The translations under genes and the position numbers were made by a program. A stretch of DNA of 64,000 nt from IMG/VR virus record IMGVR_UViG_3300050821_016964, positions 1 through 64,000 of that record; one strand, 5' to 3'. Position 1 is the stretch's first letter. Every line of letters begins with the position of its first letter. Origin of the DNA: a virus. This document shows, piece by piece, positions 1-64,000 of this stretch. The notes under the pieces were generated by a model. The model saw nothing but the letters and a program-made list of their open reading frames with translations. It was not told the DNA's origin and ran no database searches.

Positions 1-1
1 C

Positions 2-118
2 GGCTACGGCGGCGGCTACGGCGACGACGGCGACGGCTACGGCGGCGGCTACGGCTACGGCGACGGCGGCGGCTACGGCTACGACGGCGACGGCGACGGC
101 TACGGCGACGGCGACTGA
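2..118 (+). CDS. C-terminal end of a Gly/Tyr/Asp-rich repeat protein (partial)
   Basis: The window opens inside a reading frame made almost only of Gly, Tyr and Asp codons (GYG, GGG, DGD units), ending at TGA 116-118. About 38 residues are visible and the start lies before the window. Codons are nearly all GGC, TAC and GAC, so the DNA is itself a degenerate 3- to 6-bp repeat. Low-complexity tails of this kind occur on surface or structural proteins, but no function can be read from it. Confidence 0.6.
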   Translation, partial: GYGGGYGDDGDGYGGGYGYGDGGGYGYDGDGDGYGDGD

Positions 119-232
119 TCCTTCCTCGTTCTCACGTTCTCGCGTTGGCCTGAGAACCAGCGTGAGACCTCGACCTTAGCCCGCGTACGGCCTAGGTCGC
201 GCACCGCCGAACGCTAACCCCTGGAGACTCCC

Positions 233-424
233 ATGCGTCGCTCTGCCGCTCTGACTGACCGTCGCCGCCAGCTCGCCCGCGAATACCGTAGCAGGGGCAT
301 CCACCTCCTGCCCGCGTCCGTGCTGCTCTTTGCACCCATCCCGACCCGCGACAAGCCCCCGACCATCCAGGGCTGTATCTCCGCCGCGCTCGCCCGTCGG
401 CTTGGTATGCTCAACCAGAGCTAA
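233..424 (+). CDS. small basic hypothetical protein (63 aa)
   Basis: The ATG follows a modest ribosome site (TGGAGA) and the frame is open for 63 residues. The N-terminal half is rich in Arg (MRRSAALTDRRRQLAREYRSR) and the rest is mixed. It sits between the repeat protein and the next small gene on the same strand. No family is recognised. The antisense frames are also open here, so the call rests on spacing and the ribosome site. Confidence 0.45.
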   Translation: MRRSAALTDRRRQLAREYRSRGIHLLPASVLLFAPIPTRDKPPTIQGCISAALARRLGMLNQS

Positions 425-440
425 CGAAGGGAGATCCCCC

Positions 441-659
441 ATGATCTGGTATATCGAGCACGAGGAACCACTAAACGGCGAGAGCAGCGTGAGAGTCACG
501 AACCTCCGCGGTCGATCCGGCCGCGCCAAGGTCCAATACTTTCCCGTCGTCAAGTTCCTCCCGCCCGTCCGCGCCGAAGTCGACTACGGCGCACAAGGCT
601 ATCCGATGGCCGAGCCAGAGATACTCGACGCGCGGCCCACGTTCCGACCGCGCCCTTGA
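441..659 (+). CDS. hypothetical protein (72 aa)
   Basis: I chose the ATG at 441 because GAAGGGAGA lies just upstream. An in-frame upstream extension would overlap the previous gene and reads as arginine- and proline-rich shadow. The protein starts MIWYIEHEEPLNGES and has a charged beta-rich character with a Pro/Arg tail. No known motif is visible. It is the last gene before the 112-bp gap that holds a hairpin (675-696, 8-bp stem, no T-run) and the first copy of the dispersed palindrome. Confidence 0.55.
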   Translation: MIWYIEHEEPLNGESSVRVTNLRGRSGRAKVQYFPVVKFLPPVRAEVDYGAQGYPMAEPEILDARPTFRPRP

Positions 660-723
660 CGGCCCAGGCTGGTGCTTCCCTGGGTGAGCAGGGAGGCGCC
701 GGCCCGCGCCGTCGCACGGGAAC

Positions 724-742
724 TTGCGCAGGGCCTGCGCAA
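724..742 (+). repeat. dispersed 19-bp palindrome, copy 1
   Basis: TTGCGCAGGGCCTGCGCAA has two perfect 9-bp arms around one base. It is followed by AAACC and, a little further on, GAACGAA, which other copies share. It lies 29 bp before the ATT start of the DUF1257 gene, in the same orientation. Related copies are at 14545, 29919, 42554 and 52379. Confidence 0.9.
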
Positions 743-771
743 ACCATTTACGAACGAAAGCGAGGATAACC

Positions 772-1137
772 ATTTCCCACGTCGTCACCATCCAGACGCA
801 AATCAAGGACATCGAAGCAGTTAGGTCAGCCTGCAAACGGCTCGCTCTGGCGCCCCCCGAAATCGGGACGGCAAAGCTCTATTCTGCGCAGTCCACCGGG
901 ATTATCGTCAAGCTCAAGGGCTGGGTCTACCCCATCGTCATCGATCCTCAGGCCGGATCCATCGCGTTCGACAACTACGAGGGAGACTGGGGACACCCCA
1001 AGCGCCTTGAGGAATTCCGTCAAGCCTACGCCATCGCCAAGGCCACCATTGAGGCCCGCAAGAAGGGTCACACCGTCGTCGAGTCGCGCCTGGCCAACGG
1101 CAGCGTGAAGCTCACCATCACCACCTCGGGGAGATAG
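772..1137 (+). CDS. DUF1257 / Ycf35-like protein with ATT start
   Basis: The translation matches what I remember of the DUF1257 (Ycf35-like) family, which typically starts MSHIV.IQT and contains a GW.YP motif. Here the frame reads I-S-H-V-V-T-I-Q-T-Q, and GWVYPIVID is present near residues 46-54. The alignment puts the first codon at ATT 772, not at an ATG. An in-frame ATG at 724 would translate through the palindrome and is unlikely. GCGAGG lies 6 bp upstream. The length (121 aa) is normal for the family. DUF1257 genes commonly sit beside DUF2997 and a Ycf46-type AAA+ ATPase, exactly as here. The biochemical role is unknown. Confidence 0.85.
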   Translation: MSHVVTIQTQIKDIEAVRSACKRLALAPPEIGTAKLYSAQSTGIIVKLKGWVYPIVIDPQAGSIAFDNYEGDWGHPKRLEEFRQAYAIAKATIEARKKGHTVVESRLANGSVKLTITTSGR

Positions 1138-1142
1138 CTGCC

Positions 1143-1337
1143 GTGGCCAAACAGATCATCGTCACCATCGCGCCCGATGGCACACCCACGGTGAAGACCG
1201 AAGGGTACCAGGGGCGCGAGTGCCAGAAGGCTTCGAAGTTCCTGGAGGATGCGCTCGGCACCGTCACGGCCGAGCAGCTCACTCCGGAGTACCACCAGAG
1301 CGTCACGGACAAGCCCACCCTCAAACAGGGGAGTTGA
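1143..1337 (+). CDS. DUF2997 protein
   Basis: The 64-residue protein begins at GTG 1143, five bases after the DUF1257 stop. It has the hallmarks I associate with DUF2997: an N-terminal KQIIVTIAPDGTPTVKTEG strand pair, a central GREC..A..FLE.ALGTVT helix and a polar tail. Its placement between DUF1257 and the AAA+ ATPase is the usual arrangement in cyanobacteria and planctomycetes. The short spacing suggests co-translation with both neighbours. Function is unknown. Confidence 0.85.
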   Translation: MAKQIIVTIAPDGTPTVKTEGYQGRECQKASKFLEDALGTVTAEQLTPEYHQSVTDKPTLKQGS

Positions 1338-1340
1338 CCC

Positions 1341-2819
1341 TTGCCATCTCTCGCCGATGCCGTCAGAGAGCACGTCTGCGCCTGCTTTACCGGGTTGTGG
1401 GTCACCACGCTTGAGCCCGACGATGCGGAGACCGAGATTCTCCGGATGTGTCGGGCGCAGGACTGGCGATTCACCACTTGGGACTGCGACCGGGGCTTGT
1501 CCGGAGACCCGAACGCTACCGATCCCCTGGCCGTCATCAAGGCCATGCCCACTCTCACTGTGGAGGAGGGGACGAGCCTGCTCGTCGTCCGTAATCTCCA
1601 TCGGTTCTTAGGAGGTGTCGACCTCGTGCAGGCGATCGACACACAGCTTGCCGAAGGCAAACAGCGCCGGATGTTCCTGGTTGTCCTGGCGCCCGTCGTT
1701 GACCTGCCCGTGGAGCTCGCCCGGTCGTTCGTCTTACTTGAACACGATCTGCCCGACCGGGCGCAGCTCGGAGCCATCGCCGCGAACTTAGAAGAGGGCG
1801 CCGCCCCGGAAGGTGAGGCCCTCGACCAGCTCCTTACTGCGGCGGCCGGGCTCACCCGTTGTGAGGCCGAGGGCGCGTTCGCCCTGTCCATCGTTCGACA
1901 CGGACGCATCCAGCCCGAGGAGGTGTGGGAACTAAAGACGGCGGCCCTACGTAAGAGTGGGCTGCTGGAGCTATACCGCGGGCAAGAGCGATTCGCTGAT
2001 CTGGACGGCCTGGACAACCTCAAGAACTTTTGTCTTCAGGCGCTTCGCCCCGGCGACCGCAGATCGCAGCCGCGGGGCGTGCTGTTGCTCGGACCTAGCG
2101 GGACGGGCAAGAGTGCATTTGCAAAAGCCCTGGGAACAGAAGTCGGACTGCCAACGATCATCCTAGATATCGGCAAACTCCGCGGTAGCCTCTACGGTCA
2201 AACTGAGCAGCACACACGCCAGGCCCTGCGCCTTCTGTCTGCAATGCGACGCAACATCGCATTCGTCGACGAATGCGAGAAAGCCCTATCCGGTGTCGCG
2301 AACTCTGGTCAAACGGATTCCGGCGTAACCTCCGGACAATTCGGCACGATCCTCCAGCATATGGCCGACCATCCAGGGGATTCGTTTTTCGTCCTGACCG
2401 CAAACAACATCCAAGCCCTTCCCCCTGAGTTTTCCCGCGCAGGGCGAATCAATGCGGTCTTCTTCATCGACCTCCCCACTCCACGTCAGCGCGATCGGAT
2501 CTGGGAAATCCACGCGAACCGCTTCGGATTACACCTGACCGGAGACCGCCCCGTCGATACCGACTGGACGGGCGCCGAGATCGCATCCTGTTGCGAAACA
2601 GCCGATCTGTTAGGTATCTCGATCCGTGAAGCAGGAGAGTTTACTGTTCCGACATCCCGGACCAATCCCGAAGCAGTCCAACGGCTGCGCACTTGGGCCC
2701 ACGGGCGCTGCTTGGACGCGTCCCGTCCCGGCCTGTATCAGAGCACCACGCCCCCGCCGCCCCGCGCTGAGGGCGGACCCCGTCGTCAGATCGAACGGCT
2801 TGACCCCGGACTTAACTGA
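1341..2819 (+). CDS. Ycf46-like AAA+ ATPase
   Basis: This 492-residue protein starts at TTG 1341, directly after the DUF2997 stop. The N-terminal half (1-240) is the Ycf46-type domain with an LLVVRNLHRFL segment. The AAA+ core follows: Walker A GPSGTGKS at about 251-258, Walker B IAFVDECEKA at about 305-314, sensor-1 FVLTANN, and the arginine-bearing FSRAGRINAVFFIDLP segment. The length fits the Ycf46 family. Ycf46 with DUF1257 and DUF2997 makes a conserved three-gene set. What the set does is not established. In a phage it could remodel a host complex, but that is inference. Confidence 0.85.
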   Translation: MPSLADAVREHVCACFTGLWVTTLEPDDAETEILRMCRAQDWRFTTWDCDRGLSGDPNATDPLAVIKAMPTLTVEEGTSLLVVRNLHRFLGGVDLVQAIDTQLAEGKQRRMFLVVLAPVVDLPVELARSFVLLEHDLPDRAQLGAIAANLEEGAAPEGEALDQLLTAAAGLTRCEAEGAFALSIVRHGRIQPEEVWELKTAALRKSGLLELYRGQERFADLDGLDNLKNFCLQALRPGDRRSQPRGVLLLGPSGTGKSAFAKALGTEVGLPTIILDIGKLRGSLYGQTEQHTRQALRLLSAMRRNIAFVDECEKALSGVANSGQTDSGVTSGQFGTILQHMADHPGDSFFVLTANNIQALPPEFSRAGRINAVFFIDLPTPRQRDRIWEIHANRFGLHLTGDRPVDTDWTGAEIASCCETADLLGISIREAGEFTVPTSRTNPEAVQRLRTWAHGRCLDASRPGLYQSTTPPPPRAEGGPRRQIERLDPGLN

Positions 2820-2830
2820 GGAGAACTGCG

Positions 2831-3238
2831 ATGGGTGACAGAGCGAATGTGTGCGTCAAAGGTGAAGATGGCGCCGTGTTCTTTTACACGCACTGGCGCG
2901 GCAGCGAGCTTGACGCACTCGTGCACGCGGGCCTGCAAAAGGAGCTCCTGTGGGGCGATACCGCCTACCTCCGGCGCATCCTGTTCTGTGAGATCATCAA
3001 AGGCGCTCACTCGGAGGAAACCGGGTTCGGTATCAGCTCGGGCATTTGCGACAACGCACACCCGATCATCCTCGTCAACGATGTCGATTCCACGGTTTCC
3101 CTGGCAACCGAGGAAGAGCCACTCAAGCCCTTCCATACGGTCACCTATGCCCAGTTCATCGAGGACCCCGCCACGCTTCGCTACCGCAATTTCGATTCGG
3201 ACGGCAAGGAAGAGCCCGAAGAAGAAGAGGAGGACTAA
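2831..3238 (+). CDS. conserved 'MGDRANV' family protein of unknown function (135 aa)
   Basis: The ATG at 2831 has GAGGAG upstream. The protein starts MGDRANVCVKGEDG and continues with FFYTHWRG, a pattern I recognise from small conserved proteins of phages and bacteria whose function is unknown. It ends in a strongly acidic tail (EEPEEEEED). Nothing catalytic is visible. Confidence 0.8.
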   Translation: MGDRANVCVKGEDGAVFFYTHWRGSELDALVHAGLQKELLWGDTAYLRRILFCEIIKGAHSEETGFGISSGICDNAHPIILVNDVDSTVSLATEEEPLKPFHTVTYAQFIEDPATLRYRNFDSDGKEEPEEEEED

Positions 3239-3244
3239 CCAGCC

Positions 3245-3337
3245 GTGTCTGATGCCATGATCCTCTTCGTTGTCGTCGCTGCCCTCCTGCTGGCGCTCGT
3301 CGCCAGCGGGTTGGGCGGCGGCAAGCCCCGTCTCTGA
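3245..3337 (+). CDS. single-pass membrane microprotein (30 aa)
   Basis: A GTG at 3245, six bases after the previous stop, opens a 30-residue frame. It consists of one hydrophobic stretch (MILFVVVAALLLALVASGLG) followed by GGKPRL. It would be a single transmembrane segment with a basic end. Microproteins of this kind are common in phage early operons. An alternative start is ATG 3257. Confidence 0.6.
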   Translation: MSDAMILFVVVAALLLALVASGLGGGKPRL

Positions 3338-3368
3338 TCCTCGACCCCACACCACAGGAGATTGCCCC

Positions 3369-4379
3369 ATGTCTCTGATTGACGCCTTGCCCGAGCTCGA
3401 CTCCGAGCCGTCCGCGGCGTTCGCAGCCCGGCCCCACAACGCGGCCCTCGACCTCCGCCGCCAGACGGCCGCCGTTCGCGTGTCGTTCACCTGGTTCGGT
3501 ACCAGGCGCAAGGTCACCAGCGACCAACGCGACGAGATGGCGCGTCCCTTTGATGCTGAGAGCGACAGCATCTCCGCCTCCAAGAAGCTCGTGAACACGA
3601 AGCATCCCCAGTTCCGCGCTTTGACCAAAATCAAGGGTCAGATCAAAGCTTACTGGGAGGATAACTCACTGCCCTTCCCCGAGGACGGCGTTCGGCTGAT
3701 CAAGCAGAGCGCCTTGAACGACTTCGAAGCCAACATGGGGAGCCTGCGCGACGATCTGGCCCTGGCTGTGCACGCCCTGGCGGAACACTACGAGGAGCTG
3801 AGGGAAGAAGCCAAGCGCCGGCTTGGCTCGCTGTTCGACCCCGGGGACTATCCCGCGTCCCTTGACGGCCTGTTCGCCGTGTCCTGGGACTATCCCAGCG
3901 TCGAGCCGCCCGATTACCTGCTGGAGCTCAACCCCCAGCTCTACGAGCAGGAGCGGCAGCGGGTCACCCAGCGCTTCGACGAGGCCGTGCGCCTGGCCGA
4001 GCAGGCGTTCGCTACGGAGTTTTCCACCATCGTTACGGGCCTGTGTGAGTCCCTCGCCGGTCGCAGGGAGAATGGCGAAGCGAAGACGTTGAAGGAGGGC
4101 GCGATCCGGAGCACCCTCGAATTCTTTGAACGGTTCAAGTCGCTCCGCATCGGAGACTCGACGGCCCTCGACGCGCTCGTGGACCAGGCCCAGGACGCAA
4201 TCCGGGGAGTCTCCGCCAAGGCCCTCCGAGTCAACGGCGATGTCCGCGTCACCGTGGCCGAACAGTTGGGCGCCGTCCGCCAGCAGCTTGAGGCCCTCGT
4301 CGTCGAAAAACCCCGGCGTCGCATCCTCCGCCCCACCCCCGCACCGGAGCCGACGAATGATCCTGTCGATCAGCCCTGA
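3369..4379 (+). CDS. conserved helical protein associated with the Ycf46 cassette (336 aa)
   Basis: I chose ATG 3369 because CAGGAG lies upstream. The frame is open earlier, but that part overlaps the membrane microprotein in shadow sequence. The protein is mostly helical, with SASKKLVNTKHPQFRALTKIKGQ near 55-80 and FAVSWDYPSVEPPDYL near 165-180. I recall similar proteins beside vWA or MoxR/AAA+ genes in planctomycetes, but I cannot name the family with certainty. The C-terminus is Arg/Pro-rich. It overlaps the next gene by 23 bp. Confidence 0.75.
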   Translation: MSLIDALPELDSEPSAAFAARPHNAALDLRRQTAAVRVSFTWFGTRRKVTSDQRDEMARPFDAESDSISASKKLVNTKHPQFRALTKIKGQIKAYWEDNSLPFPEDGVRLIKQSALNDFEANMGSLRDDLALAVHALAEHYEELREEAKRRLGSLFDPGDYPASLDGLFAVSWDYPSVEPPDYLLELNPQLYEQERQRVTQRFDEAVRLAEQAFATEFSTIVTGLCESLAGRRENGEAKTLKEGAIRSTLEFFERFKSLRIGDSTALDALVDQAQDAIRGVSAKALRVNGDVRVTVAEQLGAVRQQLEALVVEKPRRRILRPTPAPEPTNDPVDQP

Positions 4380-4587
4380 CGGAACGACACAGTGTCTCTA
4401 TACCGAGGATATCGACCTCGGCGCCATGGGTTCCCTGGCAATCTACCGAGCAAGCTTCGTCGAACCGCTCGGGGACTTGTGGTGGGCCGACATGGGCCCA
4501 TCCGGCGGCCCCGAGCTTGGCCCCTACGCGACCCGGAGCGAGGCCCTCGCCGCGGAGGTCGCCTGGCTCGAAGAACACGTCCTGTGA
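4357..4587 (+). CDS. conserved hypothetical protein (76 aa)
   Basis: The ATG at 4357 lies inside the end of the previous gene, in another frame. The protein runs MILSISPDGTTQCLYTEDIDL and ends YATRSEALAAEVAWLEEHVL. The middle has a WWADMGPSGGPELGP motif. This reads like a compact conserved family rather than a shadow, but I cannot assign a function. It is the last gene before the hairpin and the CRISPR-repeat-like element. Confidence 0.7.
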   Translation: MILSISPDGTTQCLYTEDIDLGAMGSLAIYRASFVEPLGDLWWADMGPSGGPELGPYATRSEALAAEVAWLEEHVL

Positions 4588-4597
4588 CCGCTCACGC

Positions 4598-4628
4598 CCC
4601 CTGGCGAGGCCCAGCGCTTCGCCAGGGG
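4598..4628. other. intergenic hairpin (10-bp stem) before the CRISPR-like repeat
   Basis: CCCCTGGCGA (4598-4607) and TCGCCAGGGG (4619-4628) pair perfectly across an 11-nt loop. No T-run follows on either strand, so it is not a classical intrinsic terminator. It stands five bases before the CRISPR-repeat-like element and may stabilise or bound a short transcript. Confidence 0.6.
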
Positions 4629-4633
4629 CCTAC

Positions 4634-4662
4634 GTCGCTCCCTAGGGAGCGTGGATTGAAAC
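4634..4662 (+). CRISPR. solitary type I-C-like CRISPR repeat unit (29 nt), no array
   Basis: The element starts GTCGCTCCC and ends GCGTGGATTGAAAC. It contains the perfect 16-bp palindrome CGCTCCCTAGGGAGCG. Type I-C repeats are normally about 32 nt, with GTCGC at the 5' end, a stem-loop, and GTGGATTGAAAC at the 3' end. Here both ends are intact, and the length deficit fits loss of about three loop bases. No second copy, spacer series or cas gene is nearby. It lies in the 97-bp gap between two plus-strand genes, so it would be co-transcribed with them. Confidence 0.6.
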
Positions 4663-4684
4663 CCCTGCGCCTTGGAGAGCCCCT

Positions 4685-5095
4685 GTGTGCTTCACCCTCT
4701 ATACCCAGTTCGACCTCGGCTCAACCGAGAAGTGGCGCTGGTGGGCCCGCGCCGTCCGCCGGCACCAGCGCCGCTTGATGGCGCGCCTGCTCGCTGAGTT
4801 AAACGGCCCCGAGCCCCCCGTGGAACTTGCGCCCGAGCATCTCCCCTGGACCCTGGAAGACCTCGCCCGACTCCGCCGGCCCACAGCCCAGTGCTCATCA
4901 CGCTACTACGGCGTGACGAAAATCCCGGTAAAGGGGCCCCGCCGTGGTTACTTCGCCTACCGCCCTCGGGACGCGCACCATGGCCGGAAGCGTCTCGGCT
5001 GGTACGCCACCGAAGACGAGGCCGGATGGAGCGTCATCAAGGCCCTGAACCCCAATGCCGTTATCCCCACCACCCCAACCGAGGGACCAGCATGA
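4685..5095 (+). CDS. hypothetical basic protein (136 aa)
   Basis: I take GTG 4685, preceded by TTGGAGAG, as the start. The protein is aromatic- and Arg-rich (WRWWARAVRRHQRR). Its second half has a YYGVTKIPVKGPRRGYFAYRP stretch followed by RLGWYATEDEAG, which resembles small AP2/integrase-arm-like DNA-binding modules. That is only a resemblance. It overlaps the next gene by ATGA. Confidence 0.6.
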   Translation: MCFTLYTQFDLGSTEKWRWWARAVRRHQRRLMARLLAELNGPEPPVELAPEHLPWTLEDLARLRRPTAQCSSRYYGVTKIPVKGPRRGYFAYRPRDAHHGRKRLGWYATEDEAGWSVIKALNPNAVIPTTPTEGPA

Positions 5096-5331
5096 CCCCG
5101 ACCGACCGCGCCAATAATACCCAAGTTCTCGAGAACATCATTCATCGGAATAGCGAGATTATGGCCGTTCTCGTGCAGGCCGCCAACGAGAACGACGGAA
5201 CCGGAGAGTGGAACTCTATCGGTCAGCTGACCCTCACTACGGAGCTAGCGCTCCTGCACGCCGACATTACCGCCCTCGCCCTCGTGCTCCAGAACGGCCT
5301 GCCCGATCCCAACGAACCAGATCGTTTCTGA
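5092..5331 (+). CDS. hypothetical helical protein (79 aa)
   Basis: It starts in an ATGA overlap with the previous stop, which fixes ATG 5092. The protein is acidic and helical (TQVLENIIHRNSEIMAVLVQA) with no motif I recognise. It is part of the same plus-strand operon. Confidence 0.65.
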   Translation: MTPTDRANNTQVLENIIHRNSEIMAVLVQAANENDGTGEWNSIGQLTLTTELALLHADITALALVLQNGLPDPNEPDRF

Positions 5332-5356
5332 ACCCCTACCCCATCGGAGCCAACCC

Positions 5357-5740
5357 ATGACTGACCAGGAACTCCTCGACCTGTACAACCAGCGCATGGC
5401 CGCGCTGGCTGAGACCGGGCGCCCTGCCACGTTGCTGCGCGACATGCCCAAACCCATGCGCGAAACCGTCGACCGGGCATCAGCACGGTTTCGAGCAACC
5501 GAGCAGCTCATCGTCAAAGAGCTCACGCAGCGCCGTGCGCCCGCCCACCTGCCTGGGGTAACACTCTGGCTCACGGCCGACGGGCTGAACTTCGCGGCAC
5601 TGGATCGGGACACGATGATCCCGCTGGGATGGAGTGGTACGTACGCCGCAAAGTACATGACGCGCGGCCTGCTGAAGAAGTACCCATCAGAGCGAGGCGT
5701 CAAGCTTCCGCCGCAATCACAGAGTGCACACAGTCAATGA
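5357..5740 (+). CDS. hypothetical protein (127 aa)
   Basis: The ATG at 5357 follows a weak ribosome site. The protein begins MTDQELLDLYNQRMAALAE and is helical at the N-terminus, with a WLTADGLNFAALD strand region later. No family is recognised. It is the last plus-strand gene of the left block, and its end overlaps the convergent minus-strand gene by 41 bp with no terminator hairpin between them. Confidence 0.65.
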   Translation: MTDQELLDLYNQRMAALAETGRPATLLRDMPKPMRETVDRASARFRATEQLIVKELTQRRAPAHLPGVTLWLTADGLNFAALDRDTMIPLGWSGTYAAKYMTRGLLKKYPSERGVKLPPQSQSAHSQ

Positions 5741-6212
5741 CGGCGAACATGATGTTCTTCCGGCGCCGGTCTTCCCGACGTCCCGGCTCCCAGTAATCCG
5801 TGAACTGCACGCCGCCCATCGCCTGGACCTCGCGCGCCGGTTCTCCCGCCAACTGGAGGGTGCCCGACGCGTCGATGATCAGGTGGTGGGCGGCGGCATC
5901 ATGGTACCAGTCGGGGTCCTGCTTGGTCGCGGCCCGCGGCTGGTTCGCCTCGGCGAGTTTCACCGCCAGCGGGTGGAGCAGCTTCGCGTTGCGCGGGAGG
6001 TCGATGTACGCCTCGAACTGGTAGCGGATCTTGGGAGGAACGACCCGAGGCCCCCGGGGAAGATCGAACACAGCCCCCGGGCTGCGCGTGATGACTACGG
6101 GCCCGTCGATCTCCAGTTCCAGCCCGTTGTAGTAGGCGACCGCCGGCTTATCAGCCCCAACCCCAACGATGACAGGCAGCGCCGCCAGGGCCAGGAAGTC
6201 TCGCCGCGTCAG
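5700..6212 (-). CDS. exported protein with Tat-type signal, probable CTG start
   Basis: The N-terminus read from CTG 6212 is (M)TRRDFLALAALPVIVGVGA, a twin-arginine signal with a hydrophobic stretch. The CTG overlaps the stop of the upstream gene as CTGA, mirroring the ATGA and GTGA overlaps common in this genome. Longer in-frame starts (ATG 6305 with GGGGGAG upstream, or GTG 6368) would run about 100-160 bp through the upstream gene in another frame. The mature part (about 150 aa) contains GLELEIDGPVVITRSPG and a WYHDAAAHHLIID segment. No enzyme family is recognised. It is the promoter-distal gene of the late block. Confidence 0.6.
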   Translation of the reverse strand: MTRRDFLALAALPVIVGVGADKPAVAYYNGLELEIDGPVVITRSPGAVFDLPRGPRVVPPKIRYQFEAYIDLPRNAKLLHPLAVKLAEANQPRAATKQDPDWYHDAAAHHLIIDASGTLQLAGEPAREVQAMGGVQFTDYWEPGRREDRRRKNIMFAVIDCVHSVIAAEA

Positions 6213-6400
6213 CCCGGAGCCCGGACCACCTCGGGTAAGGGCGGCATCACCAGCAGGAGCGACTCGCTGAATGCGAAGGCTAACTCTTCCGTCGGAAACG
6301 GATAGCATGGCGTACTCCCCCAGGTCCACCCCGCTGTGATGATGTCCGGTCCACTCGCCGTCACCCACTCACTCCCACGTCTGATTCCGTACATGCTCAT
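6209..6400 (-). CDS. hypothetical protein (63 aa)
   Basis: The ATG at 6400 forms an ATGA overlap with the upstream stop, and the stop overlaps the next gene. The sequence (MSMYGIRRGSEWVTASGPDI, then ITAGWTWGSTPCYPFPTEE) has balanced composition, which argues that it is real. It ends in a hydrophobic, proline-rich tail. Function is unknown. Confidence 0.65.
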   Translation of the reverse strand: MSMYGIRRGSEWVTASGPDIITAGWTWGSTPCYPFPTEELAFAFSESLLLVMPPLPEVVRAPG

Positions 6401-6570
6401 CCCTTCTTCCGAACGCCAACGCGCTTCTTGGGCGCGTCCTCGCCCCGTGTAACAGGTTTCACGCCGGGCTTGCGCTGGGCGTTGTAGATCTTCGCGGCCC
6501 GCGTCTTCGCCTCAGCCAGTGGCATGTCCTTCGCCAGTTTATCGCGGATCGCTTCGTACTGTTTCGGGAT
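6397..6570 (-). CDS. small basic phage protein (57 aa) with ATC start
   Basis: The frame reads (M)PKQYEAIRDKLAKDMPLAEA, then KTRAAKIYNAQRKPG, and ends KKRVGVRKKG before a TGA that overlaps the next ATG. I know similar short basic phage proteins that begin MPKQYEAIRD. In this frame the first codon is ATC 6570, and an in-frame TGA lies only 12 bp upstream, so no ATG, GTG or TTG can serve. The leader is TGGAGGTGTGCC directly before ATC. The GTG codons in that leader open frames that give arginine-rich shadow. The same leader occurs before ATC at 24720 and 30119. Confidence 0.75.
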   Translation of the reverse strand: MPKQYEAIRDKLAKDMPLAEAKTRAAKIYNAQRKPGVKPVTRGEDAPKKRVGVRKKG

Positions 6571-6582
6571 GGCACACCTCCA

Positions 6583-7191
6583 TCAGCACTGATCGGGGAA
6601 AAGTGACCACAAGGGATTATCCTCAAAGTCGTCCGGGAACCAGTGCCAGGGCTGAAGCGTGAGGGAGTACGGTTGCACTTCGGCCGCGCCGGGCGCCTTC
6701 CCGTCCTGGACGCTGATGCACATCGGCCCCCCGGCGTCGAGCGTGCGCCGCCCCCAGGTGGCTTTCCCAACCCCACCGCAGCACGTCATCAGGCCGTTGC
6801 CCGACCCTGGCGTGGGCGAGGAGCCGAACCAGAGGCCAGCCTTCACCGTCGCCGTGGCGCCGGAGAGGATGATCAAGAGCGTCGTCTGCGCGTTGCCCGT
6901 GAAGGTGTAGACGTCCTCCTTCACGCCCTTCTGTCCCCCGCCTGTCACTGTCTGCCCGATTGTAATCGTCCCGCCAGCCATCTTGTGTCGCCTCCTCCAC
7001 CAGCGTTTCCTACCGTCATGCGCCGCCTGCATCCGCTTGCCGATCGCCTGGACTTCGCGGTCCCACTTGTCCTCGACCTCTGGTTCGTCCTGCTTCACTC
7101 CCCACGAGCGTACCGCCAGGTTCCACACCACGTCGACCAGGATGAACCCTAGCGCAAGGATCAGAAAGAACCACTTCAGAACGCCGTTCAT
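6583..7191 (-). CDS. membrane-anchored protein, possibly two proteins from one frame
   Basis: The N-terminus has one transmembrane segment (LKWFFLILALGFILVDVVW) followed by a charged region. After residue 70 the sequence changes to a beta-rich part (AGGTITIGQTVTGGG). An internal ATG at 6981 has GGAGGAGG upstream, an excellent ribosome site. The single open frame could therefore produce both a 202-residue anchored form and a 132-residue soluble form. Two genes with a lost stop codon would look the same. No family is recognised. Confidence 0.65.
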   Translation of the reverse strand: MNGVLKWFFLILALGFILVDVVWNLAVRSWGVKQDEPEVEDKWDREVQAIGKRMQAAHDGRKRWWRRRHKMAGGTITIGQTVTGGGQKGVKEDVYTFTGNAQTTLLIILSGATATVKAGLWFGSSPTPGSGNGLMTCCGGVGKATWGRRTLDAGGPMCISVQDGKAPGAAEVQPYSLTLQPWHWFPDDFEDNPLWSLFPDQC

Positions 7192-10100
7192 CCGCCGATC
7201 CTCACGCCGACTCGCTTCTTCTGCTCCTGAGCTTCTTTGGCTCGCTCCTTCAACGCGGCATACGTCCGTAGCGCCAGGGCTTCCTCCTCCGTCACTTGGC
7301 CGGCCGTGCGCGCGGTCTTATCCGCGAAATAGTCCTTCGATTCGCGAATGTGCTGGCTCTGCTGCATCTGCCGCTCCAACTGATTTCGAGCATCTATGCT
7401 GCGCCATTTCTCGGTCTCGACGTCGCTGACGCGCAGGCCTGAGAGGAACGGCACCAGTTCGGCGACGGCCCAGTGCTGGGGACCGCCGGCGTACTTCCGG
7501 GGATCGATCGCCCGGTTCACCGTCGAGAGCACGCGAGACGCGGGCGTGGCGCCGAGCAACTCAGACAGCATGCGACCGGTCGTCTCGTTCCCCCCGGTGA
7601 CGAGGTTCTCCAGATTGCCCACGTGCAGGTCCGCCAGATCACGGCCCGTGAAGAACTGGCGACCCGTTGTCACCTCCAGGGGCAGACGCAAGCCCGGCCG
7701 GAGCATCCCGAGCGCGGCCTCGCCCGTCTTCGCCACCGTCTCCTGCGGGGTCTGGCCGATCTTGAGGCGCCCGAACGCTTCTTCGAGTGGCAATCCCAGC
7801 GCCGATAGATACCGCGCTGTACCCGGCTCGACTTCCGGAAGGGGAACCGCCAAGCCGGAACGCAGGTACTCGGGGACGTAGCCACCCTCCTCTTCCTGGT
7901 TCATCCCAGAGAACCGGATTGGTCCACCCGTCATCACTGGTGACTGAGTGGCGCGGGCAAGTTGCTTCGGCAAGTTCTTGCGGGGATAGGTGTAGAACGG
8001 AATCAGCCGCTTCATGACGGCCTGCTCGAACGGCGCCAGATCGTTGTAGTCGAAGTGTGTGTCGGTCACCCGCTTCGCTGCCGCGACGTCCCCCCATCCC
8101 TGCTGGAGGAGATGCTGGAACTCCGTGAGTCGGAGCGTGTCCTCCGCCTTGGTCCCGAGCTGGCGACCGACGGCGCCGAGGTCCCCGAGCCCACCAAGGC
8201 CCAGATTCTTCCAGGAGGCCTTCGTTGCCATCGACCGGGGCAACTGCCCGGCGATCTCGGCAACGCTCTCCCGCGGCCCCAGCGGGTTGCGCACGCCCGT
8301 CGTGGGAGGCGCCATCCCCACGCGTTCGGCGATCTCCCCTTGGGGTCGACCGATCACACCCTGGATATACGCCCGTCGGATCAGGTCTTCGCGCTGTAGC
8401 TCCGGCGTCAAAGGCCCATGGCCCGGGATCCCCGTCACCATCGGATGACCTTCCAGCCCCTGCGTCACGGACCGGTATCGCCGTGGACCAGGGGGCAGCC
8501 CCGCCATCAGGGCGTTCTCCTCGACCCCAGAGCCGATGTTGCGCATGAGCGATCCGGGCCAGATCGAATAGGTTCCCGTCTTGAACAGGTTTTGCATGTA
8601 GTCGCTAGCGGCCAGCCAGGGCTGAAGCTCCTCGGGAACCTGCCAGCGGTTCAGGAGCCGGGTCGCACCGCGTGCCGTGGGATCGGGCAGCCCGTGCTGC
8701 TCCAGCAACCCCCGCATCGCTTTCAAGGGATCGTAAGGTTCGCCCGCAGCCGCCGCATCAGCTACGGCCTGCGCCATCTCCGCCGGCACATCGTACCCCA
8801 GTGCCTCCAGGGCCCGAGTCATCCCCCCTTCGTTCGTCAACTTCGTGCGCGCGAGAACCTCGGGGATACTGACGGCACCGCCGAGCTGACCCGACGGAAT
8901 CGCGTTCCTGCCGATCACGTCGTAAACCGTGTTGGCGCTTCCGGCAACGTCAAGCGCGCGCTTCTGGCGTAAGAGCGTCGTCGCGATCGGGTCCGGATCC
9001 ATGAAGGGAATCCGCTGCGCGCCCGGAATTCCTCCCTCGATGTTCGCCGCCGGCACCGTCTTGAGCCAGCGGCGCATGGCGACGGCACGCCCCTGAAGCT
9101 CGCGGAGCCGCTCGTGGGAGAAGGGAACCCCACCAGGCCCGGCGTTCAGGCGATCGAGCTGATCGCGGAGCAGCTCCTGGGTGATCTGCCGCTTGGGCAA
9201 CGTTGGAGTCTTCCCCGCGTACTGCGGCGTCATCAGATCCTCGATCGCCACCCGGCCACCCGCCCAGTTCCGCAGCGCCTCTTTCCGCCGGATCATACTC
9301 CCGTGCGTCGTCGGCAGCAGTTTCGCCTTTCCCCCGAACGCCGACTGAACCAAGTCGAACAGGCCCCGCTTCTGACCGGCCGGCGAGTACCGATGCTGGA
9401 GGCCATAGCCCGCGAACTCGTCGTTCAAGATCGGCGTGTGCACCCCGGCCGCCGCCTCGATCGCCTGGGGGTCATGACGCCCCAGTTGCACCAGCCGGTC
9501 ACCAAAGGCCTGTAGCCTCTGCTCGCCACCCGGGAGATGCGGCCCCACGAAGTCCGTCGGAACTGACTCGCGATGCTGATTCAGCCACCGGTCCAGCGCA
9601 TCGGAGTCCATCCCGGTTGCCTGTGCCACCGCCTCCCGCTCCGGGTAGAGCTCGACGGCAAGCTCCCGGACCCGTCGCTCGGCAGCCAGGTCCGCCGGAT
9701 GCTTCACCCCATGGAACGACGCCTGGATCTCCCGCCGGGGAACCCACCCCTGGGACTTGTCGAACAGCGACCGACGCCCCGTCTCCGCCGCCGAGGCAGC
9801 ACGCGCCAGCACGTCCTCGACCGGTGCCACGCCAGGTACCTGGCGCAACCCCATATTCGCCGCTCGCCCCAGTCGGCCCGCACCCTCTAAGCCCGACACC
9901 GCCGCCGTCTGGGTCCCAGGAACGACCTTCTCGGCCGCAGCCAGGATCGGGTGCAGGCTCCGCTCGCCCGCTCTCACGCCAGCCAGCAGTCCCCGCGTGC
10001 CCGTCCCTGTCTTCGCGGCAAGCTTCCCGGCCCGCGTCAGCGCCCCCACGCCGCCCAGGTAGGTCCCCGGGTCCAACCCGATCTCCACCGCTGGCCCCAC

Positions 10101-10454
10101 GAGGTTCCGCTCTGCCCAGTTCCCCTGACTCGGGTCATACCCCAGCGAGCGGAGCAGATCCTCCCCGTGGACGGTGTCCTCCTCCTTCGTCAACCCCGCC
10201 ACATCCGACCCTGGCACCAGCGAGAGCAACTCCCGCGGCTTGCCCCCCAGGGCGCCTCGCAGAGCCCGGGCACCCGTCAGCTTGTCGAGCGTCGAACCGA
10301 CGTAACCCAAGCCTGAGAGGGTGCCCCGCGTGAGGCGCGAGATCTGGCTCTCCGTATCCGCCTCGTCGAGTGCGGGGTACGCGGCACTCGAACGCGACCG
10401 AGGGAAGAGATTGAGCCGGTCGAAGGGGTCTGGATAATCGAAGGGCGAAGCCAT
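7188..10454 (-). CDS. very large virion-type protein (1088 aa)
   Basis: The protein is Ala/Gly/Leu/Arg-rich and largely helical. Near 805-830 it carries FDYNDLAPFEQAVMKRLIPFYTYPRK, which I recognise from very large phage structural or polyvalent proteins thought to travel in the virion. The first 130 residues (LGYVGSTLD, LRGALGG, DLLRSLGYD, EIGLDPGTYLGG) resemble the N-terminus of the metallopeptidase-like gene at 10639. No catalytic motif is visible. Its place at the end of the late operon fits an internal or ejected protein. Confidence 0.75.
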   Translation of the reverse strand: MASPFDYPDPFDRLNLFPRSRSSAAYPALDEADTESQISRLTRGTLSGLGYVGSTLDKLTGARALRGALGGKPRELLSLVPGSDVAGLTKEEDTVHGEDLLRSLGYDPSQGNWAERNLVGPAVEIGLDPGTYLGGVGALTRAGKLAAKTGTGTRGLLAGVRAGERSLHPILAAAEKVVPGTQTAAVSGLEGAGRLGRAANMGLRQVPGVAPVEDVLARAASAAETGRRSLFDKSQGWVPRREIQASFHGVKHPADLAAERRVRELAVELYPEREAVAQATGMDSDALDRWLNQHRESVPTDFVGPHLPGGEQRLQAFGDRLVQLGRHDPQAIEAAAGVHTPILNDEFAGYGLQHRYSPAGQKRGLFDLVQSAFGGKAKLLPTTHGSMIRRKEALRNWAGGRVAIEDLMTPQYAGKTPTLPKRQITQELLRDQLDRLNAGPGGVPFSHERLRELQGRAVAMRRWLKTVPAANIEGGIPGAQRIPFMDPDPIATTLLRQKRALDVAGSANTVYDVIGRNAIPSGQLGGAVSIPEVLARTKLTNEGGMTRALEALGYDVPAEMAQAVADAAAAGEPYDPLKAMRGLLEQHGLPDPTARGATRLLNRWQVPEELQPWLAASDYMQNLFKTGTYSIWPGSLMRNIGSGVEENALMAGLPPGPRRYRSVTQGLEGHPMVTGIPGHGPLTPELQREDLIRRAYIQGVIGRPQGEIAERVGMAPPTTGVRNPLGPRESVAEIAGQLPRSMATKASWKNLGLGGLGDLGAVGRQLGTKAEDTLRLTEFQHLLQQGWGDVAAAKRVTDTHFDYNDLAPFEQAVMKRLIPFYTYPRKNLPKQLARATQSPVMTGGPIRFSGMNQEEEGGYVPEYLRSGLAVPLPEVEPGTARYLSALGLPLEEAFGRLKIGQTPQETVAKTGEAALGMLRPGLRLPLEVTTGRQFFTGRDLADLHVGNLENLVTGGNETTGRMLSELLGATPASRVLSTVNRAIDPRKYAGGPQHWAVAELVPFLSGLRVSDVETEKWRSIDARNQLERQMQQSQHIRESKDYFADKTARTAGQVTEEEALALRTYAALKERAKEAQEQKKRVGVRIGG

Positions 10455-10462
10455 GCGTCACC

Positions 10463-10630
10463 TCAGGTCACCGCTGGGCCGTGCACCTTCCACCCCAGCA
10501 GCGCGAAGAGGACGAACTGGAGCAGGTTACCCCCGATGAAGGCGTAGTTTCGCTCGACCGGCCAGTAGGCCCAGAAGCCGAAGATTAACCACAGCAGCAT
10601 GAGCACCCAGAAGATCAGGGACTTTGGCAT
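10463..10630 (-). CDS. small membrane protein with two TM segments (55 aa)
   Basis: I prefer ATG 10630 (MPKSLIFWVLMLLWLIFGFW), which has AGGTGG just upstream, to the longer TTG or GTG starts. Two hydrophobic segments flank a short polar turn (PVERNY). It could be holin-like, but nothing beyond size and topology supports that. It is tightly packed between the two large virion-type genes. Confidence 0.65.
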   Translation of the reverse strand: MPKSLIFWVLMLLWLIFGFWAYWPVERNYAFIGGNLLQFVLFALLGWKVHGPAVT

Positions 10631-10638
10631 CAACCACC

Positions 10639-11733
10639 TCACAGTCGTGGAAGGTTCCACCACGCACGAAGGAACTCGGGAGGAAGCCCATTCAATTCAG
10701 GGCCTCGGAGATCCTGATACAGACTTCTCAGGACTGGGGATAGCGGTTCCCCTCGGAGCATCTGATTCGCAAAAGCCTCCGCCACAAACTCCCGTGGGTT
10801 CGTGGTTGCGTATTTGCCAAGATGCTGCTGGATTTGCTTCAGCGCTCCTGTTGGGATCGACACTCCAGGCATATAATTAGGCCAGTGATGCTCTTTCCAA
10901 GAATCTCCAAAATCACGTAAGTTCCGTCGTGATTGCCGATCCCACGCCGAGGTTCCTTTTGCCGGATTTCCAGAACCAGTCCATTCTCCTTGAAGAATCT
11001 GATCGTGAAAGGCGTGCCCGAGTTCGTGGATAGGCGTTTGATCCGCGCTGATTGGACCGGCCATTTCCCCTCGCCTGACACCCTTCCGGATGGACTGCTC
11101 CATCAAGCTGGAATCTCCCCACTGATCAAGATTCAGGTTGGGCATGATGTGCGGGTCCATCGCTTTTCGAACCGGACCAGTCATATCTGGTCCCCGCATG
11201 GTCAGATTCCACGCCAGAGCATCGGGCTGGTAGACCGCAGAAACATCCTGGATGTCATCGGAGCTTCCAAATACCGCGCGCTGGTATTCGGGCTCGATGT
11301 TCAATTTTGCTGGTGATTTCTGAGCTAGCGCCTCGAATCTCCCCAACGGATTATCTTGCCGTCGGAGTAACTCCAGCGCTTCCGGATGGGCAATCGCCCC
11401 CGACTCATCCCCCGCGAACCTGCCGATGGCCCTGGCGATCGGGTTGACGTCGTCGGCATGGGCCAGTGCCCGGGCGCCGCGGGTGGCACCCTGAATACCC
11501 TTGTACGCCCCAAGCGCCGGCCCCGCCAGGGCAAGCGGGTCCAGGATCATCTCGGCCCCGAAGCCTTTTGCCGCTCCCCACGGGTCGTTCTCGTCGCTGA
11601 GCCCGTACGCCGACAGCAGATCCTGACCACTCGCGCGCGAGCCGATGTTCCCCGCCAGAGCACCACGGAGGAGAGCACCTGGGGTGTCGAGGGCATAGCC
11701 GACGGAGCCAAGGGCGGAAATCAAAGGATTCAC
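10639..11733 (-). CDS. putative zinc metallopeptidase of the virion (364 aa)
   Basis: IHELGHAFHDQ near 234-244 is a classical HExxH zinc site. NPREFVAEAFANQM near 312-325 supplies a candidate third ligand Glu in the arrangement I know from lethal-factor-like (ATLF) domains of polymorphic toxins and phage polyvalent proteins. The N-terminus (GYALDTPGALLRGALAG, then DLLSAYG, MILDPLALAGPALG) is related to the N-terminus of the 1088-residue neighbour. That suggests a shared packaging or capsid-targeting segment. The start overlaps the upstream stop by ATGA. An ejected or maturation protease is plausible but unproven. Confidence 0.7.
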   Translation of the reverse strand: MNPLISALGSVGYALDTPGALLRGALAGNIGSRASGQDLLSAYGLSDENDPWGAAKGFGAEMILDPLALAGPALGAYKGIQGATRGARALAHADDVNPIARAIGRFAGDESGAIAHPEALELLRRQDNPLGRFEALAQKSPAKLNIEPEYQRAVFGSSDDIQDVSAVYQPDALAWNLTMRGPDMTGPVRKAMDPHIMPNLNLDQWGDSSLMEQSIRKGVRRGEMAGPISADQTPIHELGHAFHDQILQGEWTGSGNPAKGTSAWDRQSRRNLRDFGDSWKEHHWPNYMPGVSIPTGALKQIQQHLGKYATTNPREFVAEAFANQMLRGEPLSPVLRSLYQDLRGPELNGLPPEFLRAWWNLPRL

Positions 11734-12080
11734 GCTGAAGTCCCGTCCGTGATCCAGCCGAGTGTGACGAGAGCAGCCAGAAGCGACGCCAGGGCCGCTC
11801 CACTGGCTTTCGAGCCAGTCACGGCAACAGGAGCTGCTGCTACGGCCGTCGCGAGCACGGGAGAGGCAGCCTGAAAGACACTCGACGCCTGGGTGGCCGC
11901 TGTTCCGAGTCCAAGAGCCGTACGGCCCGCTGCCGCCGTGATGACCCCGGTCGCGCCCCCGATCGAGATCACCCCGGAATCACTGACGGCCGCGTTGATC
12001 ACGCTGACCAGGTTGCCCGCGAGATAGGGGTTCGCCAGCGCGATCGCAAGCTGGGACTGGGTGTCAGGATCAAGCGGCAT
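11730..12080 (-). CDS. structural protein related to the tail-fibre N-terminus (116 aa)
   Basis: I chose ATG 12080 because GAGGGGAC lies upstream. The protein starts MPLDPDTQSQLAIALANPYL and continues AGNLVSVINAAVSD. The tail-fibre gene at 12406 opens with the related LSNALANPYLASNMVTVINAS. The rest is Ala/Gly-rich with a hydrophobic C-terminal segment (ALASLLAALVTLGWI). A role in attaching to the same partner as the fibre N-terminus is inferred. Confidence 0.7.
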   Translation of the reverse strand: MPLDPDTQSQLAIALANPYLAGNLVSVINAAVSDSGVISIGGATGVITAAAGRTALGLGTAATQASSVFQAASPVLATAVAAAPVAVTGSKASGAALASLLAALVTLGWITDGTSA

Positions 12081-12094
12081 CGTCGTCCCCTCTG

Positions 12095-12394
12095 TCAGAT
12101 AGGCCCGCTCACCATCGTTTCGAGCCACTGGCGATAGGTGATTCCATTATTGTATGGTGTGTCAAGCCACGTATTGAGCGCGGGGACAATGTTCTGGAAG
12201 AATACGTTTGCCTGGAAAGCGTTCAAATACTGGAGCGCCGTACCCGTGAAGATCGGATCGGCGAAGTTGGCGCCGGACTGCGTCAGGATACCGGCATCCG
12301 TGGTGAGGGCACGCGCAGCCCTCAAGATGTTCGCTGCCTGGGCCTGCGCATCGCTCGCAAGATTCAGTTGGACTGCTGTGTACACTTGGGCCAT
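12095..12394 (-). CDS. hypothetical structural-region protein (99 aa)
   Basis: The ATG at 12394 follows GGAGGATACG. The protein is helical and Ala/Gln-rich (YTAVQLNLASDAQAQAANIL) with aromatic residues in the second half. It lies between the fibre gene and its small paralogue. No family is recognised. Confidence 0.65.
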   Translation of the reverse strand: MAQVYTAVQLNLASDAQAQAANILRAARALTTDAGILTQSGANFADPIFTGTALQYLNAFQANVFFQNIVPALNTWLDTPYNNGITYRQWLETMVSGPI

Positions 12395-12405
12395 CGTATC
12401 CTCCC

Positions 12406-14520
12406 TCAGTTGATCTTCCGGGCCGTCATGTAACTTCCCTTCAGCACCGAGTTGCTTTGCGTACTCGTGACGCTGGCGAACTGGAGTGTCACCGTACCGG
12501 CGTTCGAGCCGTTTGCGATATAGGCGTAGATATGGACACCACCCGTGAAAGCCACGGCGTTGATCATGTACGCCTGGCTTGGCGTCGAGAACGCCGTCTG
12601 GTTGTCGTCGCTGAAGACGGCGATACCCGTGGTGTTCCCAAACGTCGAGGTCGCGACTGTCGTCGGACTGGCTGGCCCGGTCAGTTGAAACGCCATGCCC
12701 CCAGTATCGCCGGTCGAACCCGTGCAGGTCAGGTGGAACTCGGCCGTCCAGATCTCGCCGGCCCCGATGGCGAACGAGAGCCCGGTCAGAGCATTCGTGC
12801 CCTGGGTCGCCGAGGTCGTTGTCACCGTGCTCGTCAGCCCACCATAGGCCACCCCAGACGAGTACTTTGCCGACGACATCAAGCCGTAGGCCACCATGGC
12901 CGCCGCAACATCACCAGACTGCTGACTGGCAAGCGAGCCACCGAAATAACTGATTTGAGGAGCACTTCCGCTCGTACCCCAACGAAACGCTTCACGGCCA
13001 CCTGAGGTTGCGTTGAAGTCCTGCGCCATCAGCCGGCCAAAGCCCGTATAACTCGCGTCGGTACTGACCGTGAAACCGGCGTCGAGATACGCCACGTCGC
13101 GGGCGGTCGAGGTGCTGGAAATCCCCTGAAGATCAACAAGTGGGGCGGTCTGTGAAGTTCTGGCAAGAACAGTGACCGGCGTTACACTAGAAGTTGGAGC
13201 GCCGCACAGGATACCACCTGTTCCTGCTGGCTGATTCCAATCCAACCGAAAACCGACTATACCGGCTGACGCTGTCGCCACCCCGGAATTGCCATTACCT
13301 GCAAACTGTAATGGCACTTGGCATCCAATTAGGTTGCCACTTGATGAAAAGACTGGCGTAGATATATTGGCAGTAATCGATAATGTTGTGCCATCGAAAG
13401 TCAATAAGTTTGACGTGTTGACCACGCCAGAACCAGCGAACAATACTCCGTTGGACTGTCCCCCGCTGACCGTCGTCGTGCCGATTGTGATCCCACTGCT
13501 AGAGTTGGCCAGCACGAACGCGGTAGTAGCTAATTGAGTCGTGTTCGTGCCAACCGTCGCCGTGGGAGCTGTGGGAGTGCCGGTGAACGCAGGAGAGCCC
13601 AGTACAGCCAGCGTCCCCGTGGTTGCCGGAAGCGTCAGAGTACCGCTGGCTGTCGCGGAGGCCTGAAGCTCAGTCACGCCACTCGAAGAACCCGAGAGCC
13701 CGACCATGCCCGTGAACGTGGGACTGGCGATCGGAGCCAGAAGAGCGAGCGCTGCCGTAAGGCCGGTCACACCCGACTGGGGAATGGCTCCAACGTAGGC
13801 CGCGGCAATCGCGGTCCCGTTCCAGACACCCGTCGTAATTGTGCCTACAGTGGCGATGTCACTTCCGACTAGTTTCGCCGCCGTGATCGAACCGGCCAGC
13901 ATCGCGTTCGTGACCTGGGCGGCGCCGATCGTCGTCGTGATCGCCGTCGTGCCCGAGCCGGTCACATTACCGGAAAGCGTGATCGCCTGGTTCGCCGTCA
14001 AGAAACCCTGCGCGCCTACGTAAGTCTTCGTCGCGACGGTCGAGGACGTGAGGCCCGAGTCCAGGAACGCCCCGGCACCATCCGAGGCCTGAATGGCTCC
14101 CGAGGCGCCGACGGAACTGCCACCACCCCCTCCTGAGCCATTAGCCGCGGCTGTGATCCGGCCCTTGCCGTCCACGGTGATATTAGCATTCGTGTAGCTA
14201 CCGGCCGTCACTGCTGTCGCGGCCAGGGTAACCGCAATCGCCGTCGTGCCCGAGCCGGTGGCATCCCCCGAGAGCGTGACCGACTGATTCCCCGTGATAA
14301 ATCCCTGGGCACCGACATAAGTCTTCGTGGCAAGAGTGCTTGTGGTCAGCCCGGAATCCACAAACAGACCGCTGCCGTTGGAGGCCTGGATTGCTCCTGA
14401 GGCGCCCACTGCCGAGCCCGCCGAAGCGCTGGCATTGATCACGGTGACCATGTTGCTGGCCAGATAGGGATTGGCCAGCGCATTCGATAATTGGGCCAGA
14501 TCTTTTCCGTCGAGCTGCAT
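12406..14520 (-). CDS. tail fibre-like protein (704 aa)
   Basis: The protein is dominated by Gly/Ser/Thr/Ala beta repeats. Two paralogous blocks near 40-95 and 135-190 share GAIQAS, DSGLT, ATKTYVGAQGF and TLSG..TGSGTTAI. The GRITAAANG and TFTGTPTAPTA motifs are common in phage tail fibres. Near 335-500 there is a second repeat-poor region, and the C-terminus (from about 590) reads as a receptor-binding-type beta domain. The N-terminus shares ALANPYLA with the gene at 11730. The start (ATG 14520) lies 25 bp after the second palindrome copy. Confidence 0.8.
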   Translation of the reverse strand: MQLDGKDLAQLSNALANPYLASNMVTVINASASAGSAVGASGAIQASNGSGLFVDSGLTTSTLATKTYVGAQGFITGNQSVTLSGDATGSGTTAIAVTLAATAVTAGSYTNANITVDGKGRITAAANGSGGGGGSSVGASGAIQASDGAGAFLDSGLTSSTVATKTYVGAQGFLTANQAITLSGNVTGSGTTAITTTIGAAQVTNAMLAGSITAAKLVGSDIATVGTITTGVWNGTAIAAAYVGAIPQSGVTGLTAALALLAPIASPTFTGMVGLSGSSSGVTELQASATASGTLTLPATTGTLAVLGSPAFTGTPTAPTATVGTNTTQLATTAFVLANSSSGITIGTTTVSGGQSNGVLFAGSGVVNTSNLLTFDGTTLSITANISTPVFSSSGNLIGCQVPLQFAGNGNSGVATASAGIVGFRLDWNQPAGTGGILCGAPTSSVTPVTVLARTSQTAPLVDLQGISSTSTARDVAYLDAGFTVSTDASYTGFGRLMAQDFNATSGGREAFRWGTSGSAPQISYFGGSLASQQSGDVAAAMVAYGLMSSAKYSSGVAYGGLTSTVTTTSATQGTNALTGLSFAIGAGEIWTAEFHLTCTGSTGDTGGMAFQLTGPASPTTVATSTFGNTTGIAVFSDDNQTAFSTPSQAYMINAVAFTGGVHIYAYIANGSNAGTVTLQFASVTSTQSNSVLKGSYMTARKIN

Positions 14521-14544
14521 TGTTCACCCTGGTTCACTAATGCT

Positions 14545-14563
14545 AAGCGCAGGCCCTGCGCAA
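14545..14563 (-). repeat. dispersed palindrome, copy 2 (arms partly decayed)
   Basis: On the minus strand the core GCGCAGGGCCTGCGC is intact and is preceded by AACTT. The last two bases of the right arm are changed (TT for AA), so this copy is the most diverged. The upstream gene's TGA is fused to the element (TGAACTTGCGC), as at 29937. The fibre gene starts 25 bp downstream. Confidence 0.85.
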
Positions 14564-14565
14564 GT

Positions 14566-15159
14566 TCAGCCCCGACCCATCGCCGCCAGGAGGGGATTCT
14601 GCTGCGGGCTCCGCCCCGCCAGTGCGCCCGCTCCCCCGGCACCCGCCCCGGCAAGCCCGGCCCCGGCCGCGCCAGCACCCGCCAGGCCGGCTCCTGTGCC
14701 TCCCGCCATCATCCCCGGCGGCATGCCGCCCTGGCCACCCTGCTGGAGCATCTGGAGCATCGCCATGAGCTGCTGGAGGCTGGCCTCGTCCCCGTCGCTG
14801 CCCGTCGTGTCCTGGTCCCCCGGGGGAGGGATCGCCTCAACCCCGCCGGGAGCCGGGGGCTGGGCCCCAGGCTGGCCCAGGAGAGCCGCCAGGACGTTTG
14901 GGTCCATCGCCCCGGGACCCGAGTCGGCCGCAGGCATGCCACACGTCGGACACGAGCCGTCGTCCGCCGTGGGCGCACCGCATGATGGACACGGGGGACC
15001 CATGCCGGCCATGCCCATCGGACCACCCGGAAGCGCCCCGGCCAGCATCGCCTGCAAGATCATTGGATCGGGCTGCTCCCAGTTCCCCTCGGGATCGGGG
15101 ATGCCCGCGCCCATCCCGCCGCCCATCGGAATCCCGCCCCCGCCGCCTGGAATCATCAT
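14566..15159 (-). CDS. Gly/Met/Pro-rich protein with zinc ribbon (197 aa)
   Basis: The protein starts MMIPGGGGGIPMGGGMGAG and is rich in Gly, Pro, Met and Ala throughout. A CPSCGAPTADDGSCPTCG zinc-ribbon pair lies near 57-74. A helical MLQML segment near 135 is followed by a GAGLAGAGAAGAG tail. The next upstream gene (15181) also opens MMIPGGGG. An internal virion or scaffold role is possible from position only. Confidence 0.65.
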   Translation of the reverse strand: MMIPGGGGGIPMGGGMGAGIPDPEGNWEQPDPMILQAMLAGALPGGPMGMAGMGPPCPSCGAPTADDGSCPTCGMPAADSGPGAMDPNVLAALLGQPGAQPPAPGGVEAIPPPGDQDTTGSDGDEASLQQLMAMLQMLQQGGQGGMPPGMMAGGTGAGLAGAGAAGAGLAGAGAGGAGALAGRSPQQNPLLAAMGRG

Positions 15160-15180
15160 TACACCCTCCCGCGGATGTGC

Positions 15181-15507
15181 TCAAAGGCCAAAAGACTCTG
15201 TTACAGTCTCCCCCCGGCGCCGAAAGCGCTTCGGAGCGGGTTCTGTCAACGCAACGATTTGCACTTCCTCCGAGACCGCATTGATCGCTGTCTCTACCGC
15301 TTCCGCTTTGCGTTGCCATCGATCAGCCCGACGTTGGCCATTATGCCGCCACTCTCGGTACTGTTCGGAACAAGGATGTTTAGGATCCTCGGGGTATCGT
15401 TTCAAGTCCCGCTCCTCTTCGCTCTTCATATCCTGGCAATGCCTGACGAGTTCGCGAAGAAGACCAATCTGCTCGGACGTCACACCCCCACCGCCTGGAA
15501 TCATCAT
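15181..15507 (-). CDS. hypothetical coiled-coil protein (108 aa)
   Basis: The start at 15507 makes an ATGA overlap with the upstream stop. After MMIPGGGGVTSEQ the protein is charged and helical (LLRELVRHCQDMKSEEERDL), with a basic region near 75-85 and a C-terminal PKRFRRRGETV. The first eight residues match the start of the neighbouring Gly-rich protein, although the bodies are unrelated. Confidence 0.65.
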   Translation of the reverse strand: MMIPGGGGVTSEQIGLLRELVRHCQDMKSEEERDLKRYPEDPKHPCSEQYREWRHNGQRRADRWQRKAEAVETAINAVSEEVQIVALTEPAPKRFRRRGETVTESFGL

Positions 15508-17009
15508 TCGAATAATCCTCCTATCGGATTTCCTCGATACATAGCTCGTGCGCCTGGGACTCCCGGAGTCTTGGCAGTCTTGTTGCCCTTAACACCAACA
15601 CGAAGCTTGCCCAACATCTGCTGAACCAGCCTATTATTTCCCTGCCCGAGTTCGAAAGAGAAAAATGGAACTGCGCCAGACAACCGTGATTGGATCTCCG
15701 GCCCAAACGCCATCATGAGCGCCTTCTCCTGATCAGGAGTCAGCGAGCCAAATGGCTCAAGCTGCTGTAGCGCACCCATCAGCGAATTTGGCAGTCCCAA
15801 GCTCTTGAGGCGCTCCGCACCTGATGGCGTAAGACCGATCTCCTCCTGAAGTCCAGGTGGTAGCGGAACATTGGCTCCTGCAAGAGTCGCGGCTCGAAAT
15901 GTCGGATTTTGAAGCTTGGCCTGATCGGCGGCAATTTTCTCTCGCTCAATCTTGTTGGATTCAGGCAATGCCGCTGCCTGAGCAGTAAGAAGCCCGGACT
16001 CCGCCTGAGCCTTCTGCCGTTGCATCGGCAGTTGTTCCCGCTCCAAGGCCAAGCGACCTTCCCCAAGCCTGGCACTCGCCGCGTGTGCCGTTGCTTCTGA
16101 CCGGAGTGTCGCAACTCGTGCATCAATCTCAGCACGTCGCTGGGGATCGTTGTATTTCTCCCGCTCAAAAGCGAGCGCCTGCGCGGCCTGCTCCTTCTCG
16201 AATGCAAGCCGAGATTGCCCCAAGCCAACGCCTGCCTCTGTCGCTCGGGCTGTCGCGCCATGAGCCTGAGCCTGCGCTTCGGCTGCGCCAGCTTGCTTGA
16301 GGCCAATCTGCCGCTCCATTTCGCCTGCCGCCTGTCCCTGATACTCCTGATTAAACCCAACGGCGTTCCGGAGACTCTCGGAGTTGCTCGCCAAGCCTCC
16401 CCGCGCAAGCATCGCATCCACCACTCGTTGCTGATTCGTCAGACGATCCTGCGATCCCAATGCCTCTTGCAAAGGATTGACGGTAAATTCCCGCGTCCCT
16501 GGATCGGCGCGAAAGACCGTGGCACCCAATGGCGATTGGCTCGACTGCATCCACTGACCACGGCTCATGCCACCGTGGTACTTCGCAAACAGATCCGAAA
16601 GTTCTTTCCTGTGAGCCGCAATCCGAGGATAATCGTTGACGCCAGAGCCAGCCGCCTGAGCTACGTCTGCGTGCTGGTTAATCAGGTTCAATTCGGCTTG
16701 TCCAAATGGTATCGGAGCCTGAGGAGCCACGGATTGCATGCCGGGAGCCGGCGCGGCCATCGCCTGACTTCGCGCTAGGTTCGCCGCCACATCCTGACCG
16801 ACTCGTCCCCACTTCGCCGTATCCCGTTCGGCTCCTCCAGAGCCAAACACAACTGGGGGCGGCGACATCTTGATGCTACCGTCCGGCATGCGCACGCCCG
16901 GCTTGGGAGGAACCGCACGAATACGACCTGGCGCATTGATCCCCACTCGCTTAGGCGCAAACGAAATATCGGGATTGTCGAAAATCAGGTCCGTCGCGAA
17001 GTCTGCCAT
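15504..17009 (-). CDS. probable internal virion / coiled-coil structural protein (501 aa)
   Basis: The N-terminal third is Pro/Gly-rich. Residues about 200-370 form a long Ala/Gln/Glu-rich coiled coil (RLAFEKEQAAQALAFEREKY, LALEREQLPMQRQ). The C-terminal part has a globular VPFFSFELGQGNNRLVQQML region. The composition and place beside the Gln/Ala-rich gene at 17013 suggest internal virion proteins of the podovirus type. No enzymatic motif is seen. Confidence 0.7.
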   Translation of the reverse strand: MADFATDLIFDNPDISFAPKRVGINAPGRIRAVPPKPGVRMPDGSIKMSPPPVVFGSGGAERDTAKWGRVGQDVAANLARSQAMAAPAPGMQSVAPQAPIPFGQAELNLINQHADVAQAAGSGVNDYPRIAAHRKELSDLFAKYHGGMSRGQWMQSSQSPLGATVFRADPGTREFTVNPLQEALGSQDRLTNQQRVVDAMLARGGLASNSESLRNAVGFNQEYQGQAAGEMERQIGLKQAGAAEAQAQAHGATARATEAGVGLGQSRLAFEKEQAAQALAFEREKYNDPQRRAEIDARVATLRSEATAHAASARLGEGRLALEREQLPMQRQKAQAESGLLTAQAAALPESNKIEREKIAADQAKLQNPTFRAATLAGANVPLPPGLQEEIGLTPSGAERLKSLGLPNSLMGALQQLEPFGSLTPDQEKALMMAFGPEIQSRLSGAVPFFSFELGQGNNRLVQQMLGKLRVGVKGNKTAKTPGVPGARAMYRGNPIGGLFE

Positions 17010-17012
17010 AGA

Positions 17013-17900
17013 TCACCCCGAGAAGGACGCCAGCGCCGCGAGAATCGCATTTTGTTTCTGCGCCTGCACCTGTGCCAGCGCTGCCTGGTAGTCGAGCGCC
17101 GAGCCATACTCGCTGGCCTGGGCCCCGACCTGGGAACCATACTCCTGCGCGCCCACGCCGGCCGCCCCGATATTGGTTTGCGCGGCTTGGTTCTGGGCGT
17201 TCGTCGCGCCCGCCACGTTCTGGGCCAGAGCCTGGCCGAAGTAATTCGCCTGGAGCGCCTTGGCCAGGGGCGACGTCGCCCCCAGCCCGCTGCCGGCAAG
17301 CTGCTGGGTCGCCGTCTTGGCCTGCCCCTTGGCCTGTCCCCAGTTTTGCGCGTTGTTCAGGTTGATGTTCGCCTGAAGCTGCGAGGGCGAGATCCCCAGC
17401 CCCGCCGGCACTCCGGTAGGCGGTGCCGCCACGTTGGGCGCAGGGGCCGCGCTGCCGTACCCGTAGTTCCCGACGGCGCCTCCGCCTCCGCCACCCGAGC
17501 CACCACCGCCAATCCCCGCCTGGCCCGCAAGCCCCTGGAAGTAGGGCAAGAGCGTGTTGAACCTACCCTGCTGGTTCTGAGCCGACAGGAGGGCCGGAGC
17601 CGCACTGGACACCGCCGCCTGCTCCTGAGCCTGCGCCCCCTGCTGAGCTCCATACTCCTGGGCCTGAGCCCCGATCTGAGCCTGCTGGTTGCCGTACTGC
17701 CCCTGGAGGCCAGCGATCTGGGTGGCGTACTGGCCCTGCTGCTGGCCCTGCTGGAGCTGGTACTGGTTCTGCTGCGCGGCCTGGGCCTGGCTCCCGGCGT
17801 TAAAGCCACCACCGCCGGCCGGTTGCATCAGAGCCGCGTTCAGCGCATTCAGACCCGATGGCGAATTGGCACCCCCCGAGAAGAAGCCGGCGCTCGACAT
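17013..17900 (-). CDS. Gln/Ala/Gly-rich internal virion-like protein (295 aa)
   Basis: The sequence is extremely rich in Gln, Ala and Gly, with repeats such as QQGQYATQIAGLQGQYGNQQ and repeated AQEYG units, and a poly-Gly/Ser run near 130-145. Composition of this kind is typical of internal virion or pilot proteins. It is the last gene before the plus-strand insert at 17955. Confidence 0.7.
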   Translation of the reverse strand: MSSAGFFSGGANSPSGLNALNAALMQPAGGGGFNAGSQAQAAQQNQYQLQQGQQQGQYATQIAGLQGQYGNQQAQIGAQAQEYGAQQGAQAQEQAAVSSAAPALLSAQNQQGRFNTLLPYFQGLAGQAGIGGGGSGGGGGGAVGNYGYGSAAPAPNVAAPPTGVPAGLGISPSQLQANINLNNAQNWGQAKGQAKTATQQLAGSGLGATSPLAKALQANYFGQALAQNVAGATNAQNQAAQTNIGAAGVGAQEYGSQVGAQASEYGSALDYQAALAQVQAQKQNAILAALASFSG

Positions 17901-17954
17901 TACAATAGCCCTCGTCTCGCTCTAACTTACCACCCGCTCCCAGGATACCCACCT

Positions 17955-19304
17955 ATGGGCAGCCCGATCAATCAGGTGCACGGATTCCCCCGGTTCCCCA
18001 ACAGTCCAACACCCCAGAGCTTTCTTCGGAGGAGCGCATTTCTGGACGGCATCTTGAAGTGTTTCTATGGACCGGGCCAACCTCCCGACTCGGGAGCTCA
18101 ACCAGGCCTGGATGCAGAGGGCAACGAGAGCATCAAGGTCTACCAGCCGCCTACTGACTGGGCTCCCGTGAACGCCTTTCTGCGGATCCCCCAGGTCGTC
18201 TTCCTGTCCAAAAGCGTATATCAACAATTGGGGTTGGGAACCGTGGCGCTCGTTTGCTGGACCCAGGCGCACTATAACTACACCACCTGGGGAAGCACTG
18301 GCCCAGACGGAGACTGCGAGGGAGCATATTACGATCCCACGGCAATCATCTGGACCCAAGCCGAACTGGAGGGTACCGCTCCCATCACGGATTCCGAGCA
18401 AGCCGAAGACGCTCGCCTCACCAGCCTATTCGAGGAGGTCGCCTCTCGCCTCACCATCCTGAGACCAGGGCGAACGTTCGTGACCTACTGGAGCGAGTGG
18501 GACATCGCGAACCCCGATAGTTTTGGCGGTCCATACGGCATGGATTACACCATGCGGCATCTCTTAGCCCCCCCGCTCACGGAAACCGTGTTCCTCGGGA
18601 CTGACTTCCTACACATCTACTGCGGACTCCCTGTCTATGACAACGCGAGCCGCTTTAGCGCCGGACGTGTCTTCGCATTCACCACCACCTCTCCCGAAGA
18701 TCCCACATCTTTCACGCCATTCAACTCCTCGTACGCCAGGCTCGCCCAGGCTTACCCCCTCTTCCGTCGCTACGCCGCTTGGGTCTATGCCAACCGCTTC
18801 GACGGAAACGGCATCGACTGGACCGCCAACGACGGCGTTACCGTGGAAGACACAAGCATCGCGGACGAATCAGGAGACGCGTCGTATCCCCAATACCCTT
18901 TCGGAAGTTACTCGTACGACTTTTCCGCTGGTCCATGCAGTCCCGTAATCACTTGGGTTCCCGGTGGCAGCCCGGTCGCCAATCCGTTCCTGTCGACCGA
19001 TATTCCGTACTTCCCATCACACTTCGCCGTCCCCGATCCCATCGTCGGCGCACCCGGCCCTCTGATTCCCGACGCCTCCATCGCCGCCGCGCTTGCGCCT
19101 GTACTGTCGGACCAGATGGCCACAACCAACACGCAGGAGGAGACGGCCGGCGAGTGGCTGAAAGCCACATGCGACCTGTGCAGCGACTTCGGTGTCCAGT
19201 TCATGGGCGCCTCGACGGCTCTGACCGCCGACGACGTGGTCACCATGATCGCCGCATGGTTCGGGTTCGACCCGCTTACGGGAAAGGATTTACCGTCGCC
19301 CTAA
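17955..19304 (+). CDS. unknown protein on opposite strand to the late block (449 aa)
   Basis: I chose ATG 17955 because the longer frame runs antisense through the Gln-rich gene. The protein begins MGSPINQVHGFPRFPNSPTP. It is rich in aromatic residues, Pro and Asp (TWGSTGPDGDCEGAYYD, YWSEWDIANPDSFGGPYGMD) and ends in a helical TADDVVTMIAAWFGFDP segment. The balanced composition and length make it real. It has no recognisable fold signature, no obvious signal peptide and no clear promoter. It overlaps the convergent gene by 4 bp. A moron gene is a reasonable reading. Confidence 0.7.
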   Translation: MGSPINQVHGFPRFPNSPTPQSFLRRSAFLDGILKCFYGPGQPPDSGAQPGLDAEGNESIKVYQPPTDWAPVNAFLRIPQVVFLSKSVYQQLGLGTVALVCWTQAHYNYTTWGSTGPDGDCEGAYYDPTAIIWTQAELEGTAPITDSEQAEDARLTSLFEEVASRLTILRPGRTFVTYWSEWDIANPDSFGGPYGMDYTMRHLLAPPLTETVFLGTDFLHIYCGLPVYDNASRFSAGRVFAFTTTSPEDPTSFTPFNSSYARLAQAYPLFRRYAAWVYANRFDGNGIDWTANDGVTVEDTSIADESGDASYPQYPFGSYSYDFSAGPCSPVITWVPGGSPVANPFLSTDIPYFPSHFAVPDPIVGAPGPLIPDASIAAALAPVLSDQMATTNTQEETAGEWLKATCDLCSDFGVQFMGASTALTADDVVTMIAAWFGFDPLTGKDLPSP

Positions 19305-20074
19305 CTTAACCAAATTGGGGCCTGGAACTGGAACGTGACGAGCGTCTGAGACTCAGCCGGGGGAGGCGGGTTCGTCACCACGACGAACTGGTGGAGAGCC
19401 TCGATCCACGTCCCTGCGGGAAGCTGATCGAGCGGGTTGAACTGAGGGATCGTCGCCATCACCGGAGACCCCGATGTCTTGCTCTTCAGATCCACGGGCA
19501 TGTTCGGACCGGGGGGATTCGTGATCGGCTGCGTCGAGCCGTTGCCGAAGATGTTCACCAAGTAGGAGCCACCCGATCCCGAGACGACCTGCGCCAGGAA
19601 GATCGTCGTCCCTGCGGTGGTAGGCAAGCCAATCGGCACTCCGTTCCAGAGGTAGAAGCTGCCGTTCAGGTTGATGGGTGCGTCCGAGAGCGTGATCCCA
19701 TCGGGGCCGATCTCGATGCCGCCGATCTTGATCCCCCCAGGGCCACCCCCGCCGGAGTCCCCACTCTGGGCATTGGCCCCGAAGTTGATGGTCCCCCCGT
19801 TCATGTTCAGACCGTTGGTTCCTGCCGGGCTATTGATCGTCAGCGGCGAGTTCATCGTGACGGGCGCGTTCTGGGTCTGGGGGATCGAGTCATCCAGCAT
19901 GGCATAGAGCTCTTGCGCCAGCAGGGTTGCCCCCACAGGCCGGATGTCCCCCGTCGTCGGGTCCGCCTTGATCACGCCATCCCACGTCTCGCGCAAGAGC
20001 CTCGTGGCCTGATCGCCAAAGAAGCCCAGGAAGAAACAGAAGGGCAGCGCAATCAGCCAGTCATACCAGTGCAT
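19301..20074 (-). CDS. membrane-anchored structural protein (257 aa)
   Basis: Residues about 5-22 (DWLIALPFCFFLGFFG) form one hydrophobic segment. After a short helical region there is a Gly/Asn-rich beta part (TMNSPLTINSPAGTNG, INFGANAQSGDSGGGG) and then a beta-sandwich-like C-terminus. The start lies directly behind the stop of the tail protein at 20075. No family is recognised. Confidence 0.7.
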   Translation of the reverse strand: MHWYDWLIALPFCFFLGFFGDQATRLLRETWDGVIKADPTTGDIRPVGATLLAQELYAMLDDSIPQTQNAPVTMNSPLTINSPAGTNGLNMNGGTINFGANAQSGDSGGGGPGGIKIGGIEIGPDGITLSDAPINLNGSFYLWNGVPIGLPTTAGTTIFLAQVVSGSGGSYLVNIFGNGSTQPITNPPGPNMPVDLKSKTSGSPVMATIPQFNPLDQLPAGTWIEALHQFVVVTNPPPPAESQTLVTFQFQAPIWLS

Positions 20075-22657
20075 CTAACCCACCGCCTCCGCTCCATTGA
20101 CCGTGATCCTAAACACGCGGATAGGCTCCTCGACCTGGACCCCGGAGATCTCGGGGCTCACGTACCGATCGCCCGATACGTTAAGTTCCAAGTGCCCTTC
20201 CAGCCGCAAGATGGCTCGCCCCTGCCGCTGGGTGAGGTCGACGATGCCCACTGGGTCACCCGCCGTGATCAGGATGGAGCCGTCAGCATCCCGGGTCCAC
20301 GGGCGCGGCTCTTCGATGTGGTTGTAGTAGAGCTGGAGATCCGCCGTCCCCACGCTGACCGGCACAAAGCTGATCTCCACGTCGCGGGCGTTATCCGCTT
20401 CCAGATCGTTGCTAAAGCGAAACCAGCCTGCTCGCCACTGGTAGTCGATGCCGCCGACGACGTACTCATCCCCTGGCCGGGGGATGCACAGCCAGGGAGT
20501 GAGCACGTCCAGGCGGGTAGCGCTTCGTGCCACCACCCGGCGCCACTGCCCCTTGCTCGTGCCGGCCGTCATGAAGACCGCCAGGTTCACCGAGTCGGGC
20601 GAGAAGTTGGCGCCTAGATCCGTCAGGGAGGTGGCCGAGGAAGAGCCCACGGTTCCACGCACGGTTGCCCCTGGAGTCCGTAAGCCATCCGTCCAGCCCA
20701 CGTTGAGACAGCCCATTTCGCGATGGTCCATACCAAAGAATACTCGGGCAATCCCCACATTGGCGTGCGTACTGGAGCAGACCGGACGATGGTACTCCTC
20801 AATCCACCACCGGTTCTGTCTGTAGTTGAAGCAGATCGCATGGCGTGGATATTTACTCCCGGTCATCGCCACGAACCACCGGACGGTCGCGTGGACCTCC
20901 GAGTAGCAGGCGTGCCAGAACGTCGTGGGCGCGTCCCAGTTCACCCGGAGCGGGCTCGGGCTGTCGTCGCGGAAGATGTCCTGGATCGGCTCGCTGATCG
21001 CCTGAGAGATCCCCCCGGTGAAGGCGTGGATTCCCTGCTCGTCGAGCATGTACGCCGTGTCCTCGGCCTGCACCCAGCACCTTTGATTGATACACCCCCG
21101 CTGAGAGGACAAGAACACCGCGCCGTCCGTGGCGGGATCGTCCTTGAAGGTGAACCGGTAGATATGCCGGTTCTCAAGGATGTAGAGGAAACTGGAGAGC
21201 GCCATCAGGCCCGTGAGTTCGTCGCCATCCTCTTGGAGCTCCAGGGCATAGATGGGCGGCCAGCCCTCGGGAAGGCCCGCTTGGGTGTAGTAGACGAGGC
21301 GCCATTCTCCCGGTGCGGGCCTGATGGCGTAGAACGCAAATAGGCTCGAACTATCGGTGTACAGGCTGTCCAGGGTCAGCACCTGGTTGACGGTATCTAC
21401 CGAGTCGATCAGGTACGTCGAGTTGGCCCCGACCACGTAGAGCGTGCGCCCCGCCATCGTGACGGGCCAGCGGGTTCCAGTGCCGTAGACATGGTTCGAC
21501 CCGGCCGTTACCAGGACGTGCCCATCCGTGTAGACCCCATCGACCGCGGCGAAGACACGGCCCAGGAACGGAGCCAGGGCCGACTTCCACGAAGGGGGGA
21601 AGCTGTTCAGGTTCGCCAGGCTGTTCCCCAACTCATCGAACAGGGGGACCGGCGTGTTGCCCAGGATGTCCGTGTCGGAGTTGTTGCTGACGAAGAGCGT
21701 CGACTCCAGATCCTGCGTGTCGATGTCCACGTAGAAGGTCGAGGCCTGCCCCGCTGTGTTCCTGAGGATCTGTCGCCCCACCACCTTGATCGCGAAGGGG
21801 CCATCGGGAAGGGGAACGTCCACGTAGGTTGTCTGGCTGACGGAACTGGCCCCCTGCATGCCAAGGGGAGTAAGAACCACATCAAACAGCAAGAACCTTG
21901 CGATAATCTCGGGCACAGTAAACGTTTGCACGTTCGTTACGGTTACCGTATCACCGGGAGGGTAAACTGTGATGTCCTGACCACCAGCGTAAAACACACC
22001 GGTCGCCGGTGCTGTTTCATCCACGGTGTAATAGAGAAACGCCGAATTAATCCCAAAGCCATCAGGAAGCGAAGGACTATAGCCAGGAATAAAAGTGATC
22101 GCCGGGTTTGAAATCGGGCTCAGATCACTGAAATTCCCATATTCATCGTAGTAACGAACATAGGCAAAGTAATCGAAATTCTCTCCGCTGATCACCGTGT
22201 TGATCGTCTCAGTGCCATTCTGTCCACCCGACCAAGATGTGGTGGTGGTCATGAGGATGTTGCTAAACGCCCCCGTCAGCCAGACCTGACCGATCGGCTC
22301 ATCCGGCGCGGGCACGCCCGCCACCTGCGCCTGGAGCTTCTGCCCGTCCCAGCGAAGCATGGGATCGATGCCGTTTGCCATCAGCACGAGGCCATCGAAG
22401 ACGGGCACGATGTTGAGGGGATACCCGGGCGTCAGATCATCCCGGATCACAGCCCGGAGAAGGGTGGGCTCGCCATCGAGGATGTTACGGCCCCACGACT
22501 GGGCCGCCAGGACGATCGTCGCTTGCGGCAGGATCAGGAAACCCGAGGTCTCGGAGCACGAGGCCGACAGGACGATCGTGGCCGTGGCCAGCCCGGGATA
22601 CTGCGCCGTGGCCGTCAGGACAATCGTCGCGCTGGACGTGACGGTGTAAGTGGCCAT
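20075..22657 (-). CDS. large tail/neck beta protein with ATIVLxA repeats (860 aa)
   Basis: The first 50 residues contain three copies of an ATIVLxA strand unit, which is shared with 23545 and 26122. The body is beta-rich. MALSSFLYILENRHIYRFTF followed by MLDEQGIHAFTG recalls the tail tubular protein B / P22 gp10-like group, large propeller-like nozzle proteins. The small gene at 29940 looks like the N-terminal piece normally fused to such proteins. A tail-nozzle role is inferred. Confidence 0.7.
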   Translation of the reverse strand: MATYTVTSSATIVLTATAQYPGLATATIVLSASCSETSGFLILPQATIVLAAQSWGRNILDGEPTLLRAVIRDDLTPGYPLNIVPVFDGLVLMANGIDPMLRWDGQKLQAQVAGVPAPDEPIGQVWLTGAFSNILMTTTTSWSGGQNGTETINTVISGENFDYFAYVRYYDEYGNFSDLSPISNPAITFIPGYSPSLPDGFGINSAFLYYTVDETAPATGVFYAGGQDITVYPPGDTVTVTNVQTFTVPEIIARFLLFDVVLTPLGMQGASSVSQTTYVDVPLPDGPFAIKVVGRQILRNTAGQASTFYVDIDTQDLESTLFVSNNSDTDILGNTPVPLFDELGNSLANLNSFPPSWKSALAPFLGRVFAAVDGVYTDGHVLVTAGSNHVYGTGTRWPVTMAGRTLYVVGANSTYLIDSVDTVNQVLTLDSLYTDSSSLFAFYAIRPAPGEWRLVYYTQAGLPEGWPPIYALELQEDGDELTGLMALSSFLYILENRHIYRFTFKDDPATDGAVFLSSQRGCINQRCWVQAEDTAYMLDEQGIHAFTGGISQAISEPIQDIFRDDSPSPLRVNWDAPTTFWHACYSEVHATVRWFVAMTGSKYPRHAICFNYRQNRWWIEEYHRPVCSSTHANVGIARVFFGMDHREMGCLNVGWTDGLRTPGATVRGTVGSSSATSLTDLGANFSPDSVNLAVFMTAGTSKGQWRRVVARSATRLDVLTPWLCIPRPGDEYVVGGIDYQWRAGWFRFSNDLEADNARDVEISFVPVSVGTADLQLYYNHIEEPRPWTRDADGSILITAGDPVGIVDLTQRQGRAILRLEGHLELNVSGDRYVSPEISGVQVEEPIRVFRITVNGAEAVG

Positions 22658-22665
22658 TCATCAAG

Positions 22666-23151
22666 TTATCCAGATACCGCACTCGCAGTCATCGTCGTTT
22701 GTAGGCTGTCGCCCGAACTCACAGACTGTGTTCCACCGCTGAACGGCGCCTCCATTTCGAGCGTCCCGGACGTCCCGGTTGCCGCCGAGCAGACGAACAT
22801 GCCGTAGACGGTGTAGGTCCCGAGCATGGCGAAATTCACGGTACTGGCGTTCGTCGTCGCATTTCCTGAGACCGCCCCGTTGCCCCAGGCGGGCCGGTTG
22901 CCCATGTAACCCGTCGAGTAGGCGATCTCCGTCCAGCCAGTGTGAGAGGCCAGCGTGTCGCCGGCTAGCAGGGTGGGAGTGGGGCTGTTGTTGATGAGCC
23001 CCAGATACCACGTCGTGATCGGTGTCCCGCCGACAAGTTCCGTACTCAGCGTGTGGGCCAACCCGGCATTGGTGAACGTGATCCCCTGCATCATCGCACT
23101 GCTGACGATCAGGGTCAGAATCAAAGCTCCGAGGAGTACGCCAGCGGTCAT
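22666..23151 (-). CDS. tail-associated protein with hydrophobic N-terminus
   Basis: ATG 23151 overlaps the upstream stop by one base. TTG 23154 is an alternative. A hydrophobic leader (TAGVLLGALILTLIVSSA) precedes a beta-rich domain with TTWYLGLINNSPTPTL, LASHTGWTE and NRPAWGNG. I remember that TWYVGL / HTGWTE / RPAW pattern from many small phage structural proteins. The leader is unusual for them and may be a membrane anchor. Confidence 0.7.
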   Translation of the reverse strand: MTAGVLLGALILTLIVSSAMMQGITFTNAGLAHTLSTELVGGTPITTWYLGLINNSPTPTLLAGDTLASHTGWTEIAYSTGYMGNRPAWGNGAVSGNATTNASTVNFAMLGTYTVYGMFVCSAATGTSGTLEMEAPFSGGTQSVSSGDSLQTTMTASAVSG

Positions 23152-23543
23152 CAAAAGTGCTCCCTTCCCGTTTTGATCTCACCCGTCGTGATCTGTAACG
23201 TGGGACTACATCCCATGACTTCGACCGTGTTCACCGGGATTTCCACCGGGACGGTGTCCGCCTCCCATTTGACTTTACCGTCAGGCCCACGGCAGACGGT
23301 GTGGGTATTGAGCACCAGCCTGGAAGGAGGCACTTCCTCCGCCTGCGCCTCGACCGTCACGAGCTCCGCTGTGATGTGCCCATGGCGCGTGAACGCAGGG
23401 ATCGGGTCACCGGCCGGTAGCATCAGGATCGCCATCGCAACCGCCTCGTATCGCCCGTCCGCCGAGCGCACGGGAATCGACACCCGCACCGTCTGGTTCC
23501 CCCCTCTGACGACGTTTACGACCCTCGCACCACCCGTAGCCAC
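23151..23543 (-). CDS. hypothetical structural-region protein (130 aa)
   Basis: The protein is a compact beta-rich sequence beginning MATGGARVVNVVRGGNQTVR, with no recognisable motif. Tight packing between two tail genes (2 bp and 1 bp spacings) places it in the tail module. Confidence 0.65.
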   Translation of the reverse strand: MATGGARVVNVVRGGNQTVRVSIPVRSADGRYEAVAMAILMLPAGDPIPAFTRHGHITAELVTVEAQAEEVPPSRLVLNTHTVCRGPDGKVKWEADTVPVEIPVNTVEVMGCSPTLQITTGEIKTGREHF

Positions 23544-23544
23544 G

Positions 23545-24258
23545 CTACACCCCCTCGTCCAGGTAAGGATCTTGACCCACGAGAAGCGCCCCCGAGGCCA
23601 CCTGCGCCAGCACCCGGTCCCCGTCGGGCCGGCCGATCACCTGAGTCGCCAGCACTGGCCCCCCCGGATCACCCCCCGGCATCACCTCGAAAACCTGCTG
23701 CTGGGCCTGAACCACGTCGCTGGCCTGGTACCAGTAGGCTGCCAGGTACCTGCCGGGGGCCGTCAGATAGCCCAGTCGGTAGTTCTGGCCGAAGCGACCG
23801 GAGACCTGGGCATCCGGCAGAAGCGGCAACGTAAACTCGTCTGCCAGCACACCTTCCCGGTAGATTCTGACGATCGGCGCGGCATCCGGCAAGCCAGCAG
23901 TCTCGGCCGCGGCGAAACACTGGAGCTGGAGCGGCACCTCGTCCCCTTGCTGGTACCGGCCAAGATAGTCCTCGACCTGGTGAGGCAGCATCCCCGGCAC
24001 ATCGGCCCGGCACCGGAGAACCAGGATCGCGCCAGCCGTCCGGGAGACCGTGAGAAATCCCCCGCCCGCGCTGGCCCTGGCCGACAGCACGATCGAGGGG
24101 TAGGCGGCGACAGGGAAGGCGGCCACGGTCTGCGCCTGGCAGTGCAGGATCAGGACGGCCAAGGGCGTGGTGAGCAGGAAGTTGTCGAACGTCGCCGTCT
24201 CGCTGGCCGACGCCGAGAGGATGATCTCGGCCGAGGCAGTGACGCTGTACGTGGCCAC
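23545..24258 (-). CDS. tail module protein: strand repeats plus C-terminal domain shared with 26122 (237 aa)
   Basis: Residues 1-85 hold three to four strand units of the (A)xIxLxAxA type (AEIILSASASETATF, PSIVLSARASAGG). From about 98 onward comes DYLGRYQQGDEVPLQ, then FEVMPGGDPGGPVLA and ALLVGQDP. The C-terminus of the 1079-residue protein at 26122 has the same order: DYLGRFQQGQEVPL, FEVLPGGDPAGPVVA, SLVVGQKP. These two therefore share a domain and probably a binding partner. Confidence 0.75.
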   Translation of the reverse strand: MATYSVTASAEIILSASASETATFDNFLLTTPLAVLILHCQAQTVAAFPVAAYPSIVLSARASAGGGFLTVSRTAGAILVLRCRADVPGMLPHQVEDYLGRYQQGDEVPLQLQCFAAAETAGLPDAAPIVRIYREGVLADEFTLPLLPDAQVSGRFGQNYRLGYLTAPGRYLAAYWYQASDVVQAQQQVFEVMPGGDPGGPVLATQVIGRPDGDRVLAQVASGALLVGQDPYLDEGV

Positions 24259-24261
24259 GCA

Positions 24262-24720
24262 TCATTCCTCGATTTGTGCGGTGAGCATGATCACCGGAGT
24301 CCCGGGAGAGGTCGCCTCGAACTGGGCCGACTGGCCCCCAGGGACAGGGATGAACAGGTCGGGAACCAAGAACTCGATCACCCCGCTCTGCGGCTGCACG
24401 TTCCACCAAAGGCCCCCGTCCGTCGGCGATGTCGGCTCTGCGCTGGCATTGGCCCCATAGGTCCCCTGAGGCGTCACGTTGTCGTTCGGGTTGTTCTTCG
24501 CCGCCACTGCCGAGGAGAAGGTCCCGAAGTTCGACGTCGATCGCGTCAGCCGGATCTTGACGGGCGTGTCCGTCCCCCCGGCCGGCTGCTGGCCCGTGAA
24601 CCGCAGGCTCTTGATCACGAGCTGCTGATTCGCTGGCGCCTTGGCCTGGAGGAGGGATTTCGCTGTCGCAGCAACCAGGGTCACCTCGCCACTCGTAGCA
24701 TTTACAATCACGCCCGCGAT
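24262..24720 (-). CDS. structural-region protein with ATC start (152 aa)
   Basis: The upstream gene's stop TAG overlaps the ribosome site (TTAGGAGGTGTGTC) and the protein frame begins at ATC 24720: (M)IAGVIVNATSGEVTLVAA. A TTG further up would start inside the upstream gene's stop region and add VRRCV, which is the ribosome site itself, so it is unlikely. The body is beta-rich (VIKSLRFTGQQPAGGTDTPV), with WWNVQPQSGVIEFLVPD near the C-terminus. No family is recognised. The leader matches those at 6570 and 30119. Confidence 0.75.
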   Translation of the reverse strand: MAGVIVNATSGEVTLVAATAKSLLQAKAPANQQLVIKSLRFTGQQPAGGTDTPVKIRLTRSTSNFGTFSSAVAAKNNPNDNVTPQGTYGANASAEPTSPTDGGLWWNVQPQSGVIEFLVPDLFIPVPGGQSAQFEATSPGTPVIMLTAQIEE

Positions 24721-24730
24721 GACACACCTC

Positions 24731-26122
24731 CTAACCAATCCAAGCCCAGGTATTCGGCGTCAGCACAGGGGGCGTCCGGGTAATCACCACGCTTCCCCCC
24801 GCCTGATACGCGCCCACGTCCGGATTCGTCGTTCCCGAGAGCCCCGGCAGCGAGCCTCCCCCCTTGTAGCCGGCTCCCTTCAGTAACGAGCCGCCACCGC
24901 TCACTGAATTGAGCGAGAAGTCCAGAGTCGATTCTGAAGTGAACGGACTTGCCGTGCAGGTGATCGTACCGAACACGTTAACGCCAGGTACCAAGTATGA
25001 ATCGAAGTTGTTTGTGTTATTGTAAACCGCACAATTCTGAAGATGGAAGTACCCGTACGACGATGCCGATCCACCACTGGTAAAGCCATACACGCAGTTC
25101 GACGCAATACAGTCCACGAGGCGCACCATTGCTGGACCAAGGCCCCCGTAGAACCCCGTCGGTGTACTGGGTCCCCCGACGTTATCCGCCACACACTCGA
25201 TCACATCAATGTAATTGCCGCCGCTGAGATGGAAACCAATCGCATTACTCTGGTTCTGGCCCGTCGCGACACAGCGGTACGCCGAACTGTACGAGGTCAA
25301 CACGATGCCGACGTAACCGCCGATGGCCGTACAGTACGAGTACCGCAGACTGTTGCCGCCGCCCGATGCAAAGCCGGTCCCCCCAGAGGCGGGAGCCGCC
25401 GTGCAGTTGCAAATCTCGGCTTGCCCATTCGACATTTCAAAGCACGTCGCCAGAGCCGATGCCGAGCACGTCTCCAACCGGATGTTTGCACCGGCCGCGT
25501 TGATTCCGGTGCACCCTGTGTAAGACGATGGATTCGTAAACGACAGGTTGTTGATGTTTACGTCGTTTCCAGTGACGTTGACACACGTTACGCTGTTGGC
25601 GCCAGGATTCAAGACCGGCGGCGTATCCGTATTCCATGGCGTGCGATTCGTGCTGTAGCCGGATACAAACGCAAACGCCGTCGAGGCGCCCCCTGGAGGC
25701 GTCATCCGACCGCCAGACACATTGTTCGACGCCGACAGCGTGTAGGTGCCAGCCTTGATATAGATTCCGTTGCTCGTAACGGCTAGACCCGAAGCCATCC
25801 CTGGAGTCGCCAGGGCACCCCCCACCTTGATCGACGCTGCGGTCCAAGACGGAGCCGAGTCCACCGTCACCACCGTCGCAGAACTGTACGCGGTGATCTC
25901 CTTCCAAATCGTCCCGTCCGTGATGAAGTTCCCCACCATCGCTGCGGTGAAGATCGCCGTCGTGGCCGTCACCGTCGTGCTGGCCGACGTGACGGTCCCG
26001 GTGGCGATCGGCGTGTCCCGAATCGAGTAGTCGGTACCACCGAGCGACGGATCGAACCCGCCGCCTTGGGAATCGCTCCCGGTGGTCCGGACCTCCCAAA
26101 TTACGCCACTTCCGAAGGCCAT
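24731..26122 (-). CDS. right-handed beta-helix tailspike-like protein (463 aa)
   Basis: The protein shows repeated short strand-turn units rich in Asn, Gly, Ser and Cys (NINNLSFTNPSSYTG, RLETCSASALATCFE, DCIASNCVYGFTSGG), the pattern of pectate-lyase-like right-handed beta-helices. A VGAYQ motif near the C-terminus is common at the end of such helices. This fits a tailspike or receptor-binding protein that binds or cleaves surface glycan. No catalytic residues can be assigned. The start overlaps the stop of the upstream gene. Confidence 0.75.
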   Translation of the reverse strand: MAFGSGVIWEVRTTGSDSQGGGFDPSLGGTDYSIRDTPIATGTVTSASTTVTATTAIFTAAMVGNFITDGTIWKEITAYSSATVVTVDSAPSWTAASIKVGGALATPGMASGLAVTSNGIYIKAGTYTLSASNNVSGGRMTPPGGASTAFAFVSGYSTNRTPWNTDTPPVLNPGANSVTCVNVTGNDVNINNLSFTNPSSYTGCTGINAAGANIRLETCSASALATCFEMSNGQAEICNCTAAPASGGTGFASGGGNSLRYSYCTAIGGYVGIVLTSYSSAYRCVATGQNQSNAIGFHLSGGNYIDVIECVADNVGGPSTPTGFYGGLGPAMVRLVDCIASNCVYGFTSGGSASSYGYFHLQNCAVYNNTNNFDSYLVPGVNVFGTITCTASPFTSESTLDFSLNSVSGGGSLLKGAGYKGGGSLPGLSGTTNPDVGAYQAGGSVVITRTPPVLTPNTWAWIG

Positions 26123-29100
26123 CAGCTCACACTCGGTTTCTGCCCCACCACCAGTGACCCGGTCGCCAGGTTGCCCAGCACCAGATCCCCGGTGCTCCTG
26201 GCGATCGTCGCAGCGGCAACCACCGGGCCGGCCGGATCACCCCCGGGAAGCACCTCGAAGATCCCCAGGGCGATCCCCGTGAAGCCGCCCGTCGGCGCCT
26301 CGTAGAGGACGCCGTAACGTCCTACAGGATAGCCTTCCCCGATCCAGAGAGCGAGTGAGTAAACCTCATCGACCCGGGAATAGCGCAGGTGGACCATGTT
26401 GGCCACCTCGACCAGCGCATGCGTATCGAGATCGTACACCCGCACCCAGGGCGTCCGCGTGGTCGGCTCCGTCGGCTGGCCATCCTGGTCGCGCACGATC
26501 GTCCAGAGGGGCACCTCCTGCCCCTGCTGGAACCGGCCCAGGTAGTCGCTGGCGAAGTCCACCTCGGGGAAGACGGACCGGGCTCGGGCCCGCAGGATGA
26601 TCGTCGCCGTCGCCGACGTCGTCGCGTCCCCGTGGACGGAACAGACGGCCGAGAGGATCAGCACGGCCTCCGCGTCCGTCGGCAGGTTATGCATCGTCGT
26701 CTGGCTGGCCGAGGCCGACAGGATCAGCGTAGCGCCGGCCTGCGCCATGATCTCGACGACGTACGGAAGCGGTCCATGCACCCACGGTTGCCGGCGCCGC
26801 ACCGGCCGGATCACCTCGACCGGAGTCCGGAAGCTCGCCCCCGCCGGCGCCGGCCGGGCGGGCACGCATGCCGCCGCCAGGACGATCGTCGCCGTGGCGA
26901 ACTGGACCGAGCGGTCATTCGTGACGGCGCTGGCCGCCAGGATGATCGTCGCCTCGGCCGACAAGAAGTAGGGCGTCGGGCCCTTCGCCGTCGCCCGCAG
27001 AATGATCTCCGCAGCACCAGCCACCGGGTACTCGCGATTGGCGCGAGCCGCCGCTGCCAGAATGATCGTGGAACCGACGGACCGGGGATAAGCCGTCGGG
27101 CCCTTCGCCGCCGCTGACAGGATGATCGTCGCCGTGGCCGCGACAGCCCATCCTGTCTTGTGGGTCGCAGCGGCATGCAGCACGAGCGTAGCCGTGGCCA
27201 TCCCCTTAAGGCCGATCGCAGCCGTAGAACTCGCCCTCAGGATCAGACTCGCCGAACCGCTCGCCATCCAGCTCTCAGGTGGCCGGCTGCCGGTCCACTT
27301 CACCAGAAGATAATTACTGACCTGGGTGATCTCGGTCGGGGTCAATACCCGATTGTAGATCACCACTTCCATGATGTCGTTTGTGCATATACTGAATGGA
27401 CCTCCTCCGATACACAGATTCGACCCCAAAACCAGCGCGTCCCCGCTGTTGGATGTGAGGTTTGCGCCATTAATGTACACTGCGGCACTCGATCCATTAC
27501 TGACGGCGCATGTTACATACAGTTCTCCTGGCACAATCGGACTTGCAAGGGAGAGCGGATCTTCAAAACCACCCGGATTCGCAGGTGATGGATTATTTCC
27601 AGAATAAATGTCTCCGTTTAATCCATCCGCATTGATATACCAGACCGTTCCCTGTTCTAGATTAGTGATTTCCCCTGAAACAACTTTAACCGCTCCGTTC
27701 CAACCACCGTAAGAATGGTCCGTAAACTGCACAATCGGACCTCCAACATTAGCTTCCACCATCGACCACACCGCAAAGATGCTGATCGGCGTATTTCCAG
27801 AAGCGCTGAACGGATTACCGCGTGGCCCGTTGTAAGTCGTCGCATTTCCAGGCGGTATCTTCGCCGAGATGAAGAGTGGCCCATCGTAAATCACGTCCAG
27901 CCATGCAGCGTATTGATCAGCCTGCACGGCATTCGTCGGGTAAAACCTTAGCGACGGCAAATTACTGGGGCCATATAACTGGATCGCATAAAACGCGTAC
28001 GGCTGACCGACCGGAATTCCAGCATCAGGTCCCGGATAGCCACCAGGCTGGTTGTTGATGACGAGCGCCTGGTACGAACTCTGATCCTGCCAACTCCAGA
28101 TCTGATCTCCGGGAACCGCAGGATACTGAGTAATGGAACCAGATGCCGAAGGTGCGCTGGCGGAATAAACACCTTGGTTCGCGTCCAGCCAGAGCACGCA
28201 ATTGGCGATTGCCAGAGGCGTCGTGATCGGAGGCACTCCCGGCGGAGGCAACGGCTGTCCGGAACCAGCCGGGTTTATCGTCACGGCAACCAGAGATGAA
28301 CTGCTATAATTGTAAATCACGTTCTCAAAAAGAGAGCCACCGAATGACGCTACTACCATGTCGTTACCCAAAGGTAACGACGAAACAGAAATAGCGGCGC
28401 TCCCCGAACGAACCGGGGCCGTGCCCAAGTTCGTATTCGTCTCGCCCTCCAGAATGAAGTCCACGGTCCCGTAAGGCACCTCCGCACCGCCGACAGCCGT
28501 GGTGACATTCGCGCTAAGTTCGACTGGCTGGCCAGGATACGCCGTGTTCGGAACAGCGATCAGAGTCGTTACTGTCTGCTCCACCGGGGGCGGTGGGGGC
28601 GGCGGCGCCGCATTTCGAATCCCTAGGTCCCACTTCAGCGTGAGATAGCCAATCACGTTCGCAATCTCGGTCGTCAGAAGCGCCCGGTTATAGATGATCA
28701 CCTCGCCGATGTCGGCGAACGTGTTCTGGGGTGCCATGGCGCCCAGAAAGAAGGCACCGCTGATGCCAAGCTGCGCGGCCGCTGGGTTCGTCGTGTAATT
28801 GATCCCGTTGGAATAAAACCCAGCCGTCGTGCCGTTTGACACGAACATGCAGCCATACGGCGTGTTGATGTTGAACGGCGCCGACTGCTGAGAGACAGGA
28901 TTCAGGGTTCCGTCCAGTCCGCAGAACAGCATCGCGCCATAAGCGCCGATATACCAATTCGCTCCATTACTCAGAGTCTGCTGGCTCGCGATCGACGGTG
29001 ATCCCCACACCACGAAGATCGTGATCGGGGTCGCCGAAACCGTATTGAAAGGGATCGTCCCAGGAGCGAACTCGATCCCTAGGAAGCAATTCGAATTGAC

Positions 29101-29361
29101 CTCTGCGCCCGGCAGTGGGGTGAAGAAACGGATCGTCGGCAGGCCATTATAGGTCTGACTGTCGTACTCCGGCTGGTAGGAGACCGGAGACGTGATCGCC
29201 GTATTGTAGGCAAGCCCAGGGTTGCCCGGCGTCCCATAGCCGCTCTGGTCCAACCACCGATAGACCAGGTCACCAGGATTCGCCAGCGAGCTAAAACTGT
29301 AGACGTCCTTGCTGGCATCCAGCCACATCACACAGTTGGCAATGCCGAGGGGACCGGGCAC
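26122..29361 (-). CDS. multidomain adhesin-like tail protein: two LamG-like domains, Ig-like domain, strand repeats (1079 aa)
   Basis: Residues 1-248 and about 385-690 are two related concanavalin/LamG-like domains. Each opens with IANCV.WLDA and ends with YNR.L...EI..V..YL..KW. Between them a poly-Pro linker (251-258) leads to an Ig-like domain (TTLIAVPNTAYPGQPVELSA). Residues about 700-927 contain at least eight strand units of the ATIILxAxA type. The last 140 residues form the domain shared with 23545. This architecture fits a glycan-binding tail appendage. Confidence 0.8.
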   Translation of the reverse strand: MPGPLGIANCVMWLDASKDVYSFSSLANPGDLVYRWLDQSGYGTPGNPGLAYNTAITSPVSYQPEYDSQTYNGLPTIRFFTPLPGAEVNSNCFLGIEFAPGTIPFNTVSATPITIFVVWGSPSIASQQTLSNGANWYIGAYGAMLFCGLDGTLNPVSQQSAPFNINTPYGCMFVSNGTTAGFYSNGINYTTNPAAAQLGISGAFFLGAMAPQNTFADIGEVIIYNRALLTTEIANVIGYLTLKWDLGIRNAAPPPPPPPVEQTVTTLIAVPNTAYPGQPVELSANVTTAVGGAEVPYGTVDFILEGETNTNLGTAPVRSGSAAISVSSLPLGNDMVVASFGGSLFENVIYNYSSSSLVAVTINPAGSGQPLPPPGVPPITTPLAIANCVLWLDANQGVYSASAPSASGSITQYPAVPGDQIWSWQDQSSYQALVINNQPGGYPGPDAGIPVGQPYAFYAIQLYGPSNLPSLRFYPTNAVQADQYAAWLDVIYDGPLFISAKIPPGNATTYNGPRGNPFSASGNTPISIFAVWSMVEANVGGPIVQFTDHSYGGWNGAVKVVSGEITNLEQGTVWYINADGLNGDIYSGNNPSPANPGGFEDPLSLASPIVPGELYVTCAVSNGSSAAVYINGANLTSNSGDALVLGSNLCIGGGPFSICTNDIMEVVIYNRVLTPTEITQVSNYLLVKWTGSRPPESWMASGSASLILRASSTAAIGLKGMATATLVLHAAATHKTGWAVAATATIILSAAAKGPTAYPRSVGSTIILAAAARANREYPVAGAAEIILRATAKGPTPYFLSAEATIILAASAVTNDRSVQFATATIVLAAACVPARPAPAGASFRTPVEVIRPVRRRQPWVHGPLPYVVEIMAQAGATLILSASASQTTMHNLPTDAEAVLILSAVCSVHGDATTSATATIILRARARSVFPEVDFASDYLGRFQQGQEVPLWTIVRDQDGQPTEPTTRTPWVRVYDLDTHALVEVANMVHLRYSRVDEVYSLALWIGEGYPVGRYGVLYEAPTGGFTGIALGIFEVLPGGDPAGPVVAAATIARSTGDLVLGNLATGSLVVGQKPSVS

Positions 29362-29371
29362 GGCTCCCCTC

Positions 29372-29884
29372 CTACGTCACAATGAACGTCTGCTGGTCGG
29401 CCGTCTGAACCCCGGCCACGGAGCCCTGGATCAGGACGTAATAGGTCGTTGCGACCTCGAAGCCATTCACAGAAGTACAGGCGAGCTCGTAGAGATAGAA
29501 GCCCGTCACGTTCCAGGTTCCCCCGGAGACGTAGTTCCCGTTGCCCACCGACCCGTCGAGCGAGAATGTGTTGTTGTCGATCACCGTGACGGTGGTACTG
29601 CCATTGGCCGCGGTGTTGCCCAGGACGCCGGCCACCGTGACGTAGGTCCCCGTCGTCAGCTCGTGGTTCGGGCTCGTGATCACGATCGGCGTGGCGTTCG
29701 TGGCACCCGTGATCGACCCCGTATCCAGGAACGTCGCGACCGCCGTCACATCGGGCAAGATACCAAGAGGACCGTAAACCCGAACGGTTGGGAGAGCATC
29801 CAGGTTGATCGGAGTCCGGGCCGAATCCAGAATCAGGACAGGCGCGTTAAGTTGTGACTCCAGTTCAACATAGCCCAGAAACAC
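29372..29884 (-). CDS. small structural protein with HGLTTG-type domain (170 aa)
   Basis: I place the start at GTG 29884, preceded by GGAAAGGGGG. The open frame extends upstream through the palindrome (reading LAQGLRKPKVNE), which is best seen as non-coding. Residues about 56-106 (PIVITSPNHELTTGTYVTV, then NTFSLDG) form a small beta domain also found inside the adaptor at 30560. The rest is beta-rich. A tail accessory role is inferred. Confidence 0.65.
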   Translation of the reverse strand: MFLGYVELESQLNAPVLILDSARTPINLDALPTVRVYGPLGILPDVTAVATFLDTGSITGATNATPIVITSPNHELTTGTYVTVAGVLGNTAANGSTTVTVIDNNTFSLDGSVGNGNYVSGGTWNVTGFYLYELACTSVNGFEVATTYYVLIQGSVAGVQTADQQTFIVT

Positions 29885-29918
29885 GGGACGCCCCCTTTCC
29901 GATTCGTTCACTTTTGGT

Positions 29919-29937
29919 TTGCGCAGGCCCTGCGCAA
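29919..29937 (-). repeat. dispersed 19-bp palindrome, copy 3
   Basis: The minus strand reads TTGCGCAGGGCCTGCGCAA followed by AAACCAAAAGTGAACGAA, the same 3' extension as the copy at 52379. The TGA of the preceding gene is joined to the element (TGAACTTGC). It lies 34 bp before the GTG start at 29884. Confidence 0.9.
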
Positions 29938-29939
29938 GT

Positions 29940-30119
29940 TCAGGGGCCATCGAACTTCACGCGCGCCCATCCCATGCGCGGCCGGAGCTCGCCAGAGCGC
30001 TCCGCCACGATGTTGACCTGCTCCCGGCTTTTGCCGGGCTCGATGTCGTTCGGATCGGCATTCGTCTCCAGACCCGCGAAATCCCGAATGACGACCCGAA
30101 CGACTGGCTTGACGCCGAT
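29940..30119 (-). CDS. small N-terminal-type tail protein with ATC start (59 aa)
   Basis: The frame from ATC 30119 reads (M)GVKPVVRVVIRDFAGLETNA, with DPNDIEPGKSREQVN and GELRPRMGWARV following. This resembles the N-terminal segment of large phage nozzle proteins (RDF.GL.TN.DP.D.PPG..Q.Q.N). Here it stands alone as a separate gene, about 7.3 kb upstream of the large nozzle-like gene. The leader AGGAGGTGTGCC precedes ATC with no usable ATG, GTG or TTG in frame. The stop is fused to the palindrome. Confidence 0.7.
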   Translation of the reverse strand: MGVKPVVRVVIRDFAGLETNADPNDIEPGKSREQVNIVAERSGELRPRMGWARVKFDGP

Positions 30120-30133
30120 GGCACACCTCCTCG

Positions 30134-30454
30134 TCAGCAGATCGTGCTCAGGGCGGCGATCGTCTTCACCAGGAGGGGACTGTCGGGAGCCTTGATCTTG
30201 CGCGACTCGGCCAGGGCGTGATCGCACAGGCCCTTGACGACGCCCAGGGTGAGCTTGAGGCGGTTGTCGCCGTCCGTCGCACACTGGGCCGCGCACGCGG
30301 GGTCGGCCGCCGCCTTGGCGATCAGGTCGAAGAAGGGCTGCACGGACGCCTCGCCGAGGACGCTGTTGATCTCCCCGGCGTGCGCCTTGGGATCGAGGCC
30401 GAAGCCCTTGACGCCAGCGTTGACACACTGAAGAGCCTGAGCGGGAACGAGCAT
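30134..30454 (-). CDS. hypothetical cysteine-containing helical protein (106 aa)
   Basis: ATG 30454 follows AAGGAGTACATTCCCA. The protein is helical (VPAQALQCVNAGVKGFGLD, VQPFFDLIAKAAADPAC) with five cysteines that could form disulfides. No family is recognised. It is the first gene after a 105-bp gap that holds a palindrome. Confidence 0.65.
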   Translation of the reverse strand: MLVPAQALQCVNAGVKGFGLDPKAHAGEINSVLGEASVQPFFDLIAKAAADPACAAQCATDGDNRLKLTLGVVKGLCDHALAESRKIKAPDSPLLVKTIAALSTIC

Positions 30455-30531
30455 TGGGAATGTACTCCTTCTGAAAATGGACGTCTCCAAAACATTGATC
30501 TCCCGGGTTCTCAGTCGCGATATCTGGTCCC

Positions 30532-30548
30532 ACGTCAATATTTGACGT
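30532..30548. promoter_or_regulatory. ACGTCAA-TAT-TTGACGT inverted repeat, possible operator
   Basis: Perfect 7-bp arms around three bases lie in an unusually AT-rich intergenic gap upstream of the gene at 30134. Each arm contains TTGACG, a good -35 hexamer on either strand. I see no well-spaced -10 hexamer on either strand. It could be a repressor or activator site. Confidence 0.35.
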
Positions 30549-30559
30549 AAGTCGTTATA

Positions 30560-31981
30560 CTACTGAGAGTTAGGGAAGAATTGGGCGGGCATGTACTTCG
30601 GTGAAACCCATCGTGGCCGCTGGCCACCCATTGCGCGGCCCTGGTAGCTTCGGCTGTCTGCGGCCATGGCTTCTTTCAAAGCGGTATTGTACGCCTCAAC
30701 CGCTGCGCCTTCATCCTGAAGGTGACGAGCTATAGATAATTGTTTTTCTATCCCCCGGAGCATCGCCGTCTGCATACTCCCGAGCTCGACGTCTACGGGA
30801 TCGCTGATCGCGTAGAGAGAGTTGAGCACGCTGGCCGTGGGCGCGTCAAGCACGGTCAACTGGGTCGGGCTCAGCACGGCGTTCACCACCAGTTCCTGGG
30901 TCGGAGGCGCCTCGCCGATCCAGCCCGTGGGTGCGATGGTGGGCGTGCCGATGCGCAGCACCGATCCCGCCATAGAGGAGTCGAAGGTTGTGCCAGCGCC
31001 GGTCACTGTGAGGGAGTTGGCATTGAGCGTCACAACGCCCGCGCTCACGTTCTCCCACCGGAGCGGCCGGGACCGCCTCTGGTACATGAAATCGATCGTC
31101 TTCTCGATCGCTGGATAGGGATGGAATCCGACGCATAACCTTCCTAGGTACAACCGGTTACCGCGAATACTGTAGAACCGCGGCGTACCCGACGAATACT
31201 GAAACCGCTGGAACCAGAGCTGATCGGTGGGGTCCGAGTAAGTCAGACCGCCAAAGTTGCCTTCGAAGATCGCCGTGTCCTGCTTGATGAAATCCTCGGG
31301 CAGCAGATAGTCATCCTGATAAAGCGTGTACGCCGTGGTCGGAGGAGACCGCCAGGTCCCCGAGAGGCCGTCCCAGGGCGTGAAGGAGAGGCCCGCCCCT
31401 GAAGACCCATTCAGGCTGAAGTTGTTCGCGTCCAGGACCGTGACGGCCGCCCAGTTGGCGTTGACGACCGCCATCAGTTGGCCGGTCACGGCCACGAGGA
31501 CGTTCTCGATGATCACCGGATCACCCGTCGTCAGGCCGTGCTGGGGACTCGTGATGATGATCGGCGTGTTGAAGATGATTCCCGTGATCGGCTGCGGATC
31601 ATAGTCGAGGTCCATGTCGAAGTTGACCTGCTCGGTCAACAGCAACGTCTGCGCATTCACCACCTGCTGGACGTCGGAGGTCACCACGCCGATCCGGACC
31701 TTGCACAGGGGACCCGCCCACGAGGGGAGCGGGCCGGCCTGGTAGAGGAGCAGTTGCCGGGTCATGTTGTTGTACGCCGCGAACCCGGTCACGAAGGGAG
31801 GATTGGTCAAGATCCGGTTGTGGTTGATGAGATAGGTCCAGAGCCTGACGTTGATCAACTCCCGGTAGGCGCTCTGACAGGCCCGCCTCGCATCCCGCAG
31901 CGCCAGCGCGTCCGGAGTGCCGCCGAGGAAGTCGATGGCGTGCTGAACAGCATCACAATAAACGAAAAATTCTATGCTCAT
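30560..31981 (-). CDS. head-tail adaptor / neck-like protein with inserted beta domain (473 aa)
   Basis: The N-terminal ALRDARRACQSAYRELINVRLWTYL helix pattern is typical of podovirus head-completion and adaptor proteins. Residues about 130-192 are an inserted small beta domain (PIIITSPQHGLTTGDPVII, NNFSLNGSSG) related to the one in 29372. The following part (EDFIKQDTAIFEGNFGGLTY, RGNRLYLGRL) continues the adaptor. The C-terminal helix (IEKQLSIARHLQDEGAAVE) suits a portal-contacting tail. Position one gene group after the portal supports the call. Confidence 0.7.
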   Translation of the reverse strand: MSIEFFVYCDAVQHAIDFLGGTPDALALRDARRACQSAYRELINVRLWTYLINHNRILTNPPFVTGFAAYNNMTRQLLLYQAGPLPSWAGPLCKVRIGVVTSDVQQVVNAQTLLLTEQVNFDMDLDYDPQPITGIIFNTPIIITSPQHGLTTGDPVIIENVLVAVTGQLMAVVNANWAAVTVLDANNFSLNGSSGAGLSFTPWDGLSGTWRSPPTTAYTLYQDDYLLPEDFIKQDTAIFEGNFGGLTYSDPTDQLWFQRFQYSSGTPRFYSIRGNRLYLGRLCVGFHPYPAIEKTIDFMYQRRSRPLRWENVSAGVVTLNANSLTVTGAGTTFDSSMAGSVLRIGTPTIAPTGWIGEAPPTQELVVNAVLSPTQLTVLDAPTASVLNSLYAISDPVDVELGSMQTAMLRGIEKQLSIARHLQDEGAAVEAYNTALKEAMAADSRSYQGRAMGGQRPRWVSPKYMPAQFFPNSQ

Positions 31982-32214
31982 TAGAACGTCTTGACCTGCC
32001 AGCCCGGCGGAACTGTGCAGGTACCGCCCGTCATGTCGAAGTCGATCCGATTGTCCGGATGATTGGCGATCGCCACCGAGGCCGCTGCGGGCAGCCGGAT
32101 CGTCTGCCGCTGAAGGTCGACGGTAAAGAGGCCGGAGAGCGTGAAGCCCATCTCCTCGCCCATCGCCGGAGCCTGCTGAGTCATTGCGCCCGCATCGTAC
32201 CGCTTCTTAGTCAT
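31981..32214 (-). CDS. hypothetical small protein of the head region (77 aa)
   Basis: It lies between overlapping neighbours (ATGA at the start, TAATG at the end). The sequence MTKKRYDAGAMTQQAPAMGE is followed by a short beta-rich region (FTVDLQRQTIRLPAAASVAI). No motif is recognised. Confidence 0.65.
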   Translation of the reverse strand: MTKKRYDAGAMTQQAPAMGEEMGFTLSGLFTVDLQRQTIRLPAAASVAIANHPDNRIDFDMTGGTCTVPPGWQVKTF

Positions 32215-32867
32215 TTTGCCCTCGTACCGTGAACCCCGGAAAGCTTTGCGGTGAGTGCCTCTTCCAGATCGAGACGCTTACGCCCATGCCCGAGATCCGG
32301 GTTGTCAGCGATAGCCTCTGCGACTCTCGCCTGCACCAGATCGGAGGCCACGCGATAAGGACGTGGAACCACTTCTTGGTCCGTAGGAGGTCGAACGTCG
32401 ATCGCACCGGACACCTCCGCGCCGCGCTCCTCGGCCACCCGCTTGACGTCGCTCAGGCCGTCCACCCATGCACGCGGATCACCAGGGAAGCGAGCCAGAC
32501 CGCCACTATACCACTTTCCGGTCGGGTTGACCCCCGCCTCCTCGGCCTTGCGCATGTACTCCTGAACGCTCCCCGCAGGCAGATGGGCGAACTGGCCGCC
32601 GCCGGTCTGGTGGTACCGGCCCTGCATAAAGGCCCGGTCGGTCCCACGCGCGCCTGGGAAGGTGCGAGTCGCCAGCATCTCCGCCATGTTGTGGCTCTGG
32701 CCATTCAGCCGCATCTCCCAGTACCGGACTTGGATGTCGAAATCCTGACTGACGCGCACCATCTCGAAGCGCTGACCGAAGGTGATCGTCTCACCGTCCT
32801 CGTAGGGTCTCAGCGGTCCCCTGGCCTTCCGATATGCTCGCCGGCTGAACGCCTCATCCTCGTCCAC
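32211..32867 (-). CDS. hypothetical head-region protein (218 aa)
   Basis: I chose GTG 32867, which follows GGGAGAAATAGCC and the upstream stop. The longer frame upstream would be antisense-like shadow of the portal's Pro-rich end. The protein is charged, with FGQRFEMVRVSQDFDIQVRY, a Gly/Arg-rich middle and a C-terminal helix (DLEEALTAKLSGVHGTRAK). Its place next to the portal suggests a scaffold or head accessory, but no signature supports it. Confidence 0.6.
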   Translation of the reverse strand: MDEDEAFSRRAYRKARGPLRPYEDGETITFGQRFEMVRVSQDFDIQVRYWEMRLNGQSHNMAEMLATRTFPGARGTDRAFMQGRYHQTGGGQFAHLPAGSVQEYMRKAEEAGVNPTGKWYSGGLARFPGDPRAWVDGLSDVKRVAEERGAEVSGAIDVRPPTDQEVVPRPYRVASDLVQARVAEAIADNPDLGHGRKRLDLEEALTAKLSGVHGTRAK

Positions 32868-32869
32868 GG

Positions 32870-33082
32870 CTATTTCTCCCGCACGTCGTACACGGCTTTC
32901 GCCAAGGCAATGATCAGCCGCTCGGCATCGTCGGGGGAGAGCGACACGTCGATGGGCTCCCCGTCGTCCGCGATCACGAACGAGATCCCGACCCGCACAG
33001 GCCCCCCGTCCATGGGATGGAGACCGTCCACCGACAGGAACTCCAGATCGGTGTACGGCGTGGCTACCGGATCGTCGTTCAT
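32870..33082 (-). CDS. hypothetical small protein (70 aa)
   Basis: ATG 33082 overlaps the portal stop by ATGA. The protein has beta-rich and helical parts (VGISFVIADDGEPIDVSLSP, then ERLIIALAKAVYDVREK). It looks like a small fold that responds to neither ligand nor metal in any obvious way. No family is assigned. Confidence 0.65.
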   Translation of the reverse strand: MNDDPVATPYTDLEFLSVDGLHPMDGGPVRVGISFVIADDGEPIDVSLSPDDAERLIIALAKAVYDVREK

Positions 33083-35148
33083 CGCGTGTTCCTCGGAGCC
33101 CCGTTGGGACCACCCTGGGATGTCGAAGCGCTCGCGTGCTGAGGCGGAGGCGCCGCCCCATTGCGACCTGGCGGCGTGCCACCTGGAGATGATGGAGACT
33201 CGCTTGTAGGTGCAGGGGGTGGAGGCATAGGTAATTGGAAAAGCGCAGGGTTAAGATCTCGAGTTTTCGCCCAAAAAGCCAACAAATTGTTGATCGGCCC
33301 GAGCTGGCCGGTGCCCTGGGCGAACTGGTTAAACACCGGCAGCAGGATCTGCATGGCGCTGTCGGCATTGGCCATGTCCCGGTCCCGGTTCGGCTTGCGG
33401 GTCGACCCCGCCTCGATCCGGAACTCAAGCTCGTGCATGCACGCCAGATCCTTCGACGTGACGTGGAGCGCCCACAAGGCGCTGGCCGTCACCCCCAAGA
33501 TCGGCAGCACGTCGTTGGGCTCCAGGAGCATCCGGGCGGCGATCCCCTCCTTGCGGGCCGCCTCCGTCATCCAGGCCTCGACTCGCTTCGCCATGTCGTC
33601 AGGCCGGATGTTCTGGTTCTGCGACTTAATGTCTGACTCGGTGGCGCTCCTGTCCTGCTTCATCTGCGACGTGCCGTAGAAGATCTCGTTCAGCCCCACC
33701 CGCTTGTCAAAGTTCCGCTCCACCGCCTCAATAATCTTCCAGATGTCGGCATTCATCTGAGGGAACTGGAGAATCTGCACGCACTCCCGGATATCCCGGT
33801 TCTGCGTGTCGAGCTCCACCATCGACAGGTCCGCCCCCTCCAGGACAGTCATCTTCACCTGGTCCGACATCTCCTTGAGGATCGCCACCACGTCCCGCAG
33901 GGTGTTCTTGATCTTGGAGCACACAAAGCTGTATGCCCAGCAGAGGAACCGTAACTCGCCAAGCGCCGCCTTGAGGATACTCTGGGGCCACGGTGATCGT
34001 GGTACCGTGTGAAAATCGAGCACAGAGACGGGCCATAAGATCCCAGCCCCCTTGTTGGGATCGGCCCAGAAGGGAACAGGCCATGCGAGTCGCTCCTTGA
34101 TGTGCTGGATACCGTCGCCAGGAGAGCCGTCGCCCAGCATGGGGAGATCCTGGATCTCCGGCGGCAGGTTCAGGGGGAAGTTCACACCCCGGGCCACCAC
34201 GAGGTAAACGAAGTCGCCCACCAGGGGGTCCAGGATCTCGCTGTACTCGTTCAGATCGCCCGGCAGGAGATCGCTCTCGCCCCGGCTGATCCCCGAGCCC
34301 GAGAGCCGGCCGCCTACGCCCATGCGGCTATAGATCTCGTAGTAGACCATCAGGTCGTTCGTACGGCCCCGCTGCCGGTCCAGGTACCGACGGTTCGACT
34401 CCACCTCCGTCTGCATGTTGGCGCTCTCATACGCGCCCTTCAAGGAGCCCTTCTTCAGGCCAAACCGCCGCTCGACGGCCCAGATCGGCTGACAGATCAT
34501 CCGGGCGATCCACCACGCTTTGGTGAAGTCTTCGGCATCCGGATCGACGAACAGGAAGTCGACTGAGTCGTAGAAGCTGCCAACCATCTTGGTCTTCGAA
34601 CCAGGCGGCGTGATCATGCCCGTCCATAAGCAACCCCTTCCCTTGATGATCGCCTCTTTGATCGCTTGATCCGACTCATCCTTCAAGCCCAATTCGTTCG
34701 GCGTCCAGTTCAGATACGCACTGAGGAGAAGCGACTTGAGCGCGTCCAGATTGGTCCGGGCCTGTTCCTGCTGCTGGGTCACCATCCAGAGCATGGGATC
34801 CGGGATGGCCGTGGGCGGGATCTCGACGGGGAGGCGGGGATTGACCTGGCGGATGGGGTTCTGGGCGTAAAGGAGAGGGCCGAAGATCGAGACCACCTCA
34901 AACATCTTGCAAAGCGTCATCCGGAAGTTGGGCTCTTGCACATCAATCGATACACCACGAGATGCTTGTATGTCTCCCTTGTACACTAAATTATTGAAGT
35001 TGCCGCCCTCGGGGTGGTAGAAATCGAAACATTCGTCGGCTGTCTTCTGGAAGTGGGCGTCCTTGTACTCCTTCGCCTTCATCAGCTTATCGAGCCACAG
35101 ACGGCAGAGTGGCCCAAGTGCAAACTCGCCAGTCGTCGCGGTCTGCAT
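33079..35148 (-). CDS. portal protein (689 aa)
   Basis: The size, position downstream of the terminase and sequence character fit a large podovirus-type portal. The N-terminus includes ADECFDFYHPEGGNF and then MFEVVSIFGPLLYAQNP, with conserved aromatic segments such as VDFLFVDPDAEDF. A long helical region near 440-520 (LRDVVAILKEMSDQVKMTVL) could be the stem and clip. KQDRSATESDIKSQNQNIRP near 515-535 matches the conserved anti-clip segment seen in such portals. The C-terminus (about 635-689) is a Pro/Ser/Gly-rich tail. Confidence 0.8.
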   Translation of the reverse strand: MQTATTGEFALGPLCRLWLDKLMKAKEYKDAHFQKTADECFDFYHPEGGNFNNLVYKGDIQASRGVSIDVQEPNFRMTLCKMFEVVSIFGPLLYAQNPIRQVNPRLPVEIPPTAIPDPMLWMVTQQQEQARTNLDALKSLLLSAYLNWTPNELGLKDESDQAIKEAIIKGRGCLWTGMITPPGSKTKMVGSFYDSVDFLFVDPDAEDFTKAWWIARMICQPIWAVERRFGLKKGSLKGAYESANMQTEVESNRRYLDRQRGRTNDLMVYYEIYSRMGVGGRLSGSGISRGESDLLPGDLNEYSEILDPLVGDFVYLVVARGVNFPLNLPPEIQDLPMLGDGSPGDGIQHIKERLAWPVPFWADPNKGAGILWPVSVLDFHTVPRSPWPQSILKAALGELRFLCWAYSFVCSKIKNTLRDVVAILKEMSDQVKMTVLEGADLSMVELDTQNRDIRECVQILQFPQMNADIWKIIEAVERNFDKRVGLNEIFYGTSQMKQDRSATESDIKSQNQNIRPDDMAKRVEAWMTEAARKEGIAARMLLEPNDVLPILGVTASALWALHVTSKDLACMHELEFRIEAGSTRKPNRDRDMANADSAMQILLPVFNQFAQGTGQLGPINNLLAFWAKTRDLNPALFQLPMPPPPAPTSESPSSPGGTPPGRNGAAPPPQHASASTSQGGPNGAPRNTR

Positions 35149-35157
35149 CGATCACCC

Positions 35158-35511
35158 CTACAGCGGAGATGTGCCAGCCAGGGAGGGGGCAACGCGAACC
35201 GCCGCCTTCTTCGCCTCAAACGCGGCGAGCACCTCGTTGATCGCAACGTCGCGTGGCGTCAGCTCCCAGACGCCACCTTCGTGGTTCGGGTTCTGCTTGA
35301 GCCAGGGATCATCCTTGTGGTGCGCGCCCAGCCGGAAGGTGTGGTCCTTGGTGTTGGTCGTGTGCAGCGCGAGACTGATCGTCTTCTCGCCGACAGCGAT
35401 CACCACCCCCGTGCTCGCCATCGGGCCTGCCCGGTTCCAGTTCCAGAGCACGGTCATGCCGAGCTCGACTCGCGGCATCTTCCACTCAGGTTCATGGGTT
35501 CCGTTCTTCAC
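35158..35511 (-). CDS. hypothetical protein (117 aa)
   Basis: GTG 35511 overlaps the upstream stop as GTGA, which fixes the start. The protein is a small beta domain (MTVLWNWNRAGPMASTGVVI, SLALHTTNTKDHTFRLG) with a C-terminal helix. It resembles small host-interaction or capsid accessory domains, but no family can be named. Confidence 0.6.
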   Translation of the reverse strand: MKNGTHEPEWKMPRVELGMTVLWNWNRAGPMASTGVVIAVGEKTISLALHTTNTKDHTFRLGAHHKDDPWLKQNPNHEGGVWELTPRDVAINEVLAAFEAKKAAVRVAPSLAGTSPL

Positions 35512-35768
35512 GGGAAAACTCCTGGCTTGAACGCAGCCGCATTGATCAGGTCCAGCATCGCCTGAACCACGACGATCAGAAAGGGTCGGCTCCGCGCGTC
35601 CGGAAAGACCTCGGTGGCGTTGGCGAGCACGGCCGTCAAGAACGCGCCCTTGGTCCAGCCCTTCTCGAAAACCTGCCACGCCACATTCTCCAGCGCAACC
35701 AGGTTCACCTCGCCTGGAAGCACCGTCATGACGAGTTTGATCGCTGCCCAGATCTCAGGCCAGAGCAT
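35508..35768 (-). CDS. hypothetical helical protein (86 aa)
   Basis: The protein MLWPEIWAAIKLVMTVLPGE is amphipathic and hydrophobic, with ANATEVFPDARSRPFLIVVV near the middle. It is compact and helical, possibly membrane-associated. It is the first gene of a short cluster before the portal. Confidence 0.6.
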   Translation of the reverse strand: MLWPEIWAAIKLVMTVLPGEVNLVALENVAWQVFEKGWTKGAFLTAVLANATEVFPDARSRPFLIVVVQAMLDLINAAAFKPGVFP

Positions 35769-35813
35769 CAGGAACCTCCCTCGGGATAAGACGTTTCGTC
35801 GAGAGTACCAGAA

Positions 35814-37280
35814 TCACGGCACATGGGGAAGCGCCCCGGCCATGCGCGCCTTCCACCGCCCGTTCGAGAAGGTCCCCGGGGCATAGTCACGGCTCTCGGC
35901 CTCCTTCAAGATCGCCTGGCACTCGGCGGGGGAGGGGAGATAGCCGGTCCGCTGCATGAACTGGAGCTTGAGCCGGTAGTAGTGGTCGAAGATCCGGTTC
36001 GACAGCCACCGGTCCTTGAGGTCGTAGTGAAGTGTGCGCTTGTAATCATTGTGCTTGATCGTGCTGGCCGTCTCGCCCGGAAACGTCCCGGCCCGGATGC
36101 CAAAGTGCCTGAGCATCAGGTAGAACAGCGTGTCATCGCAGCCCCAGCCCTGGAGCGTCTCGTCGTACCCGCCGGCCGCGAAGTAGGACGCCGGATGCAG
36201 GACGACGGAGCCCCCCATGTGGGAGCGAAGCGGGGCGGCGATGTGGTAGTGGTTCTCCCGGAACGTGCGCCTGACCTCAGTCGCCCAGGAGGGCTCCACG
36301 AGCACGTCGGCATCGAGGAAGGCCCAGATCTCATTGGACCGCTCGGCGTGGCCACCTGGCAGATCTCCAGCCGCGTGGCGAGCTCCGGCGTTCCGGGCCG
36401 CGCCCAGGTTGAACTTCTCCTTGCCGGAAACCGTGATGACCTGAGCCCGGGGATCGTTCAGGCTCCGCACCCAGTCCCCCGTGCCGTGGGGGCACGACCA
36501 GTCGACCACAAGGACGAAGACCTTGGGTTGATCGAGCCAGCGGGGAACCGTCTGCTTGAGGTGATCGAGCCGGCTCATGCAGGTCGTGATGATCCGGATC
36601 GGCGCGTCCGTGGTGAACGAGTATCCCGTCTCGACCTTGTGCGGGTGGGTGACGGCGTAGGGGAATCCCTGGTTCGGCGGTGCCACCTTGGCCCGGGAGC
36701 CGATCTCGTGCCAGGGGCCAAAGGGGATCTCCAGGCTCCGGAGCACATACACCAGGATCTCGTCCAGCCCCAGGCGACCAAGCGGGTACCAGAGGTGAAT
36801 CTCCTCCTTGTCGTCGCAAAATGGCCAGATCTCCTGAAGCTCCGGCGAGTCGAGGATGCCCGAGGCCAGGATCTTCTCGGCCGCCTTCCGGGAGAACACC
36901 ACACCCCCCCCGCTGATCCGCTCGCTGATCTCCCCCCGGTTCAGAACCGTTCCCGCCACCGGGTACTGGGGGATCGACCGCAGCGGACGCCAGAACCGGG
37001 TATCAGGGTCAACACGAAGAATCCAGGGAACATCCATGCTCAGACCCGCCGTCAGCATCCGGGACCACCACTGCCCTCCACACTCAGCCCGCCGGAGATA
37101 GAATCCATCCAAGTAGCGCGCCTTGTGCTGCTCGCAGAGCGCGGCGTAAGGCGGACAGTCCACGCCGTCCGAAAGAACCTGCACCGGCGCGTCGGGTGCA
37201 CTGGCCCTCAGGTTCCGCAAGCAGTAATCTAGCTGCACTGGGCCTTCAGCGGCGACGGTCAGAACAACCCCGAAATTCAT
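35814..37280 (-). CDS. glycosyltransferase with two GT-A-like domains (488 aa)
   Basis: The N-terminal half (1-225) looks like a nucleotide-sugar transferase with WILRVDPDTRFW (a DxD site near residues 90-92). The second half begins IRIITTCMSRLDHLKQTVP at about 228. It contains AFLDADVLVEPSW (DxD near 320) and GGYDETLQGWGCDDTLFYL near 370-385, the acceptor-site signature of galactosyltransferase-type (Glyco_transf_7C) enzymes. A tandem enzyme of this kind may decorate virion or host glycans. The divergent sulfotransferase gene starts 9 bp away. Confidence 0.75.
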   Translation of the reverse strand: MNFGVVLTVAAEGPVQLDYCLRNLRASAPDAPVQVLSDGVDCPPYAALCEQHKARYLDGFYLRRAECGGQWWSRMLTAGLSMDVPWILRVDPDTRFWRPLRSIPQYPVAGTVLNRGEISERISGGGVVFSRKAAEKILASGILDSPELQEIWPFCDDKEEIHLWYPLGRLGLDEILVYVLRSLEIPFGPWHEIGSRAKVAPPNQGFPYAVTHPHKVETGYSFTTDAPIRIITTCMSRLDHLKQTVPRWLDQPKVFVLVVDWSCPHGTGDWVRSLNDPRAQVITVSGKEKFNLGAARNAGARHAAGDLPGGHAERSNEIWAFLDADVLVEPSWATEVRRTFRENHYHIAAPLRSHMGGSVVLHPASYFAAGGYDETLQGWGCDDTLFYLMLRHFGIRAGTFPGETASTIKHNDYKRTLHYDLKDRWLSNRIFDHYYRLKLQFMQRTGYLPSPAECQAILKEAESRDYAPGTFSNGRWKARMAGALPHVP

Positions 37281-37289
37281 AGGTGTCTC

Positions 37290-37841
37290 GTGAACAAGGT
37301 GCTAGGAATCGGGCTAAATCGCACGGGAACCAAGAGCCTCAACAAGGCACTCCGCCAACTGGGCTTCAACGTCCACCACTATCCTTCGGACTCGATCACC
37401 GCCATGGAGGTCGTCTCGGGACGCCCCTACTCGATCCTCGAACGGTGCGACGGGCTGACGGATCTGCACGCCACGGTGCGGTTCAAGGAACTCGACGAGC
37501 AGTACCCGGGGTCCAAGTTCATCATGACTCTGCGATGGCATGGAACATGGCTCGATTCCTGCCGCCGGCACTTTGAGTACTACAAGGCCAATCCTGATGC
37601 TCAGCCTATCCGAAGCATGAGCCGCACACTTCACCTGAAAGCCTACGGCGCCGACGAATACGATGAAGCCACCTTCCAGGCGGCATACCAGAGGCATTCC
37701 CACGAGGTCGCCGAACATCTAGGAAGACAAGGACCTGAGAAATTGCTCCTCCTGGATGTCGTCGGCGGCCAAGGCTGGGAGAAGCTCTGTCCCTTCCTCG
37801 GCGTCCCGATCCCCGACCGGCCCTTCCCAGTCACACGCTAG
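37290..37841 (+). CDS. sulfotransferase family protein (183 aa)
   Basis: The N-terminus KVLGIGLNRTGTKSLNKALRQ is the PAPS-binding loop of the sulfotransferase family (xxxRTGT.SL). The middle KFIMTLRWHGTWLDSCRRHF resembles the R....W..S part of the same family. GTG 37290 follows AGGTGT. It is divergent from the glycosyltransferase, with only 9 bp between start codons, and its stop overlaps the next minus-strand gene by 4 bp. Sulfation of a glycan is the natural inference. Confidence 0.75.
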   Translation: MNKVLGIGLNRTGTKSLNKALRQLGFNVHHYPSDSITAMEVVSGRPYSILERCDGLTDLHATVRFKELDEQYPGSKFIMTLRWHGTWLDSCRRHFEYYKANPDAQPIRSMSRTLHLKAYGADEYDEATFQAAYQRHSHEVAEHLGRQGPEKLLLLDVVGGQGWEKLCPFLGVPIPDRPFPVTR

Positions 37842-38056
37842 ACCAAGCCGATGGCGAGCACCTGCTGAGCGATCCCCGACGCTCGCGAGTCCTTGGGATC
37901 GAACCACAGGATCTCCGGCGCACCGGGCGCTGCGCCCGAGCAGGCGTCCACGATGGTCGCGCTGTCAACCGCCATGTACGCGACGTCGTTCCATGCCCGG
38001 ATCACCAGGGGCGTCTCATCGGGCACGTTGAGCTTCTTGAACTCGCCGAACGTCAC
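37838..38056 (-). CDS. conserved hypothetical protein (72 aa)
   Basis: GTG 38056 has GGAGG upstream and overlaps the previous stop (GTGA), so I prefer it to the longer frame. The sequence is a small alpha/beta fold (TFGEFKKLNVPDETPLVIRA, AYMAVDSATIVDACSG) with EILWFDPKDS near the end. I have seen similar small phage proteins, but none with a function. Confidence 0.65.
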   Translation of the reverse strand: MTFGEFKKLNVPDETPLVIRAWNDVAYMAVDSATIVDACSGAAPGAPEILWFDPKDSRASGIAQQVLAIGLV

Positions 38057-38598
38057 CGAAAACCTCCGAGCAGGCCAACCTGCCGACAGCCGTCCGGTCC
38101 ACACACGGTTGCGGAAGCACCAGGAACCGGCGCATAGGTCACTGGAGGCAGAGCCGGCGCTACCGGCACGACGGATGTCGGTATCGTGTAAGTCCGCGTT
38201 ATCGTCACTGGCGCCACCTCGGACGTCCTGACAACCTTGCGGGCCGGTCCCCGCGCCCGTGCGTTCCGCAGTTCGATCCAGTTCATCAGCCGAGTCTGGT
38301 CGGTATCCTCCCAGTCGAAACCGGAGACGTCCCGCGCCACGTACACCCGCACCGGAGGCGGAGCTGGCTCATGAATGATCTGGGGCGCAGGCGGCGGTTG
38401 AGCCGCAAGCCTGGACAACCTATTATCGATCGCCACGATCTCAGCCATCAATCTTCCGATCGCCTCCATCGTCTCGTGCCGGTCCGCCGCCATCCGCTCG
38501 ATGACGGCAGCCGACCGGTCCACGGGAGGAGGCGGAGGCGCCACGGGAGAGCCGAACATCCCCTGGCCAAGAACCGCAATAAACAGGAGCGTGATCAC
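38053..38598 (-). CDS. secreted or membrane-anchored Pro-rich protein (181 aa)
   Basis: A signal-like leader (MITLLFIAVLGQGMFG) is followed by Pro-rich and helical segments (AVIERMAADRHETMEAIGRL, MAEIVAIDNRLSRL). The C-terminus contains VCGPDGCRQVG, a Cys pair of a type I associate with planctomycete surface proteins. Its place next to a papain-like gene suggests envelope or lysis functions. Confidence 0.6.
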   Translation of the reverse strand: MITLLFIAVLGQGMFGSPVAPPPPPVDRSAAVIERMAADRHETMEAIGRLMAEIVAIDNRLSRLAAQPPPAPQIIHEPAPPPVRVYVARDVSGFDWEDTDQTRLMNWIELRNARARGPARKVVRTSEVAPVTITRTYTIPTSVVPVAPALPPVTYAPVPGASATVCGPDGCRQVGLLGGFR

Positions 38599-39491
38599 GA
38601 TATTCCTCCCTCAGTCGAAGTTGCCGTAGTTCCATGGCGTCGGTGGTGGCGGTGGTGGTGGCGGTGGGCTTGGCCCGGGTCCGGGCCCCGGGGAGGGATG
38701 GGAGGCACCTGCCCACCTCGGAGGGCAGCGAGATCCGCCTGGAGTGCGACCTTGTCGACTCCGAACGGGTCCAGATCACCGTTCGAATACCAGTCCGGCG
38801 AGAGTTGCGCGTAGCACTCCTCCACCCACGCCGGGTTGACGAGAGCCGCCTTGGTGATCGTTCGCGTCGACGCCCAGGTGCAGATAGGAACCCCTGACTT
38901 GTTATAGCCGCAGCTACACACACAGTGCCCACCAGCGATCTGGGCGGCCGCCCCCGTCACGACGTCCCAGAGGTTCGGCGCCGTCGTCCACCCCTGGGGC
39001 AGGTTGATCCCAAAGGTCAGAGGGCCGAAGAGGACCATCGCGACCTGGAGCTCCAGCCAGTTGGTCCAGTCCACCGAAACGTAATCGTCGTACTTATGAA
39101 CCGCGCCCGCCAGGGTCAGCCCAGTCGCCTTGGTGTAATCGAGAACGTCTGTGATCACACAGCCGTTGTCGCCCGGTCCGCAGATCGTCGTGTAGGAGTT
39201 CCCCGTCTCCGCGTCGGTGGCGATCACCGGGGTTCCCGACTCGTTCCCGGTGTAGATGCCGATCTCGTGCTCGACGGCGGCAATGACGCAGTCGCCATCC
39301 TGATCGTTCAAATACATCTGAGCGATCGCCGACGTCGCCTTCCCGCTCAGGTCCAGCGTGTCCGGTGGCGCGGCCGTGGCCCCGAACCGAAGATAATCCC
39401 GCAGCCGGAGGACCACCTTCTCCGAGCGCGGAGGACGCCGCCCGAGATGCACCACTCGTCCGTCGTGAAGCGTGACTCTCTCGACTGGCAT
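38595..39491 (-). CDS. papain-like cysteine peptidase-fold protein (298 aa)
   Basis: The segment NDQDGDCVIAAVEHEIGIYT near 61-80 gives a candidate nucleophile Cys at about 67 at the start of a helix. AGGHCVCSCGYNKSG near 183-197 supplies a candidate His, and a following Trp/Asn-rich strand completes the papain-like pattern. The C-terminus is a His-rich tail (HRHHHRHHRRH). It might be the endolysin or a virion hydrolase. I see no cell-wall binding domain. Confidence 0.6.
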   Translation of the reverse strand: MPVERVTLHDGRVVHLGRRPPRSEKVVLRLRDYLRFGATAAPPDTLDLSGKATSAIAQMYLNDQDGDCVIAAVEHEIGIYTGNESGTPVIATDAETGNSYTTICGPGDNGCVITDVLDYTKATGLTLAGAVHKYDDYVSVDWTNWLELQVAMVLFGPLTFGINLPQGWTTAPNLWDVVTGAAAQIAGGHCVCSCGYNKSGVPICTWASTRTITKAALVNPAWVEECYAQLSPDWYSNGDLDPFGVDKVALQADLAALRGGQVPPIPPRGPDPGQAHRHHHRHHRRHGTTATSTEGGIS

Positions 39492-39500
39492 CGGACCTCC

Positions 39501-39941
39501 CTACAAAGGCCACCACCAGCGCAGGCCGGCGGCGTGATCAAAGAACTTCTGAGCATACGCCGCCCGCGTGGCCGCGTCCTTGGGCTCGGTCCCCGCAGGC
39601 ACCAGGGCCGAGAAGGGCCCCGAGTACTTCTGGAAGAACGCCGCCTGCCGGGCCGTGGTCGCCGTCGTCTGGAGCGCGGCCAGAGCCGCCTCGACGGTCC
39701 CTCCTGCCGCGATCACGTTCCCCGCCGCCGTGAAGCCGTCCGCTTCTGCGCTACACACGTCCGTCCGGTTCCGGTGCCCATCCCGGATCTCCGGCACATC
39801 GGTCCAGAAGAAACCGGCGACTCCGCGGTTGTCCCAGAGGACGACCAGGGAGAGCAGCACGATCACCACCCATTGCCAGTTAATGGACGTGGGCAGCGAG
39901 ATGGCGAATCGGCGGCGGGTCGGAAACGAGATGTACGACAT
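39501..39941 (-). CDS. single-pass membrane protein (146 aa)
   Basis: I chose ATG 39941, preceded by AAGGA, over ATG 39971. The sequence MSYISFPTRRRFAISLPTSI leads into one transmembrane stretch (WQWVVIVLLSLVVLWD), then a soluble Ala-rich helical domain ending in GLRWWWPL. Its start overlaps the PKD gene by 62 bp. A lysis or envelope role is possible from topology and neighbours. Confidence 0.6.
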   Translation of the reverse strand: MSYISFPTRRRFAISLPTSINWQWVVIVLLSLVVLWDNRGVAGFFWTDVPEIRDGHRNRTDVCSAEADGFTAAGNVIAAGGTVEAALAALQTTATTARQAAFFQKYSGPFSALVPAGTEPKDAATRAAYAQKFFDHAAGLRWWWPL

Positions 39942-40434
39942 GCGGCTTTTCCTTCGGCGCTTTCGACTCATGGTGACGCACCACGGGTGAAGGGGCAAGA
40001 CCCGCCGGCGCGGCCGCAGCGACCGCCGAAGTCATTGCAGCCGGCGCCGGCAGGATGGGTACGGGGTCCGGCGCGACTGACGCCTGTGTACCTCCAGGCA
40101 TCACGGTTACGCCGAAGTACCCGTATCCCTTGTAGCCGATCGCGTCGGTCACGATCACGGAGACGACGTAGTTTCCAGGCACCGCATAAACGTGTTCCAG
40201 ATCGAAGGATTGACCCTGAAGGCCAAGCGCCTCTGATCCTGAGCCGTCGCCGTAGTCGACAGTGGCTGTGCAGGAGCTTGGGGCTGGGTCGGTGAAGACT
40301 CCGGCCCGGCAGAATTCTCCGGGCGTGATGATGGCGTTGATTCCGGCATCGACCACCGGGGGGATAGGTTCGATCAGCGGTGCCAGGAGACTCCGGCACT
40401 CAAGCCGATCGAAGGTGAGGGGACGAATCTTCAA
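39880..40434 (-). CDS. PKD-domain protein with planctomycete-type N-terminus, TTG start (184 aa)
   Basis: The N-terminus MKIRPLTFDRLECRSLLAP resembles the conserved N-terminal signature of planctomycete surface proteins (LE.R.LLA). Residues about 25-115 are a PKD-type beta domain (TATVDYGDGSGSEALGLQG, DLEHVYAVPGNYVVSVIVTD). The rest is an Ala/Pro-rich and basic tail. The start is TTG 40434 with CCGGAGACAC upstream. That ribosome site is buried in the hairpin at 40437-40468. The signature suggests capture from a planctomycete host. Confidence 0.7.
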   Translation of the reverse strand: MKIRPLTFDRLECRSLLAPLIEPIPPVVDAGINAIITPGEFCRAGVFTDPAPSSCTATVDYGDGSGSEALGLQGQSFDLEHVYAVPGNYVVSVIVTDAIGYKGYGYFGVTVMPGGTQASVAPDPVPILPAPAAMTSAVAAAAPAGLAPSPVVRHHESKAPKEKPHVVHLVSDPPPIRHLAAHVH

Positions 40435-40436
40435 GA

Positions 40437-40468
40437 GTGTCTCCGGTGGGATTCAAACCCACAGACAC
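40437..40468 (-). promoter_or_regulatory. tRNA T-arm-like hairpin covering the ribosome site of the PKD gene
   Basis: On the minus strand GTGTCT pairs with AGACAC, and inside it GTGGG pairs with CCCAC around the 7-nt loop TTTGAAT. A CGG bulge lies on the 3' side. The inner stem-loop looks like a tRNA T-arm except that the usual C56 is U. The ribosome site GGAGA of the TTG start overlaps the 3' bulge and outer stem. A full tRNA cloverleaf cannot be drawn. It may act as a translational switch. Confidence 0.45.
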
Positions 40469-40672
40469 GGTGCCTTGCGTTCCTATCTACCCGCGGCATT
40501 TCGCGTCGGCCTTTTGAGAACGGGCACTTCAGAGACGCCGCATTTCCGTGGACCGCAACCCACTAGGGCGCGTGCTCTCTTCGCTGAGCGGCAGAGACAG
40601 AGACAGCCTACCACGATTCTCCCAGATGTGCAAACGACGTCGCCCGGCACTTCCGAGAAGCACCGAGCGACA

Positions 40673-40705
40673 GAGGGATCGTACGCGACCTACAAGTCCA
40701 TCAAG
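40673..40705 (+). repeat. 33-bp inverted copy of the terminase C-terminal segment (EGSYATYKSIK)
   Basis: This plus-strand segment encodes EGSYATYKSIK. The minus strand at 40863-40831, inside the terminase gene, encodes exactly the same eleven residues. The two DNA copies match at about 25 of 33 positions and every difference is synonymous. It sits in a 333-bp intergenic region (40435-40767) with no credible gene, directly against the CRISPR-like element. It may be a remnant of another terminase gene end. Confidence 0.7.
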
Positions 40706-40737
40706 TTTCAATCCGCCCCCAGAGTTAAATCCAGGGG
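40705..40737 (-). CRISPR. solitary CRISPR-repeat-like unit, degenerate (33 nt)
   Basis: The plus strand begins GTTTCAATCCGCCCCC and ends CCAGGGG after 33 nt, so the minus strand ends in GGATTGAAAC like a type I repeat. The first 16 bases are identical to those of the element at 43181 and the total length is the same. The internal stem is weaker here (CCCC with GGGG). No second repeat or spacer follows. Confidence 0.55.
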
Positions 40738-40767
40738 AACTCATTCTCTCAATAACCACAAATTAGG

Positions 40768-42525
40768 TCAAGCCAGAGTCACCCCCCGCTTGTCGCCGCC
40801 CTGCTTGCGTGCCCATGCCTTCTCCGCTGCTTTAATACTTTTGTACGTCGCGTACGAACCCTCTTGACTCTTCTTGTGCGCGAGCTTGGGCTTGTGGTAG
40901 TATAAACCAGTGTACATACACAGATAGCCTAGATTATCACATTGGTGGCTGTCCTTCGCCAGCGGCTTGTCTGTCACCTCACCGGCAACGACCTTGAACG
41001 CGTACCGCTCCATGTTGCGCACCAGGTGCGGGCAGGAGCCGCGGAGAATCCGGATCTTGGTGGTCCCGTCAGGCCGCACCCGGAGCCAGTCCTTGATCCG
41101 CAGAATGCGGCCCGTGGGATCATCGTACCCGTAAGTCAGCATCGTGCCACAGGTAGGCGTGCGGATCTTGAGCGTCTTGAACGCGTTCCGGTACTGGGTC
41201 TCGGGCAGCATGCCGGAGCCGAGCTCACGCAGGTTCCCCCCGTGCGAGTCGAACAGGTGGGCATACATCTCCAGGTCGCCGATGTGGTCCTTCAGGGCCT
41301 GGGCTAAGAGCGCCGCATCGCAGCCCCGGATGTACGCTTCGTCGTAGAAGTACACGTAGTCGCCGTAGAGTAGGGGGTCCACCCCTGGCGTGCCGTCGTA
41401 CTTCATGGGCGGGACAGCACAGAAGAGGAGCGCGCCGACCTTGAACCCGGGATCGATCGAGCAGAAGTGGCACCAGGACATGGGGATCGCGAACGGCTCG
41501 ACACCATGGACGCCGCGGGGGAAGAAGTGGCTCTCGAAGACGCGGGTGCCCGAGATCGCGAAGTCGCCGTCGATCCGGAGCCGGCGATCGTCGTCGGTCA
41601 GGCTGCTCTCGAAGTCTCGCTTGGCCCGCTCGGGCATGTGGACGTTGTCCCAGATCGACAGGAAGAACTCCTGCACCAAGGGCGTGGACGTGTCCCCCGT
41701 CTCCGCCTGCTCCTCGGCGATCGCCCCCGCCCGCTGGTGGAGCTCGAAGAGCGCCTGCGTCCCGACGTGCGGGGTGGCGCCCCACCAGAAGAAACCGTTG
41801 CGGTCAATCAGGCGCGCCATCGCCTCGGTAAACCATCCTTCGTTCACTACCTCCTCGTCAAAAATACATATGTCGACATCTACACCCGAGATTGCTTCGG
41901 GGTCCGCCTTGGACGAGTAAAAATTGCACTCCCACCCGTTCTTGAGGACCAGTTTGGTAGGAATCCCCGCCGCCTTCTTCTCCCACGAGATGTCCTTGAT
42001 CAGCCGGGGGGGGATCAGGGGAGGCGCGGGCTTGCCCCGGCCCAGGTCCCCGGGTCGCCGGGCACGCCAGACCTTCGTGGCCGGGTCCCGGATCATCTGG
42101 AACGAGCCGGCCCGGCCGAGCTTGCGCCAGATGACCTCGCCGATCTTGTTCATGTCCCGCGCAACGACGATGGCCCGGCCGTTCTCCCGCGGGTACTTGT
42201 CCGGGTTCGGGTGCATCCCCGTCATCGCCCAGCCGAGCTCGATCATCGAACTGGTCGTCTTGCCCGAGCGGTTCGAGCCGATCGCGACCCGCTGCCTGGC
42301 CATCGAGTTGTGGAACGCCCACTGAGCCGGCATCGGCTCGTAGATCCGCAAGGCCTCGCACTGGCGCCGCTCCAGCTCCAGGAGCATCGCCCGGACCCGG
42401 GCCACCTCCGTCGGCGCCAGCGTCCCCCCCTCGCCAGGGAGATGCAGCCCCGCGTTCTCCAGGACGACCGGATCGAATGCCCCGTGCCGGTGCCGCGGAC
42501 CCCCGATATTCCGCCGCTCGGGCAT
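40768..42525 (-). CDS. terL: terminase large subunit (585 aa)
   Basis: The ATPase part carries Walker A GSNRSGKTTS near 83-92 and Walker B VDICIFDEEVV near 214-224. The nuclease part begins CSIDPGFKVGALLF near 355 (first acidic residue), with YDEAYIRGCD near 395 and DSHGGNLREL near 425 as further acidic candidates. Length is normal for a large terminase. It packages DNA through the portal with the small subunit. The C-terminal segment EGSYATYKSIK is duplicated in inverted orientation just downstream. Confidence 0.9.
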   Translation of the reverse strand: MPERRNIGGPRHRHGAFDPVVLENAGLHLPGEGGTLAPTEVARVRAMLLELERRQCEALRIYEPMPAQWAFHNSMARQRVAIGSNRSGKTTSSMIELGWAMTGMHPNPDKYPRENGRAIVVARDMNKIGEVIWRKLGRAGSFQMIRDPATKVWRARRPGDLGRGKPAPPLIPPRLIKDISWEKKAAGIPTKLVLKNGWECNFYSSKADPEAISGVDVDICIFDEEVVNEGWFTEAMARLIDRNGFFWWGATPHVGTQALFELHQRAGAIAEEQAETGDTSTPLVQEFFLSIWDNVHMPERAKRDFESSLTDDDRRLRIDGDFAISGTRVFESHFFPRGVHGVEPFAIPMSWCHFCSIDPGFKVGALLFCAVPPMKYDGTPGVDPLLYGDYVYFYDEAYIRGCDAALLAQALKDHIGDLEMYAHLFDSHGGNLRELGSGMLPETQYRNAFKTLKIRTPTCGTMLTYGYDDPTGRILRIKDWLRVRPDGTTKIRILRGSCPHLVRNMERYAFKVVAGEVTDKPLAKDSHQCDNLGYLCMYTGLYYHKPKLAHKKSQEGSYATYKSIKAAEKAWARKQGGDKRGVTLA

Positions 42526-42553
42526 GTCCCAGCACCCCTTCCCCAGCCCGAAC

Positions 42554-42572
42554 TTGCGCAGGGCCTGCGCAA
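42554..42572 (+). repeat. dispersed 19-bp palindrome, copy 4
   Basis: TTGCGCAGGGCCTGCGCAA is followed by AAACCGAAACCG. It lies in the 60-bp gap between the small- and large-terminase genes. Unlike copies 1-3 and 5, it points against the direction of the surrounding genes. No start codon lies shortly downstream in its own direction. Confidence 0.9.
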
Positions 42573-42585
42573 ACCGAAACCGTAC

Positions 42586-43089
42586 TTAGTTGAACGGTTC
42601 GTGAGGCTCGTCTTCAGGAATCTCCTGAAACTCTTCGGCCGCAGCAGCTTGCGCCTCCTGGGCTGCAAGGGCCTCGGCAGCCTTCCGTTCCCTGTAGGCA
42701 CGCCTCCCCGCGGGGGTATGGGCAGGATAGGACGTGAGCACCCGGAGCTGGGGGATCGCCGAGGCGACAGCGCCCAGGAGCTCCTCCTCGGACATCTCCT
42801 CGACTGCGGTGGTCCGCACGTCGTCGGAGTGCCAGTTCACCAGGCGGCAGATCGAGTCCAAGATCCGCTGGCGGGAGATCGCCCCCGTCTTGGCATTACA
42901 GAGCTCGTTGACCATGATCTCCGCCAGGGCCGCCTGGCCGTCCTTCTGCTTCTCCCGGCCGAGGGCCTCGTAGATCTCGTTCAGAAGGCCCGAGCGGTCG
43001 AACGACGAGCCGGGGCGAGCCAGCGCCTTGACGACCTTCCGGTTCGTCAACGTGTTAACCAGCGATTCTTCCTTGCTAGGACGAGCCAT
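42586..43089 (-). CDS. probable terminase small subunit (167 aa)
   Basis: The gene lies immediately upstream of terL in the same direction. The protein is charged and helical: an N-terminal basic part (RPSKEESLVNTLTNRKVVKA), a central helical region (AALAEIMVNELCNAKTGAIS, QRILDSICRLVNW), and a Glu/Ala-rich C-terminal tail. Size and position fit a small terminase. No classical HTH signature is obvious, so the call leans on context. Confidence 0.6.
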   Translation of the reverse strand: MARPSKEESLVNTLTNRKVVKALARPGSSFDRSGLLNEIYEALGREKQKDGQAALAEIMVNELCNAKTGAISRQRILDSICRLVNWHSDDVRTTAVEEMSEEELLGAVASAIPQLRVLTSYPAHTPAGRRAYRERKAAEALAAQEAQAAAAEEFQEIPEDEPHEPFN

Positions 43090-43112
43090 GGCGCCCAGTC
43101 TACCAGAGGCGC

Positions 43113-43155
43113 AAAAACACGGCCAGCCTCCCCCGCGCGACTGGGAAAGGCTGGC
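43113..43155 (-). terminator. intrinsic terminator between the regulatory cluster and terminase genes
   Basis: On the minus strand GCCAGCCT (43155-43148) pairs with AGGCTGGC (43129-43122) across an 18-nt loop. CGTG and then a TTTTT run (43117-43113) follow. It ends transcription of the genes at 43235-44692 and would make the terminase genes depend on another promoter or on antitermination. Confidence 0.65.
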
Positions 43156-43180
43156 TGTGCGAACTGCGTCCCTTGGAGAA

Positions 43181-43213
43181 GTTTCAATCCGCCCCCGACG
43201 GTGAGGCCGGGGG
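43181..43213 (-). CRISPR. solitary CRISPR-repeat-like unit (33 nt)
   Basis: The minus strand reads CCCCCGGCCTCACCG, then TCGGGGGCGGATTGAAAC. It has a stem of six G-C pairs (CCCCCG with CGGGGG) and the GGATTGAAAC end characteristic of type I repeats. It is in a 145-bp intergenic gap with no second copy, spacers or cas genes. The same 16 terminal bases recur at 40705. The minus orientation matches the local transcription. Confidence 0.6.
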
Positions 43214-43234
43214 AGAGCACACTATGCCCGAGCC

Positions 43235-43750
43235 TCAGGGCATCGTCAAGGTCGGCTCGCCCCGGATCTCCCAGCAGTGCGTGTACGTGAAGTTGCCACT
43301 CGACCGCTTCACGGCGTTCATCAACTTCACCGCCGTTCCCGTCGTCCAGTCACACAGAGGCTCCCAGCCAGCGTTGACATCGAAGATCCAGTGATTCCCC
43401 CCCTCGTACCGCGAGGCGATCCAGTGCGTGTACCGGTACCGGGCCCGGAACGGCACCTCCGGCGCCATCCAGGGACCGCCCCACTGCACCCGGACCACCC
43501 CGCGGTAGGGCAACTGGCTCGCCACCGTGCGGTGGTGCCGCAGCCCCAGCTTCGTGATCGCCTCGGCCATCATCGAGGGGTTCATGTACCCCCGCTGCTC
43601 GAAGTCCCCCAGGCGCGGCCGCACCTCCTCCAGCGAGCACCCGACCGCCGCAGCCAGAGCCGCGGGGCCGCAGTTACACCCCCACTCCTCGTACGCCGCA
43701 TCCAATTCGTCCGAGCTGAATCCACACCCCGGTCGCGTCGCGGTTCTCAT
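43235..43750 (-). CDS. C39/papain-like cysteine peptidase-fold protein (171 aa)
   Basis: WGCNCGPAALAAAVGCSLEE near 23-42 supplies a candidate nucleophile Cys at the start of a helix (Cys27, with Cys25 beside it). THWIASRYEGGNHWIFDVN near 105-125 gives a catalytic-type His followed by Asp/Asn. The order Cys, His, Asp/Asn fits C39-like and related hydrolases. The substrate is unknown. A processing or lysis enzyme is possible. Confidence 0.6.
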   Translation of the reverse strand: MRTATRPGCGFSSDELDAAYEEWGCNCGPAALAAAVGCSLEEVRPRLGDFEQRGYMNPSMMAEAITKLGLRHHRTVASQLPYRGVVRVQWGGPWMAPEVPFRARYRYTHWIASRYEGGNHWIFDVNAGWEPLCDWTTGTAVKLMNAVKRSSGNFTYTHCWEIRGEPTLTMP

Positions 43751-43762
43751 CGCCTCATCCTT

Positions 43763-44011
43763 TCAGAATGGTCTCTCCCACGGCTTCGGCTTGATCGGCA
43801 GCCTCGCCTCCGGTACCCCGTCTACGGTCCATCCCTTACTGGGCGAGTCGGGCGATAACCCTTTCGGAAGCCCCAGGAAGTCGAAGTACATACCACAGTC
43901 GGCACACTTGATCGTGATGTCCGCGCTATACGACTCGACGCGCCCTTCGTCATCCGTGAGACGGTTCACGTTCGTCATTGCCTCGAATGATTCGTGCTTA
44001 CACTCGGCCAT
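43763..44011 (-). CDS. small zinc-binding conserved phage protein (82 aa)
   Basis: I chose ATG 44011, preceded by CAGGAGACATCG. The protein starts MAECKHESFEAMTNVNRLTD and contains CADCGMYFDFLGLPKGLSP, a Cys pair that with the N-terminal Cys and His could bind zinc. ARLPIKPKP is near the end. The FxGLPxGL.P segment is familiar from small phage proteins of unknown function. Confidence 0.7.
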   Translation of the reverse strand: MAECKHESFEAMTNVNRLTDDEGRVESYSADITIKCADCGMYFDFLGLPKGLSPDSPSKGWTVDGVPEARLPIKPKPWERPF

Positions 44012-44295
44012 CGATGTCTCCTGTCCCAATCCTCGCGCAACCGCTCCGTGCCACACTCGTGGCGCGACAGCGTGTAGTCGCCCGTCAGGATGTCCTTGTG
44101 CAGCCGGTACGCCCCGTAATTCGTCCCCGGCAGCTTCTCCAGGAAGCGGTCCTCGGGAGACCTGCCGTCGATCATGGCGCCGATCACCGAATGCGGAAAC
44201 GCCTCATTGAACTCCCAGCGCGTGATCCTCAGGCACTCGCCCGGCTTCATGGACCAGGCTACCTCAAGCAGATACCACTCCATGGAAACACTCAC
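43975..44295 (-). CDS. hypothetical protein (106 aa)
   Basis: GTG 44295 follows AGGGCGAC. ATG 44283 is an alternative. The protein is MEWYLLEVAWSMKPGECLRI, then a mixed alpha/beta sequence, ending in a basic region. It overlaps the zinc-binding gene by 37 bp in another frame. No family is recognised. Confidence 0.6.
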   Translation of the reverse strand: MSVSMEWYLLEVAWSMKPGECLRITRWEFNEAFPHSVIGAMIDGRSPEDRFLEKLPGTNYGAYRLHKDILTGDYTLSRHECGTERLREDWDRRHRWPSVSTNHSRQ

Positions 44296-44311
44296 GAGCG
44301 TCGCCCTTTCG

Positions 44312-44692
44312 TCAAGGATTGCCCAACTGTTCTATCAGAATCTTCTCGATCGCATCTTGGAACTTGTCGAGCGCCTCGATGGCCAGGAAGGAATCCTCAT
44401 TGTCAAGTCTGTACTCGATCAGCGTCTCCCGATAGGCGTTCCGGATCAGCCCCTGGACCGTGTTCAACGCCTGAAGCGTCTCCAGACGCAGTGTCGCCTT
44501 GGGCCGCTCCACCGGGGGCGCCACGCTGACATGAACCTCATGCGATTCCCGGGATGGCTTAGTCTCCTTTAACCGGACACGGATCGCATCACAGAAACGT
44601 TGATCAAGACCATCGCAAGATCTGAGTACCCAGTGGAGATAGTCTTTGGGAATCTCCCCGAGATACCTCCCTTTGTACTTCCCGAATGGCAT
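44312..44692 (-). CDS. DUF3820-like protein (126 aa)
   Basis: The sequence MPFGKYKGRYLGEIPKDYLH, continuing WVLRSC, is the characteristic start of DUF3820 proteins, often seen in phages or fused to exonucleases. I therefore choose ATG 44692 with GAGGT upstream over the longer in-frame start at 44722. The C-terminal half is helical. The function of DUF3820 is not established. Confidence 0.7.
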   Translation of the reverse strand: MPFGKYKGRYLGEIPKDYLHWVLRSCDGLDQRFCDAIRVRLKETKPSRESHEVHVSVAPPVERPKATLRLETLQALNTVQGLIRNAYRETLIEYRLDNEDSFLAIEALDKFQDAIEKILIEQLGNP

Positions 44693-44717
44693 GATAGCTG
44701 ACCTCATGCGAATCTTA

Positions 44718-44746
44718 TTCATATTCTGATTTCGCAGTCCCATAAC
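44718..44746 (+). promoter_or_regulatory. possible plus-strand promoter for the structured RNA
   Basis: TTCATA (44718-44723) and CATAAC (44741-44746) are spaced by 17 bp and match the sigma-70 consensus at 4 of 6 positions each. They lie in front of the structured region and just upstream of the start of the divergent DUF3820 gene. Phage or planctomycete sigma specificity may differ. Confidence 0.35.
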
Positions 44747-44752
44747 CCTTCT

Positions 44753-45325
44753 CCTGGACCCAGTCCGCATCCGGGCAAGTAGGCCGGTTCACGGCCGTTC
44801 TCGTCGGTGGGGGCCATTCCCCACGAGGTACAAGGCTTGCTATCGCTCAGTCTGGTACCGGCAGCCGCCGGTAGGCTTCCTGCGATCTCCGACTAGGGGT
44901 GCTACATGACCCCCTTGCCCTCCGGGATGCAGCGGTCGGCAGAGCCCGGAATTTTTTGATTGAGTCGGTCGATCCAGAACGTTGTTCCCACGGGTTCCTG
45001 GAAAACCCGCTCCGTTTGCAACTAGGGAAAGCCAGTGGGCCATATGGGCACAGCCAGTGTGACGGCAGAGTGCGCAGGGAGACTGACCGGGGGTAACCCG
45101 TGGCGTTGCCCCGGACCACGGTCCGGATAGGCGCCCTTTCATTGACCCGGTGTTTTCGCGCAGATTCCCCGCCGCCACGTCGCGACAGCAAGCAGCAAAA
45201 TTGCGAGGTTCGCCTTGGCCAGATGATGTCTTTGGTGTAGGCTTCAAGGCGAAGGGTGCCCCGCGTACAACGGGAACCAAGTGGATGCCTCGGGGTTTAC
45301 GGGCCCCGGGGCATCTGCGTTTTTA
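44753..45325 (+). ncRNA. candidate large structured non-coding RNA (about 0.5 kb)
   Basis: All genes around this region are on the minus strand, yet the plus strand ends here in a strong intrinsic terminator with no plus-strand gene before it. The intervening sequence is packed with hairpins: GGCCG/CGGCC (44783), TGGGG/CCCCA (44811), TACCGGC/GCCGGTA (44855), CGGGTT/AACCCG (44992), CCGGACC/GGTCCGG (45112) and TTCGCCTTG/CAAGGCGAA (45209 and 45245). The only long frame (minus strand, 44840-45280) lacks a ribosome site and reads as low-quality shadow. It does not match tmRNA, RNase P RNA, SRP RNA or a group I intron core by eye. The 5' end is uncertain. Confidence 0.6.
45284..45324 (+). terminator. 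intrinsic terminator, plus strand
   Basis: GATGCCTCGGGG pairs fully (one G-U) with CCCCGGGGCATC across an 8-nt loop, giving a 12-bp stem, followed by TGCG and TTTTT. The T-run ends on the stop codon of the convergent gene at 45323. There is no matching T-run on the minus strand. Confidence 0.8.
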
Positions 45326-45556
45326 CCCTGTCTTCCCTTCGGCTGCAAGTCGTCTTCCGAATTCGTCCATGTCTTCCCGGCCACCGTGAATCGAAACGTA
45401 GTCCGGACGCGAGTTCCAATCCTCGACCGCACAATTCTCGAAGCGGATCTCAGCCACAAGCAAATCGCCCCATTCGGAATCGAATACCGCGACGTGAACG
45501 TTGCCCCGCTCCGCCTGGATCGCCTGGAGTTTCTCGATCATCTCGCTTATCCGCAC
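45323..45556 (-). CDS. hypothetical acidic protein (77 aa)
   Basis: GTG 45556 has GGGAGGCACC just upstream and overlaps the previous stop by 10 bp. The sequence (ISEMIEKLQAIQAERGNVHV, AVFDSEWGDLLVAEIRFE) is a compact alpha/beta protein of a kind found as small anonymous phage genes. No motif is assigned. Confidence 0.7.
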   Translation of the reverse strand: MRISEMIEKLQAIQAERGNVHVAVFDSEWGDLLVAEIRFENCAVEDWNSRPDYVSIHGGREDMDEFGRRLAAEGKTG

Positions 45557-45750
45557 GGTGCCTCCCTCACTTCGTAGTTCCCGCGGAGCTGAAGGTCGCG
45601 CTTCAGACCCGCGATCTCCTTGCCTATCTCTAAATCCTTCGCCAGAACCCCACGGTTAACAGGATGGTCCTCAGGCGCTAGCCAGAGCCACTCCAGGCCC
45701 AGCTTGAGCCGGTCCTGCTCACGCCGCTCGATCAGTTCAGAAAGCATCAT
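45547..45750 (-). CDS. hypothetical helical protein (67 aa)
   Basis: ATG 45750 is preceded by GCGAGGAAACCCG. The protein MMLSELIERREQDRLKLGLE is helical and charged, with KDLEIGKEIAGLKRDLQLRG suggesting a short coiled coil. No family is recognised. Confidence 0.65.
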   Translation of the reverse strand: MMLSELIERREQDRLKLGLEWLWLAPEDHPVNRGVLAKDLEIGKEIAGLKRDLQLRGNYEVREAPCG

Positions 45751-45943
45751 CGGGTTTCCTCGCTGCCTTGAGTTCCTTCCTGTATCGCCTCGACGGCACG
45801 ATGCTACGGCGACAACCTGGGCAGCGCGTGACGTAACCAGCGGCCCGACCGTGGAATTTCCGTAGGGTGACCTTCCAGCCCTTGAGCGTGTCGTCATCCT
45901 CCGGATGCTTGCCGCAGAAGTAGCACGTCACATCGGCCTGCAT
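45737..45943 (-). CDS. small zinc-ribbon protein (68 aa)
   Basis: ATG 45943 overlaps the upstream stop (TGATG). Cys pairs CYFCGKH near 7-13 and CPGCR near 43-47 form a four-Cys zinc ribbon. The rest is basic (LRKFHGRAAGYVTR, RRYRKELKAARK), suggesting nucleic-acid binding. Confidence 0.7.
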   Translation of the reverse strand: MQADVTCYFCGKHPEDDDTLKGWKVTLRKFHGRAAGYVTRCPGCRRSIVPSRRYRKELKAARKPDDAF

Positions 45944-46485
45944 CAATCCTCCGACGGGGGCTTGGCCGAGTTGACGGGATCGTTCGCGGCACCCTCCCGG
46001 AAGCGGGCGCGGGTGTCCTGGGCCCACTGGGGCTCCGGCTCCGGCGGCGGGGGGATCTCCTCGGGGTCCAGGATATCCCGGATCGCCACCACCTCGTAGA
46101 TTACCGAATCGCAGAGCGGGCAGAACCGCACCGTCATCCGCTCGCTCATCACCTCGGCCCGGGTCGCTAAGGCCTCGACGCCGGCCCGCAGAGCGTCCAG
46201 GTGCTTCTCGCAGCACGCCGGGGCCCGGATCACCCGGCAGAGCACGGCAGCCCCGAGGCGGGTCGCCTGCTCCCGCGTGACGAACCATTTCCGGGCCTCG
46301 TTGTCCCACCGGCCGCCGACTGCGGAGATCCTGGCGCGGAACGGGTACGTGTCCCGCCCGGCCAGGAAGTAATCCCCCTGCCCCGTCGGCCACGCTTCCA
46401 GTGTCCCCCGGGCCGCGCTCGACCGGGAGCAAGATTCTTGCCGCAGCCGGAACGGCGCCTCGGGTGCGCTTCTTGGTTTCCTCAT
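45943..46485 (-). CDS. protein with DTYPxR..I.A.GGRWD domain and zinc finger (180 aa)
   Basis: I chose ATG 46485, which follows GCGGGGGAACC. Residues about 35-70 contain YFLAGRDTYPFRARISAVGG, continuing RWDNEARKWFV, a small domain I recognise from many phage and bacterial proteins of unknown role. A FCPLCD finger lies near 130, and the tail is Pro/Glu-rich. It is the first minus-strand gene behind the divergent promoter. Confidence 0.65.
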   Translation of the reverse strand: MRKPRSAPEAPFRLRQESCSRSSAARGTLEAWPTGQGDYFLAGRDTYPFRARISAVGGRWDNEARKWFVTREQATRLGAAVLCRVIRAPACCEKHLDALRAGVEALATRAEVMSERMTVRFCPLCDSVIYEVVAIRDILDPEEIPPPPEPEPQWAQDTRARFREGAANDPVNSAKPPSED

Positions 46486-46526
46486 CTCGGTTCCCCCGCA
46501 AATGTTCCGCACTGCCAGACACGGGG

Positions 46527-46555
46527 ATTATAGACCGGTTCGCAGCCCACGTCCA
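46527..46555 (-). promoter_or_regulatory. sigma-70-type promoter, minus strand
   Basis: On the minus strand TATAAT (46532-46527) is a perfect -10 hexamer, and TGGACG lies 17 bp upstream (46555-46550) as a 4-of-6 -35. It points at the gene starting at 46485, about 40 bp away. Confidence 0.6.
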
Positions 46556-46586
46556 GAGGAAAGTGGTAGGAAATGGTACGCGACAC

Positions 46587-46615
46587 TTGACGCCTATCGT
46601 AGGCTGTGGTAGGCT
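46587..46615 (+). promoter_or_regulatory. sigma-70-type promoter, plus strand (early/replication block)
   Basis: TTGACG (5 of 6) and TAGGCT (3 of 6) are spaced by 17 bp, 26 bp before the first gene of the plus-strand block. GTAGGCT occurs twice in this stretch (46600 and 46609), a short direct repeat that could bind a regulator. The promoter is back to back with the minus-strand promoter. Confidence 0.5.
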
Positions 46616-46640
46616 CCGGTCGACACCTCGGAGGAGCACG

Positions 46641-46829
46641 ATGCCGCAGACGCAGATCGAAGCTGAACTGGTCCACGCCCTGGAGGAAGCCTCGTTCGTC
46701 ACGCTCCTCCTGGCGTATGCATGCGGCACCGACAACGAGGCGGACAACAAGGCACGGGAGTCGTTCGTCCGCATGACGCTGGCCTGGGACAAGCTGATCA
46801 AGAAGGCAAGAGAGGGGAGTGAGAAGTGA
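46641..46829 (+). CDS. hypothetical helical protein (62 aa)
   Basis: ATG 46641 follows GGAGGAGCACG. The protein MPQTQIEAELVHALEEASFV is helical, with a polar region and a basic end. It is the first gene of the replication block, and its stop overlaps the Rad52-like start (GTGA). No family is recognised. Confidence 0.7.
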   Translation: MPQTQIEAELVHALEEASFVTLLLAYACGTDNEADNKARESFVRMTLAWDKLIKKAREGSEK

Positions 46830-48076
46830 GCACAAAACACGCCGAGATCTTCGCCGCTTTAGCGGCTCCGTTTCATCCCAGTGACGTCAAGCAGCGGGAC
46901 GGCCAGGGGCGGAACAAGCTGAGTTATATCACGGCCAGGACCGTCATGAATCGCCTTGACGAAGTGCTCGGACCGGAGGGGTGGCACTTCGAGCTTCAGC
47001 CGTGGGGAGACTCGCTGATCGGCACCCTGATCCTCTTTCTCCCGGATGGAACCGTCGTCAGAAAGAGCGACGCCGGCGGCCGGGCCGGGATGAAGACGGC
47101 CGACGACGATACCAAGTCCGCGGCATCGGACTGCCTGAAGCGCTGCGCCGTGCTTGTAGGGATCGGCAGGAGCCTCTACGGTGATGGCCAGGTCAGTTTC
47201 GGCGCCGGGAACGGCCAGCAGCAGCCCCAGCCGGCAATGCGGCCCGCTGACACGCGCTCGGCCACGGAGCGGCTGATCGACTGGTGCGCCAAGGAGGGGC
47301 ACTCGGGGCGGCTTCAGGCGATCGCCAGAAGCGTCTACAACTGCCAGGCCCCGGAGCTGAACGCGGTTCAGGCCAAGGCGATCTACAAGCTGATCAAGGA
47401 CTCCGGCGCCGTGGGCAGCGTTCCACAACCCGGGCCGCGCTTCCCGATCGAGCAGCGAATCGAGGAGGATACCCGGCATTCCCAGGATATGGCAGCGGCG
47501 AGAGCGTCGCGCCAGCCCGATCCCGTGGATCAGGTAGTCGAGAACATCAAGGGCGCCCAGGAGCCGGGGAAGAACGCCAACGGCAACCCGGTGAAGTTTG
47601 GCTGGCCGCACTCGGGAGTGTCGCTGTTCGCGTGGATGAAGAACATCAGTAAGGCGTTCGGCAAGGACGTGATCGGCATCGTGAAGGACCGCTTTCCCGA
47701 GCAGATGGCGACCGATGGAACCTTTCGATCGTGGCCGCCGGCCATCGTGGAAGAGGCTGCCGTCGACATCGCGAAGTTCGTGTCGGGCTGGCCCGGCTAC
47801 TCGGGCGAGTTCGACAAGCGCTTGCCCGTCAGCCTACATGACCTGCGGGACAAGCTCTGGACCGCAGCGGGCGAACTGGCCGATGCCCTGGGCCAGCAGC
47901 CGACGACGGAGGCGATCGAGAACCTGATCCAGCAGACCAGCCAGTCGCTGGCCGGCCGCTTCGGCGGCGAGGTCATCGACGTACTCGAGGCATGCGAGAA
48001 CAAAGAGATGCTCGAAGCGATCCTGGAGGTCGTCGAGAGTGATGTCAAGGATTCCAAGGCCCTTACTGCGGAGTAA
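46826..48076 (+). CDS. Rad52/Rad22-like single-strand annealing protein (416 aa)
   Basis: Residues 5-125 match the Rad52-like fold: FAALAAPFHPSDVKQRDGQG near the start, then LSYITARTVMNRLDEVLGPE and GW, and DTKSAASDCLKRCAVLVGIG continuing RSLY near 93-115. The C-terminal 280 residues are helical and unlike host Rad52. Such proteins anneal complementary single strands in phage recombination and replication. The start is GTG 46826, overlapping the previous stop. Confidence 0.8.
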   Translation: MSTKHAEIFAALAAPFHPSDVKQRDGQGRNKLSYITARTVMNRLDEVLGPEGWHFELQPWGDSLIGTLILFLPDGTVVRKSDAGGRAGMKTADDDTKSAASDCLKRCAVLVGIGRSLYGDGQVSFGAGNGQQQPQPAMRPADTRSATERLIDWCAKEGHSGRLQAIARSVYNCQAPELNAVQAKAIYKLIKDSGAVGSVPQPGPRFPIEQRIEEDTRHSQDMAAARASRQPDPVDQVVENIKGAQEPGKNANGNPVKFGWPHSGVSLFAWMKNISKAFGKDVIGIVKDRFPEQMATDGTFRSWPPAIVEEAAVDIAKFVSGWPGYSGEFDKRLPVSLHDLRDKLWTAAGELADALGQQPTTEAIENLIQQTSQSLAGRFGGEVIDVLEACENKEMLEAILEVVESDVKDSKALTAE

Positions 48077-48078
48077 AT

Positions 48079-48618
48079 ATGGCAAACGTTCTCGTGCTTC
48101 GTACCTGCAAGGCAGATCTGACGAGTCATGAAGGGTTTCAGTGGCCAGATAGCGGCCCTGTATCGGCGCCTGATTGGGACTCGATACCGGAATGTGGCCG
48201 CGGCCTCCATGGTCTGCTGTGGGGTGAGGGTGACGGTTCGCTGCTGAACTGGGAGGAAGATGCGAAATGGCTCGTGGTCGAAGTGTCTGAGGAAACGATC
48301 GTCGAAATTGGGCTCAAGGTGAAATTCCCAGCTGGCGTCGTCGTGCATTGCGGTGATCGAGTTTCCGCAACCAAGCATCTGGCCGAGAACGGAGGCCAAG
48401 GCCGGGCGATCGTGGACGGCACGGCCACGGCGGGGGACAGCGGCACGGCCACGGCGGGGGAGGACGGCGTGATCGTGATTTCCTACTGGGATGCGACGAA
48501 GCGGCGCTATCGCTTGGCGGTTGGTAATATTGGGGAGAACGGTATCAAGCCGAATACGATGTATTGGGTTGTCGATGGTGTGCTCCGCGAGAAAATTCTA
48601 TCCCCTCAGGAGGCATGA
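48079..48618 (+). CDS. protein with GTATAG pentapeptide-like repeats (179 aa)
   Basis: The N-terminal part resembles phage proteins with FQWPDSGPV and CGRGLHGLLWG segments. Residues about 114-128 contain GTATAGDSGTATAG, a repeated beta-turn pattern I associate with a family of phage and bacterial proteins (possibly DUF7666). Function is unknown. The stop overlaps the methyltransferase start by ATGA. Confidence 0.65.
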   Translation: MANVLVLRTCKADLTSHEGFQWPDSGPVSAPDWDSIPECGRGLHGLLWGEGDGSLLNWEEDAKWLVVEVSEETIVEIGLKVKFPAGVVVHCGDRVSATKHLAENGGQGRAIVDGTATAGDSGTATAGEDGVIVISYWDATKRRYRLAVGNIGENGIKPNTMYWVVDGVLREKILSPQEA

Positions 48619-49181
48619 TGTCCATTCGAGGTTTGACCCCATCAGTTGTGCTTATCAACCCGAAGTTTCCTCATAACTTGGCTGCGACTCTGCGCGCCGC
48701 CTCTTGCTGGGGGGCCCGCCAGGTCTGGTACACGGGAACCCGATTGCAGCGAAAGATGGATTCTCTCAGTCGAATTCCACGCGAGGAACGCATGCGGGGC
48801 TATCGTCACGTCGAGGTGGTACCCGATCAGCGGCCTTTCGACCATTTTCGTAATGCTGTGCCTGTCGCGGTTGAGGTCCGCGAGAACTCCGAGTGCCTGA
48901 CGTTTTTTGAGCACCCCGAGGACGCCATTTACGTGTTCGGACCAGAAGATGGGTCGATCCCGAAACCGATCTTACACTGCTGCCATCGGTTCGTGTTTAT
49001 ACCAACTCACCACTGCCTGAATCTTAGCCAATCCGTGAACTTGGTGCTTGGGCACCGACGGCTCTACGCGCAGTGGACCGGGAGGGAACAAGTCCCTCTT
49101 CTTGGAGATGTACTTCGCGAGGAGCGAGGACTTCCTCGAACTCCTTCGGTGATTGATGTTGTTGGCTGGGATGGAATGTAA
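48615..49181 (+). CDS. SpoU/TrmH-like RNA 2'-O-methyltransferase (188 aa)
   Basis: The three SPOUT motifs are visible: LINPKFPHNLAATLRAASCW at about 13-32 (motif 1), YVFGPEDGSIP near 107-117 (motif 2) and HCLNLSQSVNLVLGHRRLYA near 133-152 (motif 3). That defines a knotted methyltransferase using S-adenosylmethionine, normally methylating tRNA or rRNA ribose. Length is minimal for the family. In a phage it may protect or retune tRNA. Confidence 0.8.
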   Translation: MMSIRGLTPSVVLINPKFPHNLAATLRAASCWGARQVWYTGTRLQRKMDSLSRIPREERMRGYRHVEVVPDQRPFDHFRNAVPVAVEVRENSECLTFFEHPEDAIYVFGPEDGSIPKPILHCCHRFVFIPTHHCLNLSQSVNLVLGHRRLYAQWTGREQVPLLGDVLREERGLPRTPSVIDVVGWDGM

Positions 49182-49190
49182 GGAGATCCA

Positions 49191-49313
49191 ATGTCCCCCA
49201 TTTCGCCGATTGTCGACATGTTGACTGAGATCCACTACATCCTCTGCTGTGAGATCGGGATCACCGGGATCATGCTGGGAATCCTGGTGGGAAGCTGCTG
49301 GAGGCCAAAGTGA
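49191..49313 (+). CDS. membrane microprotein (40 aa)
   Basis: ATG 49191 follows AAGGAGATCC. The 40-residue frame (MSPISPIVDMLTEIHYILCC, then EIGITGIMLGILVGSC) has one hydrophobic stretch and a basic end (WRPK). It overlaps the next start by GTGA. A membrane role is inferred. Confidence 0.6.
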   Translation: MSPISPIVDMLTEIHYILCCEIGITGIMLGILVGSCWRPK

Positions 49314-49522
49314 ACTACGAAGGATTTTCTGTCCCGTTGGATGAGGCGAAAAAGTTCGAGATCCGCCTATGGGGTTACGAGTTCAAGCCGTCCCCGGACA
49401 TCACGGCTTACGAACTTGCGTTGTTGATCCCGTTTCTGTCTCGCGGTATGTGGGCTACGGAAGCGGAATTGCTGCAATTACCACCCGAGTGCCAACGGCA
49501 CGTTGTCGGTCAGTGGAGTTGA
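49310..49522 (+). CDS. hypothetical protein (70 aa)
   Basis: The start GTG 49310 overlaps the previous stop. The sequence NYEGFSVPLDEAKKFEIRLW and LTTGELE-free helical remainder carries no motif I know. It is small and acidic, and fits the run of small anonymous genes of this block. Confidence 0.6.
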   Translation: MNYEGFSVPLDEAKKFEIRLWGYEFKPSPDITAYELALLIPFLSRGMWATEAELLQLPPECQRHVVGQWS

Positions 49523-49548
49523 TGACATGGCTGCTGGAGGCCCAAGTG

Positions 49549-49728
49549 ATGAATGAGGCATTTGTTGCTCTTGTCGCCCATATGAGGGCGATTCAGCAGG
49601 AGTGGTTCAAGACAAAGCCCGAGAACCGGCCTCCCGATTTGCTCCGTCAGTGCAAGGAGGTGGAGGGACGTGTCGACAAGGCTATCGAGCGGTTTTTGAA
49701 CAAGCAACAGAGTCTTTTCGAGGAGTGA
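49549..49728 (+). CDS. hypothetical helical protein (59 aa)
   Basis: ATG 49549 lies 8 bp behind GGAGG, and GTG 49546 is an alternative. The protein MNEAFVALVAHMRAIQQEWF is helical and charged, with KEVEGRVDKAIERFLNKQQS suggesting a short coiled coil. No family is recognised. Confidence 0.65.
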   Translation: MNEAFVALVAHMRAIQQEWFKTKPENRPPDLLRQCKEVEGRVDKAIERFLNKQQSLFEE

Positions 49729-49730
49729 CC

Positions 49731-50648
49731 ATGAATCCACTCCACGCCGAAACATGGGCTCGGTTCTATTACGAGTGTGGCCTGAACCCCCTGCCGTCAC
49801 GGACGGACCGCAAGGGTCCTCTCGTCGACGACTATGCCCGCTACCGGGACGTCGAGCCAATCCCCAGAGAGTGGCTGGGGAGGAACTGGTGGCGGAACAT
49901 CCAGATCCCCTGTGGCGTGCCCTGGCGTCTGCTCGTCGTGGACGTCGACGGGCCGCGAGCGCTTCAGCAGTGGTGCCGGTGGCATCTCCTCGGGCGGGAG
50001 TGGCCCGAGACGTGGACGGTGCGGACAAAGGGGGGCCGGCACTACTACTACCGGATTCCCGAGGGGGTCGCGACATGTCCCACCCGCAAGATCTGGCTGG
50101 AAACGAAGGACCACCGCGTGGTCAAACATTCCGAGATCCAGATCCTGGCCGACAAGGCGCTCGTGATCGCCCCCCCCTCCCGGCATGTCGACCCGCCCCA
50201 CCCGGTGTACGCGTTCCTCTCCGGCCGGGCGCCCTGCGATGGACCGATGGCGACGGCCCCCATGTGGCTCGTTAACTGCAAGGAGTTCAAGGTGTTAGGG
50301 AGACCGAAGAGAGTTCCCTTCCGACGCCGCGCTGCCGTCACGATGAACCAGCGGGAGTGGGAGTCGATCGAGGCGATCCCCGAGGCGATGAAGATGGCGA
50401 TGGCCCAGTCGTGGGGCCTGCGGTTCGCCTCACTCCATCCCAACTCGAAGGGCTGGGTCTCCTGCCACGCGATCGACCGGGAGGACCGGAACCCCTCGGC
50501 CAGCCTGCACCTGCCCTCAGGCGTGTTCTGGCAGTCGGGCCAGCGGGCCATGTCCTTCCCCGGCCTGGCGGTCGCCCTGGGTGCGGCCAGGGACATGGTG
50601 GAAGCGTACGCACTGTGTGGGATCTTGCACGCGGAGGCTTCGAAGTGA
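49731..50648 (+). CDS. primase-polymerase (Prim-Pol, AEP-type) (305 aa)
   Basis: The N-terminus (ETWARFYYECGLNPLPSRTD) is the usual opening of bifunctional DNA primase/polymerase proteins. LLVVDVDGPRA near 68-78 gives the DxD metal site, TVRTKGGRHYYYRIP follows, and SEIQILADKALVIAPPSRH near 132-150 is the third conserved region. The C-terminal WVSCHAIDREDRNPSASLHL segment resembles a CHC2-like zinc-finger remnant. No helicase domain is fused; the SF2 helicase is separate at 54168. It starts at ATG 49731 and ends in a GTGA overlap. Confidence 0.8.
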   Translation: MNPLHAETWARFYYECGLNPLPSRTDRKGPLVDDYARYRDVEPIPREWLGRNWWRNIQIPCGVPWRLLVVDVDGPRALQQWCRWHLLGREWPETWTVRTKGGRHYYYRIPEGVATCPTRKIWLETKDHRVVKHSEIQILADKALVIAPPSRHVDPPHPVYAFLSGRAPCDGPMATAPMWLVNCKEFKVLGRPKRVPFRRRAAVTMNQREWESIEAIPEAMKMAMAQSWGLRFASLHPNSKGWVSCHAIDREDRNPSASLHLPSGVFWQSGQRAMSFPGLAVALGAARDMVEAYALCGILHAEASK

Positions 50649-51337
50649 TCAACCTGGAAATCGATGAGATGCCGTCAAGAATTGCTTCCCTACCGGTCGA
50701 TCCGGTCCGGAAGATTCCCGTGCCCTGGTTCGTCGCCTGGATCGACGGCAAGCCGGAGTTCCGGGTGGCCGATGGAGAGAAACGCTCTCTGGCCGTCCGG
50801 GAGAAGCGGTGCTGGGTCTGCGGCGAGAAACTGGGCCGGATCATGACGTTCGTGATCGGACCGATGTGCGGGATCAACCGGACGTCAATGGAGCCACCGT
50901 CGCACTCGGACTGCGCTCTCTACTCCGTGCGTCACTGCCCGTTCCTCAGCCGGCCACAGATGGACCGCCGGGAGTCGGGCATGGACGCGCTGGTCGAACA
51001 GGGGGCGAGTTGCGATGGCGAGATGATCCGCAGGAATCCGGGTGTCTCTGCTCTCTGGAACACGCGGGATTACAAGATGTTCAACGACGGCAAGGGCGGC
51101 TATCTCCTCCGCGTCGGAGATCCGGAGTCCGTCTGGTGGTTCTGCGAGGGACGTCAGGCTACGTGCGAGGAAGTCGAGGCCTCGATTGTTTCGGGTATCC
51201 CCCTCCTGCTCAACATGGCTCGAAAGCAGATCGAGGAGGATGCTCAAGTTCGTCTTCAGCACGTGCTGGAGCTGATCAAGGGGCAGTACCGGGATCTCAA
51301 GCCGTGGCTTCCCAAGCCGCTGGAGGCTGCCAAATGA
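50645..51337 (+). CDS. conserved phage protein with zinc-binding Cys pairs (230 aa)
   Basis: GTG 50645 overlaps the primase stop. An early CWVCGEKLGRIMTFVIGPMC segment near 55-75 contains three or four metal-ligand cysteines. PPSHSDCALYSVRHCPFLSR follows. I recognise this arrangement from small phage proteins found near primases, but not a function. The C-terminal half is helical. Confidence 0.7.
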   Translation: MINLEIDEMPSRIASLPVDPVRKIPVPWFVAWIDGKPEFRVADGEKRSLAVREKRCWVCGEKLGRIMTFVIGPMCGINRTSMEPPSHSDCALYSVRHCPFLSRPQMDRRESGMDALVEQGASCDGEMIRRNPGVSALWNTRDYKMFNDGKGGYLLRVGDPESVWWFCEGRQATCEEVEASIVSGIPLLLNMARKQIEEDAQVRLQHVLELIKGQYRDLKPWLPKPLEAAK

Positions 51338-51552
51338 GCCGAACGTGTTCCTGGCCCGATTGCCCACAGCAAGTTCCGATCGCAATGCTCATGTGCAAAA
51401 CACACTGGTTCCGACTTCCCCCTTCGATCCGCTCAGCGATCTGGGCAGCGTATCGCCCAGGCCAGGAGGAGGATGGCGAGGTCAGTGACGCCTACTGGAA
51501 GGCGTTCAAGGCGGCACAGGACTGGATCGCCACCGTGGAGGCTTCGAGATGA
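51334..51552 (+). CDS. conserved small zinc-binding phage protein (72 aa)
   Basis: The start overlaps the previous stop (ATGA). The sequence CSWPDCPQQVPIAMLMCKTH, then WFRLPPSIRSAIWAAY, is a pattern I know from a widespread family of small phage proteins that bind zinc through three Cys and one His. The role is unknown. Confidence 0.75.
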   Translation: MSRTCSWPDCPQQVPIAMLMCKTHWFRLPPSIRSAIWAAYRPGQEEDGEVSDAYWKAFKAAQDWIATVEASR

Positions 51553-51722
51553 CGATGCTCGACACCTATTGCATCTGCGTCTGGGATGTCGATACGGGAC
51601 GGTGGGAAGAGCGTTCGAGCGGCGTTACCCGGGCGCAGCTCCGCGATGAGATCCGTGAACTGCGTCGAGAGGGGTGGACGTCAGTCAGTGTTCTCATTGA
51701 GAGGGAGTACTCTCTGTTATGA
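51549..51722 (+). CDS. hypothetical protein (57 aa)
   Basis: ATG 51549 and the stop both overlap their neighbours by ATGA. The sequence YCICVWDVDTGRWEERSSGV followed by RAQLRDEIRELRREGWTSVS forms a short beta-alpha unit similar to other anonymous phage proteins. Confidence 0.65.
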   Translation: MTMLDTYCICVWDVDTGRWEERSSGVTRAQLRDEIRELRREGWTSVSVLIEREYSLL

Positions 51723-52024
51723 CCATCGAAGATGAACTCGCCGAGTCCAAGCAGGCTGTCACGGAACTGTCCGAGATCCTAGTCCGGACGGCAATCACCG
51801 CAGAGACGGCGATCCGGGTGCTGATGTCGCTTGCCAAGCGGACGGGCGTGCCGGAGCCGAACCTCGTGAAGGCGATGTGCGAGACGGATGCCCGGGTCGC
51901 GGCCGATCTGAAGGCTGGCCGGTTCAGTGCGCTGAAGTTTGGCGAAAAACAGATGCTGGAACGAGCGTCCCTCAGTCTTCCCACGAATGGCGAGGCGAAC
52001 GATGAGCCTGATCCCCTGCGATAA
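51719..52024 (+). CDS. hypothetical helical protein (101 aa)
   Basis: The start overlaps the previous stop (ATGA). The protein is helical (DELAESKQAVTELSEILVRT) with ETDARVAADLKAGRFSALKF near the C-terminus. It overlaps the ParB-like gene by 23 bp. No family is recognised. Confidence 0.6.
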   Translation: MTIEDELAESKQAVTELSEILVRTAITAETAIRVLMSLAKRTGVPEPNLVKAMCETDARVAADLKAGRFSALKFGEKQMLERASLSLPTNGEANDEPDPLR

Positions 52025-53021
52025 GATCGACGTCACCCGCCGGAGGGAGGAGCCGGAAGGGCTGATGGCCCGACTGATGGAGTCGTTCCGTGTCCATGGG
52101 CAGTTGGCGGTTGTCACCGTGATCAAGCATCCGACAGTGCCGGGCCGGTACCTGATGCTGGCGGGCCGGCGGCGGCTGGCGGCGGCGCTGCGGCTCAACT
52201 GGCGGCACATCGAGGCCCGGATCGTCACCGGCAACGAGATCCGGAACGAGATGGTGACGATCACCGAGAACGTCGACCGGCTGGAGCTGACGACGGTGGA
52301 GCGGGACCTCGCCATCACCCGCTACGCCGAGCTCGTCCGCCAGCTCCAGGCCCAGGAGGCGACCCAGGACCCGCGGACTTGCGCAGGTCCTGCGCAAACC
52401 AAAAGTGAACGAACCGCACGAAACGCGACTTCCCGGCGTCCCAACGAGCCTACGGTAGTCAAGCAGGTGGCCGAGACATTCCGCGTATCACCCAGAACGG
52501 CCCAGGCTGTCCTCAGGCGGGGCGACGCGCTCTCGGAGGAGGATCGGCGGATGCTGGACGTCCGGGGCGTGCGGGACGGGCGCCTGGACCGCCTGATAGC
52601 CATTCCCAACCACGAGCAACGGGCGCTCGTGATCGAGTCGATCGGTGAGGGGGTCGCGTACACGGACGCGATGGCGGGGATCCTGGGGCAGGAGTTTGTC
52701 CGGGGGGAGGACGACCTCTCCCCGGTGGAGTGGCTGGCCACGCTCCCTCTGACCACGAAGCCGGTGAACCAGCAACGGTTCCGGTCGGACGCGCTGCTCT
52801 ACCGGAAAGTCCAGAAGGCCAAGATCACCCTGGCCGAGGGGATCAACTGGGGGGATCTGAAGACCCAGCACGACGCCCAGGGGATCTTCTTCCGGCGCCT
52901 CCTGTTCCTCCTGGAGTGCCCCCATCCCCGGGAGTGGATCGTCTGCGGCGGGTGCAAGGCGGGAATTCAGGAGGGCCGGGACCATCTGGCCTGTCGCGGC
53001 GGTGGGTTTCTACTGAGCTGA
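52002..53021 (+). CDS. ParB-like protein with palindrome in its own gene (339 aa)
   Basis: The N-terminal half is a ParB/Srx-type domain: LMARLMESFRVHGQLAVVTV, then GRYLMLAGRRRLAAALRLNW and a TENVDRLELTTVERDLAITR region. A helix-turn-helix with VVKQVAETFRVSPRTAQAVL lies near 152-171. Between them, residues about 126-140 (CAGPAQTKSERTARN) are encoded by the dispersed palindrome and its extension. The C-terminus ends in a CGGCKAGIQ zinc pair. No ParA gene is visible nearby. A DNA-binding partition or regulatory role is inferred. Confidence 0.7.
   Translation: MSLIPCDKIDVTRRREEPEGLMARLMESFRVHGQLAVVTVIKHPTVPGRYLMLAGRRRLAAALRLNWRHIEARIVTGNEIRNEMVTITENVDRLELTTVERDLAITRYAELVRQLQAQEATQDPRTCAGPAQTKSERTARNATSRRPNEPTVVKQVAETFRVSPRTAQAVLRRGDALSEEDRRMLDVRGVRDGRLDRLIAIPNHEQRALVIESIGEGVAYTDAMAGILGQEFVRGEDDLSPVEWLATLPLTTKPVNQQRFRSDALLYRKVQKAKITLAEGINWGDLKTQHDAQGIFFRRLLFLLECPHPREWIVCGGCKAGIQEGRDHLACRGGGFLLS
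52379..52397 (+). repeat. dispersed 19-bp palindrome, copy 5 (inside the parB-like gene)
   Basis: TTGCGCAGGTCCTGCGCAA, with one changed central base, is followed by ACCAAAAGTGAACGAA, the same extension as at 29919. It is translated in frame as the linker of the ParB-like protein, so it neither shifts nor stops the frame. Confidence 0.9.
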
Positions 53022-53031
53022 AGGAGAAGCG

Positions 53032-53262
53032 ATGTCACGGAGAACGAGTATCACCTTCCGGGGAGAACCTGATGTCGAAGTCGAGTTCGAAGTCGAAGAC
53101 GATCCTGAGACCAACGGATGCTGCGTCCTCTGGAACTTTGCCGACGAACACATGCGCGATGTCGAAGCGACGGCGGAGGAGGACACGGCGATCTGCGAAC
53201 AACTCGCCGCCATCGAGTACGACTACTGTGACGACTCGGCCGGCTTACCTGGAACGCCTTGA
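53032..53262 (+). CDS. hypothetical acidic protein (76 aa)
   Basis: ATG 53032 follows AAGGAGAAGCG. The protein (MSRRTSITFRGEPDVEVEFE) is acidic, with NGCCVLWNFADEHMRDVEAT near the middle. No motif is recognised. A competing frame over the same DNA is Arg/Thr-rich and unlikely. Confidence 0.6.
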   Translation: MSRRTSITFRGEPDVEVEFEVEDDPETNGCCVLWNFADEHMRDVEATAEEDTAICEQLAAIEYDYCDDSAGLPGTP

Positions 53263-53277
53263 GGAGCTCGTGAACTC

Positions 53278-53631
53278 ATGATGAACGACCCCGACTTTCG
53301 CCAGTGCATCCAGGAGGTCTCGCATCGCTACGATACGCCGCCGGTACTCACCAACGTTCTCGTGGAGGCGGTACGCCGGGTTGCCGGCTATGGCTACCAG
53401 AGGCCCGGTGGCGACCCGATGCTCGACGTGCTGGACGTCATCCGGGAGATCATCCCGAGCCCGTCGATCCAGGATGTCCGGGTGGCCACCTGGCTGATCG
53501 GGAATAACTACGAGGCCAAGGACATCGGCTACATCTGCGCCTACTGCCGGATGTCCAAGGACGTCTCGGGCTGTAACGCCGTGTGCATCTCGCACCGGGA
53601 AGCTCTGGCTGAACTTTTGGAGGCATCATGA
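53278..53631 (+). CDS. zinc-binding hypothetical protein (117 aa)
   Basis: ATG 53278 or the adjacent ATG 53281 follows GAGGAGCTC. The C-terminal third has ICAYCRMSKDVSGCNAVCIS, with four cysteines that can form a zinc site. The rest is helical. It overlaps the next gene by ATGA. Confidence 0.65.
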   Translation: MMNDPDFRQCIQEVSHRYDTPPVLTNVLVEAVRRVAGYGYQRPGGDPMLDVLDVIREIIPSPSIQDVRVATWLIGNNYEAKDIGYICAYCRMSKDVSGCNAVCISHREALAELLEAS

Positions 53632-53855
53632 AGTACATCGACTCGGAGTTCGAGGACTATCTCAAGGCTTTCTACCCCGAGGGAACCATTCCCGAGCAGC
53701 GGCAGCAGGTCCGCCAGGCATTCGTGTGCGGCATCTGGTGGCTCCTGAACGAGCTGCGTCGGAACAAGGCGATCGCCATGGAGCACGAGTTTGTGGTTCA
53801 GATGCAATCCGAGTGTTATGAGATTAAAGACGAGATCGTAGGGAGGTTCAACTGA
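53628..53855 (+). CDS. hypothetical protein (75 aa)
   Basis: The start overlaps the previous stop. The sequence YIDSEFEDYLKAFYPEGTIP, then RQQVRQAFVCGIWWLLNELR, is a helical domain similar to small phage proteins whose function I cannot name. Confidence 0.65.
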   Translation: MKYIDSEFEDYLKAFYPEGTIPEQRQQVRQAFVCGIWWLLNELRRNKAIAMEHEFVVQMQSECYEIKDEIVGRFN

Positions 53856-54166
53856 TGACCGCGCTGGAGTTTGCGATCGCGAAGATGGACCCCGAGATCA
53901 AGGCTGGATTCCTGATGTGGCTTGCCGAGAAACCCCAGCATGTCCAGGAACTGGCGAACCAGTTCCCGCCCCGGATGCAGATCATAATCAACGGCGTCGC
54001 GCACTGGATCATCGGCTACACCGAAACCGATGATCCCACCCACGCCCACCTGCTGGTGGCCGACGTCAACCCGGTGACTCCCGATAGCCATAAGCTTGCC
54101 CTGGAAAGGCTTGTGTCGGTCTGCCCGGAGAGACTGACGGTCTACACTAACCCGGAGCTGAACTGA
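53855..54166 (+). CDS. hypothetical protein (103 aa)
   Basis: The gene starts in a TGATG junction. The protein has a helical N-terminus (ALEFAIAKMDPEIKAGFLMW) followed by beta strands (MQIIINGVAHWIIGYTETD, HLLVADVNPVTPDSHKLALE). The composition is normal. No family is recognised. Confidence 0.65.
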   Translation: MTALEFAIAKMDPEIKAGFLMWLAEKPQHVQELANQFPPRMQIIINGVAHWIIGYTETDDPTHAHLLVADVNPVTPDSHKLALERLVSVCPERLTVYTNPELN

Positions 54167-54167
54167 C

Positions 54168-55709
54168 GTGCTTACTCCCCACGACTACCAGACGGAAGCC
54201 ATTGGCAAGGGACTGGCCGAACTGGACCGGGCCGAGGCCGCGCTCATCGTCATGCCTACCGGGACGGGCAAGTCGATGGTGGGGGGGGGCGTGCTCCACG
54301 AGGTGGTCCGCCGCGGGGGACGCGGGATGGTGCTCGTGCACCGGAAGGAATTCATCTCCCAGTGGGGGAATGCCCTCGACGCCTGGGGGATCAACTGGGG
54401 TGTCGAGCAGGCGGAGCAGAAGTGCCACCGGGACACGCTTCACGGACGGGTGGACGTCGTGATTGGCTCCAAGGACACGCTCCGGGGCGCCCGGCTCGAC
54501 AGGTGGCACAAGGACACGTTCAGCGTCATTGTCTCCGATGAGGCGCACCGGGGGGTGGCCCGCTCGTGGACGAACATCTTCGGCCACTTCGGATCGGCCC
54601 GGCGGCTGGGGCTGACGGCAACCCCCGAGCGCACGGACGAGGAGACGATCCAGGGCGTCTTCGGCAACGTGGCGTACGAACTCCCCTTCTGGGAGGCGGT
54701 CGACAAGGGGTATATCGCCGCCCCGCTCTTCATCCGGCCGACGACACACATCGACCTGTCCGCCCTGAAGGACTCGGGAGGCGACCTGAACCAGGGGGAT
54801 CTGGAGGACGCGATCAGCAAGCACATCGAAGAGCTCGTGAACCTGGCGCTGCCTCACCTTGACGGCCGGCCGATCCTGACCTTCACCCCCCGGGTCCACT
54901 CGGCGACGGCGATGGCGGCCGGCTTTAGAACCCATCCCCGGGGGTTCCCCTCGGCCAGCGTGTCGGGCAAGAGCCAGGACCGGGACCTGGTGATCCAGCA
55001 GTTCCGGGAGGGGCAGTTCCGCAACCTGTGCTCGTGCGACCTCCTGCGGGAGGGAACCGACTTTCCCGACGTGGGCAACCTGGCGATCGCCAGGCCGACG
55101 AAGAGCGGCCTCGTGTACCGGCAGATGCTGGGGCGGGGCCTGCGGAAGAAACCCGACAACTTCTGCATCGTCGTCGATTACTCGGTCAAGAACGGCAAGC
55201 ACGACATCTTCGAGCCGATCAACCTGTTCGACGCGACCGGGATGGACCTGGATGTGCTGGCAATCGCCGGCAAGTTCGTGAACGAGGGGAAGCACAAGGA
55301 CCCGCGGGACGCGCTGAAGGAAGCCGAGAGAGTCCACCGGCAGGAGGTGGCTCTGCGGGTGCAGGCACGCGAGCGCACGCCCAGTTACAAGATGCTGGCC
55401 TACGACCCGTTCCAGATCGGGAGCTTGCTCGGTATCCCCAACCGGCAACGGGAGGGGCAGAAGCCCTGCTCGGCGCGCTCACGGGATGTTCTGGAGCGAT
55501 ACAAGCTCGATCCTACGGGGATCTCCAACACCCAGGCCCAGAAGCTGATCGCCGAACTGGACCGCCGGCAGGCCGAGCACCTGGCCACGCACCGGCAGCT
55601 TGCCCTGCTGGTCTCCAAAGAAGTTCCCGTGGAGTTTGCGCGAGAGATGACCTTTGAGGCCGCGCACGAGGATCTGGACATCATCATCGGAGGGAGAAAG
55701 AGGGCATGA
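54168..55709 (+). CDS. SF2 DEAD-type helicase (513 aa)
   Basis: Motif I MPTGTGKSM is near 28-36, motif II VSDEAHRG near 120-127 (DEAH), motif III LTATPERTD near 147-155, and motif VI VYRQMLGRGLRKKPDN near 318-333. Such enzymes unwind or translocate on DNA in phage replication and recombination. GTG 54168 follows directly on the previous stop. The last 47 bp of the gene recur at 55938, after the next small gene. Confidence 0.85.
   Translation: MLTPHDYQTEAIGKGLAELDRAEAALIVMPTGTGKSMVGGGVLHEVVRRGGRGMVLVHRKEFISQWGNALDAWGINWGVEQAEQKCHRDTLHGRVDVVIGSKDTLRGARLDRWHKDTFSVIVSDEAHRGVARSWTNIFGHFGSARRLGLTATPERTDEETIQGVFGNVAYELPFWEAVDKGYIAAPLFIRPTTHIDLSALKDSGGDLNQGDLEDAISKHIEELVNLALPHLDGRPILTFTPRVHSATAMAAGFRTHPRGFPSASVSGKSQDRDLVIQQFREGQFRNLCSCDLLREGTDFPDVGNLAIARPTKSGLVYRQMLGRGLRKKPDNFCIVVDYSVKNGKHDIFEPINLFDATGMDLDVLAIAGKFVNEGKHKDPRDALKEAERVHRQEVALRVQARERTPSYKMLAYDPFQIGSLLGIPNRQREGQKPCSARSRDVLERYKLDPTGISNTQAQKLIAELDRRQAEHLATHRQLALLVSKEVPVEFAREMTFEAAHEDLDIIIGGRKRA
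55663..55709 (+). repeat. 47-bp direct repeat, copy A (end of helicase gene)
   Basis: The segment encodes the last residues of the helicase (HEDLDIIIGGRKRA) and the ATGA that starts the next gene. A copy with two mismatches lies at 55938-55984. Confidence 0.9.
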
Positions 55710-55933
55710 TCTTGATCTTCGAGCAGGATACGCGGAAACACGACAACGGCCGTTTCACGTTATGGCCAGCGCTATTCCGTGGCTGGTGGAGGAACCGTAG
55801 GAATTGGCGAATCGCCTGGGGACTCTGGTCGATCTCCTACTACCCCGAGCCTGGGCTTCGCAGCTTCTTCGATTGGGTTGAGGACGGGAAAACGACATGG
55901 GTTGGCGGAGATGCCAGGAATTCTCATGAATAA
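55706..55933 (+). CDS. hypothetical protein between direct repeats (75 aa)
   Basis: It starts in the ATGA junction of repeat copy A. The protein (MILIFEQDTRKHDNGRFTLW) is rich in Trp and Arg (LFRGWWRNRRNWRIAWGLWS). Because the same gene-end sequence recurs behind it, this gene looks like a cassette inserted between the helicase and the next gene. Confidence 0.65.
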   Translation: MILIFEQDTRKHDNGRFTLWPALFRGWWRNRRNWRIAWGLWSISYYPEPGLRSFFDWVEDGKTTWVGGDARNSHE

Positions 55934-55937
55934 CACA

Positions 55938-55984
55938 CGCACGAGGATCCGGACATCATCATCGGGGGGAGAAAGAGGGCATGA
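55938..55984 (+). repeat. 47-bp direct repeat, copy B
   Basis: The copy is 45/47 identical to 55663-55709 and still contains the helicase stop and the ATGA that starts the gene at 55981. Upstream of it there is no helicase sequence, so only the junction was duplicated. Confidence 0.9.
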
Positions 55985-56211
55985 CACGCTGCGACTACTG
56001 TGGACGACGTTTCGATCGGCCTGGGTTTTATCCGGACTGCGAAAAAGCGCATCCCGCGCCTGACCTCGCCCAGGCAATTGCCGAACTGATTGAGATGGAT
56101 CTGGCAAACCGTCGTGGCTGTGGCATCAGCGGTATCGATCCGGACATCCAGGACGAGATCCGCGATACCTGGGCTGAACTCGTCCGCCAGGAACTGGAGA
56201 AACGGGCATGA
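55981..56211 (+). CDS. small zinc-finger-like protein (76 aa)
   Basis: ATG 55981 is the start codon of repeat copy B. The N-terminus (MTRCDYCGRRFDRPGFYPDC) contains a CxxC pair and a third Cys that can bind zinc. The rest is helical. It overlaps the next gene by ATGA. Confidence 0.65.
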   Translation: MTRCDYCGRRFDRPGFYPDCEKAHPAPDLAQAIAELIEMDLANRRGCGISGIDPDIQDEIRDTWAELVRQELEKRA

Positions 56212-56507
56212 AAGAGTACGCCGACTACATCCGAACCATCGTGGCATGGGTGCTCCTTCAGGACGACATCGCCGAGTTCGCGGTCCGGTTTCATCCGGTG
56301 CGATTCGGGACGCCAGCGATCCAAGTGATCCTTCGTTTCCCCACGGCCATATCTCAGGAATGTAGCGTGTCTTATGTATGGAGTATCCTGCAGCTTGAGC
56401 ATGCGGGAGAGGTTGACGCCGTCATGGTACGTACGCTCGAAACCCTGGCGGACGAAGCACGGACGCACCGGCCCAAGAGCAACTTCAAGGCGAGCCCTTT
56501 CTCATGA
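56208..56507 (+). CDS. hypothetical protein (99 aa)
   Basis: The start overlaps the previous stop. The protein (KEYADYIRTIVAWVLLQDDI) is helical with a mixed beta centre (AIQVILRFPTAISQECSVSY). Composition is normal and no family is recognised. Confidence 0.6.
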   Translation: MKEYADYIRTIVAWVLLQDDIAEFAVRFHPVRFGTPAIQVILRFPTAISQECSVSYVWSILQLEHAGEVDAVMVRTLETLADEARTHRPKSNFKASPFS

Positions 56508-56791
56508 GCACCGCGCGCACGCAGCCAAAGCTGAACGGTGTCTATCTGCGCGTGGGCGAGATCGCGGGTATGCTGGGCGTGAACGTCAAGACGGTCCGCA
56601 GGTGGATCGATACAGGACGACTGGAAGGACACAGGATGCCCGAGAATGTGAACCAACAGCAGGAGCGGAGGGTGCACCACGAGGTGCTGCGGGACTTCCT
56701 GGTCAAGGCCGGCTACAAGCGCACCGTGCGCGATCTGGACGACAAGGTGAAGCGGGAGAAGGCAGCACCGGTCAAGGAGGTGACGTCGTGA
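56504..56791 (+). CDS. excisionase / MerR-type HTH DNA-binding protein (95 aa)
   Basis: Residues about 13-45 (YLRVGEIAGMLGVNVKTVRR, then WIDTGRLEGHRM) are a classical winged-helix of the excisionase/BldC/MerR class. The rest is basic. It could control a switch or directional recombination, but no integrase is present in this window. Confidence 0.75.
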   Translation: MSTARTQPKLNGVYLRVGEIAGMLGVNVKTVRRWIDTGRLEGHRMPENVNQQQERRVHHEVLRDFLVKAGYKRTVRDLDDKVKREKAAPVKEVTS

Positions 56792-56886
56792 TCCTGCTCC
56801 TGATCCTCGGCGCCTGGTTCCTCGTGGCGCTCGTCGCCGGGCCGCTGGTCGGCCGATTTATGTGGGTGGGAGGCGATCGGCGATGA
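56788..56886 (+). CDS. membrane microprotein (32 aa)
   Basis: GTG 56788 overlaps the previous stop. One hydrophobic stretch (MILLLILGAWFLVALVAGPL) is followed by VGRFMWVGGDRR. It resembles the microprotein at 3245 in design, with a transmembrane segment plus a basic end. Confidence 0.6.
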   Translation: MILLLILGAWFLVALVAGPLVGRFMWVGGDRR

Positions 56887-57095
56887 AGATCAAAGAGGTG
56901 ATCGAACGGGAGTGCTGCGACGAGCGAAAGCATGATCTCAAGCCTTATGGGGGAACCGTTGAAAGAGTTGCAATGAGCGCGACCTATTACTTCTGCATCC
57001 ACTGTGGGCAGATTTGGGTCGATGGAACCCGGAGAGATGGTGCGGGAGGAACCGAGATCTACCTCCGTAAAGTGGCTATCAGGGACACCGTATGA
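56883..57095 (+). CDS. hypothetical Cys-containing protein (70 aa)
   Basis: The start overlaps the previous stop by ATGA. The protein carries ECCDERKHDLK near the N-terminus and YFCIHCGQIWVDG near the middle, enough cysteines and histidines for one zinc site. No family is recognised. Confidence 0.65.
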   Translation: MKIKEVIERECCDERKHDLKPYGGTVERVAMSATYYFCIHCGQIWVDGTRRDGAGGTEIYLRKVAIRDTV

Positions 57096-57301
57096 CACCT
57101 GCCCTCTACTTCGCCGTTGCCGACGTGATCTTCGTCCTCGTGGTCGACGCCCTGTTCCTCTTCCTGCCCCACCTGTTCAGGGGCGGTACCATCAGCGAGG
57201 GGATCCGCCGGCTCGCGGCCGGGATGCCGTGGGTGTGGCGGATCGGATACATCGTGCTGGCGGTGGTTCTATTCGTACACTTGTTTTTGGTGAAACCATG
57301 A
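57092..57301 (+). CDS. two-TM membrane protein (69 aa)
   Basis: Two hydrophobic segments (ALYFAVADVIFVLVVDALFL and WRIGYIVLAVVLFVHLFL) flank a polar loop (RGGTISEGIRRLAAGM). The start and stop overlap neighbours by ATGA. A holin-like protein is possible, though it is in the replication block. Confidence 0.6.
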   Translation: MTPALYFAVADVIFVLVVDALFLFLPHLFRGGTISEGIRRLAAGMPWVWRIGYIVLAVVLFVHLFLVKP

Positions 57302-57828
57302 AGGGACTGACGGAGGAATGGCTCCGCGCCAACCGCCGGGGAATCTCCGATGAGGACTTGGAGAAGGCCCTGGACCAGGGCAAAGCAGAATATCTCTCGT
57401 TTTCGTATCTCGGCCGCTTCTTTGGATTTGATGTGACCTTCGAGCCTATTATCCGCCGGGATGTCCGGATCTGGATTCCCATCCTGGGCTGGCGCCCCGC
57501 TGCCGTGAACGAGTTCAAGAGCGTGAAGGCCAAGATCCATCTGAAGCAGCGCGATCGGGCCATCGTGTGCGAGGCAGCACGCCTCTCGGGACTGCCCAAG
57601 GCCACGGGCAAACGCCAGCTCTCGATCTTCCTGCGCGTGCCCAAGGGACAGCGGCGGTGGGACGAGGACGCCTTCTGGAAATCGACGCAGGATGCCTGCG
57701 TGCACGCGGGCCTGCTCGTCAATGACTCACCGGTCTGGATGAGGTTAGGAACGATGAAGTACGATCCGGAACGGGGACCGCTACGAACCACGCTCATTCT
57801 AGAGGATCTGCCCAGTGGCACGCCGTGA
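57298..57828 (+). CDS. RusA-like Holliday-junction resolvase (176 aa)
   Basis: The C-terminal two thirds match the RusA pattern: VKAKIHLKQRDRAIVC, then DEDAFWKSTQDACVHAGLLV with a following NDSPVW, where RusA proteins carry their acidic catalytic residues. The second position reads NDS rather than DDS. The enzyme would cut four-way junctions. The N-terminal 40 residues are unusual. ATG 57298 overlaps the previous stop. Confidence 0.65.
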   Translation: MKGLTEEWLRANRRGISDEDLEKALDQGKAEYLSFSYLGRFFGFDVTFEPIIRRDVRIWIPILGWRPAAVNEFKSVKAKIHLKQRDRAIVCEAARLSGLPKATGKRQLSIFLRVPKGQRRWDEDAFWKSTQDACVHAGLLVNDSPVWMRLGTMKYDPERGPLRTTLILEDLPSGTP

Positions 57829-58291
57829 GAGCAACCCGAACTTCCGGCCCTTTGGCTCCGCGGGGTTCACCCTGGCCGGGATGACGGCGAAGGAGCAGGC
57901 GGAACTAGGCCCGCACGAGCGCATCCAGGCGGTGTGGCCGCTGCTCTTAAAGCTCTGCTCGGGGCATGTCCAGCGGCTGGAGAAGCTCGGAATACGCGTC
58001 GTGATGGACGACCTGCTCCAGGAGATCGCCGCCACGCTCCTGGAGCGGGACGACAAGTGGGACTGGCAGAAGGGGAGGTATACGACGTTTGTGAACATCG
58101 TCTGGCGGAACGTCCGTCAGAGGCTCGACGAGACCCGGGGTGTCGTCCCGGCCCCCCACAACGCGTGGGCGACCATGCAGAAGCTCCGGAAGGCCCAGGA
58201 GGCTGGCGGTTTGAGTGGAGCGAAGCAGAAGACCTTGCGTAGCCTGGAGATCGTGCATCACGACCAGATGGCCCTGAAGGAGCCGCGATGA
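57815..58291 (+). CDS. sigma-70-like factor (158 aa)
   Basis: DDLLQEIAATLLERDDKWDW near 65-84 and KGRYTTFVNIVWRNVRQRL near 86-104 look like region 2 of a sigma-70 family protein (D.LQE, then G.F.T...). A -10-reading face is therefore likely. The C-terminal part is helical and less clear, with no complete region 4. It would let the phage redirect transcription to late genes. GTG 57815 overlaps the upstream stop. Confidence 0.6.
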   Translation: MARRESNPNFRPFGSAGFTLAGMTAKEQAELGPHERIQAVWPLLLKLCSGHVQRLEKLGIRVVMDDLLQEIAATLLERDDKWDWQKGRYTTFVNIVWRNVRQRLDETRGVVPAPHNAWATMQKLRKAQEAGGLSGAKQKTLRSLEIVHHDQMALKEPR

Positions 58292-58782
58292 ACCTTTACC
58301 AAGTCCCGAAAGCATACGAAGCCTGGCTGGCCGCCGTCGAGGAGGCCGAGGGGGAGCTCTCGCCCGAACTGGAGGAGATGCTCGAAGAGATCGAGGGCAC
58401 GATCCTGGACAAGGCCGACGGGGTCTGCGCCCTGATCCGCAACGCCACCGCCGAGGCGGAGATGTGCCGGGTTGAGAGCGCCAGATTCGCGACACGAGGA
58501 CGTCAGGCAGCAAATCAGGCTGACCGCCTCAAGGCCCTGCTGATGCGGGCGATGGTGGCCTATGGTGTCGACCGGGTCGACGCCCAGCGGTTCAAGGTGG
58601 CGATCCGGAAAGCCTCTACGCCGTCGATCCGCTGGAAGTACCCCCTTGAAGATCTGCCCGGATGGGCCAAGCGGTACAAGCTCGAACTGGACGGCACCAA
58701 AGCTCAGCAGGAGTACAAGCAGTCCGGCTCGCTTCCGGATGGGTTCACCGTCGACTATTCCGAATACCTGGCCATCGAGTAG
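58288..58782 (+). CDS. siphovirus Gp157-type protein (164 aa)
   Basis: The protein matches what I remember of the Gp157 family: a coiled N-terminus (LEEMLEEIEGTILDKADGVC) followed by AEAEMCRVESARFATRGRQA, ALLMRAMVAYGVDRV and FKVAIRKASTPSIRW. Gp157 is linked to phage resistance in Streptococcus thermophilus, but its molecular role is unknown. Start and stop are normal. Confidence 0.75.
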   Translation: MNLYQVPKAYEAWLAAVEEAEGELSPELEEMLEEIEGTILDKADGVCALIRNATAEAEMCRVESARFATRGRQAANQADRLKALLMRAMVAYGVDRVDAQRFKVAIRKASTPSIRWKYPLEDLPGWAKRYKLELDGTKAQQEYKQSGSLPDGFTVDYSEYLAIE

Positions 58783-58791
58783 GAGATCGAG

Positions 58792-59295
58792 ATGGACGTT
58801 TCACGCCGAGGGTTCCTGGGCTCGCTCCTGGGTACCTACATTGCCACGCAAGCTCCTTGGATCGCCCGGGCGCCAAACTTCTTCGAGCCGTCCGACACGA
58901 CGTCCCTCTATCGGTTGCTCCTCATCCTGGCCGATGGTACCGAGATCAAGGGGCCGGCGATCAAGGACGTCGCCAATGATGTCCTTACCTACACGTACAG
59001 CTTTATCGCAGAGCCCATCGAGGTGAAGCGTCCATTTGCTGCGATCGGTACCGTCTTGGTGGGGCCGACGGGAGAACCGCTCTGTCGTGGTAACTGGCCG
59101 TCATTGCAAGCGGTTTTCCCAGGCGACACTCTAAGGGCCACCCATCATGTTCCGCATACCCTCATTGCTGAGGGATTTCTTCACGGTCCCAGGCCACAGG
59201 GTCGGCGACCGTTGAGCGGTTTCGCCGATGGGGATAGCATCATCGTCGTCCGGGAACCGATCAAGCGACGGAAGATCATCATGCCCAAGTCATAG
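58792..59295 (+). CDS. exported protein with Tat signal (167 aa)
   Basis: The N-terminus MDVSRRGFLGSLLGTYIATQ is a twin-arginine signal with SRRGFL and a hydrophobic stretch. The mature part is beta-rich (VANDVLTYTYSFIAEPIEVK, AIGTVLVGPTGEPLCRG) and ends in a basic tail. A phage-encoded, Tat-exported protein is unusual. A second one is at 5700. Confidence 0.7.
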   Translation: MDVSRRGFLGSLLGTYIATQAPWIARAPNFFEPSDTTSLYRLLLILADGTEIKGPAIKDVANDVLTYTYSFIAEPIEVKRPFAAIGTVLVGPTGEPLCRGNWPSLQAVFPGDTLRATHHVPHTLIAEGFLHGPRPQGRRPLSGFADGDSIIVVREPIKRRKIIMPKS

Positions 59296-59323
59296 GACCG
59301 ATTCCAGATGCCTGCATTCACTC

Positions 59324-59361
59324 ATTGGCCCCGCAAGGACACTCGTTCTCGCGGGGCCAAT
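59324..59361 (+). terminator. strong hairpin after the replication block
   Basis: ATTGGCCCCGC pairs perfectly with GCGGGGCCAAT across a 16-nt loop (11-bp stem). No T-run follows on the plus strand (ATCGTAG). It lies after the Tat-protein gene, where an end to the long plus-strand transcript would be useful. It may be a factor-dependent or partial terminator. Confidence 0.45.
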
Positions 59362-59381
59362 ATCGTAGAGTGAGATGGTCG

Positions 59382-59705
59382 ATGCAGATCGTTAACCCGA
59401 TGGAGAGCGCGATGCTCAGCGAGGCCGTACAGCTCGAGATTGCCCGCCAGATGCCCATCATCCTCAGCGTGCTCGTCACGGGGATCATGACCTGGCGCAA
59501 GCTCACCAACTTGACCCATCAGATGAACTCCGGGCTCGAAGCCCTGGAGAAAAACCGTCTCGCGGCCAGCGATCGGCTGATCCGCGAGACGGTCAAGAGC
59601 GAGGGCTTCGAGGCGGCCGAGATCATCGATCGGTTGCGGCTGGAGATTTCCGAGCTTCGGGCTCGGCTTCAGACTCGTTCCGAGGCTCCTCCTCCGCCGG
59701 TTTAG
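59382..59705 (+). CDS. membrane-anchored coiled-coil protein (107 aa)
   Basis: I chose ATG 59382 (MQIVNPMESAMLSEAVQLEI). A hydrophobic stretch (MPIILSVLVTGIMTW) precedes a charged coiled coil (SDRLIRETVKSEGFEAAEII, DRLRLEISELRARLQTRS). A holin- or spanin-like role is possible from topology. It overlaps the convergent gene at its C-terminus by 83 bp. Confidence 0.6.
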   Translation: MQIVNPMESAMLSEAVQLEIARQMPIILSVLVTGIMTWRKLTNLTHQMNSGLEALEKNRLAASDRLIRETVKSEGFEAAEIIDRLRLEISELRARLQTRSEAPPPPV

Positions 59706-59892
59706 AAGATGTCGGTTCCTGGAATGGCAGGGTTGTCTGGAGCCCCTCCAGGCGGCGGCTGGCGGCCTTCCTCGCCACGCGTAGATACATCCGGGTCATC
59801 ATGGCGAGGTCTTGCAGGTACGCGAGCTGGGCTTCGAGTTCTTCGACGGTGGGATTGAACGTCAGGTTTGGCAGAAGCGGGTTCTGGCTCAC
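59623..59892 (-). CDS. hypothetical coiled-coil protein (89 aa), overlapping the LexA-like gene
   Basis: GTG 59892 has GGAGAACC upstream. The frame (NLTFNPTVEELEAQLAYLQD, LAMMTRMYLRVARKAASRR) has normal composition. It overlaps 190 bp of the LexA-like gene in another frame, and in that stretch the LexA-like frame is Arg/Pro/His-rich. The two may be separate genes or one gene joined by frameshift. The end overlaps the convergent gene at 59382. Confidence 0.55.
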   Translation of the reverse strand: MSQNPLLPNLTFNPTVEELEAQLAYLQDLAMMTRMYLRVARKAASRRLEGLQTTLPFQEPTSSKPAEEEPRNESEAEPEARKSPAATDR

Positions 59893-60193
59893 GGGACGGG
59901 TTCTCCGAAACGGGGGCGAACTGGAGCCCGGCAAAGGGCTCGCCATCGGGTCGATAGAGGGGCCTGATGCACCGGGGCTGACCCGCAGTCGCGTACGGGA
60001 TCTCCACCCAGCCCTTCTTGCAGAGCACGTTCAGGGCATGCTTGGCGCTCGTGCGCCCGGCCATCCCCAAGCCGTGGGCCATCTGCTCCATGCTGGGCTG
60101 GAAGCCATGCGCCAGCAGGAACCGGAAGAACCAGGTCAGAATCTCCTTCTGACGCTTCGTCAGATCCTGGGGCGGCATGACGTCGACGCTCAC
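59702..60193 (-). CDS. LexA-type winged-helix regulator (163 aa)
   Basis: The N-terminal 70 residues (DLTKRQKEILTWFFRFLLAH, then QPSMEQMAHGLGMAGRTSAK) resemble the LexA DNA-binding domain. The C-terminal half, from about residue 105, is Arg/Pro/Ser-rich and lacks the LexA peptidase domain. It overlaps a better-looking frame. The start overlaps the previous stop. It is probably a repressor-type regulator. Confidence 0.6.
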   Translation of the reverse strand: MSVDVMPPQDLTKRQKEILTWFFRFLLAHGFQPSMEQMAHGLGMAGRTSAKHALNVLCKKGWVEIPYATAGQPRCIRPLYRPDGEPFAGLQFAPVSENPSREPEPASAKPDVQSHRRRTRSPARVPARPRHDDPDVSTRGEEGRQPPPGGAPDNPAIPGTDIF

Positions 60194-60558
60194 GACTCCT
60201 CCTTACGTGGGCTGGGCCAGTGCTCGTCAGGATCGGGAATCGAGTCGTCAGCAGAGACGAAGAGGCCCTTGATCCTGTCGCTCTGCGTCATCTCGAACTT
60301 CGCTGGCGCCGGCTCGTCGGGCGGGTTCGGGTTCCAGTCGGCCGCCATGGCAGCTTCAGCCTTCTCGGCGCTAAGAGCGACGAGATAACTGTGGAAGTCG
60401 GGGTGCTCGCCACACCATTCGTGCTCCTCGGTCCCTGGCCAGCCAGTTCCTAGAACAGATCGCCTCGGAGGTTTGATCCGACATACTCCATGACCCGGAT
60501 AATCGTCTATCCGATTCCAGTAGGGGCACGTCTTGCATATTGGTCGTTCAATCGGCAT
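60190..60558 (-). CDS. Cys-rich putative zinc protein (122 aa)
   Basis: The N-terminal half has ICKTCPYWNRIDDYPGHGVC and then a CGEH motif, four cysteines and a histidine that can bind zinc. I know similar small phage proteins of unknown role. The remaining part is acidic. The stop overlaps the LexA-like start. Confidence 0.65.
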   Translation of the reverse strand: MPIERPICKTCPYWNRIDDYPGHGVCRIKPPRRSVLGTGWPGTEEHEWCGEHPDFHSYLVALSAEKAEAAMAADWNPNPPDEPAPAKFEMTQSDRIKGLFVSADDSIPDPDEHWPSPRKEES

Positions 60559-61519
60559 GGGAAACCTCCCTCTGCATGTCCGCCAAGTCTTCGAGCGTCA
60601 CCCTCCCGTCGGGCGCTTCGGGATCATCAGGCACAACCGACGGCTGGACGTCATCCGGAGGCTCGGGTAGCAGGATGAGCCACTGGTCGCCGCCGACGTC
60701 GCGGCGGACGGCGTCCCGGTACGCCTCGGCGACCCGCTCCCGGGTGATGATGATCGGGCGGCCTACGACCTTACTTTTTGCGTGTCCACACCAACAGCTC
60801 ATCGCCGCGTACTGGGGCAGTCCCAGAAGCCCGGCATTGCGGGTCTGGTATACGTCCTCCGTCGTCACCTTCTGGCTCTCAGTCTCATCGGAAAATTCGT
60901 AGCGGTACCAGGGAGGCTTGAGGATGTCGAACACCCTCATGTCGTACAGGATCAGCCCTGTGGGCAGGGCGTCCATCTGCTGGATGCCGCCCATGATCGC
61001 GGCCATCTCCCGGGGCACCATCTTGAGCTGCCAGTCGGGGTTCGGGTTCTCGCTCTCCCGGTTCAGGAACCGGAAGACGTAGGGCAACTCGTCCGGGGGT
61101 GGGCCGCAGTAGGGTGCGGCAATCGTGGCAGGGGGAAAGCGCTTCCTGGTTTCCCCGTAAGCGAGATCGCCGGTCGACCGGAACTCCTGGTTCTGGAATG
61201 CCTCTTCGGCCTGTCGTCGGTCCATCATAAACTCCCACGCCATGTCCCAGAAGGGGGGTGCGCCGTGGTCGACGTACCGATCGGGCTGCATGTCGGCATC
61301 CGCCATCAGCAAGAAGCTCGCCCCCGTCCGCTTGGCATCCAGAACCACCTTGTTCCGGAGCATCGTGACGGGGGTTCCGAAGACTTCCTTGAGGCGGAAG
61401 ATCTTGCCGATCCGCTCGTCCTGCTTTATCCGCAAGACCGTGGTGGTGATCCAGTCGGCGCAGTCGTGCCAGACCCAGCCATCCCCAGGGAACTGGGCGA
61501 TCGCGATGTCGTATTTCAT
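60548..61519 (-). CDS. glycosyltransferase-like protein (323 aa)
   Basis: A DxD site is present in FLLMADADMQPD near 69-80 after an alpha/beta N-terminus. YDMRVFDILKPPWYRYEF near 195-215 fits the acceptor side of GT-A enzymes. The N-terminus (DIAIAQFPGDGWVWHDCADW) and C-terminal acidic tail are unusual. It may glycosylate DNA, proteins or cell-surface glycans. Confidence 0.65.
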   Translation of the reverse strand: MKYDIAIAQFPGDGWVWHDCADWITTTVLRIKQDERIGKIFRLKEVFGTPVTMLRNKVVLDAKRTGASFLLMADADMQPDRYVDHGAPPFWDMAWEFMMDRRQAEEAFQNQEFRSTGDLAYGETRKRFPPATIAAPYCGPPPDELPYVFRFLNRESENPNPDWQLKMVPREMAAIMGGIQQMDALPTGLILYDMRVFDILKPPWYRYEFSDETESQKVTTEDVYQTRNAGLLGLPQYAAMSCWCGHAKSKVVGRPIIITRERVAEAYRDAVRRDVGGDQWLILLPEPPDDVQPSVVPDDPEAPDGRVTLEDLADMQREVSHAD

Positions 61520-61806
61520 GCCATGCGCCCCCAGTTAATCGTGAGAACCCCGCCGTCCTGGTCCACGATGAAACCGTCGTCCTTGAGTTTCATAACGATT
61601 GCCGCCAGTTGGGGGCGAGAAAGGCCAGCAGGCCCCCATTCGTCGTGGAGAACCTGGTTGTGGGTCGTTTCGCCCCGGTCCGCCGCTTGGCGGATGGCGA
61701 AGTACAGCGGACCCGTCCACTCGGCCAGATCCCCAAGCTTCAGCCGGTGGGCTTCCACCAGGCGCCGGGCCTCGCTGGCATCAATGTGGTTCGGTGGTTC
61801 TGGCAT
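61516..61806 (-). CDS. winged-helix-like protein (96 aa)
   Basis: The sequence HDEWGPAGLSRPQLAAIVMK, continuing LKDDGFIVDQDGGVLTINWG, has the helix-helix-wing pattern of small DNA-binding domains. ATG 61806 follows CAGGAGAGTACAT. It starts 20 bp behind the terminator, so it may need a separate promoter or read-through. Confidence 0.55.
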   Translation of the reverse strand: MPEPPNHIDASEARRLVEAHRLKLGDLAEWTGPLYFAIRQAADRGETTHNQVLHDEWGPAGLSRPQLAAIVMKLKDDGFIVDQDGGVLTINWGRMA

Positions 61807-61825
61807 ATGTACTCTCCTGGAAACG

Positions 61826-61867
61826 AAAAAGCCCGGCTCTCACAACACGATGTCATGGTAGCCGGGC
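61826..61867 (-). terminator. intrinsic terminator behind the capsid operon
   Basis: On the minus strand GCCCGGCT pairs with AGCCGGGC across a 21-nt loop and is followed at once by TTTTTC. It ends transcripts from the capsid gene, or attenuates them before the regulators. Confidence 0.75.
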
Positions 61868-61901
61868 GTACCGTGGGTGTCAAGTGTAGCCTACGCCGGA
61901 A

Positions 61902-62504
61902 TCACCAGTAGGGCGAGCCGGCATTGACCAGCATGAAGGTCGTCGAGGTCGTCGCGTTCGTCGAGGCCGCGCTCGACATGGCGTTGCCATAGACCTGGAG
62001 GAGCTGCTCCCCCGTGACGGTGAGGCCGGTCAGGAGGGCCTGGGCGTCAGCCAGACGGCCGGAGTCGGTCCCCGCCGTCGACGCGGCACCGGTACCGGCC
62101 CAGAGGTAGTCACCGACGGCGACGGTCGCACCGCCGGGCGGCAGGGTGGCCAGAACGGGCCCACCCACGACGACGTAGAAGAGATCGCCCGCAGGAACCC
62201 CGGCCGGTGGGAGCTTCTCGTCGACGATGCCGGTGATCTCGCCGGGGCTCGTGCAGTACCCGCCGACGGAGTACCAACCGAGGCCGGCCGTCTTCTTGAA
62301 GCTGACCGCCCGGCCGGGCAGAAGGGCGATCCCCGAGTCGTTGCGGCAGACCCGCAGACGGATGAACTCGCCAGTACCGTAGTACACGTCCTCCTGGAAG
62401 AACAGCTTCCCGAGGTAGTTCGCTCCCCCCGTGTTGGGCGTGATCGCGCCCGGGCCGTAAGTGTCGCCCCGGAACCAGGGGAGATTCTCATAGATCCCTG
62501 ACAT
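61902..62504 (-). CDS. capsid-associated beta-rich protein (200 aa)
   Basis: ATG 62504 follows GGGAGGTC. The protein is beta-rich (FIRLRVCRNDSGIALLPGRA, DLFYVVVGGPVLATLPPGGA) with Ala/Thr-rich ends. The segment on a VGDYLW.GTGA pattern recalls decoration or head-fibre proteins such as DUF2190-like. It lies directly behind the major capsid gene, which supports a capsid role. Confidence 0.65.
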   Translation of the reverse strand: MSGIYENLPWFRGDTYGPGAITPNTGGANYLGKLFFQEDVYYGTGEFIRLRVCRNDSGIALLPGRAVSFKKTAGLGWYSVGGYCTSPGEITGIVDEKLPPAGVPAGDLFYVVVGGPVLATLPPGGATVAVGDYLWAGTGAASTAGTDSGRLADAQALLTGLTVTGEQLLQVYGNAMSSAASTNATTSTTFMLVNAGSPYW

Positions 62505-62520
62505 GGAAAGACCTCCCTGG

Positions 62521-63645
62521 TTAGGTGTACTGGGCCCACTTGGCGAAGTAGCGGGGGTTCGACTTCATGTTGCCGAACTGGCGGATCATGTACCGGTCCG
62601 CCATCGAGGCCTCGTCGTAGTACGGACCCATCGGCTTGAAGATCCGATCGTCCAGGCAGCAGAGCATCATCTCGTCGATGTTGAGGCCATACCCCTGGGG
62701 GTTGTTGTTGGCGTCGGTCGGAATCCCGAACTCCCAGGTGATCTCCGCCCCCTCGAAGCTCTGCACGTCCCCGAAACCGAGGTTGCGAAGGGTCGGCCGC
62801 GCGCCTAAGGCGTCGCCGGGGATCTGGACGTAGACACGCTCCTTCGTGTCCAGGAGCTTCTCCCACTGGCGGAAGAGCTCGCGATCGAGCATGACGATGT
62901 CGATCAGCCCCTTCTGGCTATCGTTGCGCTTTGAGTGGAGGATGCCGAAGCGCAGGGCGTCGTGGCAGGTATTGGCCCAGGTGTCGGGGGAATAGCCCCA
63001 CGAGACGTTGGTGTAGTCGACGATGATCGGCGACCAGAAGTCATACTCGACGTCCCCGGTGCCGACCGGCCACATCCCCGTCCAGGAGCCGCCATAGTTG
63101 CCCAGGGCGCAGGAGAGGCCGCCGTAGGTATTGCCCGGCAGGGCAACGTAAGGGCCGACGCCGGCGGAGCCCGCCTGCTGGGAGGCCGTTCCCTCGAACG
63201 TGTCCAGACCCATCAGGGTCTTGGCGTTGGCGGCGGCGTTGCCGTCCTGGTAGAACTGCGGCCCGTACCGCTGGGTCATGTCCTCCGCCATCGACTCGAC
63301 CATCTCGCTGATGTACTTGATCAGCGCGGGCCGGCCGCGGTTCATGAGCTTTTCCTTGTCGGTCACGAGATCCTGCATCACGTAACCGCGCCAGGGCACG
63401 CTCGCCCGCTTGAAGTTGTCGGAGCGGCTGAAGCTGACGGTGTCCCCGTCGGCATAGCCGGTCAAGGCCCGCTGACGGTACTGGATACCCCAGTTGAGGT
63501 CCGTACCGTCGTGGTTGAACTCGATCCGCCCCTTCGCCTTCATCAGACTGAGGAACTTCCGGTTGCGGATGGTGTTATCCTCCGCCCCCAGCATGTACTC
63601 CTCGATCGTCGTCTGCAAAACACGGTTAAACTCCTGGGCAGCCAT
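62521..63645 (-). CDS. major capsid protein (374 aa)
   Basis: The N-terminus (MAAQEFNRVLQTTIEEYMLG, AEDNTIRNRKFLSLMKAKG) and the spine-like helix (LIKYISEMVESMAEDMTQRY) fit HK97-fold major capsid proteins of the kind found in podoviruses. The domain with ALRFGILHSKRNDSQKGLID and ELFRQWEKLLDTKERVYVQI is the A-domain region. Length is normal. It forms the head lattice, and the two neighbouring genes probably decorate it. Confidence 0.8.
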   Translation of the reverse strand: MAAQEFNRVLQTTIEEYMLGAEDNTIRNRKFLSLMKAKGRIEFNHDGTDLNWGIQYRQRALTGYADGDTVSFSRSDNFKRASVPWRGYVMQDLVTDKEKLMNRGRPALIKYISEMVESMAEDMTQRYGPQFYQDGNAAANAKTLMGLDTFEGTASQQAGSAGVGPYVALPGNTYGGLSCALGNYGGSWTGMWPVGTGDVEYDFWSPIIVDYTNVSWGYSPDTWANTCHDALRFGILHSKRNDSQKGLIDIVMLDRELFRQWEKLLDTKERVYVQIPGDALGARPTLRNLGFGDVQSFEGAEITWEFGIPTDANNNPQGYGLNIDEMMLCCLDDRIFKPMGPYYDEASMADRYMIRQFGNMKSNPRYFAKWAQYT

Positions 63646-63676
63646 GAGTTATGGCTCTCCTTTCGTGCCAAAGATC

Positions 63677-63952
63677 CTACATCGCCCGCACGGTCCCCGC
63701 CCCTGCCACGCCATCCCCGCAGATCAGCACCCGGTACGGGAACTCGCCCCACTCCGAGAAGCCCCGCTCGAAACTCTCTCCCTGCTTCAGGACCGGCGAC
63801 TGCCACTTGCCGTCTTCACCCTGGACCTGAACGTCGTCCCGGTCCATTGCCACCGTCCAGCGAACCACGGCACCGGTCGGGACGTTGATCTGCGCCGGTA
63901 CCGGGCCGGCCTCGGTGATCGTGATGTGGTAGATGGAGCCCAGGGGCGGCAT
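63677..63952 (-). CDS. cupredoxin-like protein next to the capsid gene (91 aa)
   Basis: I chose ATG 63952 because GAGGAGTG lies upstream. The sequence HITITEAGPVPAQINVPTGA, then VVRWTVAMDRDDVQV, GESFERGFSEWGEFPYRVLI and CGDGVAGAGTV follows the strand order of cupredoxins (azurin/plastocyanin-like). The first copper-ligand position (His in cupredoxins) is not His here, so copper binding is unlikely. A decoration role is suggested by position. Confidence 0.6.
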   Translation of the reverse strand: MPPLGSIYHITITEAGPVPAQINVPTGAVVRWTVAMDRDDVQVQGEDGKWQSPVLKQGESFERGFSEWGEFPYRVLICGDGVAGAGTVRAM

Positions 63953-63963
63953 GGAATCACTCC

Positions 63964-64000
63964 TCACTGGTCAGACCCGCGCCACAGGTTTGAGAAGAGA
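63964..64000 (-). CDS. C-terminal end of an upstream gene (partial)
   Basis: A minus-strand frame ending at TGA 63966-63964 enters the window (visible end NLWRGSDQ). Its stop sits just before the GAGGAG of the next gene, as is usual here. Only 11 residues are visible, so nothing can be said about function. Confidence 0.3.
   Translation of the reverse strand, partial: LFSNLWRGSDQ

Follow-up and report, generated by a model that had tools for sequence, protein, structure and literature searches.

Genes and features at the locus

The DNA analysed here, referred to as the window, comprises bases 1-64000 of a 69,793-base virus record from IMG/VR, and the whole record was used for genome scans. 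The phage group of this record is known almost only from metagenomes. The terminase is <=30% identical to those of INPHARED phages, the capsid protein matched no INPHARED phage by tblastn, and single-sequence searches with the terminase and Rad52 retrieved no relatives. Two alignments (A1 and A2) led to loci L008-L087 and L089-L167 (167 loci fetched in all), and terminase alignments revealed among them an IMG/VR phage group (L089-L166) at 36-41% terminase identity as well as one terminase relative on a Pirellulaceae contig (L167). Because the terminase relatives include this contig, the host lineage is probably planctomycete. ARAGORN found zero tRNAs within the window.

A cassette of small minus-strand genes (43117-46600) separates the terminase genes (terS/terL) from the rightward genes, which begin with a Rad52-like annealing gene. 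As the first-pass annotation had stated for the neighbouring genes, all genes in 43235-46485 run on the minus strand. The whole cassette is missing from two relatives, L009 and L095, in which the Rad52-like gene directly adjoins the terminase genes; the 43.1-46.6 kb cassette is therefore regarded as an addition in this lineage. The stretch under study fills the gap 44744-45322 exactly and, when read on the plus strand, is divergent from the gene on its left and convergent with the gene on its right (Table 1).

Two more gaps, each about 0.8 kb long, contain neither recognisable genes nor strong terminators; they lie at 39941-40768 and, past the end of the window, at record bases 66356-67111 (L004:6356-7111). 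On the minus strand at 40440-40475, downstream of the terminase gene, there is a perfect tRNA T-arm-like sequence, GTGGGTTTGAATCCCAC, followed by CGGAGAC. Neither ARAGORN nor Rfam reported a tRNA at this position, and the sequence is possibly an attachment-site remnant or a product of chance.

Table 1. Features of the stretch, its neighbours and comparable hairpins in the genome (energies in kcal/mol)
Feature	Position	Strand	Description
Left neighbour	44312-44743	-	143 aa; AGGAG ribosome site; N-terminal match to Pfam QSregVF_b (PF12843)
Proposed non-coding RNA body	44750-45280	+	Non-coding in all frames; folding as expected from base composition; relatives not found
Longest open frame	44840-45280	-	146 aa, TTG start; judged not to be a gene
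Weak terminator-like hairpin	44921-44957	+	TCCGGG/CCCGGA, A, T6; -13.6; chance level
Intrinsic terminator	45281-45324	+	17-pair stem with UACG loop (45281-45318), G, T5 (45320-45324)
Right neighbour	45323-45556	-	77 aa; weak phrog_6992 match (function unknown)
Terminator, genome scan	45319 (scan position of the 45281-45324 element)	+	-31.5 in the scan (-30.1 when the hairpin is folded singly)
Terminator, genome scan	59554	-	-30.0
Terminator, genome scan	43117	-	about -29.5
Terminator, genome scan	61830	-	-23.5
CRISPR-repeat-like hairpin	43181-43213	-	Rfam CRISPR-DR9, 28.0 bits, E 9.9e-5, below gathering score
CRISPR-repeat-like hairpin	40705-40740	-	CRISPR-DR9, 18.9 bits, E 0.16, below gathering score
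CRISPR-repeat-like hairpin	4634-4662	+	CRISPR-DR9, 18.6 bits, E 0.053, below gathering score

The stretch lacks coding signal

Coding potential was scored with a 3-periodic Markov model trained on long genes of this phage. Scores across 44660-45380 were negative in all six frames with the exception of the far end (44660-45289 was wholly negative), and this segment ranks among the least coding-like of the regions profiled. The first-pass annotation had described the only long frame as lying on the minus strand without a ribosome site, and we agree: its coding scores are negative and its sole Shine-Dalgarno-like motif, GAGG, falls inside the terminator stem. A conserved protein in this frame, which had been named as an argument against an RNA, did not turn up in Pfam, PHROG or INPHARED. 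Short peptides encoded on the plus strand were also considered, such as MTPLPSGMQRSAEPGIF at 44906-44959, a 17-codon ATG frame that has AGGGG upstream and ends in the T6 of the weak hairpin. Such products are very improbable, as no plus-strand frame of at least 12 codons carries a convincing Shine-Dalgarno site and the coding scores are negative.

A strong intrinsic terminator on the plus strand

The analysis confirms the plus-strand terminator at 45281-45324. A 12-bp G-C rich stem followed by TTTTT had originally been placed at 45284-45324; the terminator stands, and its stem is longer than assumed, starting at 45281 and consisting of 17 continuous pairs, five of which are G-U. The hairpin reaches -30.1 kcal/mol as plus-strand RNA versus -20.9 as minus-strand RNA, the weaker minus fold arising because the five G-U pairs of the plus strand turn into A-C mismatches. 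As these G-U pairs can be formed by plus-strand RNA only, the terminator appears to be made for plus-strand reading.

The whole record was scanned for hairpins followed by a T-run, and the complete 69.8-kb genome, dinucleotide-shuffled 100 times, provided the null. Four outstanding terminators emerged, and the one at 45281-45324 is the strongest (Table 1). None of the 100 shuffled genomes reached -29 or lower (minimum -28.1), and values of -24 or lower occurred at a rate of 0.11 per genome. The element thus combines a strong GC hairpin, a directly following U-tract and a stability beyond chance. All three minus-strand terminators of the genome fold slightly better on the minus strand, i.e., on the strand on which they would act, and this renders the plus bias of the 45281-45324 hairpin meaningful. 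Strong terminators are also present in the phage relatives, for the most part on the strand that encodes the terminase, which indicates that intrinsic termination is in use within this phage group.

Part of the T-run of the plus-strand terminator coincides with the stop codon of 45323-45556, the convergent gene, which makes the T5 somewhat less remarkable. This arrangement, together with the start of the hairpin only 4 bases past the same stop codon, would fit a hairpin that serves mainly as the 3' end of the minus-strand gene or as an insulator of convergent transcription, with the gap acting as a spacer or leader for 44312-44743. A minus-strand hairpin immediately before the ribosome site of 44312-44743 points in the same direction, as does the one 120-base minus-strand window that stands out by its folding (at 44760, z -2.88). 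We nevertheless consider this explanation improbable, since the minus form loses 6 of the 17 pairs and is not followed by a U-tract, whereas all three minus-strand terminators of the genome have one.

Searches for RNA families and relatives

The Rfam/Infernal search that the first-pass annotation had suggested as a check matched no family, GOLLD, ROOL and RNase P included: only chance matches were obtained for the stretch with the gathering cut-off and with E <= 10. Single-model searches for GOLLD (RF02032) and ROOL (RF03087) at E <= 10 likewise gave no match, with a positive control that was below the cut-off (GOLLD) or present in no control genome (ROOL). Motifs seen by eye had raised the possibility of an RNase P RNA. 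This candidate was rejected, as RF00010 gave no match at E <= 10 with a model that found RNase P in 4 of 4 Pirellulaceae genomes tried, and the P4 strands were not complementary by eye. A group I intron, also suspected by eye, was dismissed because Rfam gave no match and because inspection by eye showed no AGTC that could pair with GACT between it and the terminator.

Relatives of the stretch were not found by blastn against phages, by blastn and nhmmer against all fetched loci (L008-L087, L089-L167; best E 0.5), in whole records (sets of 33 and 36) or in 241 Pirellulaceae genomes. Two short matches were discarded. A 30-nt match to a Bradyrhizobium plasmid did not extend, lay in IS-rich DNA and was attributed to chance, while a 33-nt Pirellulaceae match proved to be a GGCCGGTT..CGGCC hairpin between convergent genes, for which a pattern search revealed no shared family. 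Exact patterns from the body yielded 0, 5, 0 and 0 matches in viral contigs; the five 17-mer matches correspond to about chance expectation, and the best of them is in L171. In translation the L171 match gives KDIIW, a string also present in terminases; decayed coding sequence was considered as an explanation and not upheld.

The body folds as its base composition predicts

According to the first-pass annotation the stretch is packed with stable hairpins. Hairpins are predicted by a G+C content of 0.62, and the body folds no better than its shuffles. Caution is therefore advisable: at 62% G+C any 0.5 kb seems hairpin-rich, and it is the terminator alone that carries evidence. Compared with shuffles, the full stretch including the terminator gave folding z values of -2.3 on the plus and -1.8 on the minus strand; the body 44750-45280 without the terminator gave, in two runs, -0.78 and -1.18 on the plus and -1.29 and -1.92 on the minus strand, and its 3' two-thirds gave 0.0 on the plus strand. 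The z values of 48 windows of the same genome were scattered over the range of the body. When the plus strand was divided into 120-base windows, values below the 5th percentile occurred only where a window touched the terminator. RNase P RNAs from two Pirellulaceae (G+C 0.56 and 0.64) served as controls and reached z values of -3.5 and -4.5 on the RNA strand (opposite strand: -3.8 and -6.3), from which it follows that a compact RNA of such size and G+C would have shown up. Stability beyond composition, the hallmark of a large structured RNA, was found for the body on neither strand. The missing excess does not by itself argue against a function of the body.

These values bear directly on the idea of a large, elaborately structured RNA that resembles GOLLD and ROOL yet forms a class of its own. 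The phage setting, the length of about 0.5 kb and the possession of a terminator would all be in line with it. It is highly improbable all the same, given body z values of -0.8 to -1.9 as opposed to -3.5 to -6.3 for the RNase P controls, and the lack of Rfam matches, of a tRNA island and of homologues in the searches described above. The original proposal of a phage non-coding RNA of unknown class is accordingly retained in part: the terminator and its strand bias speak for an orphan transcript, and the likeness to GOLLD and ROOL is not supported, for want of folding excess, Rfam matches, relatives in the searches made, a promoter and a tRNA island.

Solitary CRISPR-repeat-like hairpins

Three intergenic, solitary CRISPR-repeat-like elements, each a hairpin followed by GGATTGAAAC, were observed in the genome (Table 1). 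The 10-mer GGATTGAAAC was seen 3 times versus about 0.06 occurrences estimated by chance. The element at 43181-43213 directly precedes the strong minus-strand terminator at 43117. A comparison of one of the three elements with 392 genomes of the planctomycete phylum gave no match. Solitary repeats carried by phages have been described as RNA anti-CRISPRs (Racrs; PMC10651486), and by analogy the three hairpins are candidate Racrs. We regard them as more notable than the 0.5-kb stretch itself.

A tentative non-coding transcription unit

A plus-strand terminator without a plus-strand gene before it renders an orphan non-coding transcript plausible, and the terminator and the anatomy of the gap make a plus-strand transcript as such likely. 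Our best reading, which we put forward tentatively, is a lineage-specific plus-strand unit that makes a non-coding transcript of about 0.5 kb. The unit would have been inserted as cargo among the small minus-strand genes between terS/terL and the Rad52-like gene. RNA polymerase would start at an unrecognised promoter near 44750, cross 44750-45280 without a protein being made and stop at 45281-45324, where the convergent gene 45323-45556 also has its 3' end. The transcript may act as a regulatory RNA in cis or by pairing, the latter being proposed because it would be antisense to transcripts that read through the small-gene operon on the minus strand.

Several points weigh against such a unit. 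No sigma-70-like promoter was found on the plus strand in 43500-46500 with a consensus that may not be that of the host, the body folds like its shuffles, and the T-run is in part a stop codon. In addition, as no homologue was found, nothing points to selection acting on the body. G-C skew was uninformative on the strand of the stretch.

Chief among the alternatives is a relic: a cargo gene (moron) on the plus strand would have degenerated until only its strong terminator is still recognisable, and any transcript would be functionless. The small-gene cassette is lineage-specific and the body has neither coding nor folding signal, as would be expected of a relic, and a scrap within the 3' part resembles minus-strand coding sequence (the KDIIW match, 45 nt in common with L171), albeit selected by a 17-mer and near chance. 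On the other hand, none of the six frames keeps any similarity to a protein of the 167 loci, and the wobble-rich yet unbroken stem suggests that the terminator is still maintained. We therefore consider a decayed gene unlikely, if to be taken seriously. Hardly any weight is given to the notion of a new large RNA class confined to a phage lineage that has escaped sampling, which might serve as an RNA-based counter-defence factor, an idea that stems from the solitary CRISPR-repeat-like element at 43181-43213 in the same cassette.

If the proposed transcription unit is taken as the working model, the stretch is one orphan unit without homologues and adds a candidate. Should the transcript be shown, the non-coding RNAs of phages would gain one from a lineage (probably phages of planctomycetes) for which metagenomes are almost the sole source.

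Comparison with known systems

ROOL (RF03087) and GOLLD (RF02032) are defined by covariation across many genomes (PMC12286853). The proposed transcript would resemble them in being phage-encoded, hundreds of bases long, devoid of protein and of unknown function. A tRNA island beside GOLLD or ROOL is usual, not obligatory. Unlike these RNAs, the stretch has no match to their models (with no positive control above the cut-off in either search), no tRNA island, no folding excess and no family of homologues. Phage morons are cargo units, each equipped with a promoter and a terminator. The stretch shares with them the small size of an inserted unit, the opposite orientation, the terminator of its own and the absence from relatives, and differs in having neither a protein nor a recognisable promoter. 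Most phage-encoded small and antisense RNAs are shorter than the proposed transcript of about 0.5 kb; like those with intrinsic terminators, the stretch is non-coding and ends in a hairpin followed by a U-tract.
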